Of a DNA stretch of 64,000 bases, positions 1 through 64,000 are shown in pieces (positions within the stretch are counted from its first letter, which is position 1; every line of letters begins with the position of its first letter). The translations under genes and the position numbers were made by a program. This DNA is from Clostridia bacterium. GTDB lineage: Bacteria; Bacillota; Clostridia; UMGS1883. A model generated the notes under the pieces. It was given only the letters and a program-made list of their open reading frames with translations, did no database searches and was not told the DNA's origin. The DNA lies in the NCBI GenBank assembly GCA_017505525.1, contig JAFVPB010000015.1, positions 64,026-128,025 of the forward strand, written 5' to 3'.

Positions 1-1
1 T

Positions 2-469
2 ATGCTGCAGATAGATTTACTTTTGGAAATGCTAAAAAAATGCAAAGAAAACGGCATACATACAGCGGTCGATACCGCAGGACATATACCCTGGGAAAGC
101 TTTGAAAAGATTCTTCCGTTTACCGATTTGTTTTTGTATGACATCAAAGCTATGAATGAAGAAATCCATAAGGAATATACAGGGGTTACAAATACTTGTA
201 TCCTTGAAAATCTGAAAAAACTGCTGAAATCGAATGTTGATGTTTGGGTAAGGATTCCCATTGTTCCAGATGTAAATGATACAGAAGAAGAAATGAAAAA
301 TATCAAAGCTTTTTTCGAAAGCTATGGCTATCCTGCAAAAATTGAATTACTTCCGTATCATGCTATGGGAGAACACAAATACGAAGCACTCGGAAAATCT
401 GTCGAAAAATTTGATGTTCCAGATAAAGAAAAAATTGAAAAACTCAAAAATATTGTTGTCCCATATTGA
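2..469 (+). CDS. Glycyl-radical enzyme activase (PflA-like radical SAM), C-terminal part
   Basis: This is the C-terminal 155 residues of a PflA/CutD-type radical SAM activase, which would install the glycyl radical on a partner enzyme using SAM and a 4Fe-4S cluster. The first visible residues, MLQ, correspond to the family's GGEPMLQ segment, so the Met is internal and the gene runs off the left edge; the CxxxCxxC cluster motif is outside the window. Family-like segments are visible: [32 protein letters not shown] and [17 protein letters not shown]. The protein stops at IVVPY, a little earlier than many relatives, and the stop lies about 10 bases before a spoIVB fragment begins, so its 3' end may have been set by that junction. 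The partner enzyme is not visible. Confidence 0.85.
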
Positions 470-471
470 CA

Positions 472-597
472 TCACTCGTGAGTGGCAGCCCCATCATCCA
501 GAACGGCAAGCTCATCGGCGCCGTAACCCACGTACTCATTAACGACCCCACGCGCGGATATGGTATTTTTATTGAAAATATGCTTTCTGTAGAATAA
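472..597 (+). pseudogene. spoIVB: spoIVB 3' remnant (SpoIVB peptidase C-terminus)
   Basis: A 42-codon open stretch encodes the extreme C-terminus of the sporulation serine peptidase SpoIVB (family S64). Visible segments are [28 protein letters not shown] and IFIENML, matching the family's GMSGSP(I)IQNGK...VNDPT.GYG...IE.ML ending. Similarity starts at the SGSP motif that contains the catalytic Ser, and nothing upstream in frame resembles SpoIVB. The codons are more GC-rich than the activase on the left. SpoIVB normally cleaves SpoIVFA to switch on pro-sigmaK processing, and its gene is normally directly upstream of spo0A; here a 4.7-kb cassette intervenes. It could be the right-hand half of a gene split by an inserted element. 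Confidence 0.85.
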
Positions 598-600
598 CAA

Positions 601-641
601 AAAAGAGAATGAGAAAAACTTAGTTTTTCTCATTCTCTTTT
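601..641. terminator. Long bidirectional hairpin terminator
   Basis: Arms at 601-620 and 622-641 are perfectly complementary, with ACTTAGT at the turn, an A-run on one side and a T-run on the other, so it can terminate in both directions. It sits after the spoIVB remnant (+) and also encodes the last codons of the DeoR gene (-), whose stop is at the turn. Confidence 0.85.
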
Positions 642-1339
642 TCGCAATCTGTAACAACGCAATCCACATCGCCGACAGGCATTAAATTATATGGCGCACT
701 AACGCCGAATTTTGTTTTATCACATAAAAAAACTGATTTAGCACTTTGCGAAATAACTCGCGCGCGAAGTTGGGTTTCGGGAAGCGAGGTATCAACAATA
801 ATACCATTTTCATTAACTCCGTGGCTTGAAAAAAAGCACGTATCTATATTAAACCTGCAAATAAATTCTTCAGCAAAGCTTCCTGCATATGCCATAGAAT
901 TTTCAATCAGTTCTCCGCCTGTTGTATATGTTTTAATTCCTTTTTTAATTAATATCAAGGAAAGAGGTATACCATTTGTAATTACCATGATATTTTGCTT
1001 TGGCGATATAAAGTCAGCTATTTGCAGCACCGTTGTCGAGCCGTCTAAAAACACAATACTATCTTCTTTTATCAGCTTTGATGCAGCCTCGCAAAGTTGT
1101 TTTTTAGCACCGTGATTTACAGTTTCCCTAAACGCCAGGGGCATTACCATATATTCTCCATTAATTTTTCTTGCCCCGCCATGGTTTCTTACTATTTGTT
1201 TTGTCTTTTCAAGATAAGCTAAATCGCGTCGTATTGTGGGCATACTTACAAAAAGCCTTTTACTGAGTTCGTAAGATGATACATATTTTTCATCATCAAG
1301 AATTTTTAAAATTTTATCATATCTTTCATCTTTTAACAT
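620..1339 (-). CDS. DeoR/GlpR-family transcriptional regulator
   Basis: This 239-residue protein has the two-domain DeoR layout: an N-terminal winged helix (about 1-55; VSSYELSKRLFVSMPTIRRDL) and a sugar-phosphate-sensing DeoRC domain (about 75-235) with the typical FLDGSTTVLQIADF and TNGIPLSLIL segments. The start is the ATG at 1339, with AGAGGTAG just upstream; an extension to 1399 lacks a ribosome site. It is divergent from the egsA-HAD-araB cassette and most likely represses it until a phosphorylated sugar or polyol binds. The last residues (EKENEKN) are encoded inside the stem of the terminator shared with the spoIVB remnant, suggesting the 3' end formed when the cassette landed here. 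Confidence 0.88.
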   Translation of the reverse strand: MLKDERYDKILKILDDEKYVSSYELSKRLFVSMPTIRRDLAYLEKTKQIVRNHGGARKINGEYMVMPLAFRETVNHGAKKQLCEAASKLIKEDSIVFLDGSTTVLQIADFISPKQNIMVITNGIPLSLILIKKGIKTYTTGGELIENSMAYAGSFAEEFICRFNIDTCFFSSHGVNENGIIVDTSLPETQLRARVISQSAKSVFLCDKTKFGVSAPYNLMPVGDVDCVVTDCEKENEKN

Positions 1340-1353
1340 AACTACCTCTCTAT

Positions 1354-1369
1354 TGAGCGTTTTTGAGCG
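1354..1369. promoter_or_regulatory. Candidate DeoR operator, direct repeat TGAGCG x2
   Basis: TGAGCG occurs at 1354-1359 and 1364-1369, exactly 10 bp apart (one helical turn), immediately upstream of the DeoR start and between the divergent genes. DeoR-family proteins often bind short direct repeats of this kind. An inverted repeat CAATC-N6-GATTG (1397-1412) lies nearby over the egsA promoter. Assignment to this regulator is inference. Confidence 0.4.
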
Positions 1370-1392
1370 ATTATCATTATTAAAGCCGTGTG

Positions 1393-1426
1393 TTGACAAT
1401 CGTTTGTGATTGTTTTATTCTATAAT
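1393..1426 (+). promoter_or_regulatory. Promoter for egsA cassette
   Basis: TTGACA at 1393-1398 pairs with TATTCT at 1416-1421 at a 17-bp spacing. The better -10 match, TATAAT at 1421-1426, would need a long 22-bp spacer. The inverted repeat CAATC-N6-GATTG (1397-1412) overlaps the -35, as expected of an operator. Confidence 0.5.
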
Positions 1427-1462
1427 TAAAGATAAACTTTGTCAAGTAAGAGGTAAAATAAT

Positions 1463-2734
1463 ATGAATTTAAATTTTTTGAATGATAAATTTAAAAACTG
1501 CCCCTGCAAAAGAGAACACCTCTGCCCGATAGACTGCACGAACATTGGAAAAGGTGCAATATATGAGCTGGCATCTCTTTGCGAAAAATACGATAACATT
1601 CTTTTGGTGTGCGATAACAACACATACAATACAGGCGGAAAAGATGCAGAATTAATTCTTAAAGGAAAAATTGCAAGCACAATAATCCTGCAACCAAACG
1701 GAGCAGTGGTTATTCCGAATGAAGAAAAAATTTCTGAAATTGAATCATATATTACACCTGAAACCGACCTTATAATCGGTGTTGGTTCAGGGGTTATAAA
1801 CGATTTGTGCAAGCACGTAAGCTTTAAGCATAATCTTAGCTACTACATTGTTGCAACGGCACCCTCAATGGATGGTTACGCTTCGGTAGGCTCGGCACTT
1901 ATTTTAAAGGGCATGAAGGTTACGCTTAATGCCCGCCCTCCTAAAGCTATTATAGGCGATACAAATATTTTGAAAAATGCTCCGCTTGAAATGATTCAGG
2001 CGGGATACGGCGATATAATAGGCAAATATTCCTGCCTGTGCGACTGGAAGCTAAGCGCACTTATAAATAACGAATATTTTTGCGAAGAGATTTATAACCT
2101 CACACTTTCTCAGGCAGATAAGGTTAAAAATTACGCAAACCAGCTTCTTGAAAGAGACGAAATTGCCATAGAGGTGCTTATGGAAGCACTTGTTACTGTT
2201 GGTATAGCGATGAGCTATGTGGGAAATTCGCGCCCCGCATCGGGAAGTGAACATCACCTTTCCCATTATTTTGAAATTACAGGAATACTTGAAAATAAAA
2301 ACTATTATCCCCACGGAATAGACGTGATGTATTCCTCCGCCGTAACAGCCAAATTAAGGGAGGCAATTTTGAATTCTTCTCCAAAACAATATAGTTTTAA
2401 CAGGGATAAATGGTTAGAAGATATCAAAAGAATTTACCTTTCTTCTTCCGACGAGGTTATATCTCTTCAGGATAAGCTTGGCTGGTACAGCACCGATGAG
2501 ATTAGCACCATAGAACAAAAATGGGAGGAAATAAAGGCAATTTTAAGCGAGGCGCCCTCATTTCCAGAAAGTATTGCCAGCCTTTGTGAAATTGGCTTAT
2601 CCTATGATGACTTTATAGAATTTTACGGAAAAAATAAAATCAATGATGCCGTTTTATATGCAAAGGATTTAAAAGACAGATATACTGTTTTATGGCTTAA
2701 TTACAAATATTTTAGGAGGGAGTGTTTAAATTGA
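1463..2734 (+). CDS. egsA: sn-Glycerol-1-phosphate dehydrogenase (AraM/EgsA family)
   Basis: This 423-residue member of the iron-alcohol-dehydrogenase superfamily would reduce dihydroxyacetone phosphate to sn-glycerol-1-phosphate with NAD(P)H. The N-terminal nucleotide-binding half includes IGVGSGVINDLCK. The metal-binding half shows ATAPSMDGYASVGSAL, GSEHHLSHYFE and NYYPHGIDVMY, which supply the Asp and two His ligands. The Cys-rich N-terminus (CPCKREHLCPIDC) is typical of the clostridial AraM branch. AGAGGT precedes the ATG. The stop overlaps the TTG start of the HAD gene, so the two are probably translationally coupled. In Bacillus subtilis the homologue araM sits in the arabinose operon with the HAD gene araL; a kinase resembling AraB follows here. 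Confidence 0.88.
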   Translation: MNLNFLNDKFKNCPCKREHLCPIDCTNIGKGAIYELASLCEKYDNILLVCDNNTYNTGGKDAELILKGKIASTIILQPNGAVVIPNEEKISEIESYITPETDLIIGVGSGVINDLCKHVSFKHNLSYYIVATAPSMDGYASVGSALILKGMKVTLNARPPKAIIGDTNILKNAPLEMIQAGYGDIIGKYSCLCDWKLSALINNEYFCEEIYNLTLSQADKVKNYANQLLERDEIAIEVLMEALVTVGIAMSYVGNSRPASGSEHHLSHYFEITGILENKNYYPHGIDVMYSSAVTAKLREAILNSSPKQYSFNRDKWLEDIKRIYLSSSDEVISLQDKLGWYSTDEISTIEQKWEEIKAILSEAPSFPESIASLCEIGLSYDDFIEFYGKNKINDAVLYAKDLKDRYTVLWLNYKYFRRECLN

Positions 2735-3447
2735 ATAACTTAAAATTGATTGCATTCGACCTTGATGGCACTCTTACCCAGCATAAAACTCCCCTTAGTC
2801 CGCAACACAGAGATATTCTATTTAAGCTTAAGGAAAAGCATATGCTTGTTATGGCAGGTGCTGGGCAAGCGCAAAGAATTTTTAAGCAAATGAACGAATT
2901 TCCTATAGACATAATCGGAAACTACGGTATGCAGTATGCAAGATATAACAACGAAACAAAAAAACTGGAAACAGTTTACGATATAACGGAAAAATGCAAC
3001 CGCGCGGAATGTGAAAAAAGAGTAACTTTTCTACGGGGAAAATATGGCTTTACTGATTTTGCAGGAGATAATGTTGAGTATCACCCATCTGGGTGTATTA
3101 CGTTTCCCCTTCTTGGAACAAAAGCGAAGCAGGAAGATAAATTGAAATTCGACCCCGACAGAAGCAAAAGAAGAGCTTTTTACAACGAGGTTAAAGAGCT
3201 TTTTTATGAGTACAACGTGTTTGTCGGTGGGTCGTCCTCTTTTGATATGGCACCGATTCCCTACAATAAATATTATGCTTTAGATAAATACTGCACTGAA
3301 AAGGGTCTTTCTCACAACGAGGTTGTATTCGTTGGAGATGACTACGGCATCGGCGGAAACGACGAATCGGTTTATAAATCTGATTTTAATTTTATAAAAA
3401 TTGATGACTACACTCAATTCAAAGACAAAATAAAGCATTTGCTTTAA
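2731..3447 (+). CDS. HAD-superfamily IIB phosphatase (phosphomannomutase-like fold)
   Basis: This 238-residue HAD hydrolase resembles eukaryotic-type phosphomannomutase and Cof-type phosphatases. Motif I is FDLDGTLT (nucleophile Asp plus acid/base Asp); motif IV lies in VFVGDDYGIGGNDESV. The IIB cap is in the middle. I place the start at TTG 2731, which overlaps the egsA stop (TTGA) and lies about 11 bases after AGGAGGG (2714-2720); the GTG at 2722 is too close to that site. By analogy with AraL beside AraM it may dephosphorylate sugar phosphates or serve as a detoxifying phosphatase. The substrate cannot be read from sequence. Confidence 0.8.
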   Translation: MNNLKLIAFDLDGTLTQHKTPLSPQHRDILFKLKEKHMLVMAGAGQAQRIFKQMNEFPIDIIGNYGMQYARYNNETKKLETVYDITEKCNRAECEKRVTFLRGKYGFTDFAGDNVEYHPSGCITFPLLGTKAKQEDKLKFDPDRSKRRAFYNEVKELFYEYNVFVGGSSSFDMAPIPYNKYYALDKYCTEKGLSHNEVVFVGDDYGIGGNDESVYKSDFNFIKIDDYTQFKDKIKHLL

Positions 3448-3454
3448 AATTAAG

Positions 3455-3476
3455 GGATGTAAAAACATCCTTTTTT
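3455..3476 (+). terminator. Intrinsic terminator after HAD gene
   Basis: GGATGT-AAAA-ACATCC (3455-3470) is followed by a T6 run. It separates the egsA-HAD pair from the ribulokinase, which has its own promoter. Confidence 0.8.
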
Positions 3477-3477
3477 C

Positions 3478-3506
3478 TTGCATTTTTAAACACGCTTATA
3501 TATAAT
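3478..3506 (+). promoter_or_regulatory. Promoter for araB
   Basis: TTGCAT (3478-3483), a 17-bp spacer and TATAAT (3501-3506) lie directly behind the upstream terminator. CGGAGGG (3524-3530) is the ribosome site for the ATG at 3536. Confidence 0.65.
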
Positions 3507-3535
3507 TAAATCAACTGATTATCGGAGGGAACACT

Positions 3536-5149
3536 ATGGCTAAATATTCATTGGGCATTGATTTCGGTACGCTTTCAGCAAGAGCAGTAATTGTAAATAT
3601 TGAAACGAAAGAAGAAATTGCATCATCAGTACACGAATACAAGCATGGCGTTATCACAGAAAACCTTCCTGAAAACTATGCTCTACAGCACCCCGCTGAT
3701 TATATTGAAGCGCTTTATTTTATAATTAAAAATTGCATTGAAAAATCATCTGTCAATCCATCCGACATTGTGGGCGTGGGCGTTGATTTCACATCTTGCA
3801 CAATTCTACCCGTAGACAAAAACGGAACTCCGCTTTGCTTTTTAGATGAATTCAGGGATAATCCGCACGCCTATGTGAAGTTGTGGAAGCACCACGCCAC
3901 ACAAAAAGAGGCAGACGAAATAACTAACCTTGCAAAGGAAACAAATGCTCCGTGGCTTGGGCAGTATGGGGAAACAACATCGTGCGAAGGAATGTTTCCG
4001 AAAATTCTTGAAATTTTAAAAGCCGACGAAAATCTTTATAATAAAACTCACCGATTTATTGAAGCGGGCGACTGGATTGTGTGGCTTCTTACGGGAAAAG
4101 AAACCCACAGCGTTTGCGCTACAGGATTTAAAGCAATATGGAACGAAAAAACAGGCTATCCCGATAAAGAATTTCTAAAAAAGCTTGATCCCCGCCTTGA
4201 AAATATTGTTGGCACCAAGCTTTCTACCGATATAAAGCTTTTAAGCGAAACTGCAGGATATATCACAAAAGAAATTGCAGATAAAACAGGACTTATTGAG
4301 GGCACTCCCGTTTCACCTCCGTTTATCGATGCTCATGCTGCACTACCCGCGCTTGGAGTAACTAAACCGGGCGAGCTTCTGATGATTCTCGGCACATCAT
4401 CGTGCCATATAGCCTTATCCGATAAAGAAATGAACATACCGGGAATATGCGGCTACGTTAAAAACGGAATTATCGACGGTTTATATGCTTTTGAAGCAGG
4501 TCAGCCGTGCGTTGGCGACTGCCTTAACTGGTTCGTGGAAAACTGCACACCTCACGCCTATTATGTTGAAGCGGAAAAAGAGGGAGTAAGCATACATCAG
4601 TATCTAACCGAAAAAGCAAAAATAATCTCCCCGCACGAAAATTCACTTGTTGCTCTCGACTGGTGGAACGGAAGCAGAACGCCATATGTGAATGCCAATC
4701 TCTCGGGGAAGATACTCGGACTTACCCTTGCCACCAAGTCAGAAGAAATCTACCGCGCGCTTATCGAAGCAACCGCCTATGGCACAAAAAGAATTATAGA
4801 TATATATGAAGAAAACGGAATCGAGATTAATAAAGTTTATGCAACGGGCGGAATTGCAGAAAAAAATGAACTGTTTATGCAAATATATTCCGATGTTACT
4901 GGAAAGGAAATCTTTTTATCCGATACTCCCTATGGCTGTGCCTACGGAAGCGCCGTTTTAGGTGCAACTCACTACGAAAAATATGGCTCGCTTCCCATAG
5001 CTTCGGAAAAAATGAAAAAAATAAAACCGTTCACGTATAAACCAAACCCCGAAAACAAAGAAATCTACCAAAAGCTCTATAAAAAATACGTATCGCTCTC
5101 TGAATATTTCGCAAAGGGAGAATTAAGCAATCAGAAAAAGAAGATGTAA
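3536..5149 (+). CDS. araB: Ribulokinase (AraB-like FGGY kinase)
   Basis: This 537-residue FGGY-family carbohydrate kinase has the length expected of ribulokinase. The first ATP-fold domain begins SLGIDFGTLSARAVIV, with the early VGVGVDFTSCTILPVD segment typical of AraB. The second domain holds GELLMILGTSSCHIAL and ATGGIAEKNELFMQIYSDVTGKE. It would phosphorylate L-ribulose (possibly D-ribulose or a pentitol) with ATP. No isomerase (araA) or epimerase (araD) is present in the window, so the true substrate is open. Its last codons (QKKKM) lie within the following terminator stem, mirroring the DeoR gene at the other end of the cassette. Confidence 0.85.
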   Translation: MAKYSLGIDFGTLSARAVIVNIETKEEIASSVHEYKHGVITENLPENYALQHPADYIEALYFIIKNCIEKSSVNPSDIVGVGVDFTSCTILPVDKNGTPLCFLDEFRDNPHAYVKLWKHHATQKEADEITNLAKETNAPWLGQYGETTSCEGMFPKILEILKADENLYNKTHRFIEAGDWIVWLLTGKETHSVCATGFKAIWNEKTGYPDKEFLKKLDPRLENIVGTKLSTDIKLLSETAGYITKEIADKTGLIEGTPVSPPFIDAHAALPALGVTKPGELLMILGTSSCHIALSDKEMNIPGICGYVKNGIIDGLYAFEAGQPCVGDCLNWFVENCTPHAYYVEAEKEGVSIHQYLTEKAKIISPHENSLVALDWWNGSRTPYVNANLSGKILGLTLATKSEEIYRALIEATAYGTKRIIDIYEENGIEINKVYATGGIAEKNELFMQIYSDVTGKEIFLSDTPYGCAYGSAVLGATHYEKYGSLPIASEKMKKIKPFTYKPNPENKEIYQKLYKKYVSLSEYFAKGELSNQKKKM

Positions 5150-5177
5150 GAACTTAGTTTTTTACATCTTCTTTTTT
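5135..5177 (+). terminator. Intrinsic terminator after araB
   Basis: Arms at 5135-5154 and 5156-5177 contain one mismatch and end in T6. The turn sequence AACTTAGTT is the same as in the hairpin at 601-641 on the other side of the cassette. Confidence 0.85.
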
Positions 5178-5241
5178 GCATAATTTTCCTGAAATTCCGC
5201 ATAATATAGGCAGATGTTTCCTCCAAAAAAACACACAAGAA

Positions 5242-5300
5242 AACTTTTTACCATTTTTTGGTAAAAAGTTCTTGCATTAATTACCAAAATATGGTAATAT
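5242..5300 (+). promoter_or_regulatory. spo0A promoter with two TTACCA-N5-TGGTAA palindromes
   Basis: Palindrome 1 has perfect 12-bp arms (5242-5253 and 5259-5270) around T5. Palindrome 2 has perfect 7-bp arms (5280-5286 and 5292-5298) around AAATA. Both share the core TTACCA-N5-TGGTAA and their centres are 33 bp apart, about three helical turns. A promoter, TTGCAT (5272-5277), 17 bp, TAATAT (5295-5300), runs through the second palindrome. This looks like paired operators for a dimeric repressor acting on spo0A. The motif does not match the classical 0A box. Confidence 0.65.
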
Positions 5301-5334
5301 ACTAATTGAAAAATACAAAACAGGAGGATTTATT

Positions 5335-6135
5335 ATGAAAAACAAGATAAAACTGCTTATGGCAGACAGCAACAACGAACTTTTAATGCAAATGACATCT
5401 TTTTTCGACGCTAAAGATGATATTGAGGTGGTTGGAAAAGCAACCGACGGAATTGATGCAATCGACAAACTGCGCACTCTTTCCCCCGATGTGCTTCTGC
5501 TTGAAATAGTTATTCCCGGAATGGACGGGATTGATATTTTAAAACGCGTTAAGGCGATGCCAAGAAACTCACGCCCCGTTGTTATAGTGCTTACAGGTGC
5601 AAAACGCGAAAACGTAACAAATCTTTGTATGGAGCTTGGAGCCGATTACTTTATGATAAAGCCCGCAAGCTTAGAAACGATTTACGAAAGGATATCGCTC
5701 CTGTGCACCCCGCGCATTACAATGGAATCACGCACAAGAGTTTCGCGCGAAGCTCCACCATCGGGCGACATTCCATCTGATAGAGCAATTGAAATATCGG
5801 TTACAAATACTATTCATTCAGTTGGCGTTCCCGCAAATATAAAGGGATATCAATATCTTCGCGATGCAATAATAATGAGCATTAAAGATACCGAGCTTAT
5901 AAACGCCGTTACAAAACAGCTCTATCCCAAGGTTGCCGACAGGCACAACACCTCTCCCAGCCGTGTGGAAAGAGCAATCCGCCATGCAATAGAGGTTGCG
6001 TGCATCCGCGGAAACGAAGAAGAACTGTATAAGCTTTTCGGCTACACCGTAAGTAATAATAAAGGAAAACCCACAAACTCAGAATTTATCGCTATGATTG
6101 CCGATAAACTCAGACTGGAAATGCTTGTTTCATGA
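5335..6135 (+). CDS. spo0A: Spo0A sporulation response regulator with altered phosphorylation site
   Basis: This 266-residue master regulator has a receiver domain (about 4-122) and a Spo0A-specific DNA-binding domain (about 150-266). The DNA-binding half is well conserved: [27 protein letters not shown] and [18 protein letters not shown]. In the receiver, the acidic pair is D11-S12 instead of Asp-Asp, and the phospho-acceptor Asp (D56 in B. subtilis, in VLDIIMP) is Glu57 here (LLEIVIP). The Thr (VLTGA) and Lys (MIKP) positions remain. Glu can mimic phospho-Asp in some receivers, so the protein may act without the usual phosphorelay; that is inference. AGGAGG precedes the ATG. The stop overlaps the next start (ATGA). 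Confidence 0.95.
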
Positions 6136-6485
6136 CGAAAGTAAAAAAATTTTTTATCGGCTCTTTAGTCGGTTTTATTAACGGCTTCTTTGCCTCGGGC
6201 GGAGGAATTGTTGCCGTTCTTTCCCTGAAAAAATTTATGAAGCTTGAAGAAAAGAAAGCCCACGCCACTGCAATAGCAGTAATTCTGCCCCTTTCCCTTG
6301 CGAGCATAGTGGTATACACTCACGGAGGCTTTGGTGATTTCCCCTATATTGTGAAAGCATCAATAGGCGGAATAATCGGTGCTTTCATCGGGGCAAAGCT
6401 TTTAAACAAGCTTAAAAAGGAATATATTTCATTAGGCTTTGGAATAATAATGGTAATTGCAGGAATCAGGATGTTTTTTAAATAG
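6132..6485 (+). CDS. TSUP (TauE/SafE) half-size membrane permease, subunit 1
   Basis: This 117-residue, very hydrophobic protein has about four membrane segments and the TSUP N-terminal signature ([22 protein letters not shown]). Family members are usually about 250 residues with two such halves; here each half is a separate gene, with the second starting 9 bases after the first stops. They probably pair as a heteromer exporting or importing a small anion such as a sulfur oxyanion or sulfoacetate; the substrate is unknown. The ATG overlaps the spo0A stop (ATGA), implying translational coupling to spo0A. Confidence 0.8.
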
Positions 6486-6494
6486 GAGGATTTT

Positions 6495-6881
6495 ATGCTT
6501 ATAGCTTTAATCGGTCTTTTTTCGGGAATACTCAGCGGTATGGGTGTTGGCGGAGGGATGATACTCATTCCCTCGCTGATATTTTTCACTTCTTTATCAC
6601 AGCACGCCGCACAGAGTATTAATCTTTACTATTTTGTTCCAACGGCTATTTCTGCCATTATTATGCACATAAAAAACAAAAACATCGAAAAAAAAGCGGC
6701 TCTTCCCTTAATTATATGGGGAGTGCCGTTTTCACTTCTGGGCGCATATACTGCTCTTAGGCTGTCTTCCGACCTTTTAAATAAATGCTTTGCAGTGTTT
6801 CTTTTTGTGTTTGGAATAATAGAAGCATTTAAAGGCATAAATTCTCTAAAAATTAGAAAAAATGGAGTAAAAACGCATTGA
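6495..6881 (+). CDS. TSUP (TauE/SafE) half-size membrane permease, subunit 2
   Basis: This 128-residue protein has about four membrane segments and the repeat signature LFSGILSGMGVGGGMILIPSL. TAGGAGG lies 8 bases before the ATG. With the preceding gene it reconstitutes the two halves of one TSUP transporter. The spo0A operon appears to end after it; serC has its own consensus promoter that begins at the stop codon. Confidence 0.8.
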   Translation: MLIALIGLFSGILSGMGVGGGMILIPSLIFFTSLSQHAAQSINLYYFVPTAISAIIMHIKNKNIEKKAALPLIIWGVPFSLLGAYTALRLSSDLLNKCFAVFLFVFGIIEAFKGINSLKIRKNGVKTH

Positions 6882-6906
6882 CATTCCCCTTTTAAGAGAG
6901 TATAAT
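6878..6906 (+). promoter_or_regulatory. Consensus promoter for serC
   Basis: TTGACA (6878-6883), a 17-bp spacer and TATAAT (6901-6906) are both perfect matches to the vegetative consensus, followed by AGGAGG before the serC ATG. Confidence 0.85.
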
Positions 6907-6939
6907 AGGTGTAATTATATAATTAGGAGGCATATTATT

Positions 6940-8019
6940 ATGGCAAGAGTTTACAATTTTTCTGCAGGTCCCAGCATGCTTCCGCTTGAGGTGCTTAAAA
7001 CAGCTCAGAAGGAGCTTATCGATTACCAGAACAGCGGTATGAGTGTTATGGAAATGAGTCATCGTTCTCCCGTTTACGATGCAATTATTAAGGAAACCGA
7101 AGCTGATTTCAGAAAGCTTATGAATATTCCTGATAACTATAAGGTACTTTTCCTTCAGGGCGGTGCTTCAACACAGTTTGCGGCAATCCCTCTTAACCTT
7201 ATGAAGACAGGCAAGGCTGATTATGTTGTTTCAGGTCAGTTCTCCGGAAAAGCTTTTAAAGAAGCTAAGAAGTATGGCGATGCAAAGTGTATTGCAACTT
7301 CAGAAGACAAAACATTCAGCTATATCCCTGAAATCACACCCGATATGGTGCGTGAGGATGCTGATTATGTTCACGTGTGCTATAACAACACAATTTTCGG
7401 AACCAAGTTCCCAGAAGTTCCTAACGTAGGCGACAAGGTTCTGGTTGCAGACATGTCTTCTTGCATCACAAGCGAACCCGTAGATGTTACAAAGTTTGGC
7501 GTTATCTATGCAGGTGCTCAGAAGAATATGGCTCCCGCAGGTCTTACAGTTGTTATTATCCGTGAGGATTTAATGGGAAATGCCCGTGAAGATATCCCCA
7601 CAATGCTTGATTATAAAACAATGGCTGATAACGATTCAATGTACAATACTCCTCCATGTTACGCAATTTATATTGCAGGTCTTGTTTACAAGTGGGCGCT
7701 CAAAAACGGCGGACTTGAAGCTATGAAGGAAAGAAATGAAAAGAAAGCAAATATTCTTTACAATTTCCTTGATAACTCAAGCCTTTTCAAAGCAACAGCA
7801 GAAAAGAAAAGCCGTTCTATGATGAATGTATGCTTTGTTACAGGCGATGCTGACCTTGATAAGAAATTCTGCAAAGAAGCAGCAGAAGCAGGCTTTGTAA
7901 ACCTTAAAGGCCACAGAAGCGTAGGCGGCATGAGAGCAAGCATCTACAATGCAATGCCAATCGAAGGCGTTGAAGCTCTTGTGGAATTTATGGCAGAATT
8001 TGAAAAAAACAATAAATAA
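6940..8019 (+). CDS. serC: Phosphoserine aminotransferase
   Basis: This 359-residue class-V aminotransferase converts 3-phosphohydroxypyruvate and glutamate to O-phosphoserine, the second step of serine synthesis. It begins with RVYNFSAGPSMLPLEVL, the family's N-terminal signature. FLQGGASTQFAAIP is the phosphate-binding segment, IYAGAQKNMAPAG carries the PLP lysine, and the C-terminus contains KGHRSVGGMRASIYNA. Its length is normal. It is followed by a terminator, then the dehydrogenase for the preceding step. Confidence 0.95.
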   Translation: MARVYNFSAGPSMLPLEVLKTAQKELIDYQNSGMSVMEMSHRSPVYDAIIKETEADFRKLMNIPDNYKVLFLQGGASTQFAAIPLNLMKTGKADYVVSGQFSGKAFKEAKKYGDAKCIATSEDKTFSYIPEITPDMVREDADYVHVCYNNTIFGTKFPEVPNVGDKVLVADMSSCITSEPVDVTKFGVIYAGAQKNMAPAGLTVVIIREDLMGNAREDIPTMLDYKTMADNDSMYNTPPCYAIYIAGLVYKWALKNGGLEAMKERNEKKANILYNFLDNSSLFKATAEKKSRSMMNVCFVTGDADLDKKFCKEAAEAGFVNLKGHRSVGGMRASIYNAMPIEGVEALVEFMAEFEKNNK

Positions 8020-8023
8020 AAAA

Positions 8024-8043
8024 GGATGACAACGTCATCCTTT
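8024..8043 (+). terminator. Terminator after serC
   Basis: GGATGAC-AAC-GTCATCC (8024-8040) is followed by TTT. A second perfect hairpin follows at once. Confidence 0.65.
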
Positions 8044-8163
8044 CGAAGCGAAAAGTTTCTGCGAAAATATTTCGCTTCGAGAGAGGGGCTTTCGCTCACG
8101 CACCGCTCACCGCGGTAGCCCCTGCAAGGAGTTAAAAACGAGGTACACGCCCCCGTTTTTAAC
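8043..8163. repeat. Intergenic double hairpin between serC and serA
   Basis: Two perfect inverted repeats occupy the gap: TCGAAGCGAAA (8043-8053) with its complement at 8070-8080, and GTTAAAAACG (8131-8140) with its complement at 8154-8163. The sequence between them is GC-rich and encodes nothing recognisable. The second stem resembles the stems of the other long terminators in the window. Confidence 0.5.
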
Positions 8164-8231
8164 GAAATTTAAATTGAAAGGCATTTTGTCCTCTCAAAAA
8201 CTTAAAATGTATTAAAAAGGATTTGTTGAAC

Positions 8232-9395
8232 ATGTATAATTTACTTACACTAAATAAAATTGCCGCATGCGGACTTAACAATTTCGACAAGGCAAACTAC
8301 AATATAACAGACAACTGCGAAAACCCCGATTGCATTATACTTCGCAGCTTTAATATGCACGATATGGAGCTTGCCGATTCTCTTATGGCAGTTGCACGTG
8401 CAGGCGCAGGCGTAAACAATATCCCGATTGATAAGTGCAGCGAAAAGGGTATCGTTGTATTCAACACACCCGGTGCAAATGCAAACGCAGTTAAAGAGCT
8501 TACACTTGCAGGCCTTTTCCTCGCTTCAAGAGATATCACAGGCGGTATCAGCTGGGCACAAACTCTTAAGGGCAACGGTGCTGAAGTTGGTAAGATGGTT
8601 GAAAAAGGAAAGAGCAACTTTGCTGGCTGCGAAATCAAAGGTAAAAAGCTTTTGGTTGTTGGCCTTGGTGCTATCGGTGTTCTTGTTGCAAATGCAGCAT
8701 ACCACCTTGGAATGGATATTATCGGTTACGACCCATTCATTTCTGTTAAAGCAGCTTTAAGCCTCGATCGCCACACGACAATAGCTAAAGACCTCAAATC
8801 AGCACTTTCAGAAGCTGATTACGTTACAATGCATCTTCCTCTTATGGCAGATACAAAGGGTATGTTTAACGACGAGCTTTTCGGTGCAATGAAAAAAGGC
8901 GCAAAGCTTCTTAACTTCTCAAGAGGCGAGCTTGTTGATACAGAAGCTCTTAAAAAAGCTCTTTCTGACGGTGTTGTTTCAAAATACGTTGTCGACTTCC
9001 CATCTGATGATGTTTTAGGTGTTGAAAACGTTATTGCTATACCTCATCTTGGCGCATCAAGTGCAGAAAGCGAAGACAACTGTGCCGTTATGGCAGCAAA
9101 GCAGCTTATCGATTATATGGAAAACGGAAACATTGTAAATTCCGTAAACTTCCCTAATTGTGAGCTTCCGCGCACAGATAAAGTAAGAGTTACGGTTCTT
9201 CACAAGAACATTCCCAATATGATTTCAAGCATAAGCGCTCTTTTTGCAAATAATTCAATCAATATTGAAAATATGGTAAACAAGAGCAAGGGCGACTACG
9301 CTTGCACAATTCTTGACGTTGAAGAAGTAACCGATGCTATCTACAGCGAAATTTTAAAAATCGACGGTGTAATCAAAGCACGCGTGATTAAATAA
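8232..9395 (+). CDS. serA: D-3-phosphoglycerate dehydrogenase with ACT domain
   Basis: This 387-residue D-2-hydroxyacid dehydrogenase oxidises 3-phosphoglycerate to 3-phosphohydroxypyruvate with NAD+. The Rossmann signature is VVGLGAIGVLVANAAYHLGM; the catalytic Arg lies in LNFSRGELVD and the catalytic His in VIAIPHLGASSAES. An ACT domain fills about residues 318-387 (NIPNMISSISALFANNSINI) and may sense serine. It is shorter than the E. coli enzyme and belongs to the clostridial short form. The start is the ATG at 8232, about 10 bases after AAAAAGGA; the TTG at 8223 is less likely. Confidence 0.9.
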   Translation: MYNLLTLNKIAACGLNNFDKANYNITDNCENPDCIILRSFNMHDMELADSLMAVARAGAGVNNIPIDKCSEKGIVVFNTPGANANAVKELTLAGLFLASRDITGGISWAQTLKGNGAEVGKMVEKGKSNFAGCEIKGKKLLVVGLGAIGVLVANAAYHLGMDIIGYDPFISVKAALSLDRHTTIAKDLKSALSEADYVTMHLPLMADTKGMFNDELFGAMKKGAKLLNFSRGELVDTEALKKALSDGVVSKYVVDFPSDDVLGVENVIAIPHLGASSAESEDNCAVMAAKQLIDYMENGNIVNSVNFPNCELPRTDKVRVTVLHKNIPNMISSISALFANNSINIENMVNKSKGDYACTILDVEEVTDAIYSEILKIDGVIKARVIK

Positions 9396-9449
9396 AAATA
9401 TTCCCGAAATGAACCCCCTTTCATTTCTTTCCTACTTATATTTGAACCC

Positions 9450-9500
9450 AAAAAGAGAGGATGTTTAAAAACAAAAGGTTTTTAAACATCCTCTCTTTTT
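9450..9500. terminator. Long perfect hairpin terminator after serA
   Basis: Arms at 9450-9472 and 9478-9500 are perfectly complementary over 23 bp. An A-run and a T-run at the ends allow use in both directions, for serA (+) and the DUF1858 gene (-). The stem contains GGATGTTTAAAAAC, which resembles the ends of the dispersed repeat that follows. Confidence 0.85.
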
Positions 9501-9571
9501 AGGGGATATAAGAAATTTTTCAGAACGGACAAACTTCGCCTTTTTGCGCTCTGGAAAATTTAAGCATTCCC
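9501..9571. repeat. Dispersed TIR element, copy A (shortest)
   Basis: The left end AGGGGATATAAGAAATTTTT leads into CAGAACGGACAAAC. The right end, read on the other strand, is GGGAATGCTTAAATTTTCCA and continues GAGCGCAAAAA. These ends match those of the elements at 53950, 56869, 60536 and 63874, but the interior is only a few bases. It is probably an internally deleted member of a non-coding inverted-repeat family. Confidence 0.6.
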
Positions 9572-9574
9572 TTT

Positions 9575-9778
9575 TTATTTGCTCGCTAAATAATTGTTAA
9601 TCTTATTTACAAGCTCGTCTACATCTGCTCCGTGAACTGCGCATGCCTCTTCAAGTGTTTCACCGCTTGCAGAGGGGCAGCCAAGGCAATGCATTCCTAT
9701 TTCAAGGAAAAACGGTGCCGTTCCCGGATCAATAGAAAGAACATCAAGAATAATCATATCCTTTGTTACCTGTGCCAC
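9575..9778 (-). CDS. DUF1858 domain protein
   Basis: This 67-residue protein is a stand-alone DUF1858 domain, a family linked to redox proteins and often found beside hybrid-cluster proteins. The signature is FFLEIGMHCLGCPSASGETL, with two cysteines spaced CLGC. The start is a GTG at 9778 (MAQVTKDM), 8 bases after AAGGAGG; an upstream GTG overlaps that site. Its exact role is not known; thiol or cluster chemistry is suggested by the Cys pair. It lies alone between a repeat element and the tRNA promoter. Confidence 0.8.
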   Translation of the reverse strand: MAQVTKDMIILDVLSIDPGTAPFFLEIGMHCLGCPSASGETLEEACAVHGADVDELVNKINNYLASK

Positions 9779-9881
9779 AAAAAACACCTCCTTAAAGAAA
9801 TATCTTCGTATTGATATATGTATTATACAACAGATATCTCCGTTTTACAACCACAAATTTTAATTTTGTTTTATAAAAGTA

Positions 9882-9910
9882 TTGATTTTTAACTTTTTTT
9901 ATATTATAAT
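9882..9910 (+). promoter_or_regulatory. tRNA-Leu promoter
   Basis: TTGATT (9882-9887), 17 bp, then TATAAT (9905-9910), 11 bases before the mature tRNA 5' end. Confidence 0.75.
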
Positions 9911-9921
9911 GTAAAGGTCGT

Positions 9922-10008
9922 GTCGGTGTGTCGGAACTGGCAGACGAGACAGACTCAAAATCTGTTGTCAGAAATGGCGTGTGGGTTCGATTCCCACCAC
10001 CGGCACCA
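9922..10008 (+). tRNA. tRNA-Leu (anticodon CAA)
   Basis: This 87-nt tRNA has a 7-bp acceptor stem (GTCGGTG with CACCGGC, one G-U pair), the D arm TCG/CGA, an anticodon stem ACAGA/TCTGT around the loop CTCAAAA (anticodon CAA), a long class-II variable arm, the T arm GTGGG-TTCGATT-CCCAC, discriminator A and encoded CCA. Its last 18 bases are repeated twice more downstream in tandem, making this gene a likely integration site. Confidence 0.95.
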
Positions 10009-10399
10009 AAAAAGAGAAACATCCTTTTTAAAGGGTGGTTCTCTTTTTTTTGTTCGGGAATCGAACCCTGAGAGGGCAACGAGCGTAAAGAAAACGATTG
10101 ATAATCGTTTTTAGCGATGTTGGTGCGCAGATGGGTACTGCACGCTTGCGTGCGGTCGTCAAGCAGGCAAGGCGCGTAGCGACTGTTTCCCACCACCGGC
10201 ACCAAAAAAGAGAAGCATCCTTTTTAAAGGGTGGTTCTCTTTTTTTTGTTCGGGAATCGAACCCTGAGAGGGCAACGAGCGTAAAAAAACGATTGATAAT
10301 CGTTTTTAGCGATGTTGGTGCGCAGACGGGTACTGCACGCTTGCGTGCGGTCGTCAAGCAGGCAAGGCGCGTAGCGACTGTTTCCCACCACCGGCACCA
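9991..10399 (+). repeat. Two tandem 195/196-bp repeats carrying the tRNA-Leu 3' end
   Basis: The last 18 bases of the tRNA recur at 9991-10008, 10187-10204 and 10382-10399, delimiting two units of 196 and 195 bp that differ at only a few positions. Each unit contains a terminator hairpin (AAAAGAGAA...TTCTCTTTT), a GGGAATCGAACCC segment resembling the complement of a T arm, the hairpin ACGATTGATAATCGT, and a GC-rich tail. Minus-strand reading frames across the units are by-products of the repetition. The region to 10573 holds nothing else I recognise. Confidence 0.9.
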
Positions 10400-10573
10400 A
10401 AAAGATGTGTAATTTTGATACAAAGTTACGCTTCTTTTTTTATGCTCAAAACCGCTTAAATAAAGGACTTTCAAAAAAAGATAAGTTTCTGCGTGAAATA
10501 TATAATAGGAAAAAACACAGTTTTTATATAAGAAATAACCTAAACAAATTCACTCTAAACTTTTCTCAAAATA

Positions 10574-10617
10574 AAATGCACCGCTTTTTTGTTTCAATTC
10601 CGAAAAGCGGTGCATTT
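10574..10617. terminator. Hairpin terminator at the methyltransferase 3' end
   Basis: Perfect 15-bp arms (10574-10588 and 10603-10617) carry A-runs and T-runs on both sides. It lies 10 bases beyond the stop of the minus-strand methyltransferase gene. Confidence 0.75.
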
Positions 10618-10626
10618 CTAGTAATA

Positions 10627-11361
10627 TTATATACTGATAAATGAAAGTTGATTATTTTTTTCGGTTTCCTGATTTGATAGTATTTCTATTTTACTATCTG
10701 GGATCTCTAACCCCCAATTATCCCACCCAAAATAATTTTTTCGAGCGAACAATTCGATTTTTGATTGTTCTGGAAACATTTTAGTTATGCCATCAATTAC
10801 AACTTCAGGTTTTTCGCTGTGTTGACCTCGATGCACAGAAACTAATTGTCTAACATTTCTTGCACCACGAGGCGTAGGGAATTTTCCTTTTTTGAATGCA
10901 AGCACAAATTCAGTTTGAGATAATGTATATCTTCCTGGATTATGAACTTGTTTGTCCCAAACAAATGCAACGGTTTTATATTCAAACCCCCAACTTTCGC
11001 CCAATTCTATCGAATTAGCAAATTGAGGACCAGTTGTCCACATAAATAAAATACAATTATCATCTGCAATGGATGATACATTTAATTTTTTTAAGTCATT
11101 TAATTTGACAGTAGGATATTTAAAACTTGCAGAACTAATAAAAACATTCTTTTCAAATCCGACATTTTCGGATTTTATGCAAGTTTTATCGTACTGCATT
11201 TTTCCACCATAGTCCCAAGGTGGGTCTGCATATATCACCTGATATTTTTTTTCGGGTAATACGGGATACAACTCGTCTAATGGGTTTATTTTTTTTCTTT
11301 TTTTTGCCTGTGGATTATATATAGAATATCCACTAATTGCAGAATTATTTTTTTCATTCAT
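10627..11361 (-). CDS. MT-A70-type adenine-N6 DNA methyltransferase (M.MunI-like)
   Basis: This 244-residue MT-A70 family protein has the catalytic motif YADPPWDYGGK (DPPW) and the downstream ILFMWTTGPQF, AFVWDKQ and REGARNVRQLV-like segments typical of the family. It should methylate adenine in the site cut by the neighbouring restriction enzyme, protecting host DNA. M.MunI (CAATTG) is a known member of this family, matching the identity of the nuclease next door. The start is the ATG at 11361, 8 bases after AGGTGA. It is divergent from the controller and nuclease genes, with back-to-back promoters between. Confidence 0.9.
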   Translation of the reverse strand: MNEKNNSAISGYSIYNPQAKKRKKINPLDELYPVLPEKKYQVIYADPPWDYGGKMQYDKTCIKSENVGFEKNVFISSASFKYPTVKLNDLKKLNVSSIADDNCILFMWTTGPQFANSIELGESWGFEYKTVAFVWDKQVHNPGRYTLSQTEFVLAFKKGKFPTPRGARNVRQLVSVHRGQHSEKPEVVIDGITKMFPEQSKIELFARKNYFGWDNWGLEIPDSKIEILSNQETEKNNQLSFISI

Positions 11362-11384
11362 AATCATTTCACCTACTTGGATAC

Positions 11385-11464
11385 ATTATAACACATTCGA
11401 TCTGTATTGTCAATGTAATGTTACTCATAATCCGTTGACTCAAAAACGGTATTTAGTGTAAAAT
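11385..11464. promoter_or_regulatory. Divergent promoters of the restriction-modification locus
   Basis: Minus strand: TTGACA (11413-11408), 17 bp, TATAAT (11390-11385) drives the methyltransferase. Plus strand: TTGACT (11435-11440), 18 bp, TAAAAT (11459-11464) drives the controller and nuclease. The -35 boxes are about 21 bp apart, so a controller protein bound between them could regulate both. Confidence 0.75.
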
Positions 11465-11489
11465 TTTATCGAGAAAGGTGTGCTTTAGG

Positions 11490-11696
11490 ATGATTAAAGA
11501 AGATTTTGGAAGAAAAGTTCAAGAGTTAAGAAAAGCAGGTGGGCTAAGCCAAGAAAAGTTTGCGCTATTAATAGATATGGATAGAACATATTTTGCATCC
11601 GTAGAATCTGGTAAACGAAACATTTCGATAGAAAACATATACAAAATAGCAAATGGATTAAATATTTCATTAGAAGAATTATTTAGGGGGATGTAG
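11490..11696 (+). CDS. XRE-family controller (C) protein
   Basis: This 68-residue protein is a single helix-turn-helix of the XRE/Cro type (VQELRKAGGLSQEKFALLID, then RTYFASVESGKRNISIENIYKIA), the size of restriction-modification controller proteins. It probably times nuclease expression until the DNA is methylated. The start is ATG 11490, about 9 bases after AAAGGTG. The nuclease gene begins 2 bases after its stop, so they are co-transcribed. Confidence 0.88.
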   Translation: MIKEDFGRKVQELRKAGGLSQEKFALLIDMDRTYFASVESGKRNISIENIYKIANGLNISLEELFRGM

Positions 11697-11698
11697 AC

Positions 11699-12307
11699 AT
11701 GGGAAAAAAAGCGTTAAGCGGTAGAGATAATTGGCAAGAACAAGGTGGATTTAAGGCAGCACAAGCAGAAACAAATTTGTATGATGTTTTTAAAAAATAT
11801 TTCCGTGGAACGGAATATGTATTGCACGAAAAGCCTACACACTTAAAAAATTTATATGCTAAAGTTGTGTTACCTCAATCCGTGCTGAAACAGATATATA
11901 ATCCTAAAATTGATTTAGAAAACACAAAATGGGGTGTTTCACCAGATTTTGCAATAGAAAATACAAAGACAAAGAAAATTTTATTTGGCGAAATCAAACG
12001 CCAAGATGGTTGGGTTGAAGGCAAAGATCCAAGTGCAGGTCGAGGCAATGCACACGAAAGATTATGCAAACTTTTCACACCTGGTCTCCTTAAGGCATAC
12101 CGTGAAATTGGTGGTATTACTAATAAAAATATACTGCCTTTTTGGGTTGTTTTTGAAGGAGATATTACAAGAGATCCTAAACGTAATCGAGAAGTTGCTT
12201 TTTGGTTCGATGAATTTAAGAATAACTATTTTATGTGGAGACCAGATATGACTGCAAAAGATTTGATTGAACATTTTGAATCTAATCTAAAAAGATATTT
12301 GGAATAG
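11699..12307 (+). CDS. Type II restriction endonuclease, MunI-like (predicted CAATTG)
   Basis: This 202-residue protein closely resembles R.MunI as I recall it, from the start (MGKKALSGRDNW) to the end. The PD-(D/E)XK site is SPDFAIEN...FGEIKRQDGW. D83, E98, K100 and R115 fall at the same numbers as the MunI catalytic triad and its recognition arginine, so the enzyme should recognise CAATTG and cut to leave AATT ends. It is transcribed with its controller and sits opposite an MT-A70 methyltransferase, the family of M.MunI. The specificity is inference from homology. The whole system is flanked by direct repeats derived from the tRNA-Leu region. Confidence 0.88.
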   Translation: MGKKALSGRDNWQEQGGFKAAQAETNLYDVFKKYFRGTEYVLHEKPTHLKNLYAKVVLPQSVLKQIYNPKIDLENTKWGVSPDFAIENTKTKKILFGEIKRQDGWVEGKDPSAGRGNAHERLCKLFTPGLLKAYREIGGITNKNILPFWVVFEGDITRDPKRNREVAFWFDEFKNNYFMWRPDMTAKDLIEHFESNLKRYLE

Positions 12308-12327
12308 TAGCATTTTTGAATTTGTTA

Positions 12328-12358
12328 AATAGATTGTTTCACAGTGAAATAATCTATT
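12328..12358 (+). terminator. Hairpin after the restriction gene
   Basis: 15-bp arms (12328-12342 and 12344-12358) with one mismatch. There is no clean T-run, so termination efficiency is uncertain. Confidence 0.45.
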
Positions 12359-12406
12359 GCAGTTTGCATCGCTATTATGTTTGTATGATAATTGACCGTT
12401 AGCACC

Positions 12407-12462
12407 CCAAAAAAGAGAAGCATCCTTTTTAAAGGGTGGTTCTCTTTTTTTTGTTCGGGAAT
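12407..12462 (+). repeat. Third copy of the tRNA-linked terminator repeat (right border of the R-M island)
   Basis: A 56-bp stretch (CCAAAAAAGAGAAGCATCCT ... TTGTTCGGGAAT) is a direct repeat of 10203-10258 and nearly of 10007-10062. It lies in the same orientation on the far side of the restriction-modification genes, so it marks the right border of the inserted segment. It may also serve as a terminator. Confidence 0.8.
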
Positions 12463-12532
12463 TTTTTCATTTTTATCTTGCATTTCTTTTTTTAAAAGTA
12501 TAAAATAATAAAAGGTATTGAGGAGTGATTTC

Positions 12533-13681
12533 ATGAAAAATATTACCTACATAAAAAACGCACAGATAGTTCACGAAAACGGAATTGTCTGGGATGGTGC
12601 GCTTATTTATGAAGATGGCATAATTAAGGCTTTCGGCCCTGAGCGCGATATGGAAGCTCCCGCAGGATGCGAAGTAATTGATGCGGGCGGCGCATACGCA
12701 GGTCCCGGCTTTGTTGATATTCACGTTCACGGCGGGGCAGGATTTGATACTTGCCTTCAAGCAGAAAAGGCAGCCGAGCATTTTCTTTCTCACGGCGAAA
12801 CAACCATCCTTGCAACGCCTGCCTACGACTTTAATTTCAAAGAGCTTATGGAAGCAATCGATTGCGCTAAAGAAGGAATTAAAAAAAGCGAAACAATTAA
12901 GGGGCTTTATCTTGAAGGGCCTTACACAAGTCCCGACTACGGTGCAAATGCAATCAACAACCCCTGGAGAAAAGAAATCCCTCCCGAAGAATTTATGGCT
13001 TTTGTTGATAATGCAGGTCTTTTTGCAAAGGTGTGGGCAATTGCTCCCGAAAGACCTGACCTTCTTCCTTTCCTTGAATATGCAAGAAAGGTTAATCCCG
13101 ATTGTATTTTTGCCTTGGCACATTCTGAAGCTACTCCTATGGAGGTGCGCGCACTTGGAAAATACCGCCCCACCATCCAAACGCATTCTATGAATGCAAC
13201 GGGCAGGCGCAAGGTTTACGGAGGCACACGTGCTTACGGACCCGATGAATACAGCTTTAAAGAAATTGATGTGTTCTGCGAGCTTATTTCCGATTCGTGC
13301 GGAATACACGTACACCCCGAAATGCAGCAGCTTCTTTTACACAATAAAGGAATTGAGCGCACAATTTTAATTACCGACAGCACAATAAACGATGATCCCA
13401 ATCCCCCTGAATTTGCGCACGTTACCGACCTTAACTTCGATGCCTATGGTGGAATTTCGGGCAGCAAGATGACTATGGATAAAGCTTGTAAAAATATAAT
13501 GTCGAGCACAAATTGCGGTATTGCACAGGCATTCTATATGGCAGCAACCACACCCGCACGTGCAATAGGTATGGATAATGAAATCGGTTCTATCTATCCC
13601 GGCAAAAAAGCCGATATAATCTTTACCGATGATAAATTCAGCGTTAAACGCGTTATTCAAAACGGAAAAATTAAATATTAA
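12533..13681 (+). CDS. nagA: N-acetylglucosamine-6-phosphate deacetylase
   Basis: This 382-residue amidohydrolase would deacetylate GlcNAc-6-phosphate to glucosamine-6-phosphate in amino-sugar or cell-wall recycling. Visible motifs are the metal-binding GFVDIHVHGGAGFDT, the metal-binding Glu in GLYLEGPY, histidines in FALAHSEAT and IQTHSMNAT, and the catalytic Asp in ILITDST. The start is ATG 12533, 7 bases after AGGAG. It is paired with a ceramidase-like gene 16 bases downstream, suggesting joint use in breaking down host or microbial glycoconjugates. Confidence 0.88.
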   Translation: MKNITYIKNAQIVHENGIVWDGALIYEDGIIKAFGPERDMEAPAGCEVIDAGGAYAGPGFVDIHVHGGAGFDTCLQAEKAAEHFLSHGETTILATPAYDFNFKELMEAIDCAKEGIKKSETIKGLYLEGPYTSPDYGANAINNPWRKEIPPEEFMAFVDNAGLFAKVWAIAPERPDLLPFLEYARKVNPDCIFALAHSEATPMEVRALGKYRPTIQTHSMNATGRRKVYGGTRAYGPDEYSFKEIDVFCELISDSCGIHVHPEMQQLLLHNKGIERTILITDSTINDDPNPPEFAHVTDLNFDAYGGISGSKMTMDKACKNIMSSTNCGIAQAFYMAATTPARAIGMDNEIGSIYPGKKADIIFTDDKFSVKRVIQNGKIKY

Positions 13682-13697
13682 TAAAGGATGATAAGAT

Positions 13698-15062
13698 ATG
13701 AGTAATTTAAAAGTCGGCTATAGCCAGTTAAATGTTAATCCCCCTCTTGGAATCGGCGTAAGCGGATATTACATTCCCCGATTTGCAAAAGGATTTCTTG
13801 ATGATATTGAGGTATGCACTCTTGTAATTTCTCTTAAAGAAAAGAAAATTGCACTTATAAGCCTCGATGTGTGCGGAATTGATACCAGTCTTATAAACAG
13901 CTACAGCGAAGCCATTGAAAAAGAAACAGGTATTTCAAAAGAAGATATATTCCTTTCTGCAACACATTCTCACACTTCAGGGCTTTTAGTTCCCACAGCA
14001 GCATTCGAGGCAGATATTGATACAATTCACGCCTGGGCAAAATTCGTTGGCGAAAGAGTTGTAGATTCTGTTAAAATAGCTATCAGCGACCTTAAGGATG
14101 CTAAAATGGGTTATATCACAGGATGGGCACCTGAAAGAGTTGCCTACATAAGAAGATATAAAATGAAAGATGGCTCAACTATGACGTGTCCCCCTATTGA
14201 TGACCCGAATATCGACCATCCTATCGGCACACTCGACCAGAGAGTGCATGTTGTTCGTTTCGACCGCGAGGGTGCAGAAAGCATAGTAATGTTTAACTAT
14301 GGTCTTCACGCCGACACAATTAATGGCGATCTTCTTTCATCCGACTGGCCCGGCTGGACGCGTAAAACCATTGAAAAAGCGCTTGACGGAACAAAATGTA
14401 TTTTCTTTAACGGTGCCGAGGGCGACGTGGGAAGCACAAATGTTCACCCCAAAGACGGCGATATGAACGATACTGAAATCAGCTTTGATAACGAAATGAA
14501 AAGTCCCGGTATGGCTCGTTTTGTAGGTCGCGCACTTGCAGGCACCATACTTCAGGTTTATGATAAAGTAAAATACGTTGATGTTGATAAAATCAACATC
14601 GTAAATAAAGTGATAAAAGTTCCGGCAAATGTGCCGAGCGCCGAAGATTTACCGCGTGCTCACGAATATAAAGAGCTTCACGATTCCGGCCGCGACGATC
14701 TTATTCCCTACACTGCTATGGAGCTTACAACTGTTGTTGCAGAAGCGCTCCGTATGTGCAGAATGGAGAACGGTCCCGAGCACTTCAATTTAAGATTAAC
14801 AGGTGTTCAGCTTGGTCCCGTTGCAATGGTTGGTATCCCCGGCGAGCCATTTACCGATATCGGCGTTGGAATTAAGGAAGCCGAGGGCTGGGATATGATT
14901 ATGCCGTGTGCTCTCACAAACGGTAACGAGGGATATTTCCCCGTTAAATCAGCTTACGACGAGGGTGGCTATGAAGCACGTACCTCGCCCTATAAAGCAG
15001 GCGTTGCCGAAGCCATAATCGAAGGCGGAAAAACACTTCTTGCAGAAATGAAAAACGCATAA
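13698..15062 (+). CDS. Neutral/alkaline ceramidase N-terminal-domain protein
   Basis: This 454-residue protein has the fold of the neutral ceramidase N-terminal domain: VGYSQLNVNPPLGIGVSGYY at the start, LSATHSHTSGLL as the metal/catalytic segment, and FFNGAEGDVGSTNVHP further on. It lacks the C-terminal immunoglobulin-like domain of true ceramidases and has no signal peptide, so a cytoplasmic amidase or hydrolase on a different N-acylated substrate is likely. It is co-directional with nagA, and AAAGGATGAT precedes the ATG. The precise substrate is unknown. Confidence 0.75.
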   Translation: MSNLKVGYSQLNVNPPLGIGVSGYYIPRFAKGFLDDIEVCTLVISLKEKKIALISLDVCGIDTSLINSYSEAIEKETGISKEDIFLSATHSHTSGLLVPTAAFEADIDTIHAWAKFVGERVVDSVKIAISDLKDAKMGYITGWAPERVAYIRRYKMKDGSTMTCPPIDDPNIDHPIGTLDQRVHVVRFDREGAESIVMFNYGLHADTINGDLLSSDWPGWTRKTIEKALDGTKCIFFNGAEGDVGSTNVHPKDGDMNDTEISFDNEMKSPGMARFVGRALAGTILQVYDKVKYVDVDKINIVNKVIKVPANVPSAEDLPRAHEYKELHDSGRDDLIPYTAMELTTVVAEALRMCRMENGPEHFNLRLTGVQLGPVAMVGIPGEPFTDIGVGIKEAEGWDMIMPCALTNGNEGYFPVKSAYDEGGYEARTSPYKAGVAEAIIEGGKTLLAEMKNA

Positions 15063-15110
15063 GGTGATTTTAAAATAATCCCAACCGCAAATTAAATATA
15101 AACAGCAGAA

Positions 15111-15152
15111 AAAATGAGATTTTTCAATAACATTTGAAAAACCTCATTTTTT
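15111..15152 (+). terminator. Terminator after nagA-ceramidase operon
   Basis: Arms at 15111-15127 and 15134-15150 pair with one mismatch and are followed by a T-run. Confidence 0.8.
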
Positions 15153-15192
15153 GATTTTTCTTTATTTGGAAGCCTTTTTACTATGGGCAAAC

Positions 15193-15228
15193 TTGTAGGG
15201 GAGGGTCTCTGTGCCCTCCCGTTTTTAT
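15193..15228 (+). repeat. 36-bp REP-like repeat (copy 1)
   Basis: TTGTAGGGGAGGGTCTCTGT followed by GCCCTCCCGTTTTTAT, with the stem GGGAGGG/CCCTCCC. It is identical over 36 bp to 60566-60601. The rest of the 264-bp gap holds the terminator to its left and the promoter to its right. Confidence 0.8.
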
Positions 15229-15259
15229 TTCTCACTTTGTATTTTAAACTGCCAAAGTG

Positions 15260-15289
15260 TTGACGAGCCACACCTTTCTGTGATATAAT
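15260..15289 (+). promoter_or_regulatory. Promoter of the yicC housekeeping operon
   Basis: TTGACG (15260-15265), 18 bp, TATAAT (15284-15289). From here genes run co-directionally to 28947 with overlaps or short gaps and no visible terminator. Confidence 0.75.
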
Positions 15290-15327
15290 AAAGTGATAAA
15301 TTATAAGGGTAAGAAGGTTTTGTTATA

Positions 15328-16206
15328 ATGATAAAAAGTATGACCGGCTATGGCTCGGGTTCAGCCGAGGCACAGGGCAAAATATTTACAATCGAGATCA
15401 AATCGGTAAACAACCGCTACAGCGACTTCAACATTAAACTTCCCCGCATATACTCTTTCCTTGAAGATGCACTCAGAAAACGCGCCGCATCGGTAATCAA
15501 CCGCGGAAAGGTTGATATTTTCTTCAACGTTGAATCTTCAGGCGAAGAGGCAAGCAACGTTAAGGTTAATATGGGTCTTGCAAAGGGATATCTTGAAGCG
15601 CTTAGAAGCCTTAGTAATGAGCTTGGAATTCAAAGCAATGCAAACGCTGAAACGTTTTTGCGCATAAGCGATATTTTCACAGTTGAAAAAGACGATGCCA
15701 ATAGTGAAGAAATCGCAAGTGCAGTGCTCTCTGCACTTGACGAGGCTCTTGCATCCTACGATAAGATGCGTGCTGCCGAGGGCGAAAAGCTTAAGGAAGA
15801 TTTAAACTCTCATCTCGATTTTATCGAAAACGCAACAGAAAAAATTGAAAACCGTTCGCCCGAAATCGTTAAAGAATATCAGGAAAGGCTTTACGCACGT
15901 GTGCGCGAGCTTTTAGAAGATTCAACAATTGATGATTCTCGCGTTCTTACTGAAGTTGCAATCTTTGCCGACAGAGTTAACGTAAACGAAGAAACAGTCC
16001 GTCTCAGAAGCCATATTGCTCAGTTCAGGAAAATGCTCGAAAATGGCGGAGTTGTTGGAAGAAAGCTTGATTTCCTTATTCAGGAAATGAACCGTGAAAC
16101 AAACACCATAGGCTCTAAATCAAACGACCTTGAATCTTCGGAAATTGTGATCGATATTAAAGCCGAAATTGAAAAACTGCGCGAGCAGATTCAAAACGTA
16201 GAATAA
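15328..16206 (+). CDS. yicC: YicC-family endoribonuclease
   Basis: This 292-residue protein begins with the family signature IKSMTGYGSGSAEAQGK and IEIKSVNNRYSDFNIKLPR. The C-terminal DUF1732 half shows GRKLDFLIQEMNRETNTIGSKS. The E. coli protein is a ribonuclease acting on small RNAs. It heads the conserved clostridial block yicC-remA-gmk-rpoZ-priA. AGAAGG lies upstream of the ATG. Confidence 0.93.
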   Translation: MIKSMTGYGSGSAEAQGKIFTIEIKSVNNRYSDFNIKLPRIYSFLEDALRKRAASVINRGKVDIFFNVESSGEEASNVKVNMGLAKGYLEALRSLSNELGIQSNANAETFLRISDIFTVEKDDANSEEIASAVLSALDEALASYDKMRAAEGEKLKEDLNSHLDFIENATEKIENRSPEIVKEYQERLYARVRELLEDSTIDDSRVLTEVAIFADRVNVNEETVRLRSHIAQFRKMLENGGVVGRKLDFLIQEMNRETNTIGSKSNDLESSEIVIDIKAEIEKLREQIQNVE

Positions 16207-16221
16207 AAAGGAAATGATTAT

Positions 16222-16479
16222 ATGAAGCTTATAAGTATTGGTTTTGGAAACTTTGTTTCCGACATAAGAATTGTAAGCATTGTAGCTCCCGACAGTGCCC
16301 CTGTTAAACGTCTTGTACAGGAGGCACGCGAAAACGGAATGCTTATAGATGCCACTTTCGGCAGGAAAACAAAATGTGTACTTGTAATGGATAGCTCACA
16401 CGTTATCCTTTCAGCTATTTCTCCACAGAACATTGTGCAGAAAACCGACGAAGAAAGGGGAAATAAAGATGAAGAATAA
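16222..16479 (+). CDS. remA: RemA-like regulatory protein (DUF370)
   Basis: This 85-residue DUF370 protein shows [30 protein letters not shown] and [10 protein letters not shown]. In Bacillus, RemA is a DNA-binding activator of matrix and osmoprotection genes; in Clostridia its targets are unknown. Its final 11 bases overlap the gmk start, consistent with coupled translation. Confidence 0.93.
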
Positions 16480-17074
16480 AGGTTTACTTTTCGTAGTTTC
16501 AGGTCCGTCAGGCGTTGGAAAAGGAACAATCTGCCAGGAATATGTGAAAACTCACGACGATAGTGTTCTTTCAATTTCTGCAACCACCAGAGCGCCGCGC
16601 GAGGGCGAAAAACATGGTGTAAACTACTACTACATAACAAATGAAGAATTTGAAGCAGGTATTGCCAAGGGTGAATTTCTTGAAAACGCCGTTTTCTGCG
16701 GAAACCGCTACGGCACTCCGAAGAAAGCTGTACTCGAAATGCTTGAAAGCGGAAAAAATGTTATTCTTGAAATAGAGGTGCAGGGTGCTATGCAGGTACG
16801 CTCGCACTATCCGGAGGGAGTTTTCGTTTTCGTTATTCCCCCATCACTTAAAGAGCTTGAAAACCGTTTGCGCGGAAGAAACACCGAAACAGACGATGTT
16901 ATAAAGAAACGTCTTGAACGTGCAAAGCAAGAATTTGCACTTTGCGAAAAATACAACTATATTCTTATGAATGATAATCTTGGCGATGCACTTTCCAAGC
17001 TTGAAGCTATTATGAAAGCTGAAAGGTGCTATATGCCCAGAAACATTGAATTTATTAAAAAAGAATTTTGCTAA
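16469..17074 (+). CDS. gmk: Guanylate kinase
   Basis: This 201-residue enzyme phosphorylates GMP to GDP. The P-loop is [12 protein letters not shown]. The GMP-binding region shows [20 protein letters not shown], and [13 protein letters not shown] is conserved. The start is ATG 16469, inside the end of remA, with AAAGGGG 8 bases upstream; a longer in-frame extension lacks a ribosome site. Confidence 0.96.
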
Positions 17075-17101
17075 AATATAAAAAAGAAAGGTTATGTGAT
17101 T

Positions 17102-17308
17102 ATGCTTTATCCTGAAATCTCAAAACTTATGGAAACCGAGGGAATCGATTCCCGCTACTCTCTTGTTATCGCTGCTGCTAAAAGAGCACGTCAGCTTGCA
17201 AGCGAATCAAAGCAAGATAAAACTGTATCTCAGGCTATTAATGAAATTGCCGAGGGTAAGATTATTTGCACACACGCAAAAAATCAGGCACCCGCTGAAG
17301 AAAACTGA
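17102..17308 (+). CDS. rpoZ: RNA polymerase omega subunit
   Basis: This 68-residue subunit begins MLYPEISKLM and contains SRYSLVIAAAKRARQL, the region that clamps the beta-prime C-terminus, then KTVSQAINEIAEGKI. I prefer ATG 17102 over GTG 17096 because homologues start at MLYP and AAAGG is about 10 bases away. It ends 2 bases before priA. Confidence 0.93.
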   Translation: MLYPEISKLMETEGIDSRYSLVIAAAKRARQLASESKQDKTVSQAINEIAEGKIICTHAKNQAPAEEN

Positions 17309-17310
17309 AA

Positions 17311-19743
17311 ATGATTGCCCGTGTATATATTGATACGGACAATTTGAATATCGATAAACCGTTCGACTATTTTGTTCCATGCGAGCTTGAGGAAAAAATA
17401 AGTGCAGGCGCACGCGTTAAGGTGCCTTTTGGCGGAGGAAACGTGCCTAAAGAGGCATATGTTACAGAGCTGATTGATAAAAGCTTTTGCGATAATCTTA
17501 AAAGCATAAAATCTGTAACCGACGCTCTTCCTGTGCTTACGCATCAGGCAATCGAACTTTGCTTTCATATGCGTGAAAGGTATTTTTGCACTTTTTCGGA
17601 GGCGGCACGCACAATGCTTCCGCCCGGAATCAATATGAAGTTTGAGGAATGGATTGTTCTATCCCACGGCTACACCGACAAAACAGGCTTTAAAAGAACA
17701 ACATCGCAGGATTTATTATTGCGTTTTCTGGAAGAAAATGATGGATGCGGAGAATTTTCCCAGATTAAATTAATCTTGGGAAAAAGTGCACGTGCAACCG
17801 TAAATTCCCTTGTTAAAAAGGGTGTTTGCGAAAAAAGTTATCTCGACAAAAGAAAGAACAACGAAAAGTTTGTTCGTGTTGCTTACTGTGCTGATGGAAT
17901 CGATGCGCTTAAAGAATCCGAAAAAATGGAAAGGCGCTCTCCCGCGCAAGCCAGAATACTCAGGCTTCTTCACGAAAACGGCAAAATGCAGATCCCCGAT
18001 ATAATAAATCTTTTAAAAACAACGCGCAATGCGGTAGAAGCTCTTTACGCCAAAAAACTTATAGAATACGGCGAAATTGAATCGCTTCGGAATCCGCTTG
18101 CGGGGAAAGAGATTGAAAAAACCGTTTCTCCCACCCTTACCGATGAGCAAAAAAATGCCGTGAGCAAGATTCTGGAACAGAAAAACGGCACTTTCCTTAT
18201 ACGGGGAGTTACGGGAAGCGGAAAAACAGAGGTTTATCTGAGCGTTGCTTCGCACTATTTTGCTTTAAAAAAGCAGGTTATTGTGCTTGTTCCCGAAATT
18301 TCGCTCACTCCGCAGATGACAAACAGATTCTACGGAAGATTTGGCGAAAAGGTTGCCGTTATTCACAGCGCACTTTCAATGGGCGAACGCCTCGATGAAT
18401 GGAACAGAATTCGCCGCGGAGATGCCCAGATTATTGTAGGCGCCCGAAGTGCCGTTTTTGCACCGTGCAACAACTTAGGTGCAATAATAATCGACGAGGA
18501 GCACGAGCAAACGTATAAATCAGAATCCTCGCCAAAATATCACGCGCGCGAAATCGCCGCATTTCTTGCCGAAAAGCATAATTGCCCTTTGGTGCTTGCA
18601 TCGGCAACACCATCTGTTGAAAGCTATTATAAGGCTAAAATCGGCACATATAATTTAATTGAGCTTGAAAACAGATTTAATAATGCACCTCTTCCCACAG
18701 TTACTATCGAAGATATGCGAAAAGAACTGCGGGATGGTAATAAAACAGTTTTAAGCCGCACCCTTGCCTGCGAAATACAGGAAAACCTGAACAAAGGCGA
18801 GCAAACAATTCTTTTTCTTAACAGGCGCGGCTATTCCACATTTGTTTCGTGCCGCGATTGCGGATATGTTTTCACGTGTCCGTCGTGCAGTGTTTCGCTT
18901 ACCTATCATAAAAAAGAAACTGCACTCACGTGCCACTACTGTGGCTATCGCGAAGATATTCCCGCAAAATGCCCCGAGTGCGAGAGCACAAGGGTGAAGG
19001 ATTTCGGCAAAGGAACTCAGAAGGCACAGGAACAAATCGGCGAAATCTTCCCCTCTGCATCTATGGTTCGTATGGATATGGATACAACAAGCGGGAAAAA
19101 CAGCCACGAAAGGATTCTTGAACATTTTGATAAAGAAAAAATAAATATTCTTCTCGGCACACAAATGGTTACAAAAGGACTTGATTTTGAAAATGTAACG
19201 CTTGTGGGTGTGCTTGCGGCAGATGCTTCTTTAAACGCCGATGATTTCCGTGCACAGGAGCGAACTTTCGACCTTATTACCCAGGTTTGCGGAAGAGCAG
19301 GCAGAGGCGAAAAACGCGGAAGAGCCATTGTGCAAACCTATATGCCTGAAGACAGAACGCTTAATCTTGCAGCATCACAGGATTACAAGGCATTTTTTGA
19401 AGAAGAAATTGCATTCAGGCGTGAATTTGTATATCCGCCGTTTTGCGATATAGTGAATATTATTATAAGCTCAGAGGATAAAAATCTTGCCTCTTCCACT
19501 GCCTCCCAGATTGCCATGGAATTAAGGCTTGCAGTACGCGACGAGGAAAACTGCAGTATTTTTGGGCCCGCTGCGGCACCGATTGAAAAAATGCACAATC
19601 GCTACCGCTACCGCATATGGATGAAATGCAATGCCTCGCGCGAGCTTATAGCTTCGCTTCGCGATATAATTCACAATCAATACTATAAAAGAAAAACAGA
19701 CATTATTGTATCGGCAGATATAAACCCATACAATATGAATTAA
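17311..19743 (+). CDS. priA: Primosomal helicase PriA
   Basis: This 810-residue superfamily-2 helicase restarts stalled forks by loading DnaB-type helicase. An N-terminal 3'BD domain (about 1-100, RVYIDTDNLNIDKPFDYFVP) is followed by a winged helix. The helicase core shows GVTGSGKTEVY (Walker A), IIIDEEHEQTYKSES (DEEH box) and VCGRAGRG. The zinc-binding insert has paired cysteines (CRDCGYVFTCPSC, CHYCGY, CPEC), and a C-terminal domain follows. Its length is slightly above the usual 730-800. Confidence 0.95.
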   Translation: MIARVYIDTDNLNIDKPFDYFVPCELEEKISAGARVKVPFGGGNVPKEAYVTELIDKSFCDNLKSIKSVTDALPVLTHQAIELCFHMRERYFCTFSEAARTMLPPGINMKFEEWIVLSHGYTDKTGFKRTTSQDLLLRFLEENDGCGEFSQIKLILGKSARATVNSLVKKGVCEKSYLDKRKNNEKFVRVAYCADGIDALKESEKMERRSPAQARILRLLHENGKMQIPDIINLLKTTRNAVEALYAKKLIEYGEIESLRNPLAGKEIEKTVSPTLTDEQKNAVSKILEQKNGTFLIRGVTGSGKTEVYLSVASHYFALKKQVIVLVPEISLTPQMTNRFYGRFGEKVAVIHSALSMGERLDEWNRIRRGDAQIIVGARSAVFAPCNNLGAIIIDEEHEQTYKSESSPKYHAREIAAFLAEKHNCPLVLASATPSVESYYKAKIGTYNLIELENRFNNAPLPTVTIEDMRKELRDGNKTVLSRTLACEIQENLNKGEQTILFLNRRGYSTFVSCRDCGYVFTCPSCSVSLTYHKKETALTCHYCGYREDIPAKCPECESTRVKDFGKGTQKAQEQIGEIFPSASMVRMDMDTTSGKNSHERILEHFDKEKINILLGTQMVTKGLDFENVTLVGVLAADASLNADDFRAQERTFDLITQVCGRAGRGEKRGRAIVQTYMPEDRTLNLAASQDYKAFFEEEIAFRREFVYPPFCDIVNIIISSEDKNLASSTASQIAMELRLAVRDEENCSIFGPAAAPIEKMHNRYRYRIWMKCNASRELIASLRDIIHNQYYKRKTDIIVSADINPYNMN

Positions 19744-19772
19744 TAAGTCATAGAACTAAAAGGAGAAAAGAT

Positions 19773-20258
19773 ATGGCTATCAGAAAAATCAGAGAAATAG
19801 GCGATCCTTGCCTTAATAAGGTTTGCCGCGAGGTTGAAAATTTTGATTCAAAGCTTCACACTCTTCTTGACGATATGCGTGAAACGCTTGAAAAGGCAAA
19901 CGGAGTGGGGCTTGCAGCACCGCAGGTTGGTATTCTCCGCCGCGTTGTTATTATCGACAGGGGCGAAGATGGTATTATAGAACTTGTAAACCCCGTTATC
20001 ACAGAAACCTCAGGAAGCTACACAGATATTGAGGGATGCCTCAGTGTTCCGGGCAAAGCAGGCGAGGTTGAAAGGCCAGAGAAAGCAACTGTGCGCGCTT
20101 TCGATCGCAACGGAAACCCAATAGAATACACAGGCGAAGAGCTCTATGCACGTTGCATCTGCCACGAGTGCGACCATCTCGATGGGCATCTCTACGTTGA
20201 AAAAGTTATAAGATTTATTGAACAAGATGAATTTGAGAATAGTGAAGAAGAGGATTAA
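19773..20258 (+). CDS. def: Peptide deformylase
   Basis: This 161-residue metalloenzyme removes the N-formyl group from new proteins. All three motifs are present: GVGLAAPQVG, EGCLSVPG (metal Cys) and HECDHLDG (HExxH). AAAGGAGA precedes the ATG. It lies directly before fmt, whose product adds the formyl group it removes. Confidence 0.97.
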   Translation: MAIRKIREIGDPCLNKVCREVENFDSKLHTLLDDMRETLEKANGVGLAAPQVGILRRVVIIDRGEDGIIELVNPVITETSGSYTDIEGCLSVPGKAGEVERPEKATVRAFDRNGNPIEYTGEELYARCICHECDHLDGHLYVEKVIRFIEQDEFENSEEED

Positions 20259-20261
20259 TAT

Positions 20262-21188
20262 ATGCGCATAATGTTTATGGGTACGCCCGAATTTGCAGAA
20301 AAATCGCTTAAGGCTATGGTTGAAGATAACCACGATGTTGTCTGTGTTATCACTCAGCCTGATAAACCCAAGGGCAGGGGCTACGAAATGGCTATGCCGG
20401 AGGTAAAAAAATATGCCCTTCTGAAAGGCATAGATGTTTATCAGCCCGAAACTCTTAAAGACGGTGCAATATTACCCTTACTTGAAAAATACAATCCCGA
20501 TATAATTATAGTGGTTGCCTACGGAAAAATTCTTCCTGAATATATTTTGAATTTTCCGCCCTATGGTTGCATAAACATCCACGGCTCGCTTCTTCCCAAG
20601 TACCGTGGCGCGGCACCTATTCAGCGTGCTGTAATAGACGGAGAGGAAAAAAGCGGCGTAACAAGTATGTATATGGAAAAAGGGCTTGATACGGGCGATA
20701 TGCTTTTAAAAGAAGAAGTTACAATAACGCCTGAAATGACGGCAGGTGAGCTTCACGATATTTTAGCAGAAGTCGGCGGAAAAGTTCTCTTAAAAACGCT
20801 TGACGAAGCTGAAAATAAAACCCTGAAACCCGAAAAGCAAGACGATTCTCTTTCAACATATGCCGCACAGCTTTCAAAGGCAGAGGGCGAAATCGATTGG
20901 AATCAGGATGCTCAAACAATAATAAACAAGGTGCGCGGTCTTAATCCGTGGCCCATGGCATACACATTTTTAAATGGGAAAAGAGTTGTGATAGATAAAT
21001 GCACATTAAGCGACCTTTCTGCCAAGGCAGGCGAGGTAATTTCTGCCTCAAAAGACGGACTTATAGTCGGTTGTAAAACGAAAAGCGTTGTAATTGAAAA
21101 TATTAAAATCGAAGGAAAAAAGAAAATGTCTGTTGAAGATTATCTTCGCGGACATACTATAGAAGAAGGAACTATCTTAGGAAGGTGA
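20262..21188 (+). CDS. fmt: Methionyl-tRNA formyltransferase
   Basis: This 308-residue enzyme formylates initiator Met-tRNA using 10-formyl-THF. It begins MRIMFMGTPEFAEKSL, with the catalytic region INIHGSLLPKYRGAAPIQRA and the C-terminal OB-like tRNA-binding domain (KVRGLNPWPMAYT). It begins 3 bases after def. Confidence 0.97.
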   Translation: MRIMFMGTPEFAEKSLKAMVEDNHDVVCVITQPDKPKGRGYEMAMPEVKKYALLKGIDVYQPETLKDGAILPLLEKYNPDIIIVVAYGKILPEYILNFPPYGCINIHGSLLPKYRGAAPIQRAVIDGEEKSGVTSMYMEKGLDTGDMLLKEEVTITPEMTAGELHDILAEVGGKVLLKTLDEAENKTLKPEKQDDSLSTYAAQLSKAEGEIDWNQDAQTIINKVRGLNPWPMAYTFLNGKRVVIDKCTLSDLSAKAGEVISASKDGLIVGCKTKSVVIENIKIEGKKKMSVEDYLRGHTIEEGTILGR

Positions 21189-21192
21189 TTAT

Positions 21193-21909
21193 ATGTTTTA
21201 TTACGGCTACGGATTCGACAGCGGATATTTACTCGTTATAATTGCTGCGATTCTTTCTCTCGTGGCATCATCCAGAGTAAACTCAACATTTAAAAAATAT
21301 TCTAAAAAGCACACTGTCCGTGGTCTCACCGCTGAAAGTGCAGCAAGAAGCATACTTGATGCAAATGGGCTTCACTCTGTTAGAATCGAATCTATAGCAG
21401 GAAATCTTACCGACCATTACGACCCGAAAGCAAACGTTGTACGTCTTAGTGATTCCGTAAGGAATTCCACATCTGTTGCGGCAGTTGGTGTTGCCGCGCA
21501 TGAAGCGGGCCACGCCGTTCAACACGCAACGGGATATGCTCCCATAAAAGTAAGAAATGTACTTGTTCCTGCAGCAAATATCGGTTCTATGGTGGGACCG
21601 TATCTTATAATCATTGGTCTTTTGCTTTCAACCGCTTCATATTTCAGCGATGTTTTAATCAACGTTGGAATATGGTTCTTCTCGCTTGCAGTGCTTTTCC
21701 AGTTAGTTACTCTTCCCGTTGAATTCAACGCCTCAAGAAGAGCGATTAATATTCTTTCAGAGGGAATGTATCTTGAATCTGACGAAGTACCTGCAGTTAA
21801 AAAAGTGCTTGGCGCCGCTGCGATGACATATGTTGCCGCTGCAGCAGTAAGTGTTGCAAATCTGCTTCGTTTTCTGCTTCTGGCACAAAATCGCAGGCGC
21901 AGAGATTAA
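21193..21909 (+). CDS. YugP-like zinc metallopeptidase (DUF2268/COG2738 type)
   Basis: This 238-residue membrane protein has an N-terminal membrane segment (about 8-24), the zinc motif VAAHEAGHAVQHA (HExxH) at about 99-111, and two to three further hydrophobic segments. It belongs to the neutral zinc metallopeptidase family typified by B. subtilis YugP. The substrate is unknown. It is embedded between fmt and rsmB, as in other Clostridia, and its stop overlaps the rsmB start. Confidence 0.88.
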   Translation: MFYYGYGFDSGYLLVIIAAILSLVASSRVNSTFKKYSKKHTVRGLTAESAARSILDANGLHSVRIESIAGNLTDHYDPKANVVRLSDSVRNSTSVAAVGVAAHEAGHAVQHATGYAPIKVRNVLVPAANIGSMVGPYLIIIGLLLSTASYFSDVLINVGIWFFSLAVLFQLVTLPVEFNASRRAINILSEGMYLESDEVPAVKKVLGAAAMTYVAAAAVSVANLLRFLLLAQNRRRRD

Positions 21910-23159
21910 TGGCACTTTCAAAGCCGCGCGAGGCGGCACTCAAAACGCTTGTTTCTGTTGAAAAAGACGGTGCATATATTAATTTAGCACTCAGGGATAT
22001 TCTTTCTTCGTGTGATATGGATGCGCGCGACAATGCTCTTTCAACACAGATTGCTTTCGGTGTGATAAAAAACAAGCTTTATATTGATAACATTATAAAA
22101 AATATTTCCACAGTTAAGATAAAAAAGCTTTCGGTGTGGATTTTAAATATTTTGAGAATTGGAATATTTTCAATAAAATTTCTTGATAAAATCCCCGTTT
22201 CAGCCACTGTAAACGAATGTGTTAAGCTCAGCCGCCGATATGGACACAGTGCTTCGGCAGGACTTGTTAATGCCGTTTTAAGAAAGGCATCGCAAAGCGG
22301 TGATTTTCTGCCCGATAATAAAAATTCTGATGAATATTTATCGCTTAAATATTCATTTCCCCTTTGGCTTGTTACATTTTGGAGAAAACAGGGCTACGGC
22401 GAAGAGCTTTTAAAAGCAATTAACACCACTCCTCCGATTATAGCAAGGCTCAACACTCTTAAGGGAGATACGCTTTCTGAAAGCTTCACAAAAATTCCCG
22501 GGCTTCCGCACGCCTATGTATGCAATATGGGTGCAGTGGAAAACACCGAAGAATATATAAACGGAATTATAACAATTCAGGACAGTGCTTCGCAAACAGC
22601 CGTTTCACACCTTAATCCCAAGGAAAATTCGCGTGTGCTTGACTTATGTGCTGCACCGGGAGGAAAAACCACCTATGCCGCGCAATTAATGAATAACACA
22701 GGCGAGGTTATATCATGCGATATTCACCCGCATAAGCTTGAATTAATAAAAAACAATCTTTCCCGCCTGGGAATTACAAATACCAAAGTAATGGAAAATG
22801 ATGCAACTGTATTAAACAGCGAATTCATAGATAAATTCGACTATGTTATTGCCGATGTTCCGTGCTCGGCTCTTGGCGTAATACGCCGCCGGCCCGATGT
22901 TAAATGGACTAAAAACGAAGAAGAACTTACAAATCTTACAGGCATTTCAGAAAAAATTCTCGACAATGCGGCACAATATGTGAAAAAAGGCGGAAAGCTT
23001 TTGTTTTCAACATGCACAATAAATAAAAGTGAAAACGAAGATGCCGCCAATGCTTTTCTTAGCCGAAACAAAGGCTTCAAGCTTGTAGAGTGCGAGCAGC
23101 TTCTTCCGCATATTCACGGAACCGACGGATTTTTTATAGCAATTTTTGAAAGGATATAA
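21909..23159 (+). CDS. rsmB: 16S rRNA m5C967 methyltransferase RsmB
   Basis: This 416-residue protein has an N-terminal NusB-like RNA-binding domain (about 5-130), then a SAM-dependent m5C methyltransferase. SAM binding is VLDLCAAPGGKTTYAA. The catalytic Cys region is VIADVPCSALGVIRRRPDVKW, and the second Cys is in LLFSTCTINKSENE. It starts 1 base within the preceding stop. Confidence 0.95.
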   Translation: MALSKPREAALKTLVSVEKDGAYINLALRDILSSCDMDARDNALSTQIAFGVIKNKLYIDNIIKNISTVKIKKLSVWILNILRIGIFSIKFLDKIPVSATVNECVKLSRRYGHSASAGLVNAVLRKASQSGDFLPDNKNSDEYLSLKYSFPLWLVTFWRKQGYGEELLKAINTTPPIIARLNTLKGDTLSESFTKIPGLPHAYVCNMGAVENTEEYINGIITIQDSASQTAVSHLNPKENSRVLDLCAAPGGKTTYAAQLMNNTGEVISCDIHPHKLELIKNNLSRLGITNTKVMENDATVLNSEFIDKFDYVIADVPCSALGVIRRRPDVKWTKNEEELTNLTGISEKILDNAAQYVKKGGKLLFSTCTINKSENEDAANAFLSRNKGFKLVECEQLLPHIHGTDGFFIAIFERI

Positions 23160-23163
23160 CTAT

Positions 23164-24183
23164 ATGGTTAATCTTGGAGATTTAACTCCCGAAGAGCTTA
23201 AGTCATACATAAAAGAAATCGGCGAGGCGGCTTTCCGCGCCGACCAGATTTATAAATGGGTGCACTCGGGCGCAGAAAGCTTTGACGAAATGACAAATAT
23301 TTCCCAAAAGCTAAAAGAAAAGCTTAGTGAAAGCTTTGAGGTGTTTATTCCCGAAGTTTATAAAAAATATGTATCGAAAATTGATGGCACTGTAAAATAC
23401 CTTTTTAAACTTTCCGATGGAAATATTATAGAATCGGTAGTTATGGACTACCACCACGGTAAAAGCATTTGTGTTTCAAGTCAGGTAGGATGCCGTATGG
23501 GTTGCTCATTTTGCGCTTCAACCCTTAACGGACTTTCCCGCAACCTCACTCCTTTTGAAATAGAGGGGCAGATAATAAGAGCACAAAAGGATATGAATAT
23601 CCGTATAAGCAATATTGTTATTATGGGAATAGGCGAGCCTCTTGATAATTTTGCCAATGTGATAAATTTTATAAAAAATACAAATTCAGATAAGGGACTT
23701 AATATCGGATGCCGCCACATAACGCTTTCAACCTGCGGACTTGCCGATAAAATTTACGATCTTGCTGATTGCAATTTACCAATTAATCTTGCAATATCGC
23801 TTCACGCCCCTACTGATGAGCGAAGAAAGGTTCTTATGCCCATTGCCAATGCCTACTCGATTAAGGCATTAATGGAGGCTTGTGATTACTACTATGATAA
23901 AACTCACAGGCGTATTACATTTGAATATGCCCTTGTTAAAGATAAAAACTCAACACGTGAAGATGCGCTCACTCTTTCAAGGCTTCTTCGCGGTAAAAAT
24001 TGCCACATCAACTTAATTCCCGTTAATCCCGTAAGGGAACGCGAAAACACGCGTATATCAAAAAAAGATATGGAAATTTTCAAGAAAACACTTGAAGAAA
24101 ACGGCGTTAATGCAACAGTCCGCCGAGAGCTTGGAAGCGACATAAACGCATCGTGCGGACAGCTTAGAAATCAGGAACTTTAA
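23164..24183 (+). CDS. rlmN: 23S rRNA/tRNA m2A methyltransferase RlmN (radical SAM)
   Basis: This 339-residue radical SAM enzyme methylates C2 of A2503 in 23S rRNA and A37 in some tRNAs. The cluster motif is VGCRMGCSFCAS (CxxxCxxC). The SAM segment is VIMGIGEPLDNF, and the second catalytic Cys is in INASCGQLR. The start is ATG 23164, 9 bases after AAAGGA; an upstream TTG has no separate site. Confidence 0.96.
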   Translation: MVNLGDLTPEELKSYIKEIGEAAFRADQIYKWVHSGAESFDEMTNISQKLKEKLSESFEVFIPEVYKKYVSKIDGTVKYLFKLSDGNIIESVVMDYHHGKSICVSSQVGCRMGCSFCASTLNGLSRNLTPFEIEGQIIRAQKDMNIRISNIVIMGIGEPLDNFANVINFIKNTNSDKGLNIGCRHITLSTCGLADKIYDLADCNLPINLAISLHAPTDERRKVLMPIANAYSIKALMEACDYYYDKTHRRITFEYALVKDKNSTREDALTLSRLLRGKNCHINLIPVNPVRERENTRISKKDMEIFKKTLEENGVNATVRRELGSDINASCGQLRNQEL

Positions 24184-24207
24184 TTAGTCGAAAGAGAGGT
24201 GGTTATT

Positions 24208-24948
24208 TTGCAATTTTACACAGTTACGGATTGCGGAAAAACAAGACCTAATAACGAGGATTTTTGTTGCGGAGAAGTGATAAACGGATTCACAGTAATG
24301 ATTCTTGCCGACGGAATGGGCGGTTATCAGGGCGGAGAAATTGCCAGCTCAGGTGCTGTGGAAACAGTTGTTGAATATCTTAGAAAAAATCTTCAGAAAT
24401 ATTCTTCACCGAAGCAGATTTTCGAGGTAATGCACGCTGCGCTTTATTATGCCAATAAAAATCTTTTTAATATGGCAAACGAGAGCACAACACTCGAGGG
24501 TATGGGAACTACAATCGATATTGTCATCTCATCGGGGCACGATTTATTCATTGCCCACGTAGGCGACGGACGCGTATATAAGATTTTGGGCAACAAAAAA
24601 ATCAAAAAAATCACACGCGACCATAGCTTGGTGGAATATATGCTCGAGCGTGGAGAAATCACGCCTCAGGAAGCAGCAGTCCATCCCCAGCGCCACGTTA
24701 TAACAAGGGCACTCGGAACGGAATACACCATCAATGCCGATATGATAATGGAGAATATAACATCGAAAGACATACTGCTTTTATGTAGCGACGGACTTAC
24801 GGGGATGCTCAGCGATGAAAAAATTCTTTCTGTTGTTGCAGAATCTGAAAGCCTTAATGAGGCGGCACAAACCCTTGTGCGACTTGCCAATGAGGCAGGC
24901 GGAAAAGATAATATAACAGTTATTATTGCACGCTTGGAGGAGGAATAA
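24208..24948 (+). CDS. prpC: PP2C-type Ser/Thr phosphatase (Stp/PrpC)
   Basis: This 246-residue PPM phosphatase opposes the neighbouring PASTA kinase PrkC. Metal-binding residues lie in NNEDFC, LADGMGGYQGG, LLLCSDGLTGM and GGKDNITVI. The start is likely TTG 24208 (MQFYTVTDCGKTRPN), 8 bases after AGAGAGG; GTG 24199 overlaps that site. It ends 2 bases before prkC, the standard Gram-positive arrangement. Confidence 0.94.
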   Translation: MQFYTVTDCGKTRPNNEDFCCGEVINGFTVMILADGMGGYQGGEIASSGAVETVVEYLRKNLQKYSSPKQIFEVMHAALYYANKNLFNMANESTTLEGMGTTIDIVISSGHDLFIAHVGDGRVYKILGNKKIKKITRDHSLVEYMLERGEITPQEAAVHPQRHVITRALGTEYTINADMIMENITSKDILLLCSDGLTGMLSDEKILSVVAESESLNEAAQTLVRLANEAGGKDNITVIIARLEEE

Positions 24949-24950
24949 TT

Positions 24951-26885
24951 ATGGATGGAAAAGTTTTTGGAAACAGATACGAGCTTATAAATAAAATCGG
25001 AAGCGGCGGTATGGCCATAGTTTACAAAGCCAAAGATATACTTTTAAACCGCCTTGTTGCCGTTAAAATTCTTCGCGAGGAATTTAAAGAAAACGAAGAT
25101 TTTATCCGCCGTTTTAATATAGAGTCTCAGGCTTCGGCAAGCCTTTCTCATCAAAACATTGCTCAGATTTACGATGTTGGCGAAGAAGAAGGAATGCACT
25201 ATATAGTTATGGAATATCTTGAGGGAAAAACCCTTAAGCAATATATAAACGAATGTGGAGGCATCCTTTCGTGGCGTGAAGCGGCAAACTTCTCGATACA
25301 GATATGCCGTGCACTTGAACACGCACACTCAAAGCACGTTGTTCACCGCGATATTAAGCCACAAAACATCATTTTAACCGATGGCAATAAGCTTAAGGTA
25401 GCCGATTTCGGCATTGCAAGAGCGGCCAACAATTCCACAACGGTCAACACCGCTGTAGGAAGTGCTCACTACCTTTCTCCCGAACAGGCACGCGGAGGAT
25501 ACACCGATCACAGAAGCGATATCTATTCTCTTGGTGTTGTTATGTATGAAATGTTCACAGGAGTACTTCCATTTGACGGTGAAAACGACCTGGGCGTTGT
25601 GATGAAGCATCTTGAAGATGATGCTCCGCTTCCATCAAGCATAAATCCCGATATTCCCTATGGTATCGAGGCAATTATACTCCGCTGTATGACAAAGGAG
25701 CAGCGTCTTCGCTATGAAAATGCCTCTGAAATTCTTGAAGACCTTGTTATGGTTTATCAAACTCCGAATATCGATCCGCGAGAGCTTAATGCTGTAAGCG
25801 GCGAAACTGAAACAGAAGTGGTAAAACGCGATAAGCCACCCATTTCTCCCGCAGTAAGAAAAAAACGTGTTGCTAAGAAAAAGAAGAAAAAACAGGGGGG
25901 GCTTATTGCTGCAATCTCTGTAATAGCAGCAATATTTCTTGCAATAATAATCTTTGGCGTATATCTTCTCTTTTTCAGCACAGGCGGAGAGGTGCAAATT
26001 CCCAACCTTATCGGAGAAACATACGAAAGTGCGGCACTTATCGCAGATGAAGCAAGCACCAAAGATGTTATTTTCGATGTTATAGTCGACAGAGCAGAAC
26101 ACAGCGACGAACCTAAAGATACTATAATAAGCCAGATTCCTGAAGAAGGCTCAAGTGTTAAACGTTCGCGCGAAATTAAGGTAGTTGTAAGCTTAGGTCC
26201 TGTTGTTGTTATTATGGAAGACTACACAGGAAAGGATTTCGATAAGATTAATGAAGAGCTCACCAAAAAAGGCATAAAGGTTATCAAGGAAGAAAAGGAA
26301 AGCGACACACATCCTGAAAACACCATTTTCCGCCAGATTCCATCGGAGGGCACAGAGCTTGCCGAAGGAGATGAGGTAACTCTCTATGTTTCAACGGGAA
26401 CGGAAAACACTGTTGTTCCTGACGTTGTTGGAAGCTCGCTCGACGAAGCAATTGTTGCCATTGAAAGAAACAACCTCAAAGTTGGCATTGTGCGTGAACA
26501 ACCCAAAGACGGAGTAAACAAAGGAAAGATTTTCAAACAAAGCGTAAAAGCCTTTGAAACTGTGCCTGTAAACACTTCTGTAGACCTTTATATCTCAAAC
26601 GGTGAAAAGGAAGAAAGCTCTGATGTAACCACTGAGGACCCATCTCAGACAGGAGAAAACATTCCTCAGGATGAAAAGAAAAACGTTAAAATAACGCTTA
26701 ATAATCTTCCTCAAACAAAAGACAAGGTTAATATCCGCCTTGTTCTTGACGGAAGCACCTACTATGAAAAGGATTTCCCCACAGCACCCGGAAGTGCTAC
26801 AATCACAGTTGAAACAACCGAATCACTAAGCTTGGATGTTTATTACGACGGTGTTTATATCACAACGAAAGAGGTTGCATATTAA
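24951..26885 (+). CDS. prkC: PASTA-domain Ser/Thr kinase PrkC
   Basis: This 644-residue membrane kinase senses cell-wall fragments and, in spore-formers, can signal germination. The kinase domain is about 10-270, with K39, HRD with D134, and DFG with D152. A Lys-rich juxtamembrane segment precedes one membrane helix (about 318-342). Three extracellular PASTA domains follow (about 347-415, 418-482, 487-550), then a linker and a small C-terminal beta domain (about 580-644). It is transcribed with its phosphatase and with rsgA. Confidence 0.95.
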   Translation: MDGKVFGNRYELINKIGSGGMAIVYKAKDILLNRLVAVKILREEFKENEDFIRRFNIESQASASLSHQNIAQIYDVGEEEGMHYIVMEYLEGKTLKQYINECGGILSWREAANFSIQICRALEHAHSKHVVHRDIKPQNIILTDGNKLKVADFGIARAANNSTTVNTAVGSAHYLSPEQARGGYTDHRSDIYSLGVVMYEMFTGVLPFDGENDLGVVMKHLEDDAPLPSSINPDIPYGIEAIILRCMTKEQRLRYENASEILEDLVMVYQTPNIDPRELNAVSGETETEVVKRDKPPISPAVRKKRVAKKKKKKQGGLIAAISVIAAIFLAIIIFGVYLLFFSTGGEVQIPNLIGETYESAALIADEASTKDVIFDVIVDRAEHSDEPKDTIISQIPEEGSSVKRSREIKVVVSLGPVVVIMEDYTGKDFDKINEELTKKGIKVIKEEKESDTHPENTIFRQIPSEGTELAEGDEVTLYVSTGTENTVVPDVVGSSLDEAIVAIERNNLKVGIVREQPKDGVNKGKIFKQSVKAFETVPVNTSVDLYISNGEKEESSDVTTEDPSQTGENIPQDEKKNVKITLNNLPQTKDKVNIRLVLDGSTYYEKDFPTAPGSATITVETTESLSLDVYYDGVYITTKEVAY

Positions 26886-26887
26886 CA

Positions 26888-27784
26888 GTGGAAGAAAAAT
26901 ATATTGAGGGAACAATAATAAAAGGAATCGGCGGTTTCTATTATGTGAAAACAAGTGATTCCATTATAGAATGCCATGCACGGGGAAAGTTCAGAAAGAA
27001 TTCTTTTTCCCCGATTGTGGGCGATAAAGTTACGGTTTTGCTGAACCGCGATGAAACGGGAAGCATTTTTAAAATACACGAACGCAAAAACTTCCTTGTG
27101 CGGCCCGGTGTAGCAAATGTGGATTCAATTATTCTTGTTTCTGCAGTGCGCTCGCCCCTCCCCGATTTTTTCCTTATCGACAAGCTTTTGGTTCTTGCCG
27201 AAAGCAAGGGGATAAAAGGTTATATATGCCTTAATAAAACCGACCTTGCTGAAAACGATGATATAATAAAATTTAAAAACATCTATGAAAAGGCAGGCTA
27301 CAGTGTAATTTGCACCTGTGCAAAATCACATGAAGGATTAAACGGGTTTAAAAGTATAATTGAAAATAAAACCGTTGCTTTTGCAGGGCTTTCGGGCGTT
27401 GGTAAATCAAGCATTATTTCACTGCTTTCAGAAACCGAGCTTGAAACGGGAAACGTAAGCCGTATCGAACGAGGAAAACACACTACACGCCACGTTGAAT
27501 TAATGACGGCTTGCGGAGGATACGTTTTCGATACTCCGGGGTTTTCAAGGCTTGAAGCCGACGAATTGCGGGCAGAAAATCTGTGGCAGTATTTCCCCGA
27601 AATAAAAGAGCATCATCAAACGTGTAGATTTCGTACCTGCAACCATGTTGGAGAACCGGGGTGCAGCGTAGCACAAGCACTTGGTGAGGGAGAAATTGCC
27701 CAAAGCCGTTACGACAGTTATCGCATGCTTTACGATAAACTTAAAAACATTAAAGAATGGGAAAGGAATAACAACAATGATTAA
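26888..27784 (+). CDS. rsgA: Ribosome small-subunit GTPase RsgA
   Basis: This 298-residue circularly permuted GTPase assists late 30S maturation. An N-terminal OB fold precedes the G motifs in permuted order: LNKTDL (G4), GLSGVGKSSII (G1) and FDTPGF (G3). The C-terminal zinc finger has C-FRT-C-N-H and a later Cys (GEPGC). The start is GTG 26888, 2 bases after prkC; its ribosome site is weak. Confidence 0.95.
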   Translation: MEEKYIEGTIIKGIGGFYYVKTSDSIIECHARGKFRKNSFSPIVGDKVTVLLNRDETGSIFKIHERKNFLVRPGVANVDSIILVSAVRSPLPDFFLIDKLLVLAESKGIKGYICLNKTDLAENDDIIKFKNIYEKAGYSVICTCAKSHEGLNGFKSIIENKTVAFAGLSGVGKSSIISLLSETELETGNVSRIERGKHTTRHVELMTACGGYVFDTPGFSRLEADELRAENLWQYFPEIKEHHQTCRFRTCNHVGEPGCSVAQALGEGEIAQSRYDSYRMLYDKLKNIKEWERNNNND

Positions 27785-28427
27785 AATCGCACCATCAGCA
27801 CTTTCTGCTGACTTCGGAAACTTCAGAAATCATATAATAGAGGTGGAAAAGGCAGGCGCCGATATGCTTCACCTTGATGTTATGGACGGAAACTTCGTAC
27901 CAAACCTCAGCTTTGGTCCCGACCTTGTTAAATCTATAAGAAACGATACAAAATTATTTTTCGATTGCCACCTTATGGTAAAAAACCCCGAAATGTTTAT
28001 CGAGCCTTTTGTGAAAGCAGGTGCCGACAGCATCACTTTCCACGCCGAGGCAGTAAGCGATATGGTTGCTTTAATCGAAAAAATACATTCATACGGAATT
28101 GAAGCTGCAGTTGCAATCAATCCCGCCACACCTGCTTCAGCCGTAAAGGAAGTGCTTCCATATGCCGATATGATTCTTATAATGAGTGTTGTACCAGGCT
28201 TTGGCGGTCAGAAATTTATGGCAGAAGTGCTTCCAAAAGCCCGCGAAATCAGAGCTATGGCTGGCGGAGAGAAAATAAAGCTTCAGATTGATGGCGGAAT
28301 AAACAAGGAAACTGCTGCATATGCTGCTGAAAGCGGAATTGATATTTTAGTTGCAGGCAGTGCCGTATTTGGCGGTCCCTCTTTAAAAGAAGCTATTGAT
28401 GCTATAAGAAACAGCGCAGAAAAATAA
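27777..28427 (+). CDS. rpe: Ribulose-phosphate 3-epimerase
   Basis: This 216-residue TIM-barrel enzyme interconverts ribulose-5-phosphate and xylulose-5-phosphate. Signatures are IAPSALSADFGNF, HLDVMDGNFVPNLSFGP, FDCHLMV, MSVVPGFGGQKFM and QIDGGINKETA. The start is ATG 27777, with AAAGGA upstream, overlapping the rsgA end by 8 bases. Confidence 0.96.
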   Translation: MIKIAPSALSADFGNFRNHIIEVEKAGADMLHLDVMDGNFVPNLSFGPDLVKSIRNDTKLFFDCHLMVKNPEMFIEPFVKAGADSITFHAEAVSDMVALIEKIHSYGIEAAVAINPATPASAVKEVLPYADMILIMSVVPGFGGQKFMAEVLPKAREIRAMAGGEKIKLQIDGGINKETAAYAAESGIDILVAGSAVFGGPSLKEAIDAIRNSAEK

Positions 28428-28428
28428 A

Positions 28429-28947
28429 ATGAGCGAAAAAGAATTATTCCGCAAGGAAGTTTTGAAAACAAGAAAAATTCTGCCTCCAAGAAAGGCAGAG
28501 CTTAAAGCATTTGAAAAAAATACATTTTTCAAAGACGCAAAGGTTGTTTTTACATATATATCGTTTGAAAACGAAATTTCTACGATAGATTTAATGCAAG
28601 AACTTTTAAAGAAAAAAAGAGTGGTTGTGCCATACTGCACCGATAAAGAGGGCAGTATGATATGCGTTGAAATTAAAGATATGGCAGAGCTTAAAACAGG
28701 CTCTTATGGAATTTTGGAGCCTTGTAATCCCGTTGATTTTGATAAAAACGAAATTGATTTTTGCATTGTTCCGGGACTTGCCTTCGATTCTTCCGGTGGG
28801 CGCATTGGCTTTGGAAAAGGCTACTACGATAGATTTTTAGATGGCGTAAACGCCTATAAAATCGGAATCTGCCACAAAGAGCTCTTTTTCGCAAACATAC
28901 CTAAAGACGAATCCGATATATTAATGGACGAGGTAATTACATTTTAA
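28429..28947 (+). CDS. 5-Formyltetrahydrofolate cyclo-ligase
   Basis: This 172-residue enzyme converts 5-formyl-THF to methenyl-THF with ATP. The signature near the C-terminus is IVPGLAFDSSGGRIGFGKGYYDRFL; the N-terminal KTRKILPPRKAELKAF is the ATP-site region. It is the last gene of the yicC operon. Its stop codon touches the first base of the 22-bp repeat that opens the accessory island. Confidence 0.93.
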   Translation: MSEKELFRKEVLKTRKILPPRKAELKAFEKNTFFKDAKVVFTYISFENEISTIDLMQELLKKKRVVVPYCTDKEGSMICVEIKDMAELKTGSYGILEPCNPVDFDKNEIDFCIVPGLAFDSSGGRIGFGKGYYDRFLDGVNAYKIGICHKELFFANIPKDESDILMDEVITF

Positions 28948-28968
28948 AATAAAAAACGGAGATACAAT
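28947..28968 (+). repeat. Left copy of the 22-bp inverted repeat bounding the island
   Basis: The sequence (key part ATAAAAAACGGAGATACAAT) recurs perfectly, in inverted orientation, at 47579-47600. Each copy sits directly at a core gene's stop codon. The pair encloses about 18.6 kb of accessory DNA. Confidence 0.85.
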
Positions 28969-29003
28969 TTAGAGGCGTACTCTAAAGGACAGTTGTTAAG
29001 CGT

Positions 29004-29040
29004 AAAGCGGTGTAACTATTAAGGTTGCACCGCTTTTGCC
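29004..29040 (+). terminator. Terminator of the housekeeping operon
   Basis: AAAGCGGTG(T)AAC (29004-29016) pairs with GTTGCACCGCTTT (29024-29036) with one mismatch, followed by Ts. It may belong to the inserted DNA rather than the original operon, because it lies inside the repeat. Confidence 0.7.
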
Positions 29041-29079
29041 GTGTTTACCCGACTTTAAGCGGATTTGCCTTTATTGCTT

Positions 29080-29391
29080 CTATGAGTTCCACACAATTCT
29101 TTTTATCAAGGTATTTACAATAGCAGGTGTCAGTTCCTTTAAATCGGTACACTCACGGATTGTTTCAAGAAATCTTTTCATATCCACTTTTTCTGTTTCA
29201 GCATCAATAATTGATTGTTCGAGATTGGATAAGGCTTCACGGAGTTCCTTTTGCTCTGCTTCAAAATTTGCAGACATTATAGCAAAGCGTTCATCAGATA
29301 TTTTGCCCATAACATTATCCGTATAAATTCTTTCAATCAGTTTATCAAGCTCTGTAATTCGCTTTTTGGACTGTTCGGCTTTTAATTTCAT
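29080..29391 (-). pseudogene. Large serine recombinase, C-terminal fragment (TnpX/TndX type)
   Basis: About 100 residues match the coiled-coil C-terminal region of large serine recombinases: KRITELDKLIERIYTDNVMG, KISDERFAIMSANFEAEQ, ECTDLKELTPAIVNTLIKRI. The catalytic domain is missing, an IS remnant abuts the upstream side, and the 3' end stops early at IVWNS. It is a decayed relic of an integrative or transposon element, on the same strand as the tnpV relic at the other end of the island. Confidence 0.85.
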
Positions 29392-29403
29392 AGTTGTTGT
29401 GAT

Positions 29404-29864
29404 ACAATTGATAGGTGACAAATAAAAAGGAAAATGATTCCCAAATATGATATAATGTTTAATAACCACAAAAAACATGTATCAGGAGGAGTCATTTTCC
29501 ATGAATATTTTAACATCAAACGCCCACTTTCGTCAACGGGTTGTTAAGAAAAGTTTCAAAGTAGGTGTAACAGAAGCATCAAAATACTACAGAATAAGCC
29601 GTCAGGCAATCTATGAATGGCGAGCTAAATATGATGGCAAGAGCTGGAAGAGCCTTGTTGACAAAAGTCACAGACCACACCATCATCCAAATGAGCATAC
29701 TCCAGAAGAAAAGCAAATGATATTAAGACTTTATCCATATCACAAAGATGATATGATAATGCTTTGGGATGCTTTACGAAAAAGAGGATATAAACGAAGT
29801 TATACAAGTTCGGAGCAACACTTTTTATTTTTTAGGAAAAGTGTCACCCATCATTGACAATTGT
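29404..29864 (+). mobile_element. Internally deleted insertion sequence remnant
   Basis: The left end ACAATTGATAGGTGACA (29404-29420) and the right end, read in complement, ACAATTGTC...GGTGACA (29864-29842), form imperfect terminal inverted repeats around a truncated transposase gene. At about 460 bp it is far below a functional size, so it cannot move itself. Confidence 0.65.
29501..29815 (+). pseudogene. IS transposase, N-terminal fragment (helix-turn-helix)
   Basis: About 105 residues of a transposase N-terminus: VGVTEASKYYRISRQAIYEW is the helix-turn-helix, followed by SLVDKSHRPHHHPNEHTPEE, the IS481/IS3-like linker. After RGYKRSYTS the family-like sequence ends and unrelated residues follow; the DDE catalytic domain is missing. 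The start is ATG 29501, after AGGAGG. Confidence 0.8.
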
Positions 29865-29896
29865 ACAGAGATTTTTTGTAAAAATTGCTAAAATTA

Positions 29897-30031
29897 TTGA
29901 TTTTTGTAGTATGCTATGTTATACTTATATAGAATATATTTTACGCATTAGAAAAATAGCTCCACATAATAAGAATTATGTGGAACATCGTCTTTATTTT
30001 TTTTGATCGTCATTTTAACGTTCGTTAAAAT
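29897..30031 (+). promoter_or_regulatory. Promoter, leader hairpin and palindromic operator before the TetR gene
   Basis: The promoter is TTGATT (29897-29902), 17 bp, TATACT (29920-29925). A perfect 10-bp stem with loop AAGA lies at 29961-29984. A second perfect palindrome, ATTTTAACG-TT-CGTTAAAAT (30012-30031), ends 23 bases before the TetR start and is a likely TetR operator. This region probably controls the whole accessory operon. Confidence 0.65.
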
Positions 30032-30054
30032 ATAATTAATTTGAGGATAACGAT

Positions 30055-30678
30055 ATGAGAGAACCTTCTGCAAAAGATATAGATAAGATTGAAATTTTAG
30101 AGAAATGTTTTGATTATTTGTGCGACTATGGACTTGAACAAGTATCTATTCGCAAATTGTGTGATCGTACAAATATGGGAGCCGGAAGTATTTATTATTG
30201 GTTCAAAAATAAAGATGAAGTTATTTTAGATGCTACAGAATATGGAATTAACCATTTAATTGATGAATTGATGGATTTTGCTTTTGAACATATAGATAAT
30301 ATTGATATTTTGTGCGAAGAATTTCCTAAAATGATTGAGCAAAGAATAGACAAACTTAAAGTGATTATTAGAGTGGCAACAAGTCCAATGTATTGTGATA
30401 GCTTGAGTTTGTATTCAAAGACATTTACATATAAGTATGATTCTTATGCACAAAAATTGTCGCAAAGAATAAATCTTCCTTATAACACGATAAGAGTTTT
30501 AGTCGATAATTTTGTTTCAGTAACAATAGATTGCATCATATGGGAAGATTGGAACAAATATAAACGTCAACTCGAATATGTCTTAGAAGGATTAAAATTA
30601 GCATCAATTAAAAAAGAAAAAGAAGAAAGTGAAAATCGAAACAATTCTAGTTGGTTTTCAGTCGGAAATGATCTTTAG
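30055..30678 (+). CDS. TetR/AcrR-family regulator
   Basis: This 207-residue protein has an N-terminal TetR helix-turn-helix (about 10-60): ILEKCFDYLCDYGLEQVSIR, LCDRTNMGAGSIYYWFKNKD. The helical C-terminal half would bind a ligand or partner. It is the first gene of the accessory run, with a palindromic operator just upstream, so it likely represses itself and the genes downstream. Leucine codons are mostly TTA/TTG, unlike the core genes to the left. Ligand unknown. Confidence 0.88.
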   Translation: MREPSAKDIDKIEILEKCFDYLCDYGLEQVSIRKLCDRTNMGAGSIYYWFKNKDEVILDATEYGINHLIDELMDFAFEHIDNIDILCEEFPKMIEQRIDKLKVIIRVATSPMYCDSLSLYSKTFTYKYDSYAQKLSQRINLPYNTIRVLVDNFVSVTIDCIIWEDWNKYKRQLEYVLEGLKLASIKKEKEESENRNNSSWFSVGNDL

Positions 30679-30709
30679 ATTATTACATACAAACAATGGA
30701 GGATGATTT

Positions 30710-31819
30710 ATGGGCGAGGTACATGAAATCCTTAGATACAAAAGACCTTATGACAGTTGGTTGTGCCCGGAGTGTGACACAGAAAATAGTGTGTCGCTTG
30801 GTAAATGTACGGTATGTGGGTGCAGAAAAACATCATCGGCAACGATATTAAAACAATGGACAGAAGCTGATGATAGACCTGTTACACCACCACCGAAGAA
30901 AACATCTACATCCACTACTACAACATCCGTGTTTAAGGATACAGAAAAAGACTCGTATGTTCCTGAAGAAGAAACAAATAAGAACAAGATTATTTGGGGA
31001 ATTATCATTGCAATTATAATCATTTTCTTATTGATTGCTATAAATCAAGGCAATACATATGCAGCATATTCGGATGCAATGAATGAATTTAATAATGGAA
31101 ACTATGAAACTGCACTAATGTTGTTTGAAGATTTACCATCCAATTACAAAGATGTTTCCTATATGATTGATGAATCAAAATATCAAACTGCTATGGGATA
31201 TTTACAATCAGGGGATTTTACGTCAGCCGAATCGTTGTTTGAAAGTGTTTCCTACCATAATGATTCGGCAGAAAAACTAAATGAATGTAAATATCAAGCT
31301 GCATACTCTCTATTCAACTCTGGAAACTATAATGAAGCTAAAGGTAAGTTTCAAGAAATATCTTCATATTCAAATTCATCTGAAATGGTAAATGAATGTG
31401 ATTATATGGTCGCTTTAAATTATAAAAACAGTGGTGACTATGTAAAATCTATGAAAGCCTTTAAGGATTTAGGCAGTTATAAAGATAGCAGCAATCAATT
31501 CAGCAATTCAGAAAATTCATTGATTTCTTATAATAGAAGAAATGGATATTATAGCAATGAAAATTCAATGGTTGGAAATTGGACAGACGAATCAGGAAAT
31601 TATACAAACTATACTCGTAAAAGTGATGGTTCAACCCATGTAAATTATAATTTAGGATATACAGAAGGAGAATTTTATAAAATTTCAAATGGTGTGCATT
31701 ATCACGGGAATGATTATAGTGGTTGGAAGAAACAATGGATTTTCCAACGGATTGATAGTAATAGTGCTCAAGTATATAACTATATAGACGGACAAATTTA
31801 TAATCTGTCGAAAAATTAA
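30710..31819 (+). CDS. RanBP2-type zinc finger, membrane and TPR-like protein
   Basis: This 369-residue protein has three parts. A cytoplasmic N-terminus carries W17-x-C19-x2-C22-x3-N26-x6-C33-x2-C36, an exact RanBP2-type zinc finger pattern, followed by a Thr/Pro linker. One membrane helix spans about 94-112. An extracellular part has about five degenerate repeats of the form YxxAxxxxxxGxYxxAxxxFxxL (about 115-265), TPR/Sel1-like, then a beta-rich C-terminus (GNWTDESGNY...). It probably links an outside sensor to a cytoplasmic zinc finger. AGGATGAT precedes the ATG. No PAGDL tail is present. It is not a recognised named family. Confidence 0.7.
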   Translation: MGEVHEILRYKRPYDSWLCPECDTENSVSLGKCTVCGCRKTSSATILKQWTEADDRPVTPPPKKTSTSTTTTSVFKDTEKDSYVPEEETNKNKIIWGIIIAIIIIFLLIAINQGNTYAAYSDAMNEFNNGNYETALMLFEDLPSNYKDVSYMIDESKYQTAMGYLQSGDFTSAESLFESVSYHNDSAEKLNECKYQAAYSLFNSGNYNEAKGKFQEISSYSNSSEMVNECDYMVALNYKNSGDYVKSMKAFKDLGSYKDSSNQFSNSENSLISYNRRNGYYSNENSMVGNWTDESGNYTNYTRKSDGSTHVNYNLGYTEGEFYKISNGVHYHGNDYSGWKKQWIFQRIDSNSAQVYNYIDGQIYNLSKN

Positions 31820-31831
31820 GGAGGTACAAAA

Positions 31832-32485
31832 GTGATTTGCGACAAATGTGGAAAAAGTAATATAAGTGGCTTATCCGAATGCTCTTACTGTGGTGCTGAA
31901 ATGCCAAAAACTTCAGCTTGCGGTGGTTTCGCAGATATATTAAGTTATAAATCTTTAGGCGAAACAACACCACTTGCTATTAAACCGGATGTGCCGAAAT
32001 ACGAATATGAAAAGAAATCTGAAGGGATGAGTGATTTAGATATGCAAAAATTGATAAAAAAGTCTGATAGCATTATGAAATCAACAAAGGTAAACTCTTT
32101 ATTCGGTTTAATTGCTATTGGTTTAAGCTTTTTGATTCTTGTAAGTTCAATTATTTTTGGTATTGTAACTATTAGTACGGTAAAAGGTTACAAAGAAGAA
32201 ACAATGACACAATTAGAAGAAACCAAAAAAGAATTATTAGATTATAAAACACAACTTGATACATTGTTTGAAAAAATCGAAGATGATAAAACCGATAACA
32301 CAAACAATGTTGAGAACAAAGACGAGAACAAAAACGAAGAAAAAGATGAGTCTAATCAGGAAACTACAAATAACAAAACAAAAGATAAAACTAAAACTCC
32401 TGATAAGGAAAACGAAAAAGGCGATAAAGTTAAAAATCCGTCATTGCCTACTACAGATGCAGACGGTAATATAAAAAATCAATAA
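31832..32485 (+). CDS. Zinc-ribbon, single-pass membrane protein with charged tail
   Basis: This 217-residue protein has an N-terminal zinc ribbon (C3-x2-C6, C17-x2-C20), a membrane helix (about 90-115), a short coiled coil (about 120-150) and a Lys/Glu/Asn/Asp-rich low-complexity tail (about 151-217). The start is GTG 31832, after AAGGAGGT. Cytoplasmic zinc ribbon plus external coiled coil suggests a scaffold or sensor. It lies between the TPR protein and the VWA gene in the same transcription unit. Function unknown. Confidence 0.65.
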   Translation: MICDKCGKSNISGLSECSYCGAEMPKTSACGGFADILSYKSLGETTPLAIKPDVPKYEYEKKSEGMSDLDMQKLIKKSDSIMKSTKVNSLFGLIAIGLSFLILVSSIIFGIVTISTVKGYKEETMTQLEETKKELLDYKTQLDTLFEKIEDDKTDNTNNVENKDENKNEEKDESNQETTNNKTKDKTKTPDKENEKGDKVKNPSLPTTDADGNIKNQ

Positions 32486-32509
32486 AAAAGTAAATGGAGG
32501 AATTAACAA

Positions 32510-33196
32510 ATGGGTAGCAACTATCAAATTACATACAATGTGGATATGGTGTTCTGCATTGACTGTACCGGAAGTATGGGAAACATTATTGAGATTGTAA
32601 AAAAGAATGCTTTGAACTTCTATCAGGATGTAACTGATGTTATGGAAAAGAAGCATAAGCATATTAGTCAGCTTAGAGTTCGTGTTGTTGCGTTCCGTGA
32701 CTATGATGCAGACAAAGAAAAAGCTATGATGGTTACTGACTTTTTCAAACTTCCGCAAGAAGCAGAAGAATTTGAAAAGTGTGTTCGCAGCTTAAAAGCT
32801 GAAGGAGGCGGAGATGATCCGGAAGACGGTCTTGAAGCACTTGCTTATGCAATCAAATCCAATTGGGATACTGAGGGTATGAAAAAACGTCAGGTAATCG
32901 TTGTATGGACAGATGCTCCTACACATCCTATCGGCTATGGTAAAGATAGTGGTTATTATCCTAATGGTATGGCAAGCGACATTAAGGAATTATCCTCATG
33001 GTGGGGCGGTGCTCAACAAAGTGGTTTTGTTGACAACAACGCAAAGCGTCTGCTTTTGTTTGCTCCTGATGCTCCTGATTGGAATGTTATATCACAGAAT
33101 TGGGATAATGTTTTACACTTCCCTTCAGAAGCAGGTAAAGGATTGGCAAACTTGGAATACGAGGAAATTATAAACACAATTTCTAACTCAATTTAA
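32510..33196 (+). CDS. VWA-domain protein (TerY-like)
   Basis: This 228-residue soluble protein is almost entirely a von Willebrand A domain. The MIDAS is D18-C-T20-G-S22 (VFCIDCTGSMG), followed by FRDYDAD, EGGGDDPEDGLEAL (about 98-111) and VVWTDAPTHP (about 131-140), segments typical of TerY-like VWA proteins. Such proteins occur with a PP2C phosphatase and a kinase in phospho-dependent modules; both are encoded here. Its metal-dependent face could bind the shared tails or a kinase substrate. GGAGG precedes the ATG. Confidence 0.85.
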   Translation: MGSNYQITYNVDMVFCIDCTGSMGNIIEIVKKNALNFYQDVTDVMEKKHKHISQLRVRVVAFRDYDADKEKAMMVTDFFKLPQEAEEFEKCVRSLKAEGGGDDPEDGLEALAYAIKSNWDTEGMKKRQVIVVWTDAPTHPIGYGKDSGYYPNGMASDIKELSSWWGGAQQSGFVDNNAKRLLLFAPDAPDWNVISQNWDNVLHFPSEAGKGLANLEYEEIINTISNSI

Positions 33197-33211
33197 TAAA
33201 GAGGTTATCAC

Positions 33212-34114
33212 ATGAAAAAAGCAAACCAAGAATTAAATTCTATATTTTCCGTAGCTGAAGAAATGGTTAAAAACAATGGAGAGGATTGTTTTTATTATGA
33301 TGTAATTGATAATAATTTCATCATAGCAGCTCTTGATGGTTGCGGTGGTTCAGGTTCAAAAAAATATGAAAACTATTCCGGCAAAACGGGTGCTTATATT
33401 GCATCACGTGCAGTTTGCGGAGGTATAAAGTCTTGGTTTTGTGAATCAAACAAAGATAGTGAACTCCCTAAATATATACACGAGGCTTTGTCTGTATGTA
33501 AGCAACATGCAGACAAAGCCGGACGTATTATGGGTTCGCTAGGAAAAGCTTTCCCCACTACTGCGTCTGTTATAACAGGCAAAATGGATGGAAACAAAGT
33601 TGATGCAACCTGTTATTGGGCTGGTGATTCACGGTGTTATATGTTAGACGCAAACGGATTACATCAATTGACAGCAGATGACCTTGATGGTCAGGATGCT
33701 ATGAGTAATTTGTCAAATGACGGAGTCATGACGAATGTAATCAATGCAAGTACATCTTTTGAAGTACATAATAAAAAATTATCTTTCAAGAGTCCGTGCA
33801 TACTTTTAACTGCAACGGATGGATGCTTTGGATATCTGAACTCTCCGATGGAGTTTGAATATCTATTAACCGATTCTTTAATCAAAGCAAAAAACTTACA
33901 TGAATGGAAAATTGCTTTGAATGAGCGGATGCATGATGTTACGGGTGATGATTATACCCTGAGTGTCGCAATCTGCGGTTTTAATGACTTTGGAGAAATA
34001 CAAGGCAACTATAAAAAAAGAAATGCTTATGTTACTGATACATATATAAATCAGACAACTGATGTTAATGCTATGTGGGAGATTTATAAAAAAGAATATT
34101 CTACATATCTTTAA
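33212..34114 (+). CDS. PP2C-family protein phosphatase (accessory system)
   Basis: This 300-residue cytoplasmic PPM phosphatase is only distantly like the PrpC at 24.2 kb. Catalytic and metal residues appear intact: E24-D25 (NNGEDCF), D42-G43 (ALDGCGGSG), G138-D139-S140-R141 (WAGDSRCYM), D203-G204 (LTATDGCFG) and D246-D247 (TGDDYTLSV). With the VWA and kinase genes it completes a VWA-phosphatase-kinase triad, probably reversing phosphorylation by the 37.5-kb kinase. Confidence 0.88.
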   Translation: MKKANQELNSIFSVAEEMVKNNGEDCFYYDVIDNNFIIAALDGCGGSGSKKYENYSGKTGAYIASRAVCGGIKSWFCESNKDSELPKYIHEALSVCKQHADKAGRIMGSLGKAFPTTASVITGKMDGNKVDATCYWAGDSRCYMLDANGLHQLTADDLDGQDAMSNLSNDGVMTNVINASTSFEVHNKKLSFKSPCILLTATDGCFGYLNSPMEFEYLLTDSLIKAKNLHEWKIALNERMHDVTGDDYTLSVAICGFNDFGEIQGNYKKRNAYVTDTYINQTTDVNAMWEIYKKEYSTYL

Positions 34115-34128
34115 GGGGGATTTTTAAT

Positions 34129-35145
34129 ATGGGTGGTACACTATATACTTCATGGAAAGATGCATTAGGTGCATCGCATATTGATGAACCTGTTGCTGTA
34201 TTTGAAAATGGGAAGATTTATTCCGCGGCGGATGGTTTCCTTGGAACTACGGCAAAAGGTGTTCTAATCGGTGAATATGAAGGCGGAATAGTTTATACCG
34301 TTGGAACCGGTGCATTCAACTATGGTAAAAGATTAAACGCTGTAGCTGTAATAGAATACGGAAAGATTTATAGCATTTCCAAAAGTATGCTTGGAGGCAT
34401 ATCAAAATCGCTGTCTGTTGGTGAGTGTTCATGTGGAAAGGTATATTCACACTCTCACAAATTAATGGAAGGTAGCGAATCATTCGGACTTTACAATGGT
34501 GATGAAGAAGGTGCTGCAGCGGCGGCGGCAATTGCACTTTTTAAATTAGAGTCAAATGTTTCTGCTTATGATAGTACATTGACCGGAGGATCTTCAAGTA
34601 GAAGTTCTTCTTCCGACGATGATGACGACCTGTGGGAAAAGTACGGATTGTTAATGCCTATAGTTATTACATACAGATTTTTCAAATATAGTTTTATTGT
34701 CGGGAAATGGATTGTTGGTATTATTGCTTGGCTAACAGGAGGTATTATTCGACTTGTTCAAAAACACAAGGAGAAAAAAGCTCTTGAAGAAATGGAACGG
34801 GCTGAAGAGTTTCCTGAAATCAAGGAAACAGAAATAGATACAAGTGCAAGCACAGACACATCTGTTGATACTGATGTGGTTGTAGATACAATTACCGAAG
34901 ATACAACAACCGATATTCCGAAAACATATAAGGAAACTATTGAAGTCGAAGAAGAAATCGTTGAGACAATTCCTATTGAAACAGAGAAAAAAGTAGATGA
35001 TGCTCCTGTAGAAAATGAAATAGAACCAGCAACGGAGCCTGCAACAGTCGCAACAACCAGCAGATTGAAATTGACCATGAGAACAGCTACAGCGGAGACT
35101 TCAATTGAAGAATCTGACAAATTCAAACCTGCTGGAGATTTATAA
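34129..35145 (+). CDS. Beta-repeat membrane protein with PAGDL tail
   Basis: This 338-residue protein of no known family starts with about four imperfect repeats (about 20-125) built on ExGKIYS...GxxxK (FENGKIYSAADG, YEGGIVYTVGTG, IEYGKIYSISKS, CSCGKVYSHSHK). A Ser/Asp linker (SSSRSSSSDDDDD), two hydrophobic segments (about 176-213), a Lys-rich stop and a long acidic Thr/Glu-rich tail follow. It ends SDKFKPAGDL, the tail shared with five other proteins of this operon. AGGGGG precedes the ATG. The preceding residues (RLK.TMRT...IEESD) are also shared with the 36.0-kb protein. Confidence 0.65.
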   Translation: MGGTLYTSWKDALGASHIDEPVAVFENGKIYSAADGFLGTTAKGVLIGEYEGGIVYTVGTGAFNYGKRLNAVAVIEYGKIYSISKSMLGGISKSLSVGECSCGKVYSHSHKLMEGSESFGLYNGDEEGAAAAAAIALFKLESNVSAYDSTLTGGSSSRSSSSDDDDDLWEKYGLLMPIVITYRFFKYSFIVGKWIVGIIAWLTGGIIRLVQKHKEKKALEEMERAEEFPEIKETEIDTSASTDTSVDTDVVVDTITEDTTTDIPKTYKETIEVEEEIVETIPIETEKKVDDAPVENEIEPATEPATVATTSRLKLTMRTATAETSIEESDKFKPAGDL

Positions 35146-35162
35146 GAAACGGAGACAATATC

Positions 35163-35780
35163 ATGAGTGATCAAAAGAAAAAGAATCTTATTATTTTAGT
35201 AACCTGTATGATTATATGTGTTGTTTTAACATCACTATTACTCACTAATTCAGTAGTATGCAGAGGATGTGATAAAAAGATAACTGGTAAATACTTCAAC
35301 GATGGAGGCTTTAGTGATACGACTTTTTATTGCAAAGAATGTGCAATAGATTATTATGGACCATTTTTCAAAAATGATATGGCTTTAAAAGTAAACAATA
35401 CACTGCGTAATATTCTTGTTATTATCGAAATTCTTGGTTTTGGTGCAGCTATTGTTGTTATGAATAAAGGTGGAATCAAAGAGGTTAAGAAGTTTGTTCC
35501 TGTTTCCAGACCGATATCAGGAACAACACCAATTAAAGAAAAACCTCCTGTTTCCGATCCTAAACCAGTAGTTGAACCCAGACCGGTTGTTACTCCTGTT
35601 CCCACCCCAGACTCAGTTGAAAAAACAATTCCGGAAGATGGTGGAAGACTGAAGACGACATTCAAACCGATTTCCGAATCAAGGATTGAAGCCGAACCTC
35701 CTTCTTCTACTGTAAGTTTTGAACCATCTTCAGCATCTCAGAGCAATGATGATAGATTCAAACCGGCCGGAGATTTATAA
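35163..35780 (+). CDS. LIM-like zinc-finger, two-pass membrane protein with PAGDL tail (paralogue 1)
   Basis: This 205-residue protein has a positively charged N-terminus, membrane helix 1 (about 9-30), a compact zinc finger (C33-x2-C36, C57-x2-C60; CRGCDKKITGKYF, CKECAIDYY) resembling half a LIM domain, helix 2 (about 82-101) and a Pro-rich tail ending DDRFKPAGDL. By the positive-inside rule the zinc finger is external and the tail cytoplasmic. It is paralogous to the protein at 36.0 kb, including the ICVVLTSLLL helix and DKKITGKY. Function unknown. Confidence 0.7.
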   Translation: MSDQKKKNLIILVTCMIICVVLTSLLLTNSVVCRGCDKKITGKYFNDGGFSDTTFYCKECAIDYYGPFFKNDMALKVNNTLRNILVIIEILGFGAAIVVMNKGGIKEVKKFVPVSRPISGTTPIKEKPPVSDPKPVVEPRPVVTPVPTPDSVEKTIPEDGGRLKTTFKPISESRIEAEPPSSTVSFEPSSASQSNDDRFKPAGDL

Positions 35781-35823
35781 TAAAAAATGACGAAATATTA
35801 AAGTATATGAAAGGTGACTATCA

Positions 35824-36018
35824 TTGAAAGTTCCATTAATATTATATAAAATTTCTGTGTTAGCCAATATATTTAGTATTGTTGGCGTTATCTTGGTTTT
35901 TGTTGGAATTTATGCTTTGTGATGTCAGGAAATATTAGCCGCATTCGTATATGCAGGTGCAGGAATGTTGTTAATAGTTTTAACTAATATAATTCACGAT
36001 AAAGTTCAGGAGAGGATA
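35824..36018 (+). pseudogene. Small two-helix membrane protein interrupted by in-frame TGA
   Basis: From TTG 35824 the frame reads KVPLILYKISVLANIFSIV, then GVILVFVGIYAL, a TGA at 35920-35922, then CQEILAAFVYAGAGMLLIVL. Reading TGA as Trp (one base from TGG) would give a tidy two-helix protein whose frame runs on into the next gene. Other genes here use TGA as a normal stop, so a nonsense mutation is the simplest explanation; the 32-residue first half may still be made. AAAGGTGA precedes the TTG. Confidence 0.5.
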
Positions 36019-36024
36019 AAAATC

Positions 36025-36720
36025 ATGAGTGAGAAACAAAAAAAACAAACAATATCATTAGCGGTTATTATGGTTATCTGCGTAGTTCTGACTTCATTAC
36101 TTTTAAGTAACTCATTACAATGTGCAGATTGCGACAAAAAAATCACGGGGAAATACTATATTTCTTTATCCGAAAGACCATATTGTAAAGATTGTGGAGC
36201 TGAATACTATCGTGTTTTTCCGGGAGAATTAGACAACATAACAGACAGAGTTGATAATACTGCAAGAAACATTCTTGTTATAGTTGAGTTGATAGGTTTT
36301 ATTGGTGCAATGGTTGTAATCAATAAAAAGAAAGTAGCAGAAACAATTAAAAGTGATGGTGTTGCATCGGTAACAAGAAAAATACCCGTTATAAAAGAAG
36401 AAGTTAAAAAAGTTGTTGAACCTATCGTAAAAAAAGAAACTCCGATTGAACCAAAACCTGAAATAAAGCCGGAGGTTAAACCGGAAGTTGAAAGCGAAAA
36501 AACTCCTGAAGTGCGAAAGGAAGAAATTTTTGATATAACCCATATTGAAACAGAGAAAAAAGCAGATGACATTCCAGTGGAAAAAGAAACAAAAGTCGAA
36601 ACAGAATCACCAACAGAAATGTCGTCAATTAGTAGACTAAAATCCACGATGAGAACATCGACATCCAAAACAACAATCGAAGAATCTGACAGATTTAACC
36701 CCGCCGGAGATTTGCAATAG
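36025..36720 (+). CDS. LIM-like zinc-finger, two-pass membrane protein with PAGDL tail (paralogue 2)
   Basis: This 231-residue paralogue of the 35.2-kb protein has helix 1 (about 10-29), a zinc finger (C33-x2-C36, C54-x2-C57; CADCDKKITGKYY, CKDCGAEYY), helix 2 (about 81-100) and a Lys/Glu/Pro-rich tail (about 105-220). It ends SDRFNPAGDLQ, the only copy with an extra residue after the motif. The start is ATG 36025, 8 bases after GGAGAGG; the frame is open further upstream into the interrupted small gene. The tail segment RLKSTMRTST...IEESD is shared with the 34.1-kb protein, suggesting tail exchange or duplication. Confidence 0.72.
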   Translation: MSEKQKKQTISLAVIMVICVVLTSLLLSNSLQCADCDKKITGKYYISLSERPYCKDCGAEYYRVFPGELDNITDRVDNTARNILVIVELIGFIGAMVVINKKKVAETIKSDGVASVTRKIPVIKEEVKKVVEPIVKKETPIEPKPEIKPEVKPEVESEKTPEVRKEEIFDITHIETEKKADDIPVEKETKVETESPTEMSSISRLKSTMRTSTSKTTIEESDRFNPAGDLQ

Positions 36721-36732
36721 GAGGAAAGAAAC

Positions 36733-37431
36733 ATGGATAAAACTATAATTAAAAAATTTGGACCAGGTATATTAATTGTAATAGCTATTATTCTTATTAT
36801 TAGTACTTTTTTAAAAAGTGATAGTAGTGCCATCGTGGGGAAATGGCAGTTCGAAGAGGATGACCACGATTCCTATGTGGTTGAATTTTATAGAAAAGGT
36901 ACAGGCGTATCGTATGTTATTTCAGGAGGAGAGGTAGAGGATTCTCAGACGTTTAGCTATATTGTACACGATGGAATGATAACTGTAACTGGGTATGATG
37001 GGTTCACATCTCCTTATGAAATATCGGGAAACAAACTTTTGTTGGATGGGTTAGAGCTTTACAGAAAAGGTGGTGGCATCATCCCTTGGGTTCGTTATAT
37101 ATTAGTAATTGCTTGTTTGATATTTGCAATTTTAATCAGCAAAAAAGATGTTGTGACGATAGCTGAGAAAATAAAAAAAGAAGACCCTGAAGTTGAAACT
37201 ATAGGAAAAACATCGATTGTTAGCAGAGAGAAAAAAGCAGAAACAGCAACGAAAGAGTCTGATGATCCAAAAAAAGATGATGTAAAAATCAAATCAGAAA
37301 CTGAAGTAAGCCCAACAAAAGTCCATAGCGAACTAGGAACAACGTTTAGAGCTAAAATGGATGATGTTAATGAAAAAGAGGGCTCTAAAGAAACCAAAGG
37401 TGATTGGTTCAAATCGGCGGGAGATTTATAA
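36733..37431 (+). CDS. Two-pass membrane protein with external lipocalin-like domain and SAGDL tail
   Basis: This 232-residue protein has helix 1 (about 10-27), an external beta-rich domain (about 32-115; IVGKWQFEEDDHDSYVVEFY ... YEISGNKLLLDG) like the small lipocalin-type domains of gut Firmicutes, helix 2 (about 118-139) and a charged cytoplasmic tail ending GDWFKSAGDL. AGGAGG precedes the ATG. The architecture (outside domain, membrane, tagged inside tail) repeats that of the neighbouring tagged proteins. Confidence 0.68.
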   Translation: MDKTIIKKFGPGILIVIAIILIISTFLKSDSSAIVGKWQFEEDDHDSYVVEFYRKGTGVSYVISGGEVEDSQTFSYIVHDGMITVTGYDGFTSPYEISGNKLLLDGLELYRKGGGIIPWVRYILVIACLIFAILISKKDVVTIAEKIKKEDPEVETIGKTSIVSREKKAETATKESDDPKKDDVKIKSETEVSPTKVHSELGTTFRAKMDDVNEKEGSKETKGDWFKSAGDL

Positions 37432-37467
37432 TAATTACAAAATTAGGAAGTATATGGTGATACATAG

Positions 37468-38847
37468 ATGAACATTAATGGATACACATTAAAAGCAGAA
37501 TTAAAGAATGCAAACAGCGGATTTTCAAAATGGGGATTTGCTACGAAAAATGGTAAAGAATACTTTATCAAGGAGTTAATAAACCCCGTTTACCCTATTG
37601 ATAAAAGTATAATGTCTGAGGAATTATTTCAACAACGCAGAACCTTTTGCTCACAGTATGAAACTAAATTCAAAAAATTCTTTGGACAAATAAATAATGC
37701 AAGTCATGGAAATCTTGTTAGAATAAATGACTTTTTTCGCTGTGGTGGCAGATATTACTTGATAACAGAAAAAGTCGATGGAAAATCTGTTTCGATGGAT
37801 TATATTGCATCGTTAGAAGATGAAAAAAAACTTCTGTTGTTAAAAACTGTAGCACATTGTTTTCACGATTTGCACTCTGCAGGAATTGTTCATTTTGATG
37901 TTAAGCCGTCTAATATTCTTGTAAAAGTGACCAAAAGTGGTAATTATGTAGCTAAACTTATTGACTTTGACTCAGGATTTTTTAAAGGCGAAGTTTTAGA
38001 TAACAAAGAATTAGGTGGCGATTTGACATACCTTGCACCTGAAACATTTCTTGCTATTTATGGTGAAGATGTTCATCCTGATGAAAAGGCTGACATTTTT
38101 GGGTTAGGATTAGTATTACATGAATACTGTTGTGGAAGATTACCATATTACGATGAAAATGAATATGAGTATCCATACGAAGCAGCATTGGATAATGGAG
38201 TTTTAATGCCTGATGCTTCGTTACTTTCTGATGAAATCTGCAAACTAATCACATCTATGTTGGATGCAGATCCTCAAAAAAGACCGTCTGCTGAACAAAT
38301 TATAATCAAGCTTAATGAATTAAGCGCTGACGAAGGTTTTGCTGAGATTACAAACATAACTATTCACTTTGATGGGCACTATGGCAAGTCTATTAGTGTT
38401 TCACCCGACAAAATTAAGTATAGAAATACTATTCATCCTTCGATAGCTCCGGAAACAAGAAACTTTCCGGCATCTTATACTGCTCAGAAAGAAAAAAACA
38501 TTACGTTGGAGCAATATGAAAATATAATAGATGAAATTTCTGCTGTAGGATTATTTGATATAATTACTCCACATATTGACAAGGAGGTTAATCCTGGAGC
38601 GGTATATCAAGCGGTTTCAGTTGTGTATGAAGATGGTACACATTACGATTACTCTACTATGGGTGAACCCGATATACAATTCAAAAAAGTTTCTAAGGTT
38701 TTATCTGAATACTGTGACTTCCCTGAAATTGAATCTTCTTGGTATGAAACGGAAATAGAATCAAGTGATGAAGCTCCGGTATTTACTCCACCTAAGCCAA
38801 CTGAATCAAAGAAAGATGATTGGTTTAAACCTGCGGGAGATTTATAA
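37468..38847 (+). CDS. Soluble Ser/Thr protein kinase with PAGDL tail
   Basis: This 459-residue protein has a eukaryotic-type kinase domain at about 6-285: Lys35 (YFIKEL), the catalytic loop VHFDVKPSNIL with D144, K146 and N149, D166-F-D168 in place of DFG, LAPETF and DIFGLGLVLHEYCCG. It appears catalytically competent. A C-terminal domain of unknown type (about 295-425) follows, then DDWFKPAGDL. There is no membrane segment, so the tail must be read in the cytoplasm. It is the third member of the VWA-phosphatase-kinase set and lacks PASTA domains, unlike PrkC at 25 kb. Confidence 0.85.
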   Translation: MNINGYTLKAELKNANSGFSKWGFATKNGKEYFIKELINPVYPIDKSIMSEELFQQRRTFCSQYETKFKKFFGQINNASHGNLVRINDFFRCGGRYYLITEKVDGKSVSMDYIASLEDEKKLLLLKTVAHCFHDLHSAGIVHFDVKPSNILVKVTKSGNYVAKLIDFDSGFFKGEVLDNKELGGDLTYLAPETFLAIYGEDVHPDEKADIFGLGLVLHEYCCGRLPYYDENEYEYPYEAALDNGVLMPDASLLSDEICKLITSMLDADPQKRPSAEQIIIKLNELSADEGFAEITNITIHFDGHYGKSISVSPDKIKYRNTIHPSIAPETRNFPASYTAQKEKNITLEQYENIIDEISAVGLFDIITPHIDKEVNPGAVYQAVSVVYEDGTHYDYSTMGEPDIQFKKVSKVLSEYCDFPEIESSWYETEIESSDEAPVFTPPKPTESKKDDWFKPAGDL

Positions 38848-38916
38848 TGCAGAGAGCTATTCATTTTATGGATAGCTCTGTGTTGCTTTAATGGACAATG
38901 TTAAAAGGTGATAAAA

Positions 38917-39525
38917 ATGTCAAATAATTACAAGAAAAATAATGCCAAAACAATAACAATATCTTTAGTGGTTATACTGATTGCCGTTATTTTATTAAAT
39001 ATATACTTATATTTATCAAATCAAAATAGAAGAAATGAATATATCGAGGATACCACAAAAAATAGTAATGTTGATGTTATGACTGAACAAGAGAATGGTC
39101 AAAAAGAAGAACAATCATACGAAGTAGAACTTGTAGAAGTTCCGGATTGGTATATTGTTGGACAAGTTGCGGTAAAAGGCAATCAAGTCTGTTTTTCACG
39201 AGATGACGGTTTGATAATGGAAAACGATGTTATGCCCACTACTGTTACCGTTTATACCTCAGATGATAGTGGAAAACTCATTGATATGACAGAATACATA
39301 ATTTTTGAGTCAGAAGAACTGGCAAAATATCATTGTGAAAGATTAAATAACTACGAAGATGGAACTAATAGCTTCGGAATGGCTCCCGGTGAAGCGGCGT
39401 ACTATTACTGCGAAAATATTATGTTAGAAGTTTTTGATAAAAATTATTATCAGAAAGAATATGAAACTCTACAAGATGTAATAGATATGTATGCAGGATA
39501 CGGATGGCTCATAAATTATCTTTAA
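38917..39525 (+). CDS. Single-pass membrane protein, unknown family
   Basis: This 202-residue protein has a short Lys/Asn-rich cytoplasmic end, a membrane helix (about 14-33, TITISLVVILIAVILLNIYL) and an external domain (about 55-202). Its first 35 residues closely resemble those of the next protein (SN-YKN-N..KTITI...NIYL), so the two share a membrane anchor but carry different external domains. The start is ATG 38917, after AAAGGTGAT. No PAGDL tail. Confidence 0.6.
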   Translation: MSNNYKKNNAKTITISLVVILIAVILLNIYLYLSNQNRRNEYIEDTTKNSNVDVMTEQENGQKEEQSYEVELVEVPDWYIVGQVAVKGNQVCFSRDDGLIMENDVMPTTVTVYTSDDSGKLIDMTEYIIFESEELAKYHCERLNNYEDGTNSFGMAPGEAAYYYCENIMLEVFDKNYYQKEYETLQDVIDMYAGYGWLINYL

Positions 39526-39567
39526 ATTATAATCAAGAAATCATGAATTTTGCTTGGAGGGAATGTT

Positions 39568-40209
39568 ATGGCAAGCAATTATCAAAACAAAAATAACAAC
39601 AGTAAGAAAATAACAATAATTTTAGTTGCCATTCTAGTTGCAGTTATAGGTGTGAATATCTATCTATTTGCATCTAACCAAAGCAAAAGAAATGAGGATA
39701 CCTCCGATAATTATTCTGCTGAGAATAATACGACAGTCATTGAATCGAATGACGTTAATGAAACAACACCTTCTGATAAAAAAGAAGGATATGTTATTGC
39801 TACTAAACTTGATGAAAACTTTGTCTTGGATATTGAAAATTCTGATATTTCAAGTGGTGCAAATCTACAACTTTGGGAACGCAATATCAACAATGCCCAA
39901 ACATTTGAATTAAAAAAACTTGATGACGGTTATTATCAGATCATAAATATCAATTCAGAAAAAGCACTTGCTGCTGAGAACGGTGGTAAATACGAGCATA
40001 CTAATGTATGTCAAGAAGATGTTGGGGTATCAAATTCTCAATATTGGAGTTTAGTAAGTGCCGGAAACGATTATTACTACATAATAGAAAAAACAAGTGG
40101 ACTTTATCTTGATGTAGATAATGCTTGGACAGAAAATGGCACAAATATAAAACTATTTTCCCAAAATGAAGCCTATGAAGCTCAAAAGTGGAAATTGATA
40201 AAACAGTAA
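39568..40209 (+). CDS. Membrane-anchored ricin-type beta-trefoil lectin
   Basis: This 213-residue protein has an N-terminal membrane anchor (about 14-33) and one ricin-B-lectin-like domain (about 75-213), with repeated QxW-type motifs: FVLDIENSDISSGANLQLWE, ALAAENGG, YLDVDNAWTENGTNIKLF and AQKWKLI. It is likely to bind carbohydrate at the cell surface. The start is ATG 39568, after GGAGGG. The anchor is nearly the same as in the preceding gene. Confidence 0.78.
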   Translation: MASNYQNKNNNSKKITIILVAILVAVIGVNIYLFASNQSKRNEDTSDNYSAENNTTVIESNDVNETTPSDKKEGYVIATKLDENFVLDIENSDISSGANLQLWERNINNAQTFELKKLDDGYYQIININSEKALAAENGGKYEHTNVCQEDVGVSNSQYWSLVSAGNDYYYIIEKTSGLYLDVDNAWTENGTNIKLFSQNEAYEAQKWKLIKQ

Positions 40210-40230
40210 ATTAATATGGAGGAATGCAAA

Positions 40231-41319
40231 ATGAAAAAGATAGGTTCGATTTTAATGATGATAGTCTTTGTGCTATCACTTTCCGTTAGTGTTTTGGGAG
40301 CAGGAGCCACATCGGGAACGTGTGGTGAAAATGTAACTTGGAATTATGATACATATACTTGTACTTTAACAATTAGCGGCAGCGGTAATCTAAATGACTA
40401 CACTATATATACTGACAATGAAGCTCCTTGGTATGATTATAGAAAAAGTATAAGAACAGTAGTTATTGAAAAAGGTATCACATCAATAGGTGATTACACA
40501 TTTAAGCAGTATTACTCATTGTCAAACATAACAATACCCGGAACTGTAAAATCTATTGGAAGCAATGCTTTTTACGGCTGTAAAGCTTTAACCAGTATCG
40601 ATATTCCTGAAGGTGTTACTACACTTGAATCAGAAGCTTTTACTTACTGCGAAAACTTAATGACAGTATCGTTACCCAAAAGTTTGAGAGTTATAGAAAA
40701 TGGTGCTTTTTCATGTTGTACAAGATTACAAAATGTCGAATTACCTAAAAAGTTAGAAACTCTTGGTAATGATACATTTATAAACTGTTATGGTATTACA
40801 TCTATTGAAATTCCTAATGGAATAACGGAAATTGGTAGTTACTGTTTTAAGGGTTGCACTAATTTACAAAGTATTACCATTCCGGGTAGTGTAACAAAAA
40901 TCGGAAATAGTGCTTTTTATGAGTGCGGTAGTTTAACAGACATAAAGTTTAAAGGTTCTGAAAAACAATGGAACAATATATTATTTGAAGATTACAACGA
41001 AAACTTACAGTATGGTAATGTAAGCTATGGCGGGGGACTTCCCATATTACCCATTATCATAATTGCTCTTATTGCTGCGATTGCATTTGCTCTTATTAAG
41101 TCAAAAAAGGTTGATGTTACAAAGGCAAAAAGTATTGTTAGCGAAGCAAAAAGAACAATAGAGGAAAAAACTATTATTACAGAAAAAAAGGTTGAACCAA
41201 AAAGAGAACCAATAATTGAAAGAAAGATACCTTCAGAACCTAAAGTGGAGGTTGTAGAAAAGCCAAAAACAGAGGAACCCAAAAAAGATGATTGGTTTAA
41301 GTCTGCCGGAGATTTATAA
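40231..41319 (+). CDS. Secreted leucine-rich-repeat (BspA-like) receptor with SAGDL tail
   Basis: This 362-residue protein has a signal peptide (about 1-22), a short beta domain, six or seven BspA-type leucine-rich repeats (about 75-250; e.g. SIGSNAFYGCKALTSIDIPE, TLGNDTFINCYGITSIEIPN), a membrane helix (about 270-288) and a Lys/Glu/Pro-rich cytoplasmic tail ending DDWFKSAGDL. The start is ATG 40231, 7 bases after GGAGG. BspA repeats usually mediate surface binding, so this looks like a receptor with an intracellular tag, parallel to the 36.7-kb protein. Confidence 0.8.
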   Translation: MKKIGSILMMIVFVLSLSVSVLGAGATSGTCGENVTWNYDTYTCTLTISGSGNLNDYTIYTDNEAPWYDYRKSIRTVVIEKGITSIGDYTFKQYYSLSNITIPGTVKSIGSNAFYGCKALTSIDIPEGVTTLESEAFTYCENLMTVSLPKSLRVIENGAFSCCTRLQNVELPKKLETLGNDTFINCYGITSIEIPNGITEIGSYCFKGCTNLQSITIPGSVTKIGNSAFYECGSLTDIKFKGSEKQWNNILFEDYNENLQYGNVSYGGGLPILPIIIIALIAAIAFALIKSKKVDVTKAKSIVSEAKRTIEEKTIITEKKVEPKREPIIERKIPSEPKVEVVEKPKTEEPKKDDWFKSAGDL

Positions 41320-41339
41320 GAAAAAGAAGGAGGATTTTT

Positions 41340-41798
41340 ATGAAAAAGCTTATTGCATTTCTTATGTTAATATGTGTAATTGGAAGTTTCTGTGGATGTG
41401 AACAAAATAATACTACATCGAAATCTTCTAATTCCTCAGAAGACTATTTAAGAATGGGAATGTATTATCAACAACTTGGTAAAGAATCCTATGATCCAAA
41501 AATCGGAATCTTTTTCAAAGATGTGGATGAATTTGCTCAAAAGAATTATGAAAACGCAAATTACTTCGATAATTGGATGAAGTCAAATGATTCCGGATTA
41601 TATAAAGTTATGGCAAGTGATATGGAAGGATATGATTTCCGTCTTGAACTTGATAACCATGTTGATTTTAAGGAGCTTGTTTTCTATGTCAAAGCTGTTG
41701 AGGGTAAGGACAAGCTTGAACTATTTGAATATACACCCGATGCAGAGTTTACTATGTGCTCATACGGGACATATTTAAGCGAGAAATATAAAAGATAA
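41340..41798 (+). CDS. Small predicted lipoprotein
   Basis: This 152-residue protein has an N-terminal signal and a lipobox-like FCGC with C20 as the lipidated residue (MKKLIAFLMLICVIGSFCGC). The mature domain matches nothing I recognise. AAGGAGG precedes the ATG. It is part of the same co-directional run. Confidence 0.6.
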   Translation: MKKLIAFLMLICVIGSFCGCEQNNTTSKSSNSSEDYLRMGMYYQQLGKESYDPKIGIFFKDVDEFAQKNYENANYFDNWMKSNDSGLYKVMASDMEGYDFRLELDNHVDFKELVFYVKAVEGKDKLELFEYTPDAEFTMCSYGTYLSEKYKR

Positions 41799-41881
41799 TG
41801 GTTATACAGAGTTTGATTGGAGTGGAATAAATTAAATAATCCAATCTAAAGGTGACACATTTTAAGTTGAGGTAATTGATT

Positions 41882-42373
41882 ATGAAAAAATATTTTGTTT
41901 TCTTAATTGCTGTTATAGTTGTGGCATTAGCAGCCTATGGAATTTTAGAAAATTTACCACCATCAAAGGGTAAAGTTGAAGGTATGATTTATAAGCAAGC
42001 TGCAGTTGTTTTATCTTATGAGAACTCAAGCAATCCTTTGATTGCTGCATTAGTTAATAATGCAGATGTTGATGTAGAAAAGATTGATAAAAGTTCTGAT
42101 GGCTATATTGCAACTTGTAAAATCGGGAATCACGATTTTAAATCTGCGTTTGACAAATGTATGAGTAATGAATATACTTCTACTCTTAATCAATTCACCT
42201 CTGATTTTATAGATATATTAAATCAAGAAGAAATGGTTTATGCAACCACTCAAATCAATGTAATAAAGAATTCTGCCGGAAAGTATCAAGCAGAGCTTAC
42301 AGAGAACGATATTGATGTGCTTACGGGCGGTTTTATAACATTTAGTGCATCTTACTTTGAAACAAATGAGTGA
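41882..42373 (+). CDS. Membrane-anchored extracytoplasmic protein, unknown family
   Basis: This 163-residue protein has an uncleaved-looking N-terminal helix (about 4-22, YFVFLIAVIVVALAAYGIL) and an external domain of about 140 residues containing VNNADVDVEKID and KSAFDKCMSNEYTSTLNQF. The start is ATG 41882, after GAGGTAA. The next gene's start follows its stop by 10 bases. Function unknown. Confidence 0.58.
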   Translation: MKKYFVFLIAVIVVALAAYGILENLPPSKGKVEGMIYKQAAVVLSYENSSNPLIAALVNNADVDVEKIDKSSDGYIATCKIGNHDFKSAFDKCMSNEYTSTLNQFTSDFIDILNQEEMVYATTQINVIKNSAGKYQAELTENDIDVLTGGFITFSASYFETNE

Positions 42374-42383
42374 GGATATTATT

Positions 42384-44894
42384 ATGAAACAGATTAAGAG
42401 AATTATATCGCTTTGTTTAATATTATGTATCTGCATTTCAGGAGTTCAAGTAAGTGCAGATAACAGATATACTGAACAAAGTTTGGAAATTGAAAGTGTA
42501 TCAGGAACGGAATCATATAAGGTTTTAAATGTTGATAGTCGTATATATATGTCAGCTTCTGATTTTGGTAAAATTACTCGATACGAGTATAAAGAAGGTC
42601 CGGAAAATGTTTTATATACTTTAGGAGATAAATTTGTATCCGTAAGTAAAAATGAAGGAAAATTATCTCTGCCGATGCAAAACTATTCCACTAAATGTTC
42701 TAAAACTGTAAGCTATAATGGTAACACATACATTGCAATGGACGAGCTGCTTCCTTGGTTAAATGTTGAATGTTCGGTTGCAGATGATAAACTTATTGTT
42801 ACATCTGATGCTATTTCAATGTGGGAGCTTGCAGATGTCTTGATTAACAACTTTGAAACTTATAAATTTAATTTATACAAAGATTTAGGCGAAACTAATG
42901 CTTCATCGGTAGGATTAGCTGCAGCAATGATGTTTGATACGATAGTCAATGTTAGATTTGACAAGCTAATTCCCGTAGGAGATAGTATTTTAGATCCTGC
43001 CGGAAGTTTGTATGATAGGGATTGCTATAGAGATTTATATATAGATATGGCAACAGATGACACATTGTTATCAGCTCAAGCAGATAAGGTTTTTAAAAAA
43101 GCATTTGAAATTAACAAGAATATAGGAACAATCGAAAAAGCTTTGGGAATAGATGAAGACAAACTTAGCAAGCAAGGTGACCAATTCTTGTTAGATTTAG
43201 GCGTAGGAGCAGAAACAATGAGCGATTATGCCACTTTATCAGAAACGTGGAGAGGCACAAGAAAAGCATTGACTTCTGTATCTAAAGCATCTAAGTATTT
43301 TAATCCATTTAAGATACTAAAAAGCTATGAAACAGTTCTTCACACAACCACCGAATATAGAAACTATTTAAAGGATATAACATATGACAGTAAGCAAAAT
43401 AGCGTTATGCAAACCGCTGTCAGAGAAGCATCTATTCGTTTGGATGAAAGTAAAGGTGCAGTTTATTCATATTTAATAGATTTAGGAAATGAATTAGTTG
43501 TTGGTACAACAGAAGACGCTTATAAGAAAATAATTGAAACTGCTTTTGAAGGAAAAAGTTGGGGTTCAATCTTCTTATACTTAGATTTGGCAAAAATTTT
43601 CTACAGTACAATCGTTCCTGTTGCTGATGGAATGTCTGAAATGTCTAAATTCATCATTTACAGTAATGTTAGTGATTATTCTTGGGATAAAGCTTATGAG
43701 TATGCAGGGAAAGAACTAACACAAGACAATATTGCTTTTATGTGTCAAAGCTACATGGCCTCCCTTAAAAGCTCAAAAAAAGCTTTTGAAGGTATGCAGA
43801 CTTTGTTTGATTCAAAGGCTTTTGGATTTTCAATGTTTGGAAATAACGATGGTTTGATGGACCATAGAATAGAACCAACTGAAGAAATGCTAGCACAACT
43901 TGCTCTTACTTCTTCTTGTAGAGAAAATGATTCTACAGAGAATAAAGATAAAAAAGCAAAAGAAATTAGAGAATTATTAAAAAAGTTCATTAAAGCGAGC
44001 GATAATACAGATACATATAATTACAAAAAACATTTAGGGACATGGTATTATACTCCGTTCTCTGATCCTGAACCTAGTGATTATCAATCCTTAACAATTA
44101 CAGATAAAGGTAATAACAAGGCAGAAATTAAGTGGTATGATGGTAGTATAGAAGAAATCACTTTTATTTCAGATAATGTAGCACACGGTAATACTTCAAT
44201 TTCTGAATACTGTGCGGTAGAAGTTCCGTCAGGAATTTCAGAACAACGGAAAAATGTTCCGGTTGTAAATGTTTATGATTTTACACCAATTCAGGGTGAA
44301 GAAAGTATGTATGTGTGTGTGAGAACAACTGATACAGACAGATTAGTTATTGCTGAATGGCAAAGTGCTGTTCGTAGTGTGGATGATGTATTTTCATCTT
44401 TGTCTGAAGATAATGCAAAAGAAATTGCTATCAATAAAAGTGGTTATAAATATGCAGCTTTTTTGAATAAAAACGAAGGTAAGTTTTATTTCTTTATGAC
44501 TAATGATAGAAATGAAGCTAACTATATAGAAGAACATATGCAAAGAAATGGACACCTGCCAAGCGGAATAGAACAAGTAATATATAGTGTTGATGCTTCT
44601 ACAGGCAAATGTGTTGAAGAAAGTAACAATACATCAAAATCAAATTTATCCGAAAATGAAGCAGAAGCTGAATTGAAAAGATGGATAGGTGATTTAGGAA
44701 CTTGGGTAGCAGGAGAAGAAAATGTTTTAGTATGCGATGGACTATATAAATGTAACGGAAAAGAATATTATCAATTCAGATTAAGAGGACTTGTCAATGG
44801 TCATTATACAACTCTAACTTGGTATGTGATTTCTGTGGATGGTTCAGAAATGCTTGAAGGACAATGTAATAATGGCTATCTAAATAAATTTTGA
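42384..44894 (+). CDS. Large secreted protein with amine-oxidase-N-like domain
   Basis: This 836-residue protein is the largest of the operon. It has a signal peptide (about 1-26), a beta-rich N-terminal domain (about 40-140; RIYMSASDFGKITRYEYKEG, NGNTYIAMDELLPWLNVEC) resembling the copper-amine-oxidase N-like stalk domain of Firmicutes surface proteins, a long alpha-helical middle (about 145-530), a beta domain (about 545-650) and a C-terminal PepSY/lipocalin-like region. The start is ATG 42384, where the signal peptide begins. There is no membrane anchor or cell-wall motif. It is probably an exported sensor or scaffold; the role is unknown. Confidence 0.6.
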   Translation: MKQIKRIISLCLILCICISGVQVSADNRYTEQSLEIESVSGTESYKVLNVDSRIYMSASDFGKITRYEYKEGPENVLYTLGDKFVSVSKNEGKLSLPMQNYSTKCSKTVSYNGNTYIAMDELLPWLNVECSVADDKLIVTSDAISMWELADVLINNFETYKFNLYKDLGETNASSVGLAAAMMFDTIVNVRFDKLIPVGDSILDPAGSLYDRDCYRDLYIDMATDDTLLSAQADKVFKKAFEINKNIGTIEKALGIDEDKLSKQGDQFLLDLGVGAETMSDYATLSETWRGTRKALTSVSKASKYFNPFKILKSYETVLHTTTEYRNYLKDITYDSKQNSVMQTAVREASIRLDESKGAVYSYLIDLGNELVVGTTEDAYKKIIETAFEGKSWGSIFLYLDLAKIFYSTIVPVADGMSEMSKFIIYSNVSDYSWDKAYEYAGKELTQDNIAFMCQSYMASLKSSKKAFEGMQTLFDSKAFGFSMFGNNDGLMDHRIEPTEEMLAQLALTSSCRENDSTENKDKKAKEIRELLKKFIKASDNTDTYNYKKHLGTWYYTPFSDPEPSDYQSLTITDKGNNKAEIKWYDGSIEEITFISDNVAHGNTSISEYCAVEVPSGISEQRKNVPVVNVYDFTPIQGEESMYVCVRTTDTDRLVIAEWQSAVRSVDDVFSSLSEDNAKEIAINKSGYKYAAFLNKNEGKFYFFMTNDRNEANYIEEHMQRNGHLPSGIEQVIYSVDASTGKCVEESNNTSKSNLSENEAEAELKRWIGDLGTWVAGEENVLVCDGLYKCNGKEYYQFRLRGLVNGHYTTLTWYVISVDGSEMLEGQCNNGYLNKF

Positions 44895-44914
44895 TTTAGC
44901 GGAGGAGATTAAGA

Positions 44915-45304
44915 ATGGGATATTACATAAAAAAAGCTCAAGAAACAATTTTGGATTGTATAAAAAGGATGCCTCTTGGCGATATATTGCTGACTTTAGC
45001 ACCTATATTTATGATAACAATGGCAATAAGCTCCGTATTGAGTATATTTAACATCGGAGGTTCTCAGGCGGTTAACGATTTCTTTAGAGCAATATATTTT
45101 GTTTATATTTTTTCTATGGTTGCTTGTTTTGCAACAAACAAATTGACTTTAATGAGTGGTATTTTAGGATTAAAAGCTATTGTGTTTATCGTGTATATAA
45201 TTCGCTCAGGAATATACCTTAATGCGGTTGTGAACTTTTTAGGATACGCATTATTGGCTTACTTCTTCTACTACCTCTACTCTAAACGAAAAGAAGAAGT
45301 TTAA
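44915..45304 (+). CDS. Small four-helix membrane protein
   Basis: This 129-residue protein has four predicted membrane helices (about 22-42, 52-72, 78-98, 104-123) and a charged C-terminus (KRKEEV). AGGAG precedes the ATG. I do not recognise the family. It ends next to the GTG-containing ribosome site of the following lipoprotein gene. Confidence 0.6.
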   Translation: MGYYIKKAQETILDCIKRMPLGDILLTLAPIFMITMAISSVLSIFNIGGSQAVNDFFRAIYFVYIFSMVACFATNKLTLMSGILGLKAIVFIVYIIRSGIYLNAVVNFLGYALLAYFFYYLYSKRKEEV

Positions 45305-45321
45305 TCGTGGAGGTGCTGATG

Positions 45322-46281
45322 ATGAAAAAGAAAACTTTAATAATTAGCATCTTACTTGTTGTCTTGCTTTTTGTTGTATCCGGATGCGGAAAATCCGGGC
45401 AATCGGGAAACAAAATGCTTGAAGATTTAAGACTTCAAAGTGATGTTACTGAGTGGAATGGATTAACTTTTGACCTTACAGAATGTGAGATTCTAACCCA
45501 AACACCGCAAGGCGAAACACAATGTGTCTATGAGTGTAAAATACTCAAAGAAAATGAAGAATATGAAATTGTGGCAAACGCTACGATTACATATTCTTAT
45601 GGTGAAGATATAGGTTGGAGATTTACAGATTATGATGAAAATGAAATTGATGTAATTCCGTTATCAGGAATGAATGATGATGCTGTAAAGAACAGAATCA
45701 GAATTGATTATACAAACTATGACGATGACAATCTTACTATATCTAACATTAAACACGATTTTAATAAAGATGCAAAAACAGACACGATAGTTGCCGATTA
45801 TAGTTATTCTCCAAAGTGGTACACAAAATCAGGAACAGTAACAATGAATCTTGAATTTACAAACAATTCTTGGCAAGTTGTATCACATTCTGAAGATAAC
45901 CACCAAATGAATTGGAATTTGGCTGATTTAGTTGGAACTTGGCAAATAACTTGTCCCGGCGATAACTATACAGTTGAGTTTAAAGTAACATCTGTGGATC
46001 AATCTAATAATACTGTTACAATGCAATGCAGACACGCACCAACAGGATTCATTGCAGGTGGCAGAGAAGGTTCTGAACTGATTAAATCAAAAGAATATAC
46101 CGAACCAAAGCAATACACTTTTAAATTTAGAGAAGATGACAAAAATGGCCCTTATGTTTATGTAGGAACATACGAATTTTATGAAAATTTGTTTGATCAT
46201 AGCTATTTTTTATATGTTTATGATAATGAAGTTTCCGTGCTACATGGAGCTAATGAATATGTTACAACAAAAATTAATTGA
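45322..46281 (+). CDS. Predicted lipoprotein with C-terminal lipocalin-like domain
   Basis: This 319-residue protein has a signal with a clear lipobox (VVSGC, lipidated C22). The mature protein has two beta-rich parts; the second (about 205-319) begins LVGTWQITCPGDNYTVEFKV, the GxW start common in lipocalin-like domains and similar in style to the 36.7-kb protein. The start is ATG 45322, 8 bases after GGAGG. It is the last large gene of the accessory run. Confidence 0.62.
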   Translation: MKKKTLIISILLVVLLFVVSGCGKSGQSGNKMLEDLRLQSDVTEWNGLTFDLTECEILTQTPQGETQCVYECKILKENEEYEIVANATITYSYGEDIGWRFTDYDENEIDVIPLSGMNDDAVKNRIRIDYTNYDDDNLTISNIKHDFNKDAKTDTIVADYSYSPKWYTKSGTVTMNLEFTNNSWQVVSHSEDNHQMNWNLADLVGTWQITCPGDNYTVEFKVTSVDQSNNTVTMQCRHAPTGFIAGGREGSELIKSKEYTEPKQYTFKFREDDKNGPYVYVGTYEFYENLFDHSYFLYVYDNEVSVLHGANEYVTTKIN

Positions 46282-46304
46282 TTGGTTTTCAGGAGGAAAG
46301 GATT

Positions 46305-46397
46305 ATGGATATTAAAACAATGATGAATAAGCAAAATATAATGATTATAACCATGCAGATCCAAGTTGCCCATCGATATGAACCTAATGATCCATAA
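46305..46397 (+). CDS. Possible 30-residue peptide or gene stub
   Basis: An ATG with a strong AGGAGGAAAGG site opens a 30-codon frame (MDIKTMMNKQNIMIITMQIQ ... EPNDP) that ends 11 bases before the operon terminator. It could be a real small peptide or the start of a gene whose remainder was deleted. Nothing else supports it. Confidence 0.35.
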   Translation: MDIKTMMNKQNIMIITMQIQVAHRYEPNDP

Positions 46398-46407
46398 TCT
46401 CATTATT

Positions 46408-46445
46408 AATCCCCTTGTCATTTTGTGACAAGGGGATTACTTTTT
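46408..46445 (+). terminator. Strong terminator ending the accessory operon
   Basis: Perfect 13-bp arms (46408-46420 and 46426-46438) with loop TTTTG and a following T-rich run. It is the first clear terminator after 29.0 kb on the plus strand, which supports one long transcription unit. It may also serve the minus-strand gene ending at 46444. Confidence 0.85.
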
Positions 46446-47001
46446 ATGACAACAACAGTTTCCTTGCAAGTATAAATAAGCTATTATCTACTGACGGAAT
46501 ATCTCTCAAAAGAGGATCTTTCATATATTCCACATCGGGATTAAAATCGGTTTTTATGGATTGATAAATTTTGTTTCTTGCATCAAACTCCGCTTTCGCA
46601 TAAGTAATTTTGCCGAATTTGTAATTCTCAATTACAGGAGCAATTATCACTCTGACTTTTTCAAGGTTATTTGCGTAAAAATCAGATCGCAAATACATAT
46701 CCCGATATTGCCATATTGCGCTATTTGCAATATCGACAAGCTCGCCATAGCTATAATCGTTTGTCTGTCCTTTTAGCCAAGCATTAAAGAATATGCGATT
46801 TGATTTTGCTCTTGCATCGGCATATCCCAACCCGTTCTGTACTTCGGTTAAACTATCGCCTATAAAACTTTCAACAAGAATAATCGCTTCATTTGAAGCA
46901 TTGCATGGTGCCGACTCTCTCGGCACTTCTGCTGCACTTACAGAAAATGAACTTAATAAAACTGATACGATGGATATGATGGATATGATTGATTTCTTCA
47001 T
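46444..47001 (-). CDS. Secreted protein, unknown family
   Basis: This 185-residue protein has a signal peptide (about 1-24; MKKSIISIISIVSVLLSSFS, cleavage near VSAAE) and a helical mature domain. The start is ATG 47001, 7 bases after GGAGGTG; the upstream extension is not needed. It is convergent with the accessory operon and follows the tnpV relic in the same direction. Its relation to the operon is unclear. Confidence 0.6.
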   Translation of the reverse strand: MKKSIISIISIVSVLLSSFSVSAAEVPRESAPCNASNEAIILVESFIGDSLTEVQNGLGYADARAKSNRIFFNAWLKGQTNDYSYGELVDIANSAIWQYRDMYLRSDFYANNLEKVRVIIAPVIENYKFGKITYAKAEFDARNKIYQSIKTDFNPDVEYMKDPLLRDIPSVDNSLFILARKLLLS

Positions 47002-47002
47002 T

Positions 47003-47384
47003 TTATTGCACCTCCATAGAATATACAAATTCTCGTAATACAATTTCTTCTGAGGAATGTTTTATACTGTTCATTGCACCAACCCAAGCCATTTGGTCTT
47101 TTGCTTTTAGTTCTTGTGTAACGCCTTGTTTGGCTGCCATGTCCTTTATGAGCTTATTGACCATTTCTTTTGCAGTCGTGTCAACTTCTTCAAGATATGC
47201 AAGCCAAGTTCCGTTAAGCATTTTATGAGTAAAAACAAGGTCTGTTCTCTTTGATGAATTTTGCGTGCAACCTTCCATACTTGCCGATGTTGTAAACCTT
47301 GTCATCGGGAACAGTAAGGTTTGGAATGTAATAATCACCGTTTCTTACATACTCAATTCCGTTTTCAATAATTTTTTCTTTCAT
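47003..47384 (-). pseudogene. tnpV: Frameshifted tnpV (Tn4451-type transposon protein)
   Basis: The start at 47384 reads KEKIIENGIEYVRNGDYYIP and IGKYGRLHAKFIKENRPCFY, then hits a stop near 47230. The adjacent frame continues with MLNGTWLAYLEEVDTTAKEM and KAKDQMAWVGAMNSIKHSSE. Together they make one TnpV protein with a single small indel in the T-run around 47230. TnpV is carried by Tn4451-like elements with a TnpX serine recombinase, whose tail is found at the other end of the island. Confidence 0.85.
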
Positions 47385-47457
47385 AGCGTAAACGCCTCCT
47401 TTGAATTTGGTATCTTCATTTTATCAGAAGGCAGTTACTTTGACGAATGTACGGATA

Positions 47458-47498
47458 AAAAAGAAAAAGCCGAAAACCCATTTTACTGAGTTTTCAGC
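47458..47498 (-). terminator. Terminator downstream of the TSCPD gene
   Basis: On the minus strand, GCTGAAAAC and GTTTTCGGC (47498-47490 and 47477-47469) form a stem followed by a T-run. Between it and the TSCPD stop lies only a 15-codon frame (MPRPNKEVILKNMKI), probably a gene stub. Confidence 0.65.
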
Positions 47499-47578
47499 TC
47501 TATCTTTTGCCTTTTCTATGCCAATTCAGCTAAATTTTCATATTTTTCAAAATTACTTCCTTATTTGGTCTTGGCATT

Positions 47579-47600
47579 ATTGTATCTCCGTTTTTTATTT
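47579..47600 (-). repeat. Right copy of the 22-bp inverted repeat bounding the island
   Basis: Perfect complement of 28947-28968. On the minus strand it begins at the last codons of the TSCPD gene and includes its stop. Confidence 0.85.
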
Positions 47601-47852
47601 GTTTTCTTCTATTGCTTTCTTTAATGCTTTTGCAACCTGGTCGGGGCAGCTTGTGCCGCGTCCGTTACAGTTAATTCCCTCAATCCGTTTAATTGCTTCT
47701 TGCGCTTTCATACCCTTAAGGAGAGAGGCAATTCCCTGCAGATTTCCGTTGCATCCGCCAACTATGCTCACATTTAAAATGGTGTCGTTCTCATCGAGCT
47801 CAACCACAGTTTTTCGCGAGCACACTCCTTTGTTGGTGTATTCCGTTATCAT
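47595..47852 (-). CDS. TSCPD-domain protein (TIGR03905 type)
   Basis: This 85-residue protein has the TSCPD domain, named for its TSCPDQVAKAL motif near the C-terminus, and conserved cysteines in CSRKT, GGCNGN and INCNGRGTSC. The domain also occurs at the end of B12-dependent ribonucleotide reductases; the stand-alone form's role is not established. GGAGAAAT precedes the ATG. A MITE-like element separates it from the Asp23 gene upstream. Confidence 0.9.
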   Translation of the reverse strand: MITEYTNKGVCSRKTVVELDENDTILNVSIVGGCNGNLQGIASLLKGMKAQEAIKRIEGINCNGRGTSCPDQVAKALKKAIEENK

Positions 47853-47870
47853 TTATTTCTCCTTACAAGC

Positions 47871-48138
47871 AGATGCGTTAATATCTGAACCCGTTTTTTG
47901 GCGGATTTTTTCGCCCCTGCTTTGTTAAAATACTCGCAAATACGTCAGTATTAGCTCCGTTTTTGCCTCGCATTGCCTGAAAAAATCCAGACAAAAAAAT
48001 CTAAAAGACCATAAAACTTTTAAATCAGTGATTTTTCAAGACGAAAGGTCGTAGGAATATTAAATATATTTCAAGACCAACAACACAGAAAAAGCCTGAT
48101 TTTAAAGCTTTTGGCGGAGTTCAGATACTAACGCATCT
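47871..48138. repeat. 268-bp MITE-like element with 20-bp terminal inverted repeats
   Basis: AGATGCGTTAATATCTGAAC (47871-47890) matches the complement of 48119-48138 with one mismatch. The interior is non-coding and AT-rich. Its right end supplies the TAG stop of the Asp23 gene, so it inserted at or rewrote that gene's 3' end. It fills the whole gap between the two genes. Confidence 0.75.
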
Positions 48139-48508
48139 ACTTGGTTTCTTCGTTTTCTACCTTTTCGGGCTCGATTCCGTCTACAAAAACATTAACAGTA
48201 ATGTTTTCAAGACCTGCATAGCTTTCAACAGCATTTTTAACGTTTGCCTGCAGAGCTTCTGCCACATCGTTGATTTTCACGCCGAATCTTACGGTTATAT
48301 GAACATCAATAATTGTTCCTTCTTCCGTCATCTCGACTTTTATTCCCTTAGCAGGAACCTTCTTGCCGAGTAAATCACCCCACGCCGAGCCTGTTCCAAG
48401 TCCGCAAACTCCATCAACCTCACGTGCTGAAATTGCGCTTATTCTAACTATAACTTCTTCTGATATTTTGATATTACCATTTTGTGTTGCAATAAATTCT
48501 TCTGTCAT
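48137..48508 (-). CDS. Asp23/Gls24-family envelope stress protein
   Basis: This 123-residue Asp23 (DUF322) protein shows NGNIKISEEVIVRISAISAREV, GVCGLGTGSAW and ISVRFGVKI-type beta strands (VHITVRFGVKINDVAEALQ). Members associate with the membrane under cell-wall stress. The start is ATG 48508, about 9 bases after AAAGG. It lies downstream of the spoIIIA operon, as in many Clostridia. Confidence 0.88.
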   Translation of the reverse strand: MTEEFIATQNGNIKISEEVIVRISAISAREVDGVCGLGTGSAWGDLLGKKVPAKGIKVEMTEEGTIIDVHITVRFGVKINDVAEALQANVKNAVESYAGLENITVNVFVDGIEPEKVENEETK

Positions 48509-48586
48509 CTTACCCATCCTTTCCTATTTGTAATAGGTTCTCTCTTTTAGTATTATATCATATTGAAAAAAATAATCAAGTACCAA

Positions 48587-49090
48587 TCAATTCATTTCCA
48601 TGATTTTAATTTTGTCCTGTGCTATACCGCTCTGCTCTGTTACAATTTCGGTAATTATGGCAACATTTGCACTGTCGAGCGAGTCTGTTTTAACCACAAC
48701 ATTTGCCATAGAATTATTTATATAGCAAACGGCATCTTTAAAGCCTTTTGCCCTTAAAAGGTTTTCAATTGCCGTTTCTGTTTCTGTATTCTGAGCAAGT
48801 TCTAATACTCCCTGTTCTGCAGATGCCTTGGCAGCCGCATCTGCGCTTTCGTTTTCGATTATAGAATTAAATGTTTCAATACTTCTGCTTCTTCCCGCCT
48901 CGCGATCAATCCTTGCCTGACTGAAAAAATCCTCCTCTGTTACTGTTTCCGAGCCAACAAGCTGTGCCTCGCCAAGATATTTACCCGTTTCCGTATAATC
49001 TTTGCCTTCTTTTGTTGCATTAAGATATCCTGCAGTGCCAACAACTATTGCAAGAGCCGCAATAACAAGTTGCTTTTTCTTAATTACCAT
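48587..49090 (-). CDS. spoIIIAH: Stage III sporulation protein AH
   Basis: This 167-residue protein has one N-terminal membrane helix (about 6-23) and a ring-forming YscJ/FliF-like domain at the C-terminus (AIENLLRAKGFKDAVCYINN, then VNVVVKT-type strands). It forms the mother-cell half of the feeding-tube channel with SpoIIQ. Several consecutive ATGs occur; I chose 49090 for spacing to AAGGA. It overlaps spoIIIAG. Confidence 0.88.
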   Translation of the reverse strand: MVIKKKQLVIAALAIVVGTAGYLNATKEGKDYTETGKYLGEAQLVGSETVTEEDFFSQARIDREAGRSRSIETFNSIIENESADAAAKASAEQGVLELAQNTETETAIENLLRAKGFKDAVCYINNSMANVVVKTDSLDSANVAIITEIVTEQSGIAQDKIKIMEMN

Positions 49091-49577
49091 CATCATTTCC
49101 TTCATTCCTTTCAAACACCTCTATTTTATGCGGCGCTATCTGCAGCACCGTTTGCGCAGCACGGATAAGAGATTCCTTCACCTTTATATTTCCGCCACCA
49201 TCAGCTATAATTATCACGCCTCTCACAACAGGCTGAATATTTTCCTCAACAAGAGCCCGCTGCTCGCCCTGCGAATTTAAAACAACCGTTTTTTTATCGT
49301 TCGCGGCTATGTCATATCCAAAGTTTTTTTTGCCGTCATTTTCATATGTAAGCATAACTGTTACTTCCCCCGCGCCCTTAATTTCGGAAAGAGTATGGGT
49401 AAGCTCGTCTTTAAGTGAACTTTCCTCACAAGAAGGTGTGGTTGCTTCCTCTTTTTTCTTTGAAGGCTCCTCTATACTGAAGGCATTTCCCAGCGCAATC
49501 ATCAAAATACCTGCCGCTAATAATATATATATTACGCTTGTGCCCTTTTTATCCCTGAAAATTTTACTTATTTTCAT
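49080..49577 (-). CDS. spoIIIAG: Stage III sporulation protein AG
   Basis: This 165-residue protein has one N-terminal helix (about 15-32, TSVIYILLAAGILMIALGN) and a ring-building domain with LTHTLSEIKGAGEVTVMLTY and VVRGVIIIADGG. It forms the large SpoIIIAG ring of the channel between mother cell and forespore. GAAGGTGAT precedes the ATG, and the gene overlaps spoIIIAF by 14 bases. Confidence 0.92.
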   Translation of the reverse strand: MKISKIFRDKKGTSVIYILLAAGILMIALGNAFSIEEPSKKKEEATTPSCEESSLKDELTHTLSEIKGAGEVTVMLTYENDGKKNFGYDIAANDKKTVVLNSQGEQRALVEENIQPVVRGVIIIADGGGNIKVKESLIRAAQTVLQIAPHKIEVFERNEGNDDGN

Positions 49578-49995
49578 AAATCACCTTCACCCTTTCACGC
49601 GGCACACCCAAAGTCTGTGTTACAAAACGGAGAGCCGCACTTTCATCCTCCGTGCACCTGAGCGTTACCCTTGTTATATTACCGTTGTTGTCAGTTTCAA
49701 CAAAGCTATTGCCGCTTTTCATTTCTTTTTCTATCGCTGCTTTTAAATTTTCTTTATGCCTCTTTATAACCTCCGCCGTATAAAGCGCCTCTTTTTCAGA
49801 GTAGTCAGCTTCTATTTTCTCTATATTTATGCCTGTAAAATTGATTTTCCCTTCAGGAAACTCGAGTATTGAACTGATAATCATAAATCCCGCTGCCATA
49901 GAAGCAAATTTTTTTATTCCACCCTCGGGAATAAGCATAAGAGCAAACGATATAAGCGTCATCACACTGCCCACTGAAATTATATATTCTCTCAT
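49564..49995 (-). CDS. spoIIIAF: Stage III sporulation protein AF
   Basis: This 143-residue protein has two N-terminal membrane helices (about 5-25 and 31-48) and a C-terminal soluble domain related to the SpoIIIAG ring fold (VTLRCTEDESAALRFVTQTL). The start is ATG 49995 or the GTG at 50001, with GAGGTG adjacent. It lies 1 base from spoIIIAE. Confidence 0.9.
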   Translation of the reverse strand: MREYIISVGSVMTLISFALMLIPEGGIKKFASMAAGFMIISSILEFPEGKINFTGINIEKIEADYSEKEALYTAEVIKRHKENLKAAIEKEMKSGNSFVETDNNGNITRVTLRCTEDESAALRFVTQTLGVPRERVKVIYENK

Positions 49996-50002
49996 ACCCA
50001 CC

Positions 50003-51028
50003 TCACAGTACTGATGCCAGAGCGATAACCATTATTGCACCCATGCAGGCAACTGAAGAAAACAGCATATCAATACATTCACTTATTCTTTTAAGCGTGG
50101 TTATCACATCTTTATCGGCTATTGGCGAAGCAATCGCCGAAGATATCTTATACAGAAAAGAAAGCGCCGCAAGCTTTATCATAGGCACGGCAAACATTGC
50201 AAAAAGCATTATAATTCCCGTTATCCCCACTGCATTCTTCAACAAAAGTGCCGAGCCTGCCACACTGCTGAGAGCCTCTGAAAGCGAACCTCCCACAACT
50301 GGCACTGTGGATGCCACAGCAAATTTAATTCCTCGGGCGGCAAGCGAGTCGAATGAAGATGCAGCAAAGCGGCTTAAGCCTAAAACTCCCGCAAAAAGCG
50401 TCATAGAAAGAGCTAAAATTGTTTTATGAATTTTTCCGAAAAGCTCTGAAAACTCATTTAATCCGCTATTTTGGTTGATCCCACATAAAAGTGCTGTTGC
50501 CGCTCTCAAAATAGCAAGAGGCGTTACCACGTTTTTTATAATCATAGTAACGGCACTGCAAATAAAAAATATCACAGGATGCGCCATTGTTCCCATTGCC
50601 GCCTGTCCGCTCCCTGCGCAAAGCACCGCCATACTCGGCACCACGCCCTGCATTAAAACGGTGATATCGGTAAGAGTTTCATAAACATACTCACTTGCTC
50701 TTTGAAATGCCGTTATGGCTATTGTTGCAATATAAATATAGCACGCAAAATGTGCCGCTTTTGATGCACCATCTTTTTCAAACGAGCTTTGAAGATTATT
50801 TACAAGAGCACTTATCATCACAACGCATATAAGCACTCCCACCATCTTGAAGCTTGACCGTAATTCCCCTAAAAAAAGCGAAATTATCTTATTTATTATT
50901 CCCTCTGTTTCAAAAGAAAATCTTCCCTCGCAAATTTCATTTACAATATCATCAAAATTGAAATTTCCCAGAAGCTCGCTTATTTTATTGTTTCCCGATT
51001 CGGTTATTGATGGACTGAATGTATTCAT
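50003..51028 (-). CDS. spoIIIAE: Stage III sporulation protein AE
   Basis: This 341-residue polytopic membrane protein has about seven to eight helices, with typical segments VVPSMAVLCAGSGQAAMGTM-like and VASTVPVVGGSLSEALSSVA. It resembles permease or export-gate subunits and forms the membrane base of the SpoIIIA complex. It lacks the cleavable signal reported in some relatives and starts directly with a soluble segment. Confidence 0.92.
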   Translation of the reverse strand: MNTFSPSITESGNNKISELLGNFNFDDIVNEICEGRFSFETEGIINKIISLFLGELRSSFKMVGVLICVVMISALVNNLQSSFEKDGASKAAHFACYIYIATIAITAFQRASEYVYETLTDITVLMQGVVPSMAVLCAGSGQAAMGTMAHPVIFFICSAVTMIIKNVVTPLAILRAATALLCGINQNSGLNEFSELFGKIHKTILALSMTLFAGVLGLSRFAASSFDSLAARGIKFAVASTVPVVGGSLSEALSSVAGSALLLKNAVGITGIIMLFAMFAVPMIKLAALSFLYKISSAIASPIADKDVITTLKRISECIDMLFSSVACMGAIMVIALASVL

Positions 51029-51029
51029 A

Positions 51030-51416
51030 TTATTGAAGAATTCCCGTTATTTTTGTAAAAGCTTCTCTTGCAATTGGTATTGTAAGCATACATATTGCAA
51101 CCTTTCCTGCCATTTCCACTCTTGAAGCAAGTGCCGTTTCGCCTGCATCGGCACATAGTTGTGAGCTTATGTTTGTAATATAAGCAATTCCTGTTATTTT
51201 TATTATCGGCTCAAGGTATTTTGCGCTGCCTATATTTATATGGGAAAATTCTTTGATTTGACTGATAGCCTCGTTTATATAAGGGATAACAGCCAAAAAC
51301 AAAAGGATTGCCGACGCTATCGACAGAACGTGTGCCATATCTGGCTTTATCTGACGAACACTTAGGATTAATACACTAATACATACTGCCAAAGCACAAA
51401 TCGATATAATATTCAT
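51030..51416 (-). CDS. spoIIIAD: Stage III sporulation protein AD
   Basis: This 128-residue protein has four membrane helices and the segment EPIIKITGIAYITNISSQLC, with ADAGETALASRVEMAGKVAI typical of SpoIIIAD. It overlaps spoIIIAC by 4 bases (ATGA) and ends 1 base before spoIIIAE. Confidence 0.92.
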   Translation of the reverse strand: MNIISICALAVCISVLILSVRQIKPDMAHVLSIASAILLFLAVIPYINEAISQIKEFSHINIGSAKYLEPIIKITGIAYITNISSQLCADAGETALASRVEMAGKVAICMLTIPIAREAFTKITGILQ

Positions 51417-51607
51417 ATTCCAAACACCGTCTTTACAGTTTCAAAAAGCGATGCTATTTTTTCAACAAGCATCAGCATCACTATTACAAGCCCGGCGATA
51501 GTAAGCATGAGAGCCTGCTCCTCACGTCCGCTTCTTGTTAAAAGCAGGTTTAAAACGGCAACTATTATTCCTATCCCTGCAATCTGAAAAATTAAATCTA
51601 CTTCCAT
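51413..51607 (-). CDS. spoIIIAC: Stage III sporulation protein AC
   Basis: This 64-residue protein has two membrane helices (MEVDLIFQIAGIGIIVAVLN and TIAGLVIVMLMLVEKIASLF), the normal SpoIIIAC size. The start is ATG 51607, after AAGGAGAGG. An in-frame extension to 51706 overlaps spoIIIAB and is not coding. Confidence 0.92.
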   Translation of the reverse strand: MEVDLIFQIAGIGIIVAVLNLLLTRSGREEQALMLTIAGLVIVMLMLVEKIASLFETVKTVFGI

Positions 51608-51617
51608 AGTCCTCTCC

Positions 51618-52097
51618 TTAAGCCAGCAAAAGTACAATCGCTGCTCCCATAAGAATACTTCCCTCAATGCTGAGTTTCCCTTTCGTTTTAAGTTCCTCTT
51701 TTGCATCCTCTATACCTAATGCTATATTTTCATAAAAAAGCTCTGTGTTTGCTATCTGCCCCTCGCAAGAATCGGCATCAAATCCATCGGCAAAGCTTGA
51801 AAACATTTTTTTGTCTTTTTCCGTAAGTACACTGCATTCTTCAGCCGCCTTTTTCAAAGCTTCCTTTGGAGCAAGTCCTTTTTCTATATATTGTGCCGCG
51901 TCCTTAAATATTCCTCCGCTTTCACTAAAGCACTCATAAAGCGGCAAACACATACATCTCAGCTTTCCTGAAAGCAAAAGCGTAAATGCCCGTGTTTCTT
52001 CAAGCTTTTTGCACCTTTTCAACAATAGATTGTACCTGCTGACTCCCAACAAAGCAAACGAAATAACCACAATCAAGCACCCTGTTAATTTAAGCAT
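51618..52097 (-). CDS. spoIIIAB: Stage III sporulation protein AB
   Basis: This 159-residue protein has an N-terminal helix (about 3-22) and a C-terminal helix (about 140-158) flanking a helical domain related to GspF-type secretion proteins (LAPKEALKKAAEECSVLTEK). It overlaps spoIIIAA by 8 bases. Confidence 0.9.
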   Translation of the reverse strand: MLKLTGCLIVVISFALLGVSRYNLLLKRCKKLEETRAFTLLLSGKLRCMCLPLYECFSESGGIFKDAAQYIEKGLAPKEALKKAAEECSVLTEKDKKMFSSFADGFDADSCEGQIANTELFYENIALGIEDAKEELKTKGKLSIEGSILMGAAIVLLLA

Positions 52098-52974
52098 AGC
52101 TTATCACTTGTCCGTCCTTTATAATTTTTTCCACCGTCCCGGGTCCCTTTCTGCTGCTTAAAACAACAATTCTTTCAAACACACCATTTTCTATAAGTGC
52201 ACCAAGATACTTTTTCTTCAACACATCTCTTTCGCTGTAGCCGTGTGCCGTAGTAATTAATTTAACACCGCAATTTATTACGCCTTCTATTGCTTCTTCT
52301 TCCATTTCGCTTCCCGTTTCATCGGTTATAATTACATCGGGAGCCATTGTACGAAGAAGTATTCTCATTCCCTCTGCCTTTGGAGCACCATCGAGCACTG
52401 TTGTAAACTTTCCTATATCGTTTCCCGGCACACCGCCTCTGCAGTCTGCAATTTCCGAGCGTTCGTCAACCACACACACCTTTTTTCTGTTGCCGAGGTT
52501 TCTTGCTATATCCCTCAGCACCGTTGTTTTTCCCGCCCCCGGAGGTGAGACCAAAAGGGTGTTGTAGATTTTATCTCCGTTTTCAATATGTGGCATAATC
52601 ACATCTGAAGCACCTTTTATTTCCTTCGATACACGAATACAAAGCGACGAAATTTCACTCATATGAGTTATTTTTCCGTTCTCAGCAGTTACTCTGCCGC
52701 AAACACCCACTCTATGCCCGCCCCTGACAGTGAAAAAACCATTTGAAAGGCTGTGTTGCATGGCATATAGCGACCCGCGCGACATTGCTTCCACGATTTT
52801 TGAAAGCTCACTCTTGGAAACAAACACATTTGTATCAACTGTTTTTCCGTTTATAACAAGGGCGCAGTTCCTCTCTGCCATAATACGGATTTCCTGAATT
52901 TCATTTTCATTTGCACACTCTATTGCCTCACGGGCACGTATGGGAAGATAGATTTTTAAATCACTTATTGCCAT
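52090..52974 (-). CDS. spoIIIAA: Stage III sporulation protein AA (ATPase)
   Basis: This 294-residue secretion-type ATPase powers the SpoIIIA complex. The P-loop is VSPPGAGKTTVLRDIA; Walker B-like VCVVDERSEIA and VIITDETGSE follow, plus VRGGHRVGVCGRV before the P-loop. It is the first gene of the complete spoIIIAA-AH operon and begins after a G-rich ribosome site (GGGGGGGGAGG). Confidence 0.94.
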   Translation of the reverse strand: MAISDLKIYLPIRAREAIECANENEIQEIRIMAERNCALVINGKTVDTNVFVSKSELSKIVEAMSRGSLYAMQHSLSNGFFTVRGGHRVGVCGRVTAENGKITHMSEISSLCIRVSKEIKGASDVIMPHIENGDKIYNTLLVSPPGAGKTTVLRDIARNLGNRKKVCVVDERSEIADCRGGVPGNDIGKFTTVLDGAPKAEGMRILLRTMAPDVIITDETGSEMEEEAIEGVINCGVKLITTAHGYSERDVLKKKYLGALIENGVFERIVVLSSRKGPGTVEKIIKDGQVISYA

Positions 52975-52998
52975 TTTTATCCTCCCCCCCCTTATTAG

Positions 52999-53006
52999 AA
53001 TATATG
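52999..53006 (-). promoter_or_regulatory. Possible sigma-E -10 element for spoIIIA
   Basis: On the minus strand, CATATATT lies 24 bases upstream of the spoIIIAA ATG and resembles the sigma-E -10 consensus (CATA...T). No convincing -35 is visible, so this rests mainly on the known sigma-E control of spoIIIA. Confidence 0.3.
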
Positions 53007-53056
53007 ACCTGTCCTAAAAAAAATTACATTCTTTAAATAAAAATTCAAAAAAACTC

Positions 53057-53085
53057 TTGACTTTAGTGTGGTAGAGTGGTAATAT
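53057..53085 (+). promoter_or_regulatory. Promoter of the amino-acid ABC transporter
   Basis: TTGACT (53057-53062), 17 bp, TAATAT (53080-53085), divergent from spoIIIAA. Confidence 0.65.
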
Positions 53086-53118
53086 GGTATCACAATGAAT
53101 GAAAGGAAGTAAAAAACC

Positions 53119-53886
53119 ATGAAAAAAATATTATCACTTGTACTTGTACTTATGCTTGCAGTAACAATGTTTACTGCCTGCGGAGAAAAGAAAGAGGCCG
53201 CTAATACTGAGGCAGAAAAATTAGTTATCGGTTACACAATTTATGAACCTATGAACTATATGGCAGACGGAAAGCTTACAGGCTTCGACACAGAATTTGC
53301 AGAAGCAGTTTGCGCAAAGCTCGGCGTTACACCTGAGTTTGTTGAAATCAACTGGGACACAAAGTTTGTTACACTTGATTCAAACAAGATCGACTGTATC
53401 TGGAACGGTATGACAATTTCTGACGAAGTTAAGAAAAACTGCGACGTTTCAAAGGCATACGTAAAAAACGCACAGGTTGTTGTTATGAAAAAGGATGCTA
53501 TTGAAAAGTATGCTGATGTAGAAAGCCTTAAGGGTCTTAAGTTTGCAGCAGAAGCAGGCAGCGCAGGCGAAGCTGCAATCAAGGATAACGGTCTTGATGA
53601 AAATTACAACCCTGTAGCAGCACAGACAGATGCTCTTCTTGCAGTAATGGGCGGTCAGGCAGATGCTTGCGTTATCGATATCACAATGGCAAAATCAATG
53701 ACAGCAGAAGGCACAAGCTACGATGCTCTTACATATTCACTTGAACTTACTTCAGAAGAATACGGTATCGGCTTCAGAAAGGGAGACGAGCTTACAGAAA
53801 AGGTTAACGCAATCATTGATGAGCTTAACGCTGATGGTACACTCCCCGCTCTCGCTGAAAAGTACGAGCTTAATCTTGCATTTTAA
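53119..53886 (+). CDS. Amino-acid ABC transporter substrate-binding lipoprotein
   Basis: This 255-residue solute-binding protein (family 3) has a lipobox (MFTAC, lipidated Cys near residue 21) and segments LTGFDTEFAEAVCAKLGV, NKIDCIWNGMTISDEVK and GQADACVIDITMAKS. It probably binds a polar amino acid such as glutamate, aspartate or cystine; the specificity cannot be read. It is separated from its permease gene by a terminator and a 218-bp repeat element, which would lower permease expression relative to the binding protein. Confidence 0.9.
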   Translation: MKKILSLVLVLMLAVTMFTACGEKKEAANTEAEKLVIGYTIYEPMNYMADGKLTGFDTEFAEAVCAKLGVTPEFVEINWDTKFVTLDSNKIDCIWNGMTISDEVKKNCDVSKAYVKNAQVVVMKKDAIEKYADVESLKGLKFAAEAGSAGEAAIKDNGLDENYNPVAAQTDALLAVMGGQADACVIDITMAKSMTAEGTSYDALTYSLELTSEEYGIGFRKGDELTEKVNAIIDELNADGTLPALAEKYELNLAF

Positions 53887-53912
53887 GAAATTAAAAAATT
53901 TTCGTATGAACA

Positions 53913-53943
53913 GGGGTGTAAAAAACTCAGTTTTTTACACCCC
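53913..53943 (+). terminator. Hairpin terminator after the binding-protein gene
   Basis: Perfect 15-bp arms (53913-53927 and 53929-53943) with ACTCAGT at the turn, the same loop type as other terminators here. Confidence 0.75.
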
Positions 53944-53949
53944 TTATTA

Positions 53950-54167
53950 AGGGATAGGAAAAAATGATTCAGAATGGACAAACTGAGCCAAAGATGTATT
54001 GGTATACTTCGAAGGCGAAGTTTGTTCATAGCAAAAAGGCTTATTTTAAAAGAAAAATCTAACAAAGTAAGATTTTTCTACAGAAATATAAATTTTTATT
54101 ATTTTTCCACACACCTAATTTTGTGTATTGGTCGCCTTTTTGCGGTCTGGACATTTTTAACATCCCG
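53950..54167. repeat. Dispersed TIR element, copy B
   Basis: It starts AGGGATAGGAAAAAATGATT and ends, on the other strand, CGGGATGTTAAAAATGTCCA. The interior shares GAATGGACAAACTGAGCC and GGCGAAGTTTGTTCATAGCA (then AAAAGG) with copy C. It fills most of the 308-bp gap between the ABC binding-protein and permease genes; no coding potential. Confidence 0.75.
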
Positions 54168-54194
54168 TTTCAAATAATTTTTAAGGATTTTATT

Positions 54195-54842
54195 ATGTCT
54201 ATATTTATTACTGTTACCCTAAGTCTTTTAGAAGGACTTTTAACCACATTTAAAATATTTGCGCTCACACTTTTAATGGCGCTTCCGCTTGGTCTTATTA
54301 TATCCTTTGGCTCTATGAGTAAAATCAAGGTTATAAAATGGCCTATTAAAACTCTTATCTGGGTTATCCGCGGAACACCCCTTATGCTTCAGCTTATTGT
54401 TTTTGGCTTTGGCCCCGGACTTTTGGGCATCGACGGAATGGACACATTCGTTGCCGTTATGATAGCCTTTGTCCTTAACTATGCCTGCTATTTTTCAGAG
54501 ATTTTCCGTGGAGGAATAGAGGGTATTCCCAAAGGACAGTACGAGGCGGGGGCAGTGCTCGGTCTTAAAAAGTCTCAGATTTTCTTTAAAATTATTCTTA
54601 TGCAGGTTGTAAAGCGCATCATTCCTCCAATGAGCAACGAATTTCTTACTCTTGTTAAGGACACCTCGCTTGCAAATACTATTATGATTTACGAAATCAC
54701 GTGGAATGCAAAGCGCTTTATGAACAGCGAGCATATTTTGTGGCCACTGTTTTACTCGGGTGTATTTTATCTTGCGTTCTGCGGAATACTTACGCTTATT
54801 TTCGGCTACATAGAAAAGAAGCTCGACTATTACAAGGGGTGA
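54195..54842 (+). CDS. Amino-acid ABC transporter permease
   Basis: This 215-residue HEAT-family permease has about five membrane helices, the N-terminal TTFKIFALTLLMALPLGLII, and the ATPase-coupling EAA loop (YEAGAVLGLKKSQIFFKIIL ... PPMSNEFLTLVKDTSLANTI). The start is ATG 54195, after AAGGATTTT; the upstream frame falls in the repeat element. Confidence 0.93.
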   Translation: MSIFITVTLSLLEGLLTTFKIFALTLLMALPLGLIISFGSMSKIKVIKWPIKTLIWVIRGTPLMLQLIVFGFGPGLLGIDGMDTFVAVMIAFVLNYACYFSEIFRGGIEGIPKGQYEAGAVLGLKKSQIFFKIILMQVVKRIIPPMSNEFLTLVKDTSLANTIMIYEITWNAKRFMNSEHILWPLFYSGVFYLAFCGILTLIFGYIEKKLDYYKG

Positions 54843-54851
54843 GGTGTGTTT

Positions 54852-55637
54852 ATGAAAATTCTTGAAATTAAAGACCTCCGCAAAAGCTTTGGCAAAACAG
54901 AGGTTTTAAAAGGCGTCAGCTTTTCTATGGAAGAGGGAGAAGTTCTCTCTATTATAGGCTCCTCGGGAAGCGGTAAAACAACACTTCTCCGCTCTATAAA
55001 CTTTTTGGAGGAAGCCGATTGCGGAAAAATTTATGTTGAAGGAAACTGCATTTATGATGGCTCTTCAGCTAAAAAGCTTACCGCAGCACAGGTAAGGGAA
55101 AATCAGCTTAATTTCGGGCTTGTTTTCCAGTCGTTCAACCTTTTCCCGCAGTATACCGCACTTGAAAATGTAACGCTTGCTCCACTTCTTCTTGCAAAGG
55201 AAAGAAGCGACTATAAAGCTAATAAAAAAGCTATTATAGAAGAAATTGAAAACAATGCAAAAGCACTGCTTGAAAGAGTTGGCCTTGCCGACAGAATGGA
55301 TAACTACCCCTGCCAGCTTTCGGGCGGTCAGCAGCAGAGAGTTAGTATAGCGCGTGCTCTTGCGCTCAATCCAAAGGTTCTTTTCTTCGACGAGCCTACA
55401 AGCGCGCTCGACCCCGAGCTTACGGGCGAAATTCTTCGCGTTATACGTGATCTGGCACAAAAAAAGGTTACCATGGTTATAGTAACTCATGAAATAGATT
55501 TTGCACGAAATGTTTCTGACAGGATTATTTTCATGGCAGATGGCGTTGTGCTTGAAGACGGAACTCCCGCCGATGTGCTTGATAATCCAAAACACGAAAA
55601 AACAAAAGCTTTCCTTCGAAAGCTGAACGATAAGTAA
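54852..55637 (+). CDS. Amino-acid ABC transporter ATP-binding protein
   Basis: This 261-residue ABC ATPase shows GSSGSGKTTLLRSINFLEEA (Walker A), FQSFNLFPQYTALENV (Q-loop), LSGGQQQRVSIARALALNPK (signature) and LFFDEPTSALDPE (Walker B). It is close to GlnQ/HisP-type polar amino-acid importers. The start is ATG 54852, after GAGGTG that overlaps the permease stop. Confidence 0.95.
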   Translation: MKILEIKDLRKSFGKTEVLKGVSFSMEEGEVLSIIGSSGSGKTTLLRSINFLEEADCGKIYVEGNCIYDGSSAKKLTAAQVRENQLNFGLVFQSFNLFPQYTALENVTLAPLLLAKERSDYKANKKAIIEEIENNAKALLERVGLADRMDNYPCQLSGGQQQRVSIARALALNPKVLFFDEPTSALDPELTGEILRVIRDLAQKKVTMVIVTHEIDFARNVSDRIIFMADGVVLEDGTPADVLDNPKHEKTKAFLRKLNDK

Positions 55638-55653
55638 AGGAGTGTGTTTCAAA

Positions 55654-55926
55654 ATGGAAAAGCATTCTGATTTGAATTCCCTGTATGAAGCTATTCTTTC
55701 GATTGATTCAAAAGAAATATGCGAGTCCTTCTTTGAAGATATATGCACAATTAAAGAGCTTGAAACAATGGCACAGCGCCTTGAAGTTGCAAAGCTTTTA
55801 ATGAGTGGTGCAACCTTTAACGAGGTTGTTGCTAAAACAGGTGCATCAACAACAACTATTTCACGCGTAAACCGTTGTCTTAACTATGGTGGCGGCGGAT
55901 ACAAAAAGGTTATCGAAAAGCTTTAA
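55654..55926 (+). CDS. TrpR-like YerC/YecD-family regulator
   Basis: This 90-residue protein has the TrpR-type helix-turn-helix: FFEDICTIKELETMAQRLEV, KLLMSGATFNEVVAKTGAST, TTISRVNRCLNYGGGGY. It probably regulates amino-acid metabolism or the transporter directly upstream. The start is ATG 55654, after AAGGAG. Confidence 0.9.
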   Translation: MEKHSDLNSLYEAILSIDSKEICESFFEDICTIKELETMAQRLEVAKLLMSGATFNEVVAKTGASTTTISRVNRCLNYGGGGYKKVIEKL

Positions 55927-55937
55927 GGAGGCGCAAA

Positions 55938-56780
55938 ATGTCGCAGAAGAGCATTGGTATGCTCGAGATGGTGCTTTGCAGCATTCTCTGGAGCACATCC
56001 GGCATACTTATTAAGTTAATAGATATGAATCCTTTGTGCATCACGGGGTTTCGCAGTCTTTTTGCCGCATTCACAGTTTTAGCTTATATGCTCATAACAA
56101 AAAAGAAATTTGTTTTTAATAAAACCTCGTTTTTAACAGGTTTAATTTTAAGCGGAAGCTTTTTTTGTGTTATCGGAGCAAATAAATTTACAACTGCAGC
56201 CAATGCAGTTGTTCTTCAATACACAAACCCCATATTTATTCTTATAATTTCCGTATTGTTTTTTAAAATGAAAATATCAAGAAAAGATATTATCACGCTT
56301 GTTTTTGTTCTTTTGGGAATTGTTCTCTCTTTTTGTGAGGATATGAACGGCGGCGGTCTTTTTGGAAATATACTGGGTGTTTTTTCAGGGCTTTTTCTTG
56401 CCCTTATGTTTATTTTTTGCGGCGGAAGTGGCGGAAGCGAAAAAATCACAGGTATTCTAACGGGGCATATTATGTCATCTGTGGCGGGGTTAAGCTTTTT
56501 GCCCTTTACCGAAAACACTCTAAGCGGTCCCACATTTTTCTACCTTTTTCTGCTCGGCGTATTCCAGATAGGTCTTGCTTACATATTATTTTCGCTTGCC
56601 TCGGGAAAATGTACTCCGCTTGCCTGCTCTATAATAAGCGTAATCGAACCGCTTTTTAATCCTGTGTGGGTATTTTTATTTACACGAGAACTTCCCGGAC
56701 CGATTGCCCTTGCTGGCTTTGGCATCATTTTGGCATCAATATCGGTATGGAGCATCCTTGGAACAAAAGCGGATGGATAA
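55938..56780 (+). CDS. DMT-superfamily transporter (EamA type)
   Basis: This 280-residue protein has ten predicted helices in two EamA repeats (ILWSTSGILIKLIDMNPLCI near the start; ACSIISVIEPLFNPVWVFLF near the end). It probably exports amino acids or related metabolites. AAGGAGG precedes the ATG. Substrate unknown. Confidence 0.88.
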   Translation: MSQKSIGMLEMVLCSILWSTSGILIKLIDMNPLCITGFRSLFAAFTVLAYMLITKKKFVFNKTSFLTGLILSGSFFCVIGANKFTTAANAVVLQYTNPIFILIISVLFFKMKISRKDIITLVFVLLGIVLSFCEDMNGGGLFGNILGVFSGLFLALMFIFCGGSGGSEKITGILTGHIMSSVAGLSFLPFTENTLSGPTFFYLFLLGVFQIGLAYILFSLASGKCTPLACSIISVIEPLFNPVWVFLFTRELPGPIALAGFGIILASISVWSILGTKADG

Positions 56781-56827
56781 AATGCGGAATGAATGTGTGA
56801 ATTTGCTCGTGATTTTATTAACAATTG

Positions 56828-56866
56828 AAGAGGAGGTTAAAAACTGTGTTTTAACCTCCTCTTTTT
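56828..56866. terminator. Hairpin terminator after the DMT gene
   Basis: AAGAGGAGGTTAAAA pairs with TTTTAACCTCCTCTT across a short loop (56828-56866), followed by Ts. Confidence 0.8.
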
Positions 56867-56868
56867 AT

Positions 56869-57113
56869 AGGGAATAGGAAAAAATGTTCAGAACGGACAA
56901 ACTGAGCCACGGCTTGCCGTGGGTTACCCGAAGCTGTATGTGGATACAGCGAGAGGCGAAGTTTGTTCATAGCAAAAAGGCTTAAAATAAGGAAAAATTG
57001 AATGAAATGAGATTTTTCACCCTACAGTACAAAACTACTTTTATTTCGCAATTTTTTATTTTTAATAATATAGCACATACCTTTTTGCGGTCTGGGCATT
57101 TTTAACATTCCCT
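56869..57113. repeat. Dispersed TIR element, copy C (longest complete)
   Basis: It starts AGGGAATAGGAAAAAATGTT then CAGAACGGACAAAC; on the other strand the end reads AGGGAATGTTAAAAATGCCC then AGACCGCAAAAA. The interior contains the stem CCACGGCTTGCCGTGG and GGCGAAGTTTGTTCATAGCA. It fills the 334-bp gap between the DMT gene and sleB; non-coding. Confidence 0.8.
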
Positions 57114-57114
57114 G

Positions 57115-57771
57115 TCAGTTACAAAAAACGTGCTTTCCTATAGTACATATAATCTCGCGCGTTCTTATCCACTGATTAGTTGCAGTTCGTGGGTTGTAAT
57201 AATATATCGCACCGCCCGTAGGATCCCATCCATTCAGAGCATCGCGTGCCGCGCGATGGCTGCTTGCATACATCTGTGCATTAATCTGCCCGTCGTCAAC
57301 GGCGGTAAATGCGCCTTTCTGGTAAACAACACCCGAAATGCTGTTTGGAAACGAAGGGTGGTCAACCCTGTTTAATACCACAGCGCCAACTGCAACCTGT
57401 CCCTCGTAAGGCTCTCCGCGCGCCTCACCATTAATCACTCTTGCAAGCAAATCTATGCTCGCCTGATTTGGCGAGCTTTCATTATTATTTGTACTCGTGA
57501 AAATACCCATGGCATTAAGGGTTTTCGTTCCTGCCACACCATCCACAGTAAGGCCGTTTTTCTTTTGAAAGCTTTTAACTGCACTTTCCGTCTGCCATCC
57601 GTAAATACCGTCAATACTGCCATTATAGTATCCCCAGTTTTTTAGCTTTGTCTGAATTTTTTTCACTTCTTCCCCGCGCGACCCGTTTTTTGAAACGGCA
57701 TCAACCGTTAAATACGCCGCAGAGAAAACAAGTATCATTGCAAACACTACATATAAATGCTTATGCTTCAT
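57115..57771 (-). CDS. sleB: Spore cortex-lytic enzyme SleB
   Basis: This 218-residue protein has an N-terminal export signal (about 1-25), a peptidoglycan-binding domain (about 30-92; SRGEEVKKIQTKLKNWGYYN) and a SleB hydrolase_2 domain (about 108-218; LLARVINGEARGEPYEGQVA, the catalytic Glu segment, and GGAIYYYNPRTATNQWI). It is a germination lytic transglycosylase acting on cortex muramic lactam. GGAGTGAT precedes the ATG. Its 3' end abuts repeat copy C. Confidence 0.92.
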   Translation of the reverse strand: MKHKHLYVVFAMILVFSAAYLTVDAVSKNGSRGEEVKKIQTKLKNWGYYNGSIDGIYGWQTESAVKSFQKKNGLTVDGVAGTKTLNAMGIFTSTNNNESSPNQASIDLLARVINGEARGEPYEGQVAVGAVVLNRVDHPSFPNSISGVVYQKGAFTAVDDGQINAQMYASSHRAARDALNGWDPTGGAIYYYNPRTATNQWIRTREIICTIGKHVFCN

Positions 57772-57839
57772 AATATCACTCCAATTTACAGTGTTTGTCT
57801 GTATTATGTACGAGTTTTTGTTTTTTATTCAGAAAAATA

Positions 57840-57868
57840 TAGACACACAGCCAATTTTATGATATTAT
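57840..57868 (+). promoter_or_regulatory. valS promoter
   Basis: TAGACA (57840-57845), 17 bp, TATTAT (57863-57868). The leader is only about 40 nt, so there is no room for a T-box. Confidence 0.6.
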
Positions 57869-57910
57869 ACATTTATGTATGGTTAAAAATTTTTGAAAGG
57901 AATGATATGT

Positions 57911-60532
57911 TTGAAAAACATCGATAAAACATATAATCCCGCGGAAATAGAAGACAAGCTCTATCAAAAATGGATAGATAACAACTATTTTCACGCAACG
58001 CCCGACCCTGAGAAGGAGCCTTACACAATTGTTATTCCTCCTCCAAACGTAACAGGTCAGCTCCATATGGGCCATGCGCTCGACGAAACTCTGCAGGATA
58101 TTTTAATCAGATATAAAAGAATGCAGGGCTACAGCGCTCTTTGGGTTCCCGGAACAGACCACGCAGGAATTGCAACACAGATTAAGGTTGAAGAAGATTT
58201 ACGTGTGAACGAAAATCTTACACGTTACGACCTTGGGCGCGAAAAATTCCTCGAGCGTGTGTGGGACTGGAAAAACAAATTCGGAAGCCGTATTATCAAT
58301 CAGCTTAAAAAGCTTGGTTGCTCGTGCGACTGGGAAAGAGAACGCTTCACTATGGACGAGGGTTGCTCGAAGGCAGTGCGTGAAGTGTTTGTTAACCTTT
58401 ATGAAAAAGGTCTTATCTACAGAGGCAATAAAATCATCAACTGGTGCCCAAGCTGCGCAACTGCACTTTCAGATGCAGAGGTTGAGTATGCTGAAACTCC
58501 CGGTAATTTCTGGCACATTCAGTATAAAATAAAGGATGCCGATGGCTATATCGAAATTGCAACAACACGCCCTGAAACACTTCTTGGCGATACTGCAATT
58601 GCCGTTCATCCTGAAGACGAAAGATATGCCGACCTTGTTGGCAAAATGTGTATTCTTCCCCTCGTTGGAAGAGAAATCCCCATTATTGCCGATGAATACG
58701 TTGAAAAGGATTTCGGAACAGGTGCAGTTAAAATCACCCCTGCTCACGACCCTAACGACTTCGAGGTTGGACTTCGCCACAATCTTCCCGTTATAAACGT
58801 TATGAATCCCGATGCTTCCATCAACGAAAAGGGTGGAAAGTACCAGGGAATGGACCGCTATGAAGCAAGAAAAGCAATAGTAGCCGACCTTGAAGAATGC
58901 GGTGCACTTATAAAAGTTCGTGATTACACACATAATGTTGGTAATTGCTACCGTTGCGGAACAACTGTTGAGCCGCTTACAAGCGATCAGTGGTTTGTTA
59001 AGATGAAGCCTCTTGCCGAAGAAGCTATACGCGTTGTACGCGATAAAGAGGTTGAATTTGTTCCCGAAAGATTCACAAAAACATACCTCAACTGGATGGA
59101 AAATGTTCACGATTGGTGTATTTCCCGTCAGCTTTGGTGGGGCCACAGAATTCCCGCATTCTACTGTGATGCGTGCGGTGAAATGGTTGTAAGCAAAACC
59201 GATGTTGATGTTTGCCCGAAGTGCGGTCAGAAAATGCGTCAGGAAGAAGACGTGCTTGACACATGGTTCTCTTCTGCACTCTGGCCATTCTCCACACTCG
59301 GCTGGCCCGACAATACTCCCGAGCTTAACTACTACTATCCCACAAGCACACTTGTTACAGGATACGATATTATATTCTTCTGGGTTGCACGTATGATATT
59401 CAGCGGATGCGAGCATATGAAAAAGCCTCCGTTTAAGCACGTGTTTATCCATGGTATAGTGCGCGACAGTCAGGGAAGAAAAATGAGCAAGTCGCTCGGT
59501 AATGGTATCGACCCGCTTGAGGTTATTGATAAATACGGTGCCGATGCGCTTAGATTCACTCTTGCAACAGGAAACTCTCCGGGTAACGATATGCGTTTCT
59601 ATTGGGAAAGAGTTGAATCAAGCCGCAACTTTGCAAACAAGATATGGAACGCGGCAAGATTTGTTCTTATGAATCTTGAAATCGAAGAATGCACCTTACC
59701 GAAAAACCCCGCAATCGAAGATAAATGGATTATTTCACGCTACAACAGTGTTGTTAAATCCGTAACAGAAAACCTTGATAATTTCGAGCTTGGCGTTGCT
59801 CTTTCTAACCTCTATGATTTCATCTGGGATGAATTCTGCGATTGGTATATCGAGCTTGTTAAGCCTCGCCTCTACGGTGAAAACACAGAAAGCAAGCTTG
59901 ATGCCGAGCGTACACTTTGCTATGTACTTTCAGGCATTCTTAAGCTTTTACATCCGTTTATGCCGTTTATCACAGAAGAAATTTTCTGTGCACTTCCAAC
60001 TAACGAAGAAACTATTATGACATCACAGTGGCCCGTTTATTCCGAGGAGCTTTCATTCCCCGGAGAAGAAAAGAAAATGGCAGTTATCTGCGATGCTATA
60101 AGAAGCGTTCGTAATATCCGCACAGAAATGAATGTTCCCCCGTCAAGAAGAGCAAGTATGATTATCGTTACAAAGGATAAAGAGCTTTTTGAAAGCGGTA
60201 TTCTCTTCTATGAAAAGCTTGCAGGCGCGAAAGACGTTGTGGTAACAGATAACGAAGAAAACGTTCCTGAAGGCTCTGTAAACGTAATTGTAGATGGTGC
60301 AAAGATATTTATGCCCATGGAAGAGCTTATTGATACAGAAAAAGAAAAGGAGCGCCTTAACAAAGAAAAGGCACGCCTTGAAGCTGAAATCGAGCGCGTT
60401 GAAAAGAAGCTTTCAAATCAGGGCTTCGTGGCAAAAGCACCCGCTAAGCTTATAGAGGAAGAAAAGGAAAAGGGCGTTAAGTACAAGGAAATGTATGAAA
60501 AGGTACTTGAAAGCCTTGCTGCTCTTAAATAA
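57911..60532 (+). CDS. valS: Valyl-tRNA synthetase
   Basis: This 873-residue class-I synthetase has a HIGH-type motif in [22 protein letters not shown] in [13 protein letters not shown], the CP1 editing domain in between ([17 protein letters not shown]), and a C-terminal coiled coil ([20 protein letters not shown]). I place the start at TTG 57911 ([15 protein letters not shown]), 9 bases after AAAGGA; the ATG at 57902 directly touches that site. Confidence 0.96.
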
Positions 60533-60535
60533 TGC

Positions 60536-60751
60536 GGGATGGTAAAAACGTCCAGAATATAAAATTTGTAGGGGAGGGTCTCTGTGCCCTCCCGTTTTTA
60601 TATTAACGTCTATTGCCGTAGGGCGTGCCGACTCGGCACGCCGTTTTTTTCGGCAGAGGCAAGCCCCTGCCCTACAATATTAAATAAAAAGGAGGTATAA
60701 AAACTCGGTTTTTATACCTCCTTTTGCGTTCTGGGAAATTTAAACATCCCC
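60536..60751. repeat. Dispersed TIR element, copy E, with nested REP repeats
   Basis: The left end GGGATGGTAAAAACGTCCAG and the right end, on the other strand, GGGGATGTTTAAATTTCCCA (then GAACGCAAAAGG) match the family. Inside lies a unit from TGTAGGGG (60567) to CCCTACA (60678) containing the 36-bp repeat 60566-60601 (identical to 15193-15228) and the stem GGCGTGCCG/CGGCACGCC. It fills the 222-bp gap; non-coding. Confidence 0.65.
60687..60725. terminator. Hairpin terminator between valS and the deaminase gene
   Basis: Perfect 18-bp arms (60687-60704 and 60708-60725) with A-runs and T-runs on both sides. It sits just inside the right end of repeat copy E. Confidence 0.8.
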
Positions 60752-60755
60752 TTTT

Positions 60756-61247
60756 TTAATATCCGAACTTATCTCCTAAGCTATCGTCATTTTCTATCCA
60801 GTCTTTCTCCACATTGATAACTGTATATTCGTCGTTAGTGTTGCGTACAATCACATTTTCAATGCCCGCATTTATAATAAGGCGTTTACACATCGCACAG
60901 CTTGTGGCATCGTGCACAAGCTCGCCACTTGTAGCATCTCTGCCCACAAGATACAGCGTTGCACCTATCATATCACGGCGCGGTGCACTTATAATAGCAT
61001 TTGCTTCACTATGTACACTGCGGCAGATTTCATAACGCTCGCCCCTTGGAACATTAAGCTTTGCTCTCCTGCACTCTCCAAGGTCCATACAATTCTTTCT
61101 TCCGCGTGGCGCACCTGTGTAGCCCGTTGAAATGATTTCGTCGTTTTTCACTATTATCGAACCGTAATTACGCCTTAAGCACGTTCCTCTTTCAAGAACT
61201 GTTTGTGCTATATCAAGATAATAATTGTGTTTATCGCGTCTGTCCAT
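60756..61247 (-). CDS. Deoxycytidylate (dCMP) deaminase
   Basis: This 163-residue zinc deaminase would convert dCMP to dUMP for thymidylate synthesis. The zinc motif is HSEANAI (His and catalytic Glu) and SCAMCKRLI (two Cys), with GAPRGRKNC and RDMIGATLYLVGRDA upstream; it is the ComEB/dCMP deaminase type. Its ATG overlaps the murF stop (TAATG). Confidence 0.9.
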   Translation of the reverse strand: MDRRDKHNYYLDIAQTVLERGTCLRRNYGSIIVKNDEIISTGYTGAPRGRKNCMDLGECRRAKLNVPRGERYEICRSVHSEANAIISAPRRDMIGATLYLVGRDATSGELVHDATSCAMCKRLIINAGIENVIVRNTNDEYTVINVEKDWIENDDSLGDKFGY

Positions 61248-62590
61248 TAAAATTCCTCCACTATCTTACCAAATTCCATGCCGTGGGAAGCCTTTATAAG
61301 AACAACATCTCCGTCTTCAATCACGTTTTCCTTGTCCTTTAAAAACTCCTCTTTTGTGGCATAGTAAAGCGCTTTTCCGCCGTTTTGAACCATACCATTG
61401 TATGTGTTTTTTGAAAGCTCGCCTATTGCAATTAAAAGCCCTATTCTGCATTTTGCCGCATGCTCGCCAACGTGTTTGTGAAGCATAGGTCCCTCGCTCC
61501 CAAGCTCAAACATATCTCCCAGAATGCAAACCTTTCTTTTTCCTTCGCACTTTGTAAGAATGTCAATCCCCGATTCCACCGAAGACGGTGCCGCATTGTA
61601 GCAATCGTCAATAACTGTGTATTTATCTGTTTTAATAACATTTACTCTTCCACTTATTGCCTTTGCCGAGGCTATTCCCTCCACAAGCTGATCGTGTGTA
61701 AGACCGAGCCAGCTTCCTGCCGCAAGCGCAGCCATCGAAGCATAAAGCATATGCTTGCCGGGAATACCTATGTGGCAATCGAAATGCTCTCCAAAAAGCG
61801 AAACGGAAAAACTTGTTCCGTCGAACCCTTTTTCCTGAAAGCTTTCTATATAAACATCGTTATCTTCATCAAATCCGTAAAAGCATTTATTATAGCGGTT
61901 GCTTTGGCGTAAAAGGTCGTCATCTCCGTTTAAAACGCATCTTGCAGCAGGGGGCATATGCTCGAAAATTTCGCTCTTTGCTTTGTATATATTCTCCCTC
62001 GAGCCAAGATTTTCAATATGTGATACACCAATATTCGTCATAATACACATCGTAGGTCTTGCAATCGATGAAAGATAGCGCATTTCATCGAAATGATTCA
62101 TTCCCATTTCAACAACGGCAATTTCCGTGTCGGGCTGAATAGAAAGAATTGTAAGAGGAAGTCCCAGGTCATTATTAAAGTTCCCCTCTGTTTTCGTTAC
62201 AATGTATTTCTGGCTGAGAACGGAAGCAACCAGCTCTTTTGTAGTAGTTTTGCCCACACTTCCTGTTATTCCCACAACTGTAATATTCAGTTTCTGCCTG
62301 TATGCCCTTGCAATACTGCCAAGTGCAGCGCAAACATCGTCTGTTACAATGCAGGGATAGCCCTCGTATGGTCTTTGCGTAACCGCGCAAACGGCACCTT
62401 TTTCACAAGCAGCCGGAATATAATCGTATCCATCTGTTTTTGTTCCTTTTATAGCTATAAAAAGGCTGCCATCACAGGCTTTTCTGCTATCGATAACTGC
62501 GCCTGATATATTTTTAGAAAGAACGCTTTCATCACCGTAAAATTCTCCGTCGCACGCTAAAAGCGCTTCCTTAACCGTCATATCTATCAT
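61247..62590 (-). CDS. murF: UDP-MurNAc-tripeptide--D-Ala-D-Ala ligase
   Basis: This 447-residue Mur ligase adds D-Ala-D-Ala to the peptidoglycan precursor. The N-terminal domain begins MTVKEALLACDGEFYGDES; the P-loop is VVGITGSVGKTTTKELVASV; AVVEMGMNHFDEM and CVLNGDDDLL follow, and the C-terminal domain shows VIDDCYNAAPSSVESGIDIL. It lies 1 base from the peptidase gene upstream. Confidence 0.95.
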   Translation of the reverse strand: MIDMTVKEALLACDGEFYGDESVLSKNISGAVIDSRKACDGSLFIAIKGTKTDGYDYIPAACEKGAVCAVTQRPYEGYPCIVTDDVCAALGSIARAYRQKLNITVVGITGSVGKTTTKELVASVLSQKYIVTKTEGNFNNDLGLPLTILSIQPDTEIAVVEMGMNHFDEMRYLSSIARPTMCIMTNIGVSHIENLGSRENIYKAKSEIFEHMPPAARCVLNGDDDLLRQSNRYNKCFYGFDEDNDVYIESFQEKGFDGTSFSVSLFGEHFDCHIGIPGKHMLYASMAALAAGSWLGLTHDQLVEGIASAKAISGRVNVIKTDKYTVIDDCYNAAPSSVESGIDILTKCEGKRKVCILGDMFELGSEGPMLHKHVGEHAAKCRIGLLIAIGELSKNTYNGMVQNGGKALYYATKEEFLKDKENVIEDGDVVLIKASHGMEFGKIVEEF

Positions 62591-62591
62591 T

Positions 62592-63803
62592 TCAGTCCCC
62601 CCTTATGATATACACTGCCTTTTTATCAGAATTGAAAACATCTTCTGCTACTTTCATTATATCATCTTTTTTAAGAGAATCAATAATTTTTGTAATTTCA
62701 TCGTCTGTTCTTATTCTGCCAAGCAAAAGCTGACTCTTTCCATTTTCCGACATTCGGGCGCTAACGCTTTCTCTCGCCATCAGCACCGAGCATTTCATCT
62801 GATTACAAACTCTTTTAAGTTCCTCATCCCGCACGCCGTTTTTAAGCAGAAGATTTGTTTCCTCATCTATCATTTCAAGCGTTTTTTCTGCCTCTTCGGG
62901 GCTTACGCCCGTATAAATCCCAAGCATTCCCGCAGTTGGGAAAACGCCCGTATAGGAATATATACTATAGCATAGTCCGTGGTTTTCACGCACCGACTGG
63001 AAAAGCCTGCTCGACATACTGCCCCCGAAAATATTATTCATCACCGAAAGAGCATATATTTTATCGCTTGAAAGGTCGTACGCTTCATAACCTATCGCAA
63101 TATGCGTTTGCTCTATATCCTTTTGTATTTCCCATTTTCCGCTGTTGAACACAGGCGCATTACATACAAAATCCTCGCCTTTTTGTCCCTCACCGAAATA
63201 CTTTTCGCAAAGAGAAATCAGCTCTTTTTCATCGAAGCATCCCGCAACAGATATAACTGTGTTTTCAGGGGTGTATCTTCTTTTATAATAGTCAATTATA
63301 TTTTCCCTTGTTATTCCAAAAACCGATTCTCTTGTTCCAGAAATGCTGAATCCCAAAGGATTATCTTTCCACATATTCTCTTCAAGGCGGTCGAGCACTA
63401 AATCCTCGGGCGAATCCTCATACATATTAATCTCTTCAATAATCACCTTGCGTTCAAGATTAATGTCGCTTTCACTAAAAAGCGAATTGTAATACATATC
63501 GCTTAAAATATCAATCAAAAGCTCCAGACTTTCGCCAAGTGTTCTTGAATAATAGCACGTGCATTCCCTTGCCGTATAGGCATTTATCTGCCCGCCGACA
63601 GAATCGATTTCCTCGGCAATTCTTTTTGCGCTTCTTTTTTGCGTTCCTTTAAAAAGCATATGCTCTATAAAATGGCTTATACCACTTTCGCTTTTCTTTT
63701 CATACATACTGCCCGCGCGCACCCATATTCCAACGCTCACGCTTTTCACATTGGGCATATATTCATAAACAAGCTGCATTCCGTTATTTAAAGTGTACAG
63801 CAT
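62592..63803 (-). CDS. M16-family zinc peptidase
   Basis: This 403-residue inverzincin-type peptidase has the HxxEH motif in GISHFIEHMLFKGT and the downstream zinc Glu in VIIEEINMYED. The C-terminal half is the usual inactive M16 repeat (GLCYSIYSYTGVFPTAGML). It resembles B. subtilis MlpA/YmxG. The start is ATG 63803, 9 bases after GAGGG. Confidence 0.92.
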   Translation of the reverse strand: MLYTLNNGMQLVYEYMPNVKSVSVGIWVRAGSMYEKKSESGISHFIEHMLFKGTQKRSAKRIAEEIDSVGGQINAYTARECTCYYSRTLGESLELLIDILSDMYYNSLFSESDINLERKVIIEEINMYEDSPEDLVLDRLEENMWKDNPLGFSISGTRESVFGITRENIIDYYKRRYTPENTVISVAGCFDEKELISLCEKYFGEGQKGEDFVCNAPVFNSGKWEIQKDIEQTHIAIGYEAYDLSSDKIYALSVMNNIFGGSMSSRLFQSVRENHGLCYSIYSYTGVFPTAGMLGIYTGVSPEEAEKTLEMIDEETNLLLKNGVRDEELKRVCNQMKCSVLMARESVSARMSENGKSQLLLGRIRTDDEITKIIDSLKKDDIMKVAEDVFNSDKKAVYIIRGD

Positions 63804-63827
63804 AATATTTACCCTCACTTTTAAAAT

Positions 63828-63866
63828 AGGAGATGTTTAAAAACTTTTTGTTTTTAAACATCTCCT
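63828..63866. terminator. Hairpin terminator upstream of the peptidase gene
   Basis: Perfect 17-bp arms (63828-63844 and 63850-63866). It lies 25 bases from the minus-strand start, so it ends transcription arriving from a gene beyond the window on the opposite side. Confidence 0.7.
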
Positions 63867-63873
63867 TTTATTT

Positions 63874-64000
63874 AGGGAATCGGAGAAAATGTTCAGAACG
63901 AACAAACTGAGCCACGGCTTGCCGTGGGTTACCCGAAGGCGTACAACGTCAAAACAAAGCAGACGATGCTTCGTTTTGCTAAAAAGCAAAACATTCGCAC
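63874..64000. repeat. Dispersed TIR element, copy D (cut by window end)
   Basis: It starts AGGGAATCGGAGAAAATGTT then CAGAACGAACAAAC, and continues with the same CCACGGCTTGCCGTGG stem and GGGTTACCCGAAG as copy C. The right end is outside the window. Confidence 0.7.

Follow-up and report, generated by a model that had tools for sequence, protein, structure and literature searches.

In stress and defence systems, TerY-like VWA proteins have phosphatases and kinases as neighbours, and to our knowledge the ligand of these VWA proteins is unsettled. The acidic tip of SSB exemplifies a C-terminal peptide that is short, conserved, placed on a disordered linker and read by a hub. The closest described gene set, the TerY-P triad, comprises a TerY-like VWA protein, a PP2C-type phosphatase and a Ser/Thr kinase (PMC11090510, citing Anantharaman 2012 and Gao 2020), and in the published forms of the system a zinc ribbon or an OB-fold is fused to the C-terminus of the kinase (PMC11090510).

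The window analyzed here, a stretch of 64,000 nucleotides from a gut-dwelling Clostridia bacterium (contig JAFVPB010000015.1), resembles this system in encoding a VWA protein, a PP2C phosphatase and a Ser/Thr kinase side by side, in the presence of zinc ribbons and in the intact metal-site motif of the VWA protein. It differs in that the kinase carries no C-terminal zinc ribbon or OB-fold (only kinase-type domains were recognized by Pfam) and ends instead in a linker followed by FxxAGDL, a tail common to the kinase and to separate zinc-ribbon and membrane proteins. As the zinc-ribbon fusion to the kinase is missing, the system was classified as TerY-P-like rather than as a strict member. No restriction genes were seen beside the window triad. 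With regard to a role in tellurite resistance or phage defence, PADLOC returned no match for the VWA protein or the phosphatase and only generic matches for the kinase. We infer that a docking peptide shared by the kinase and the zinc-ribbon proteins replaces the TerY-P fusion. The cluster contains the following features:

30055..30678, + strand: protein with a TetR-family N-terminal domain (PF00440, 27.1 bits), tail SSWFSVGNDL; probably the seventh member of the tagged set, and the gene that opens the cluster
30710..31819, + strand: zinc-ribbon-like protein with one transmembrane segment (TM) and TPR-like repeats, untagged
31832..32485, + strand: second small zinc-ribbon/TM protein, untagged; position conserved
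32510..33196, + strand: TerY-like VWA protein (VWA_4, 1.6e-11; Integrin_beta above cut-off), the proposed tail reader
33212..34114, + strand: PP2C-type phosphatase (PP2C_2, 1.1e-4, just under the curated cut-off)
34129..35145, + strand: beta-repeat protein with one TM and a cytoplasmic linker, tail DKFKPAGDL
35163..35780, + strand: two-TM zinc-finger protein, tail DRFKPAGDL
35965..36720, + strand: zinc-finger paralogue of the preceding protein, tail DRFNPAGDLQ, one residue past the tag
36733..37431, + strand: protein with two TMs flanking a weak lipocalin/DUF5640-like match, tail DWFKSAGDL
37468..38847, + strand: Ser/Thr protein kinase (Pkinase, 2e-30), tail DWFKPAGDL; of the tagged components, the one that is kept throughout Clostridia
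38853..38879, + strand: terminator-like hairpin with a weak T run, 3' of the kinase gene
40216..41319, + strand: BspA-type LRR protein (LRR_5, 4.6e-66) with a signal-like N-terminus and one C-terminal TM, tail DWFKSAGDL

FxxAGDL tails close the six ORFs ending at 35145, 35780, 36720, 37431, 38847 and 41319, exactly where the first-pass annotation of this DNA had placed them; in this order they read SDKFKPAGDL, DDRFKPAGDL, SDRFNPAGDLQ, GDWFKSAGDL, DDWFKPAGDL (the kinase) and DDWFKSAGDL, the third running one residue beyond the tag (GDLQ). A tail scan revealed a seventh, related tail, SSWFSVGNDL, at the end of the TetR-like ORF 30055-30678. The FxxAGDL-stop DNA pattern, which leaves out the GDLQ copy, has five matches in the 2.4-Mb source genome, all five inside the tagged operon, a distribution not attributable to chance, and over these 2.4 Mb it detected no strict tail in the rest of the genome. 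Judged by hydropathy and flanking charge, the tagged membrane proteins have their tails in the cytoplasm, in agreement with the earlier prediction. The tag possesses no conserved Ser, Thr or Tyr and is therefore not itself a phosphosite. A Shine-Dalgarno role for the GGAG within it was rejected, the first tag lying ~25 nt from the next start and the others farther, and recognition of the very end of the chain, of the PDZ or ClpX-like kind, was rejected because the last residue shifts between tails. A search of openly available papers found no description of this tail, in line with the previous statement that it matches no known sorting or docking motif; apparently, it represents a conserved, undescribed C-terminal tag of a TerY-P-like system. 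It resembles the SSB acidic tip in its brevity, its conservation and its C-terminal place on a disordered linker, but here the tip is borne by many unrelated proteins, its reader is putative and its last residue may shift.

Directly to the left of the cluster, at 29080-29857, lie recombinase-like and helix-turn-helix transposase-like ORF fragments, and mobile-element or phage-like genes were seen near some related loci too (L023, L036). The treatment of the tagged genes as one operon, adopted in the first-pass annotation, is plausible as far as the kinase gene; the terminator-like hairpin at 38853-38879 precedes the LRR gene and may split it from the core transcript. The bodies of the tagged proteins, previously described as otherwise different, proved so for the kinase, in which body comparison detected no similarity to the other tagged proteins outside the tag, but not for the remainder: the two zinc-finger proteins (35163..35780 and 35965..36720) are paralogues over their full length, the beta-repeat protein and the second zinc-finger protein have ~107 residues of cytoplasmic linker in common, and some membrane or linker stretches of the lipocalin-like, zinc-finger and LRR proteins exceed shuffled sequences in similarity. 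The N-terminal zinc domain of the protein encoded at 30710..31819 and its place upstream of the VWA gene recur at related loci. This TPR protein was rejected as an EEVD-type clamp reader, as its repeats follow the TM and the orthologue in a congener has none.

A VWA scan of 84,980 species genomes yielded 43 loci, the titles of which name Clostridia, Oscillospiraceae, Lachnospiraceae, Blautia, Oribacterium, Faecalibacterium and others; kinase and PP2C genes adjoin the VWA gene in most of them, the PP2C family being kept at nearly all. One record (L099, MT836186.1), deposited as 'Bacteriophage sp.' from human faeces, contains VWA and PP2C genes closely similar to the pair at the Faecalibacterium locus L047. 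Two congeners (G015 and G017) keep the gene order zinc-ribbon, zinc-ribbon, VWA, PP2C, tagged membrane protein and tagged kinase. A match in G017 (G017:C72, L013) is a 71-codon frame bearing the tail, probably a remnant, and a piece at a contig end in G015 (G015:C44) shares the kinase tail.

The question raised earlier, whether tail matches cluster with VWA, PP2C and kinase genes, was answered in a class sample of 391 genomes (13 with and 378 without the VWA gene), 19 of which contain the FxxAGDL-stop DNA pattern: it was present in 7 of the 13 VWA-positive and 12 of the 378 VWA-negative genomes (Fisher p = 3e-7). The matches in the VWA-negative genomes were rejected as tagged genes, since they close short frames of 5-37 codons, with the exception of one 317-codon ABC-permease frame, which ends AGDF and not AGDL. 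When only ORFs of at least 60 aa were counted, the permease included, the linkage to VWA reached p = 5e-11 (Fisher), and no ORF of this length with the strict tail was found in the 378 VWA-negative genomes. A relaxed form of the tail ends 21 of 267 non-kinase ORFs near VWA versus 1 of 395 elsewhere (p = 4e-8), the single distant match being a trypsin-like protease at locus L045. The tail was not found as a common feature of unrelated proteins in the 391-genome sample, nor is it missing from orthologous operons, being kept in congeners and across Clostridia and tied to the triad loci; the initial view of a peptide-level signal associated with the VWA, PP2C and kinase genes was thereby strengthened.

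By hand count, F-x-x-[AGP]-x(0-3)-[DENS]-L describes the ends of about 33 of the 42 kinases from clostridial VWA loci; a further seven have NGLSRFMKK-like ends, and two (L045 and L060) have no tail. In an alignment of 27 diverse kinases, conservation reaches 90% or more at each of the tail residues F, D and L but not in the linker. In the kinase tree the RFMK-type tails group as a single clade; tail labels in this tree come partly from a crude pattern, which wrongly marks L045 as 'tailed' and gives 'other' for L025 and L034. The seven loci with such tails (L052, L056-L059, L062 and L064) possess the VWA protein, PP2C and a kinase ending NGLSRFMKK instead, and consequently an acidic tail is not a requirement of the VWA family. 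No neighbour bearing an NGLSRFMKK-type tail was found at these seven loci; most of their phosphatases end DWRI/DWRL-like.

The kinase-type tail recurs on separate neighbouring proteins, mostly zinc-ribbon or membrane ones, and most tailed accessories carry zinc ribbons. Within a locus the two tails vary together, as in the kinase/neighbour pairs STGGDL/KTGGDL (L088), KADDLS/NKANDLD (L032) and TPGNL/TPGDL (L048), and the neighbour tail tracks that of the kinase at L035, L039, L042 and L054 as well. With tails curated by hand, accessories picked by motif resemblance and loci related to one another, tail similarity amounted to 0.425 within loci versus 0.293 for shuffled loci (0 of 20,000 shuffles as high), and for 14 diverged loci to 0.359 versus 0.255 (p = 0.0003).

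Several individual loci deserve mention. A divergent VWA-VWA-PP2C-kinase locus (L091 2820-5802, - strand, genome G342) encodes a kinase ending QKLAKTK and a zinc-ribbon neighbour ending QKLAKKV, with a common C-terminal stretch QFxRxxM...QKLAK; it shows the same principle with another tail, matched between kinase and zinc-ribbon neighbour. At L039 (7520-8932) a tagged neighbour combines a borderline TIR domain with a protein kinase domain and ends GFSRASDLD, a hint of conflict-type output in a single lineage. The L045 protease mentioned above (1021-2802) is membrane-anchored by one TM and has a cytoplasmic tail ending FFNVPPEL.

Gly-Asp-Leu-stop is spelled GGAGATTTATAA in 5 of the 6 window tags, although TTA makes up only ~14% of the Leu codons in ten window genes, and the window tags are therefore partly DNA-level copies of gene ends. 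The first-pass annotation had taken codon variation within the window as a sign of selection on the peptide; this applies to the FKPA part, the codons of which vary, but not to the nearly fixed end, and selection is shown instead across genera, where the tag codons differ (e.g., GGGGACTTATAA, GGAGATCTGTAA and GGGGATTTGTAA), so that the peptide is what is kept. It is very improbable that recent gene-end copying within the operon left the tags behind as mainly neutral remnants without a common reader: the uniform end codons, the paralogous zinc-finger genes and the linker module in common would suit such an origin, but the residues are retained with different codons across diverged clostridial lineages, a conservation that already disfavours it, and the tails sit on non-homologous bodies and co-vary within loci. 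We also consider improbable a degradation or quality-control signal for a C-terminal-end protease adaptor, by which the triad partners would be held at matched low levels. The tail is indeed short, C-terminal and present on soluble as well as membrane proteins, but its last residue shifts (GDL, GDLQ, GGDLI, ADDLS, DDLL), with the inner F and D/E-L remaining constant, unlike end-reading degrons, and it is confined to the genomes and loci of this triad.

The choice among readers within the triad concerns chiefly the VWA protein and its two enzymatic partners, all three of which had been named as candidates at the outset. The metal-site residues D18-T20-S22, D103-P104-E105 and D135 of the VWA protein are conserved, and D, T, S, E and D are invariant in 38 rows. 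Among solved folds, integrin beta I-like domains lie nearest to the model of a relative (Z ~16.6, 195 residues, rmsd 3.1), and a weak profile match links the VWA protein to integrin beta-8 with the metal loops aligned. In these domains the loops D-x-[ST]-x-S, D-x-P-E and T-D...T-H align with those of the VWA protein, and the Asp of the tail, followed by Leu, would be the ligand, as in RGD/RGDL Asp peptides; the VWA protein differs in being free-standing, cytoplasmic and bacterial, its ligand binding is predicted, and the resemblance of the tail to RGDL may be a coincidence. Two AlphaFold runs, read by their pLDDT, were performed on in-frame read-throughs of neighbouring genes from different species (L028 and L053), with stops read as Gly. 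In the VWA-zinc-ribbon-tail model (L053) the linker has a pLDDT of 30-37 and the last 13 residues, partly ordered with a short helix, 50-66, whereas in the PP2C-kinase-tail model (L028) the tail stays at ~51 and then 42, and no docking is seen. This pair of models weakly favours the VWA protein or the zinc ribbon over PP2C or the kinase as the holder of the tail, and in the L053 model it could be the zinc ribbon, not the VWA protein, that holds it. Thus, the fold and a modest AlphaFold signal speak for the VWA protein among the three original candidates, and the PP2C-kinase model gives no such indication for the other two; we regard the chances that the VWA protein is the reader as about evenly balanced. 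That the tail docks on PP2C or on the kinase itself, serving substrate docking or autoinhibition and delivering tagged proteins to the enzyme instead of the VWA protein, seems rather unlikely. A PP2C neighbour does stand beside nearly every tailed kinase, and the sole locus with VWA and kinase genes and no PP2C gene, L045, has a tail-less kinase, a pattern that could equally implicate PP2C as the reader. On the other hand, the tail remains low-confidence in the PP2C-kinase-tail model, and L045 is a single locus at which the protease, ~6-8 kb away from the VWA-kinase pair, still ends FFNVPPEL.

A docking function of the tail is very likely, and the tail very probably serves as an address label that gathers the kinase and sensor-like proteins into one signalling complex. 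We slightly favour the more specific proposal that it is a docking peptide drawing sensors and zinc-ribbon adaptors to the VWA/PP2C/kinase triad, with the VWA protein as the likeliest reader. According to this proposal, the tail would mark the kinase, the variable membrane sensors and the zinc-ribbon adaptors as members of a single complex built around the TerY-P-like triad. The tagged membrane proteins would expose sensor domains outside the cell and carry the tag on a long and flexible linker in the cytoplasm; the tail's conserved acidic residue would sit in the integrin-beta-like metal site of the VWA protein, with Phe/Trp and Leu lodged in adjoining pockets, and the kinase and phosphatase would set the phosphorylation state of the gathered proteins, the direction of signalling being presumed. 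A broader generalization can be offered tentatively, as possible but somewhat doubtful: FxxAGDL may be a general clostridial address code, read at the metal site of a cytoplasmic integrin-like VWA protein, by which sensors plug into a kinase/phosphatase module through the gain of a seven-residue tail, the code drifting by lineage together with its reader.

The tail, tracking lineage as it does, is a concrete candidate ligand for TerY-like VWA proteins and offers a way of recognizing members of such pathways by sequence. If the proposal is true, it would represent a modular docking code by which new extracellular sensors are wired to an existing kinase.
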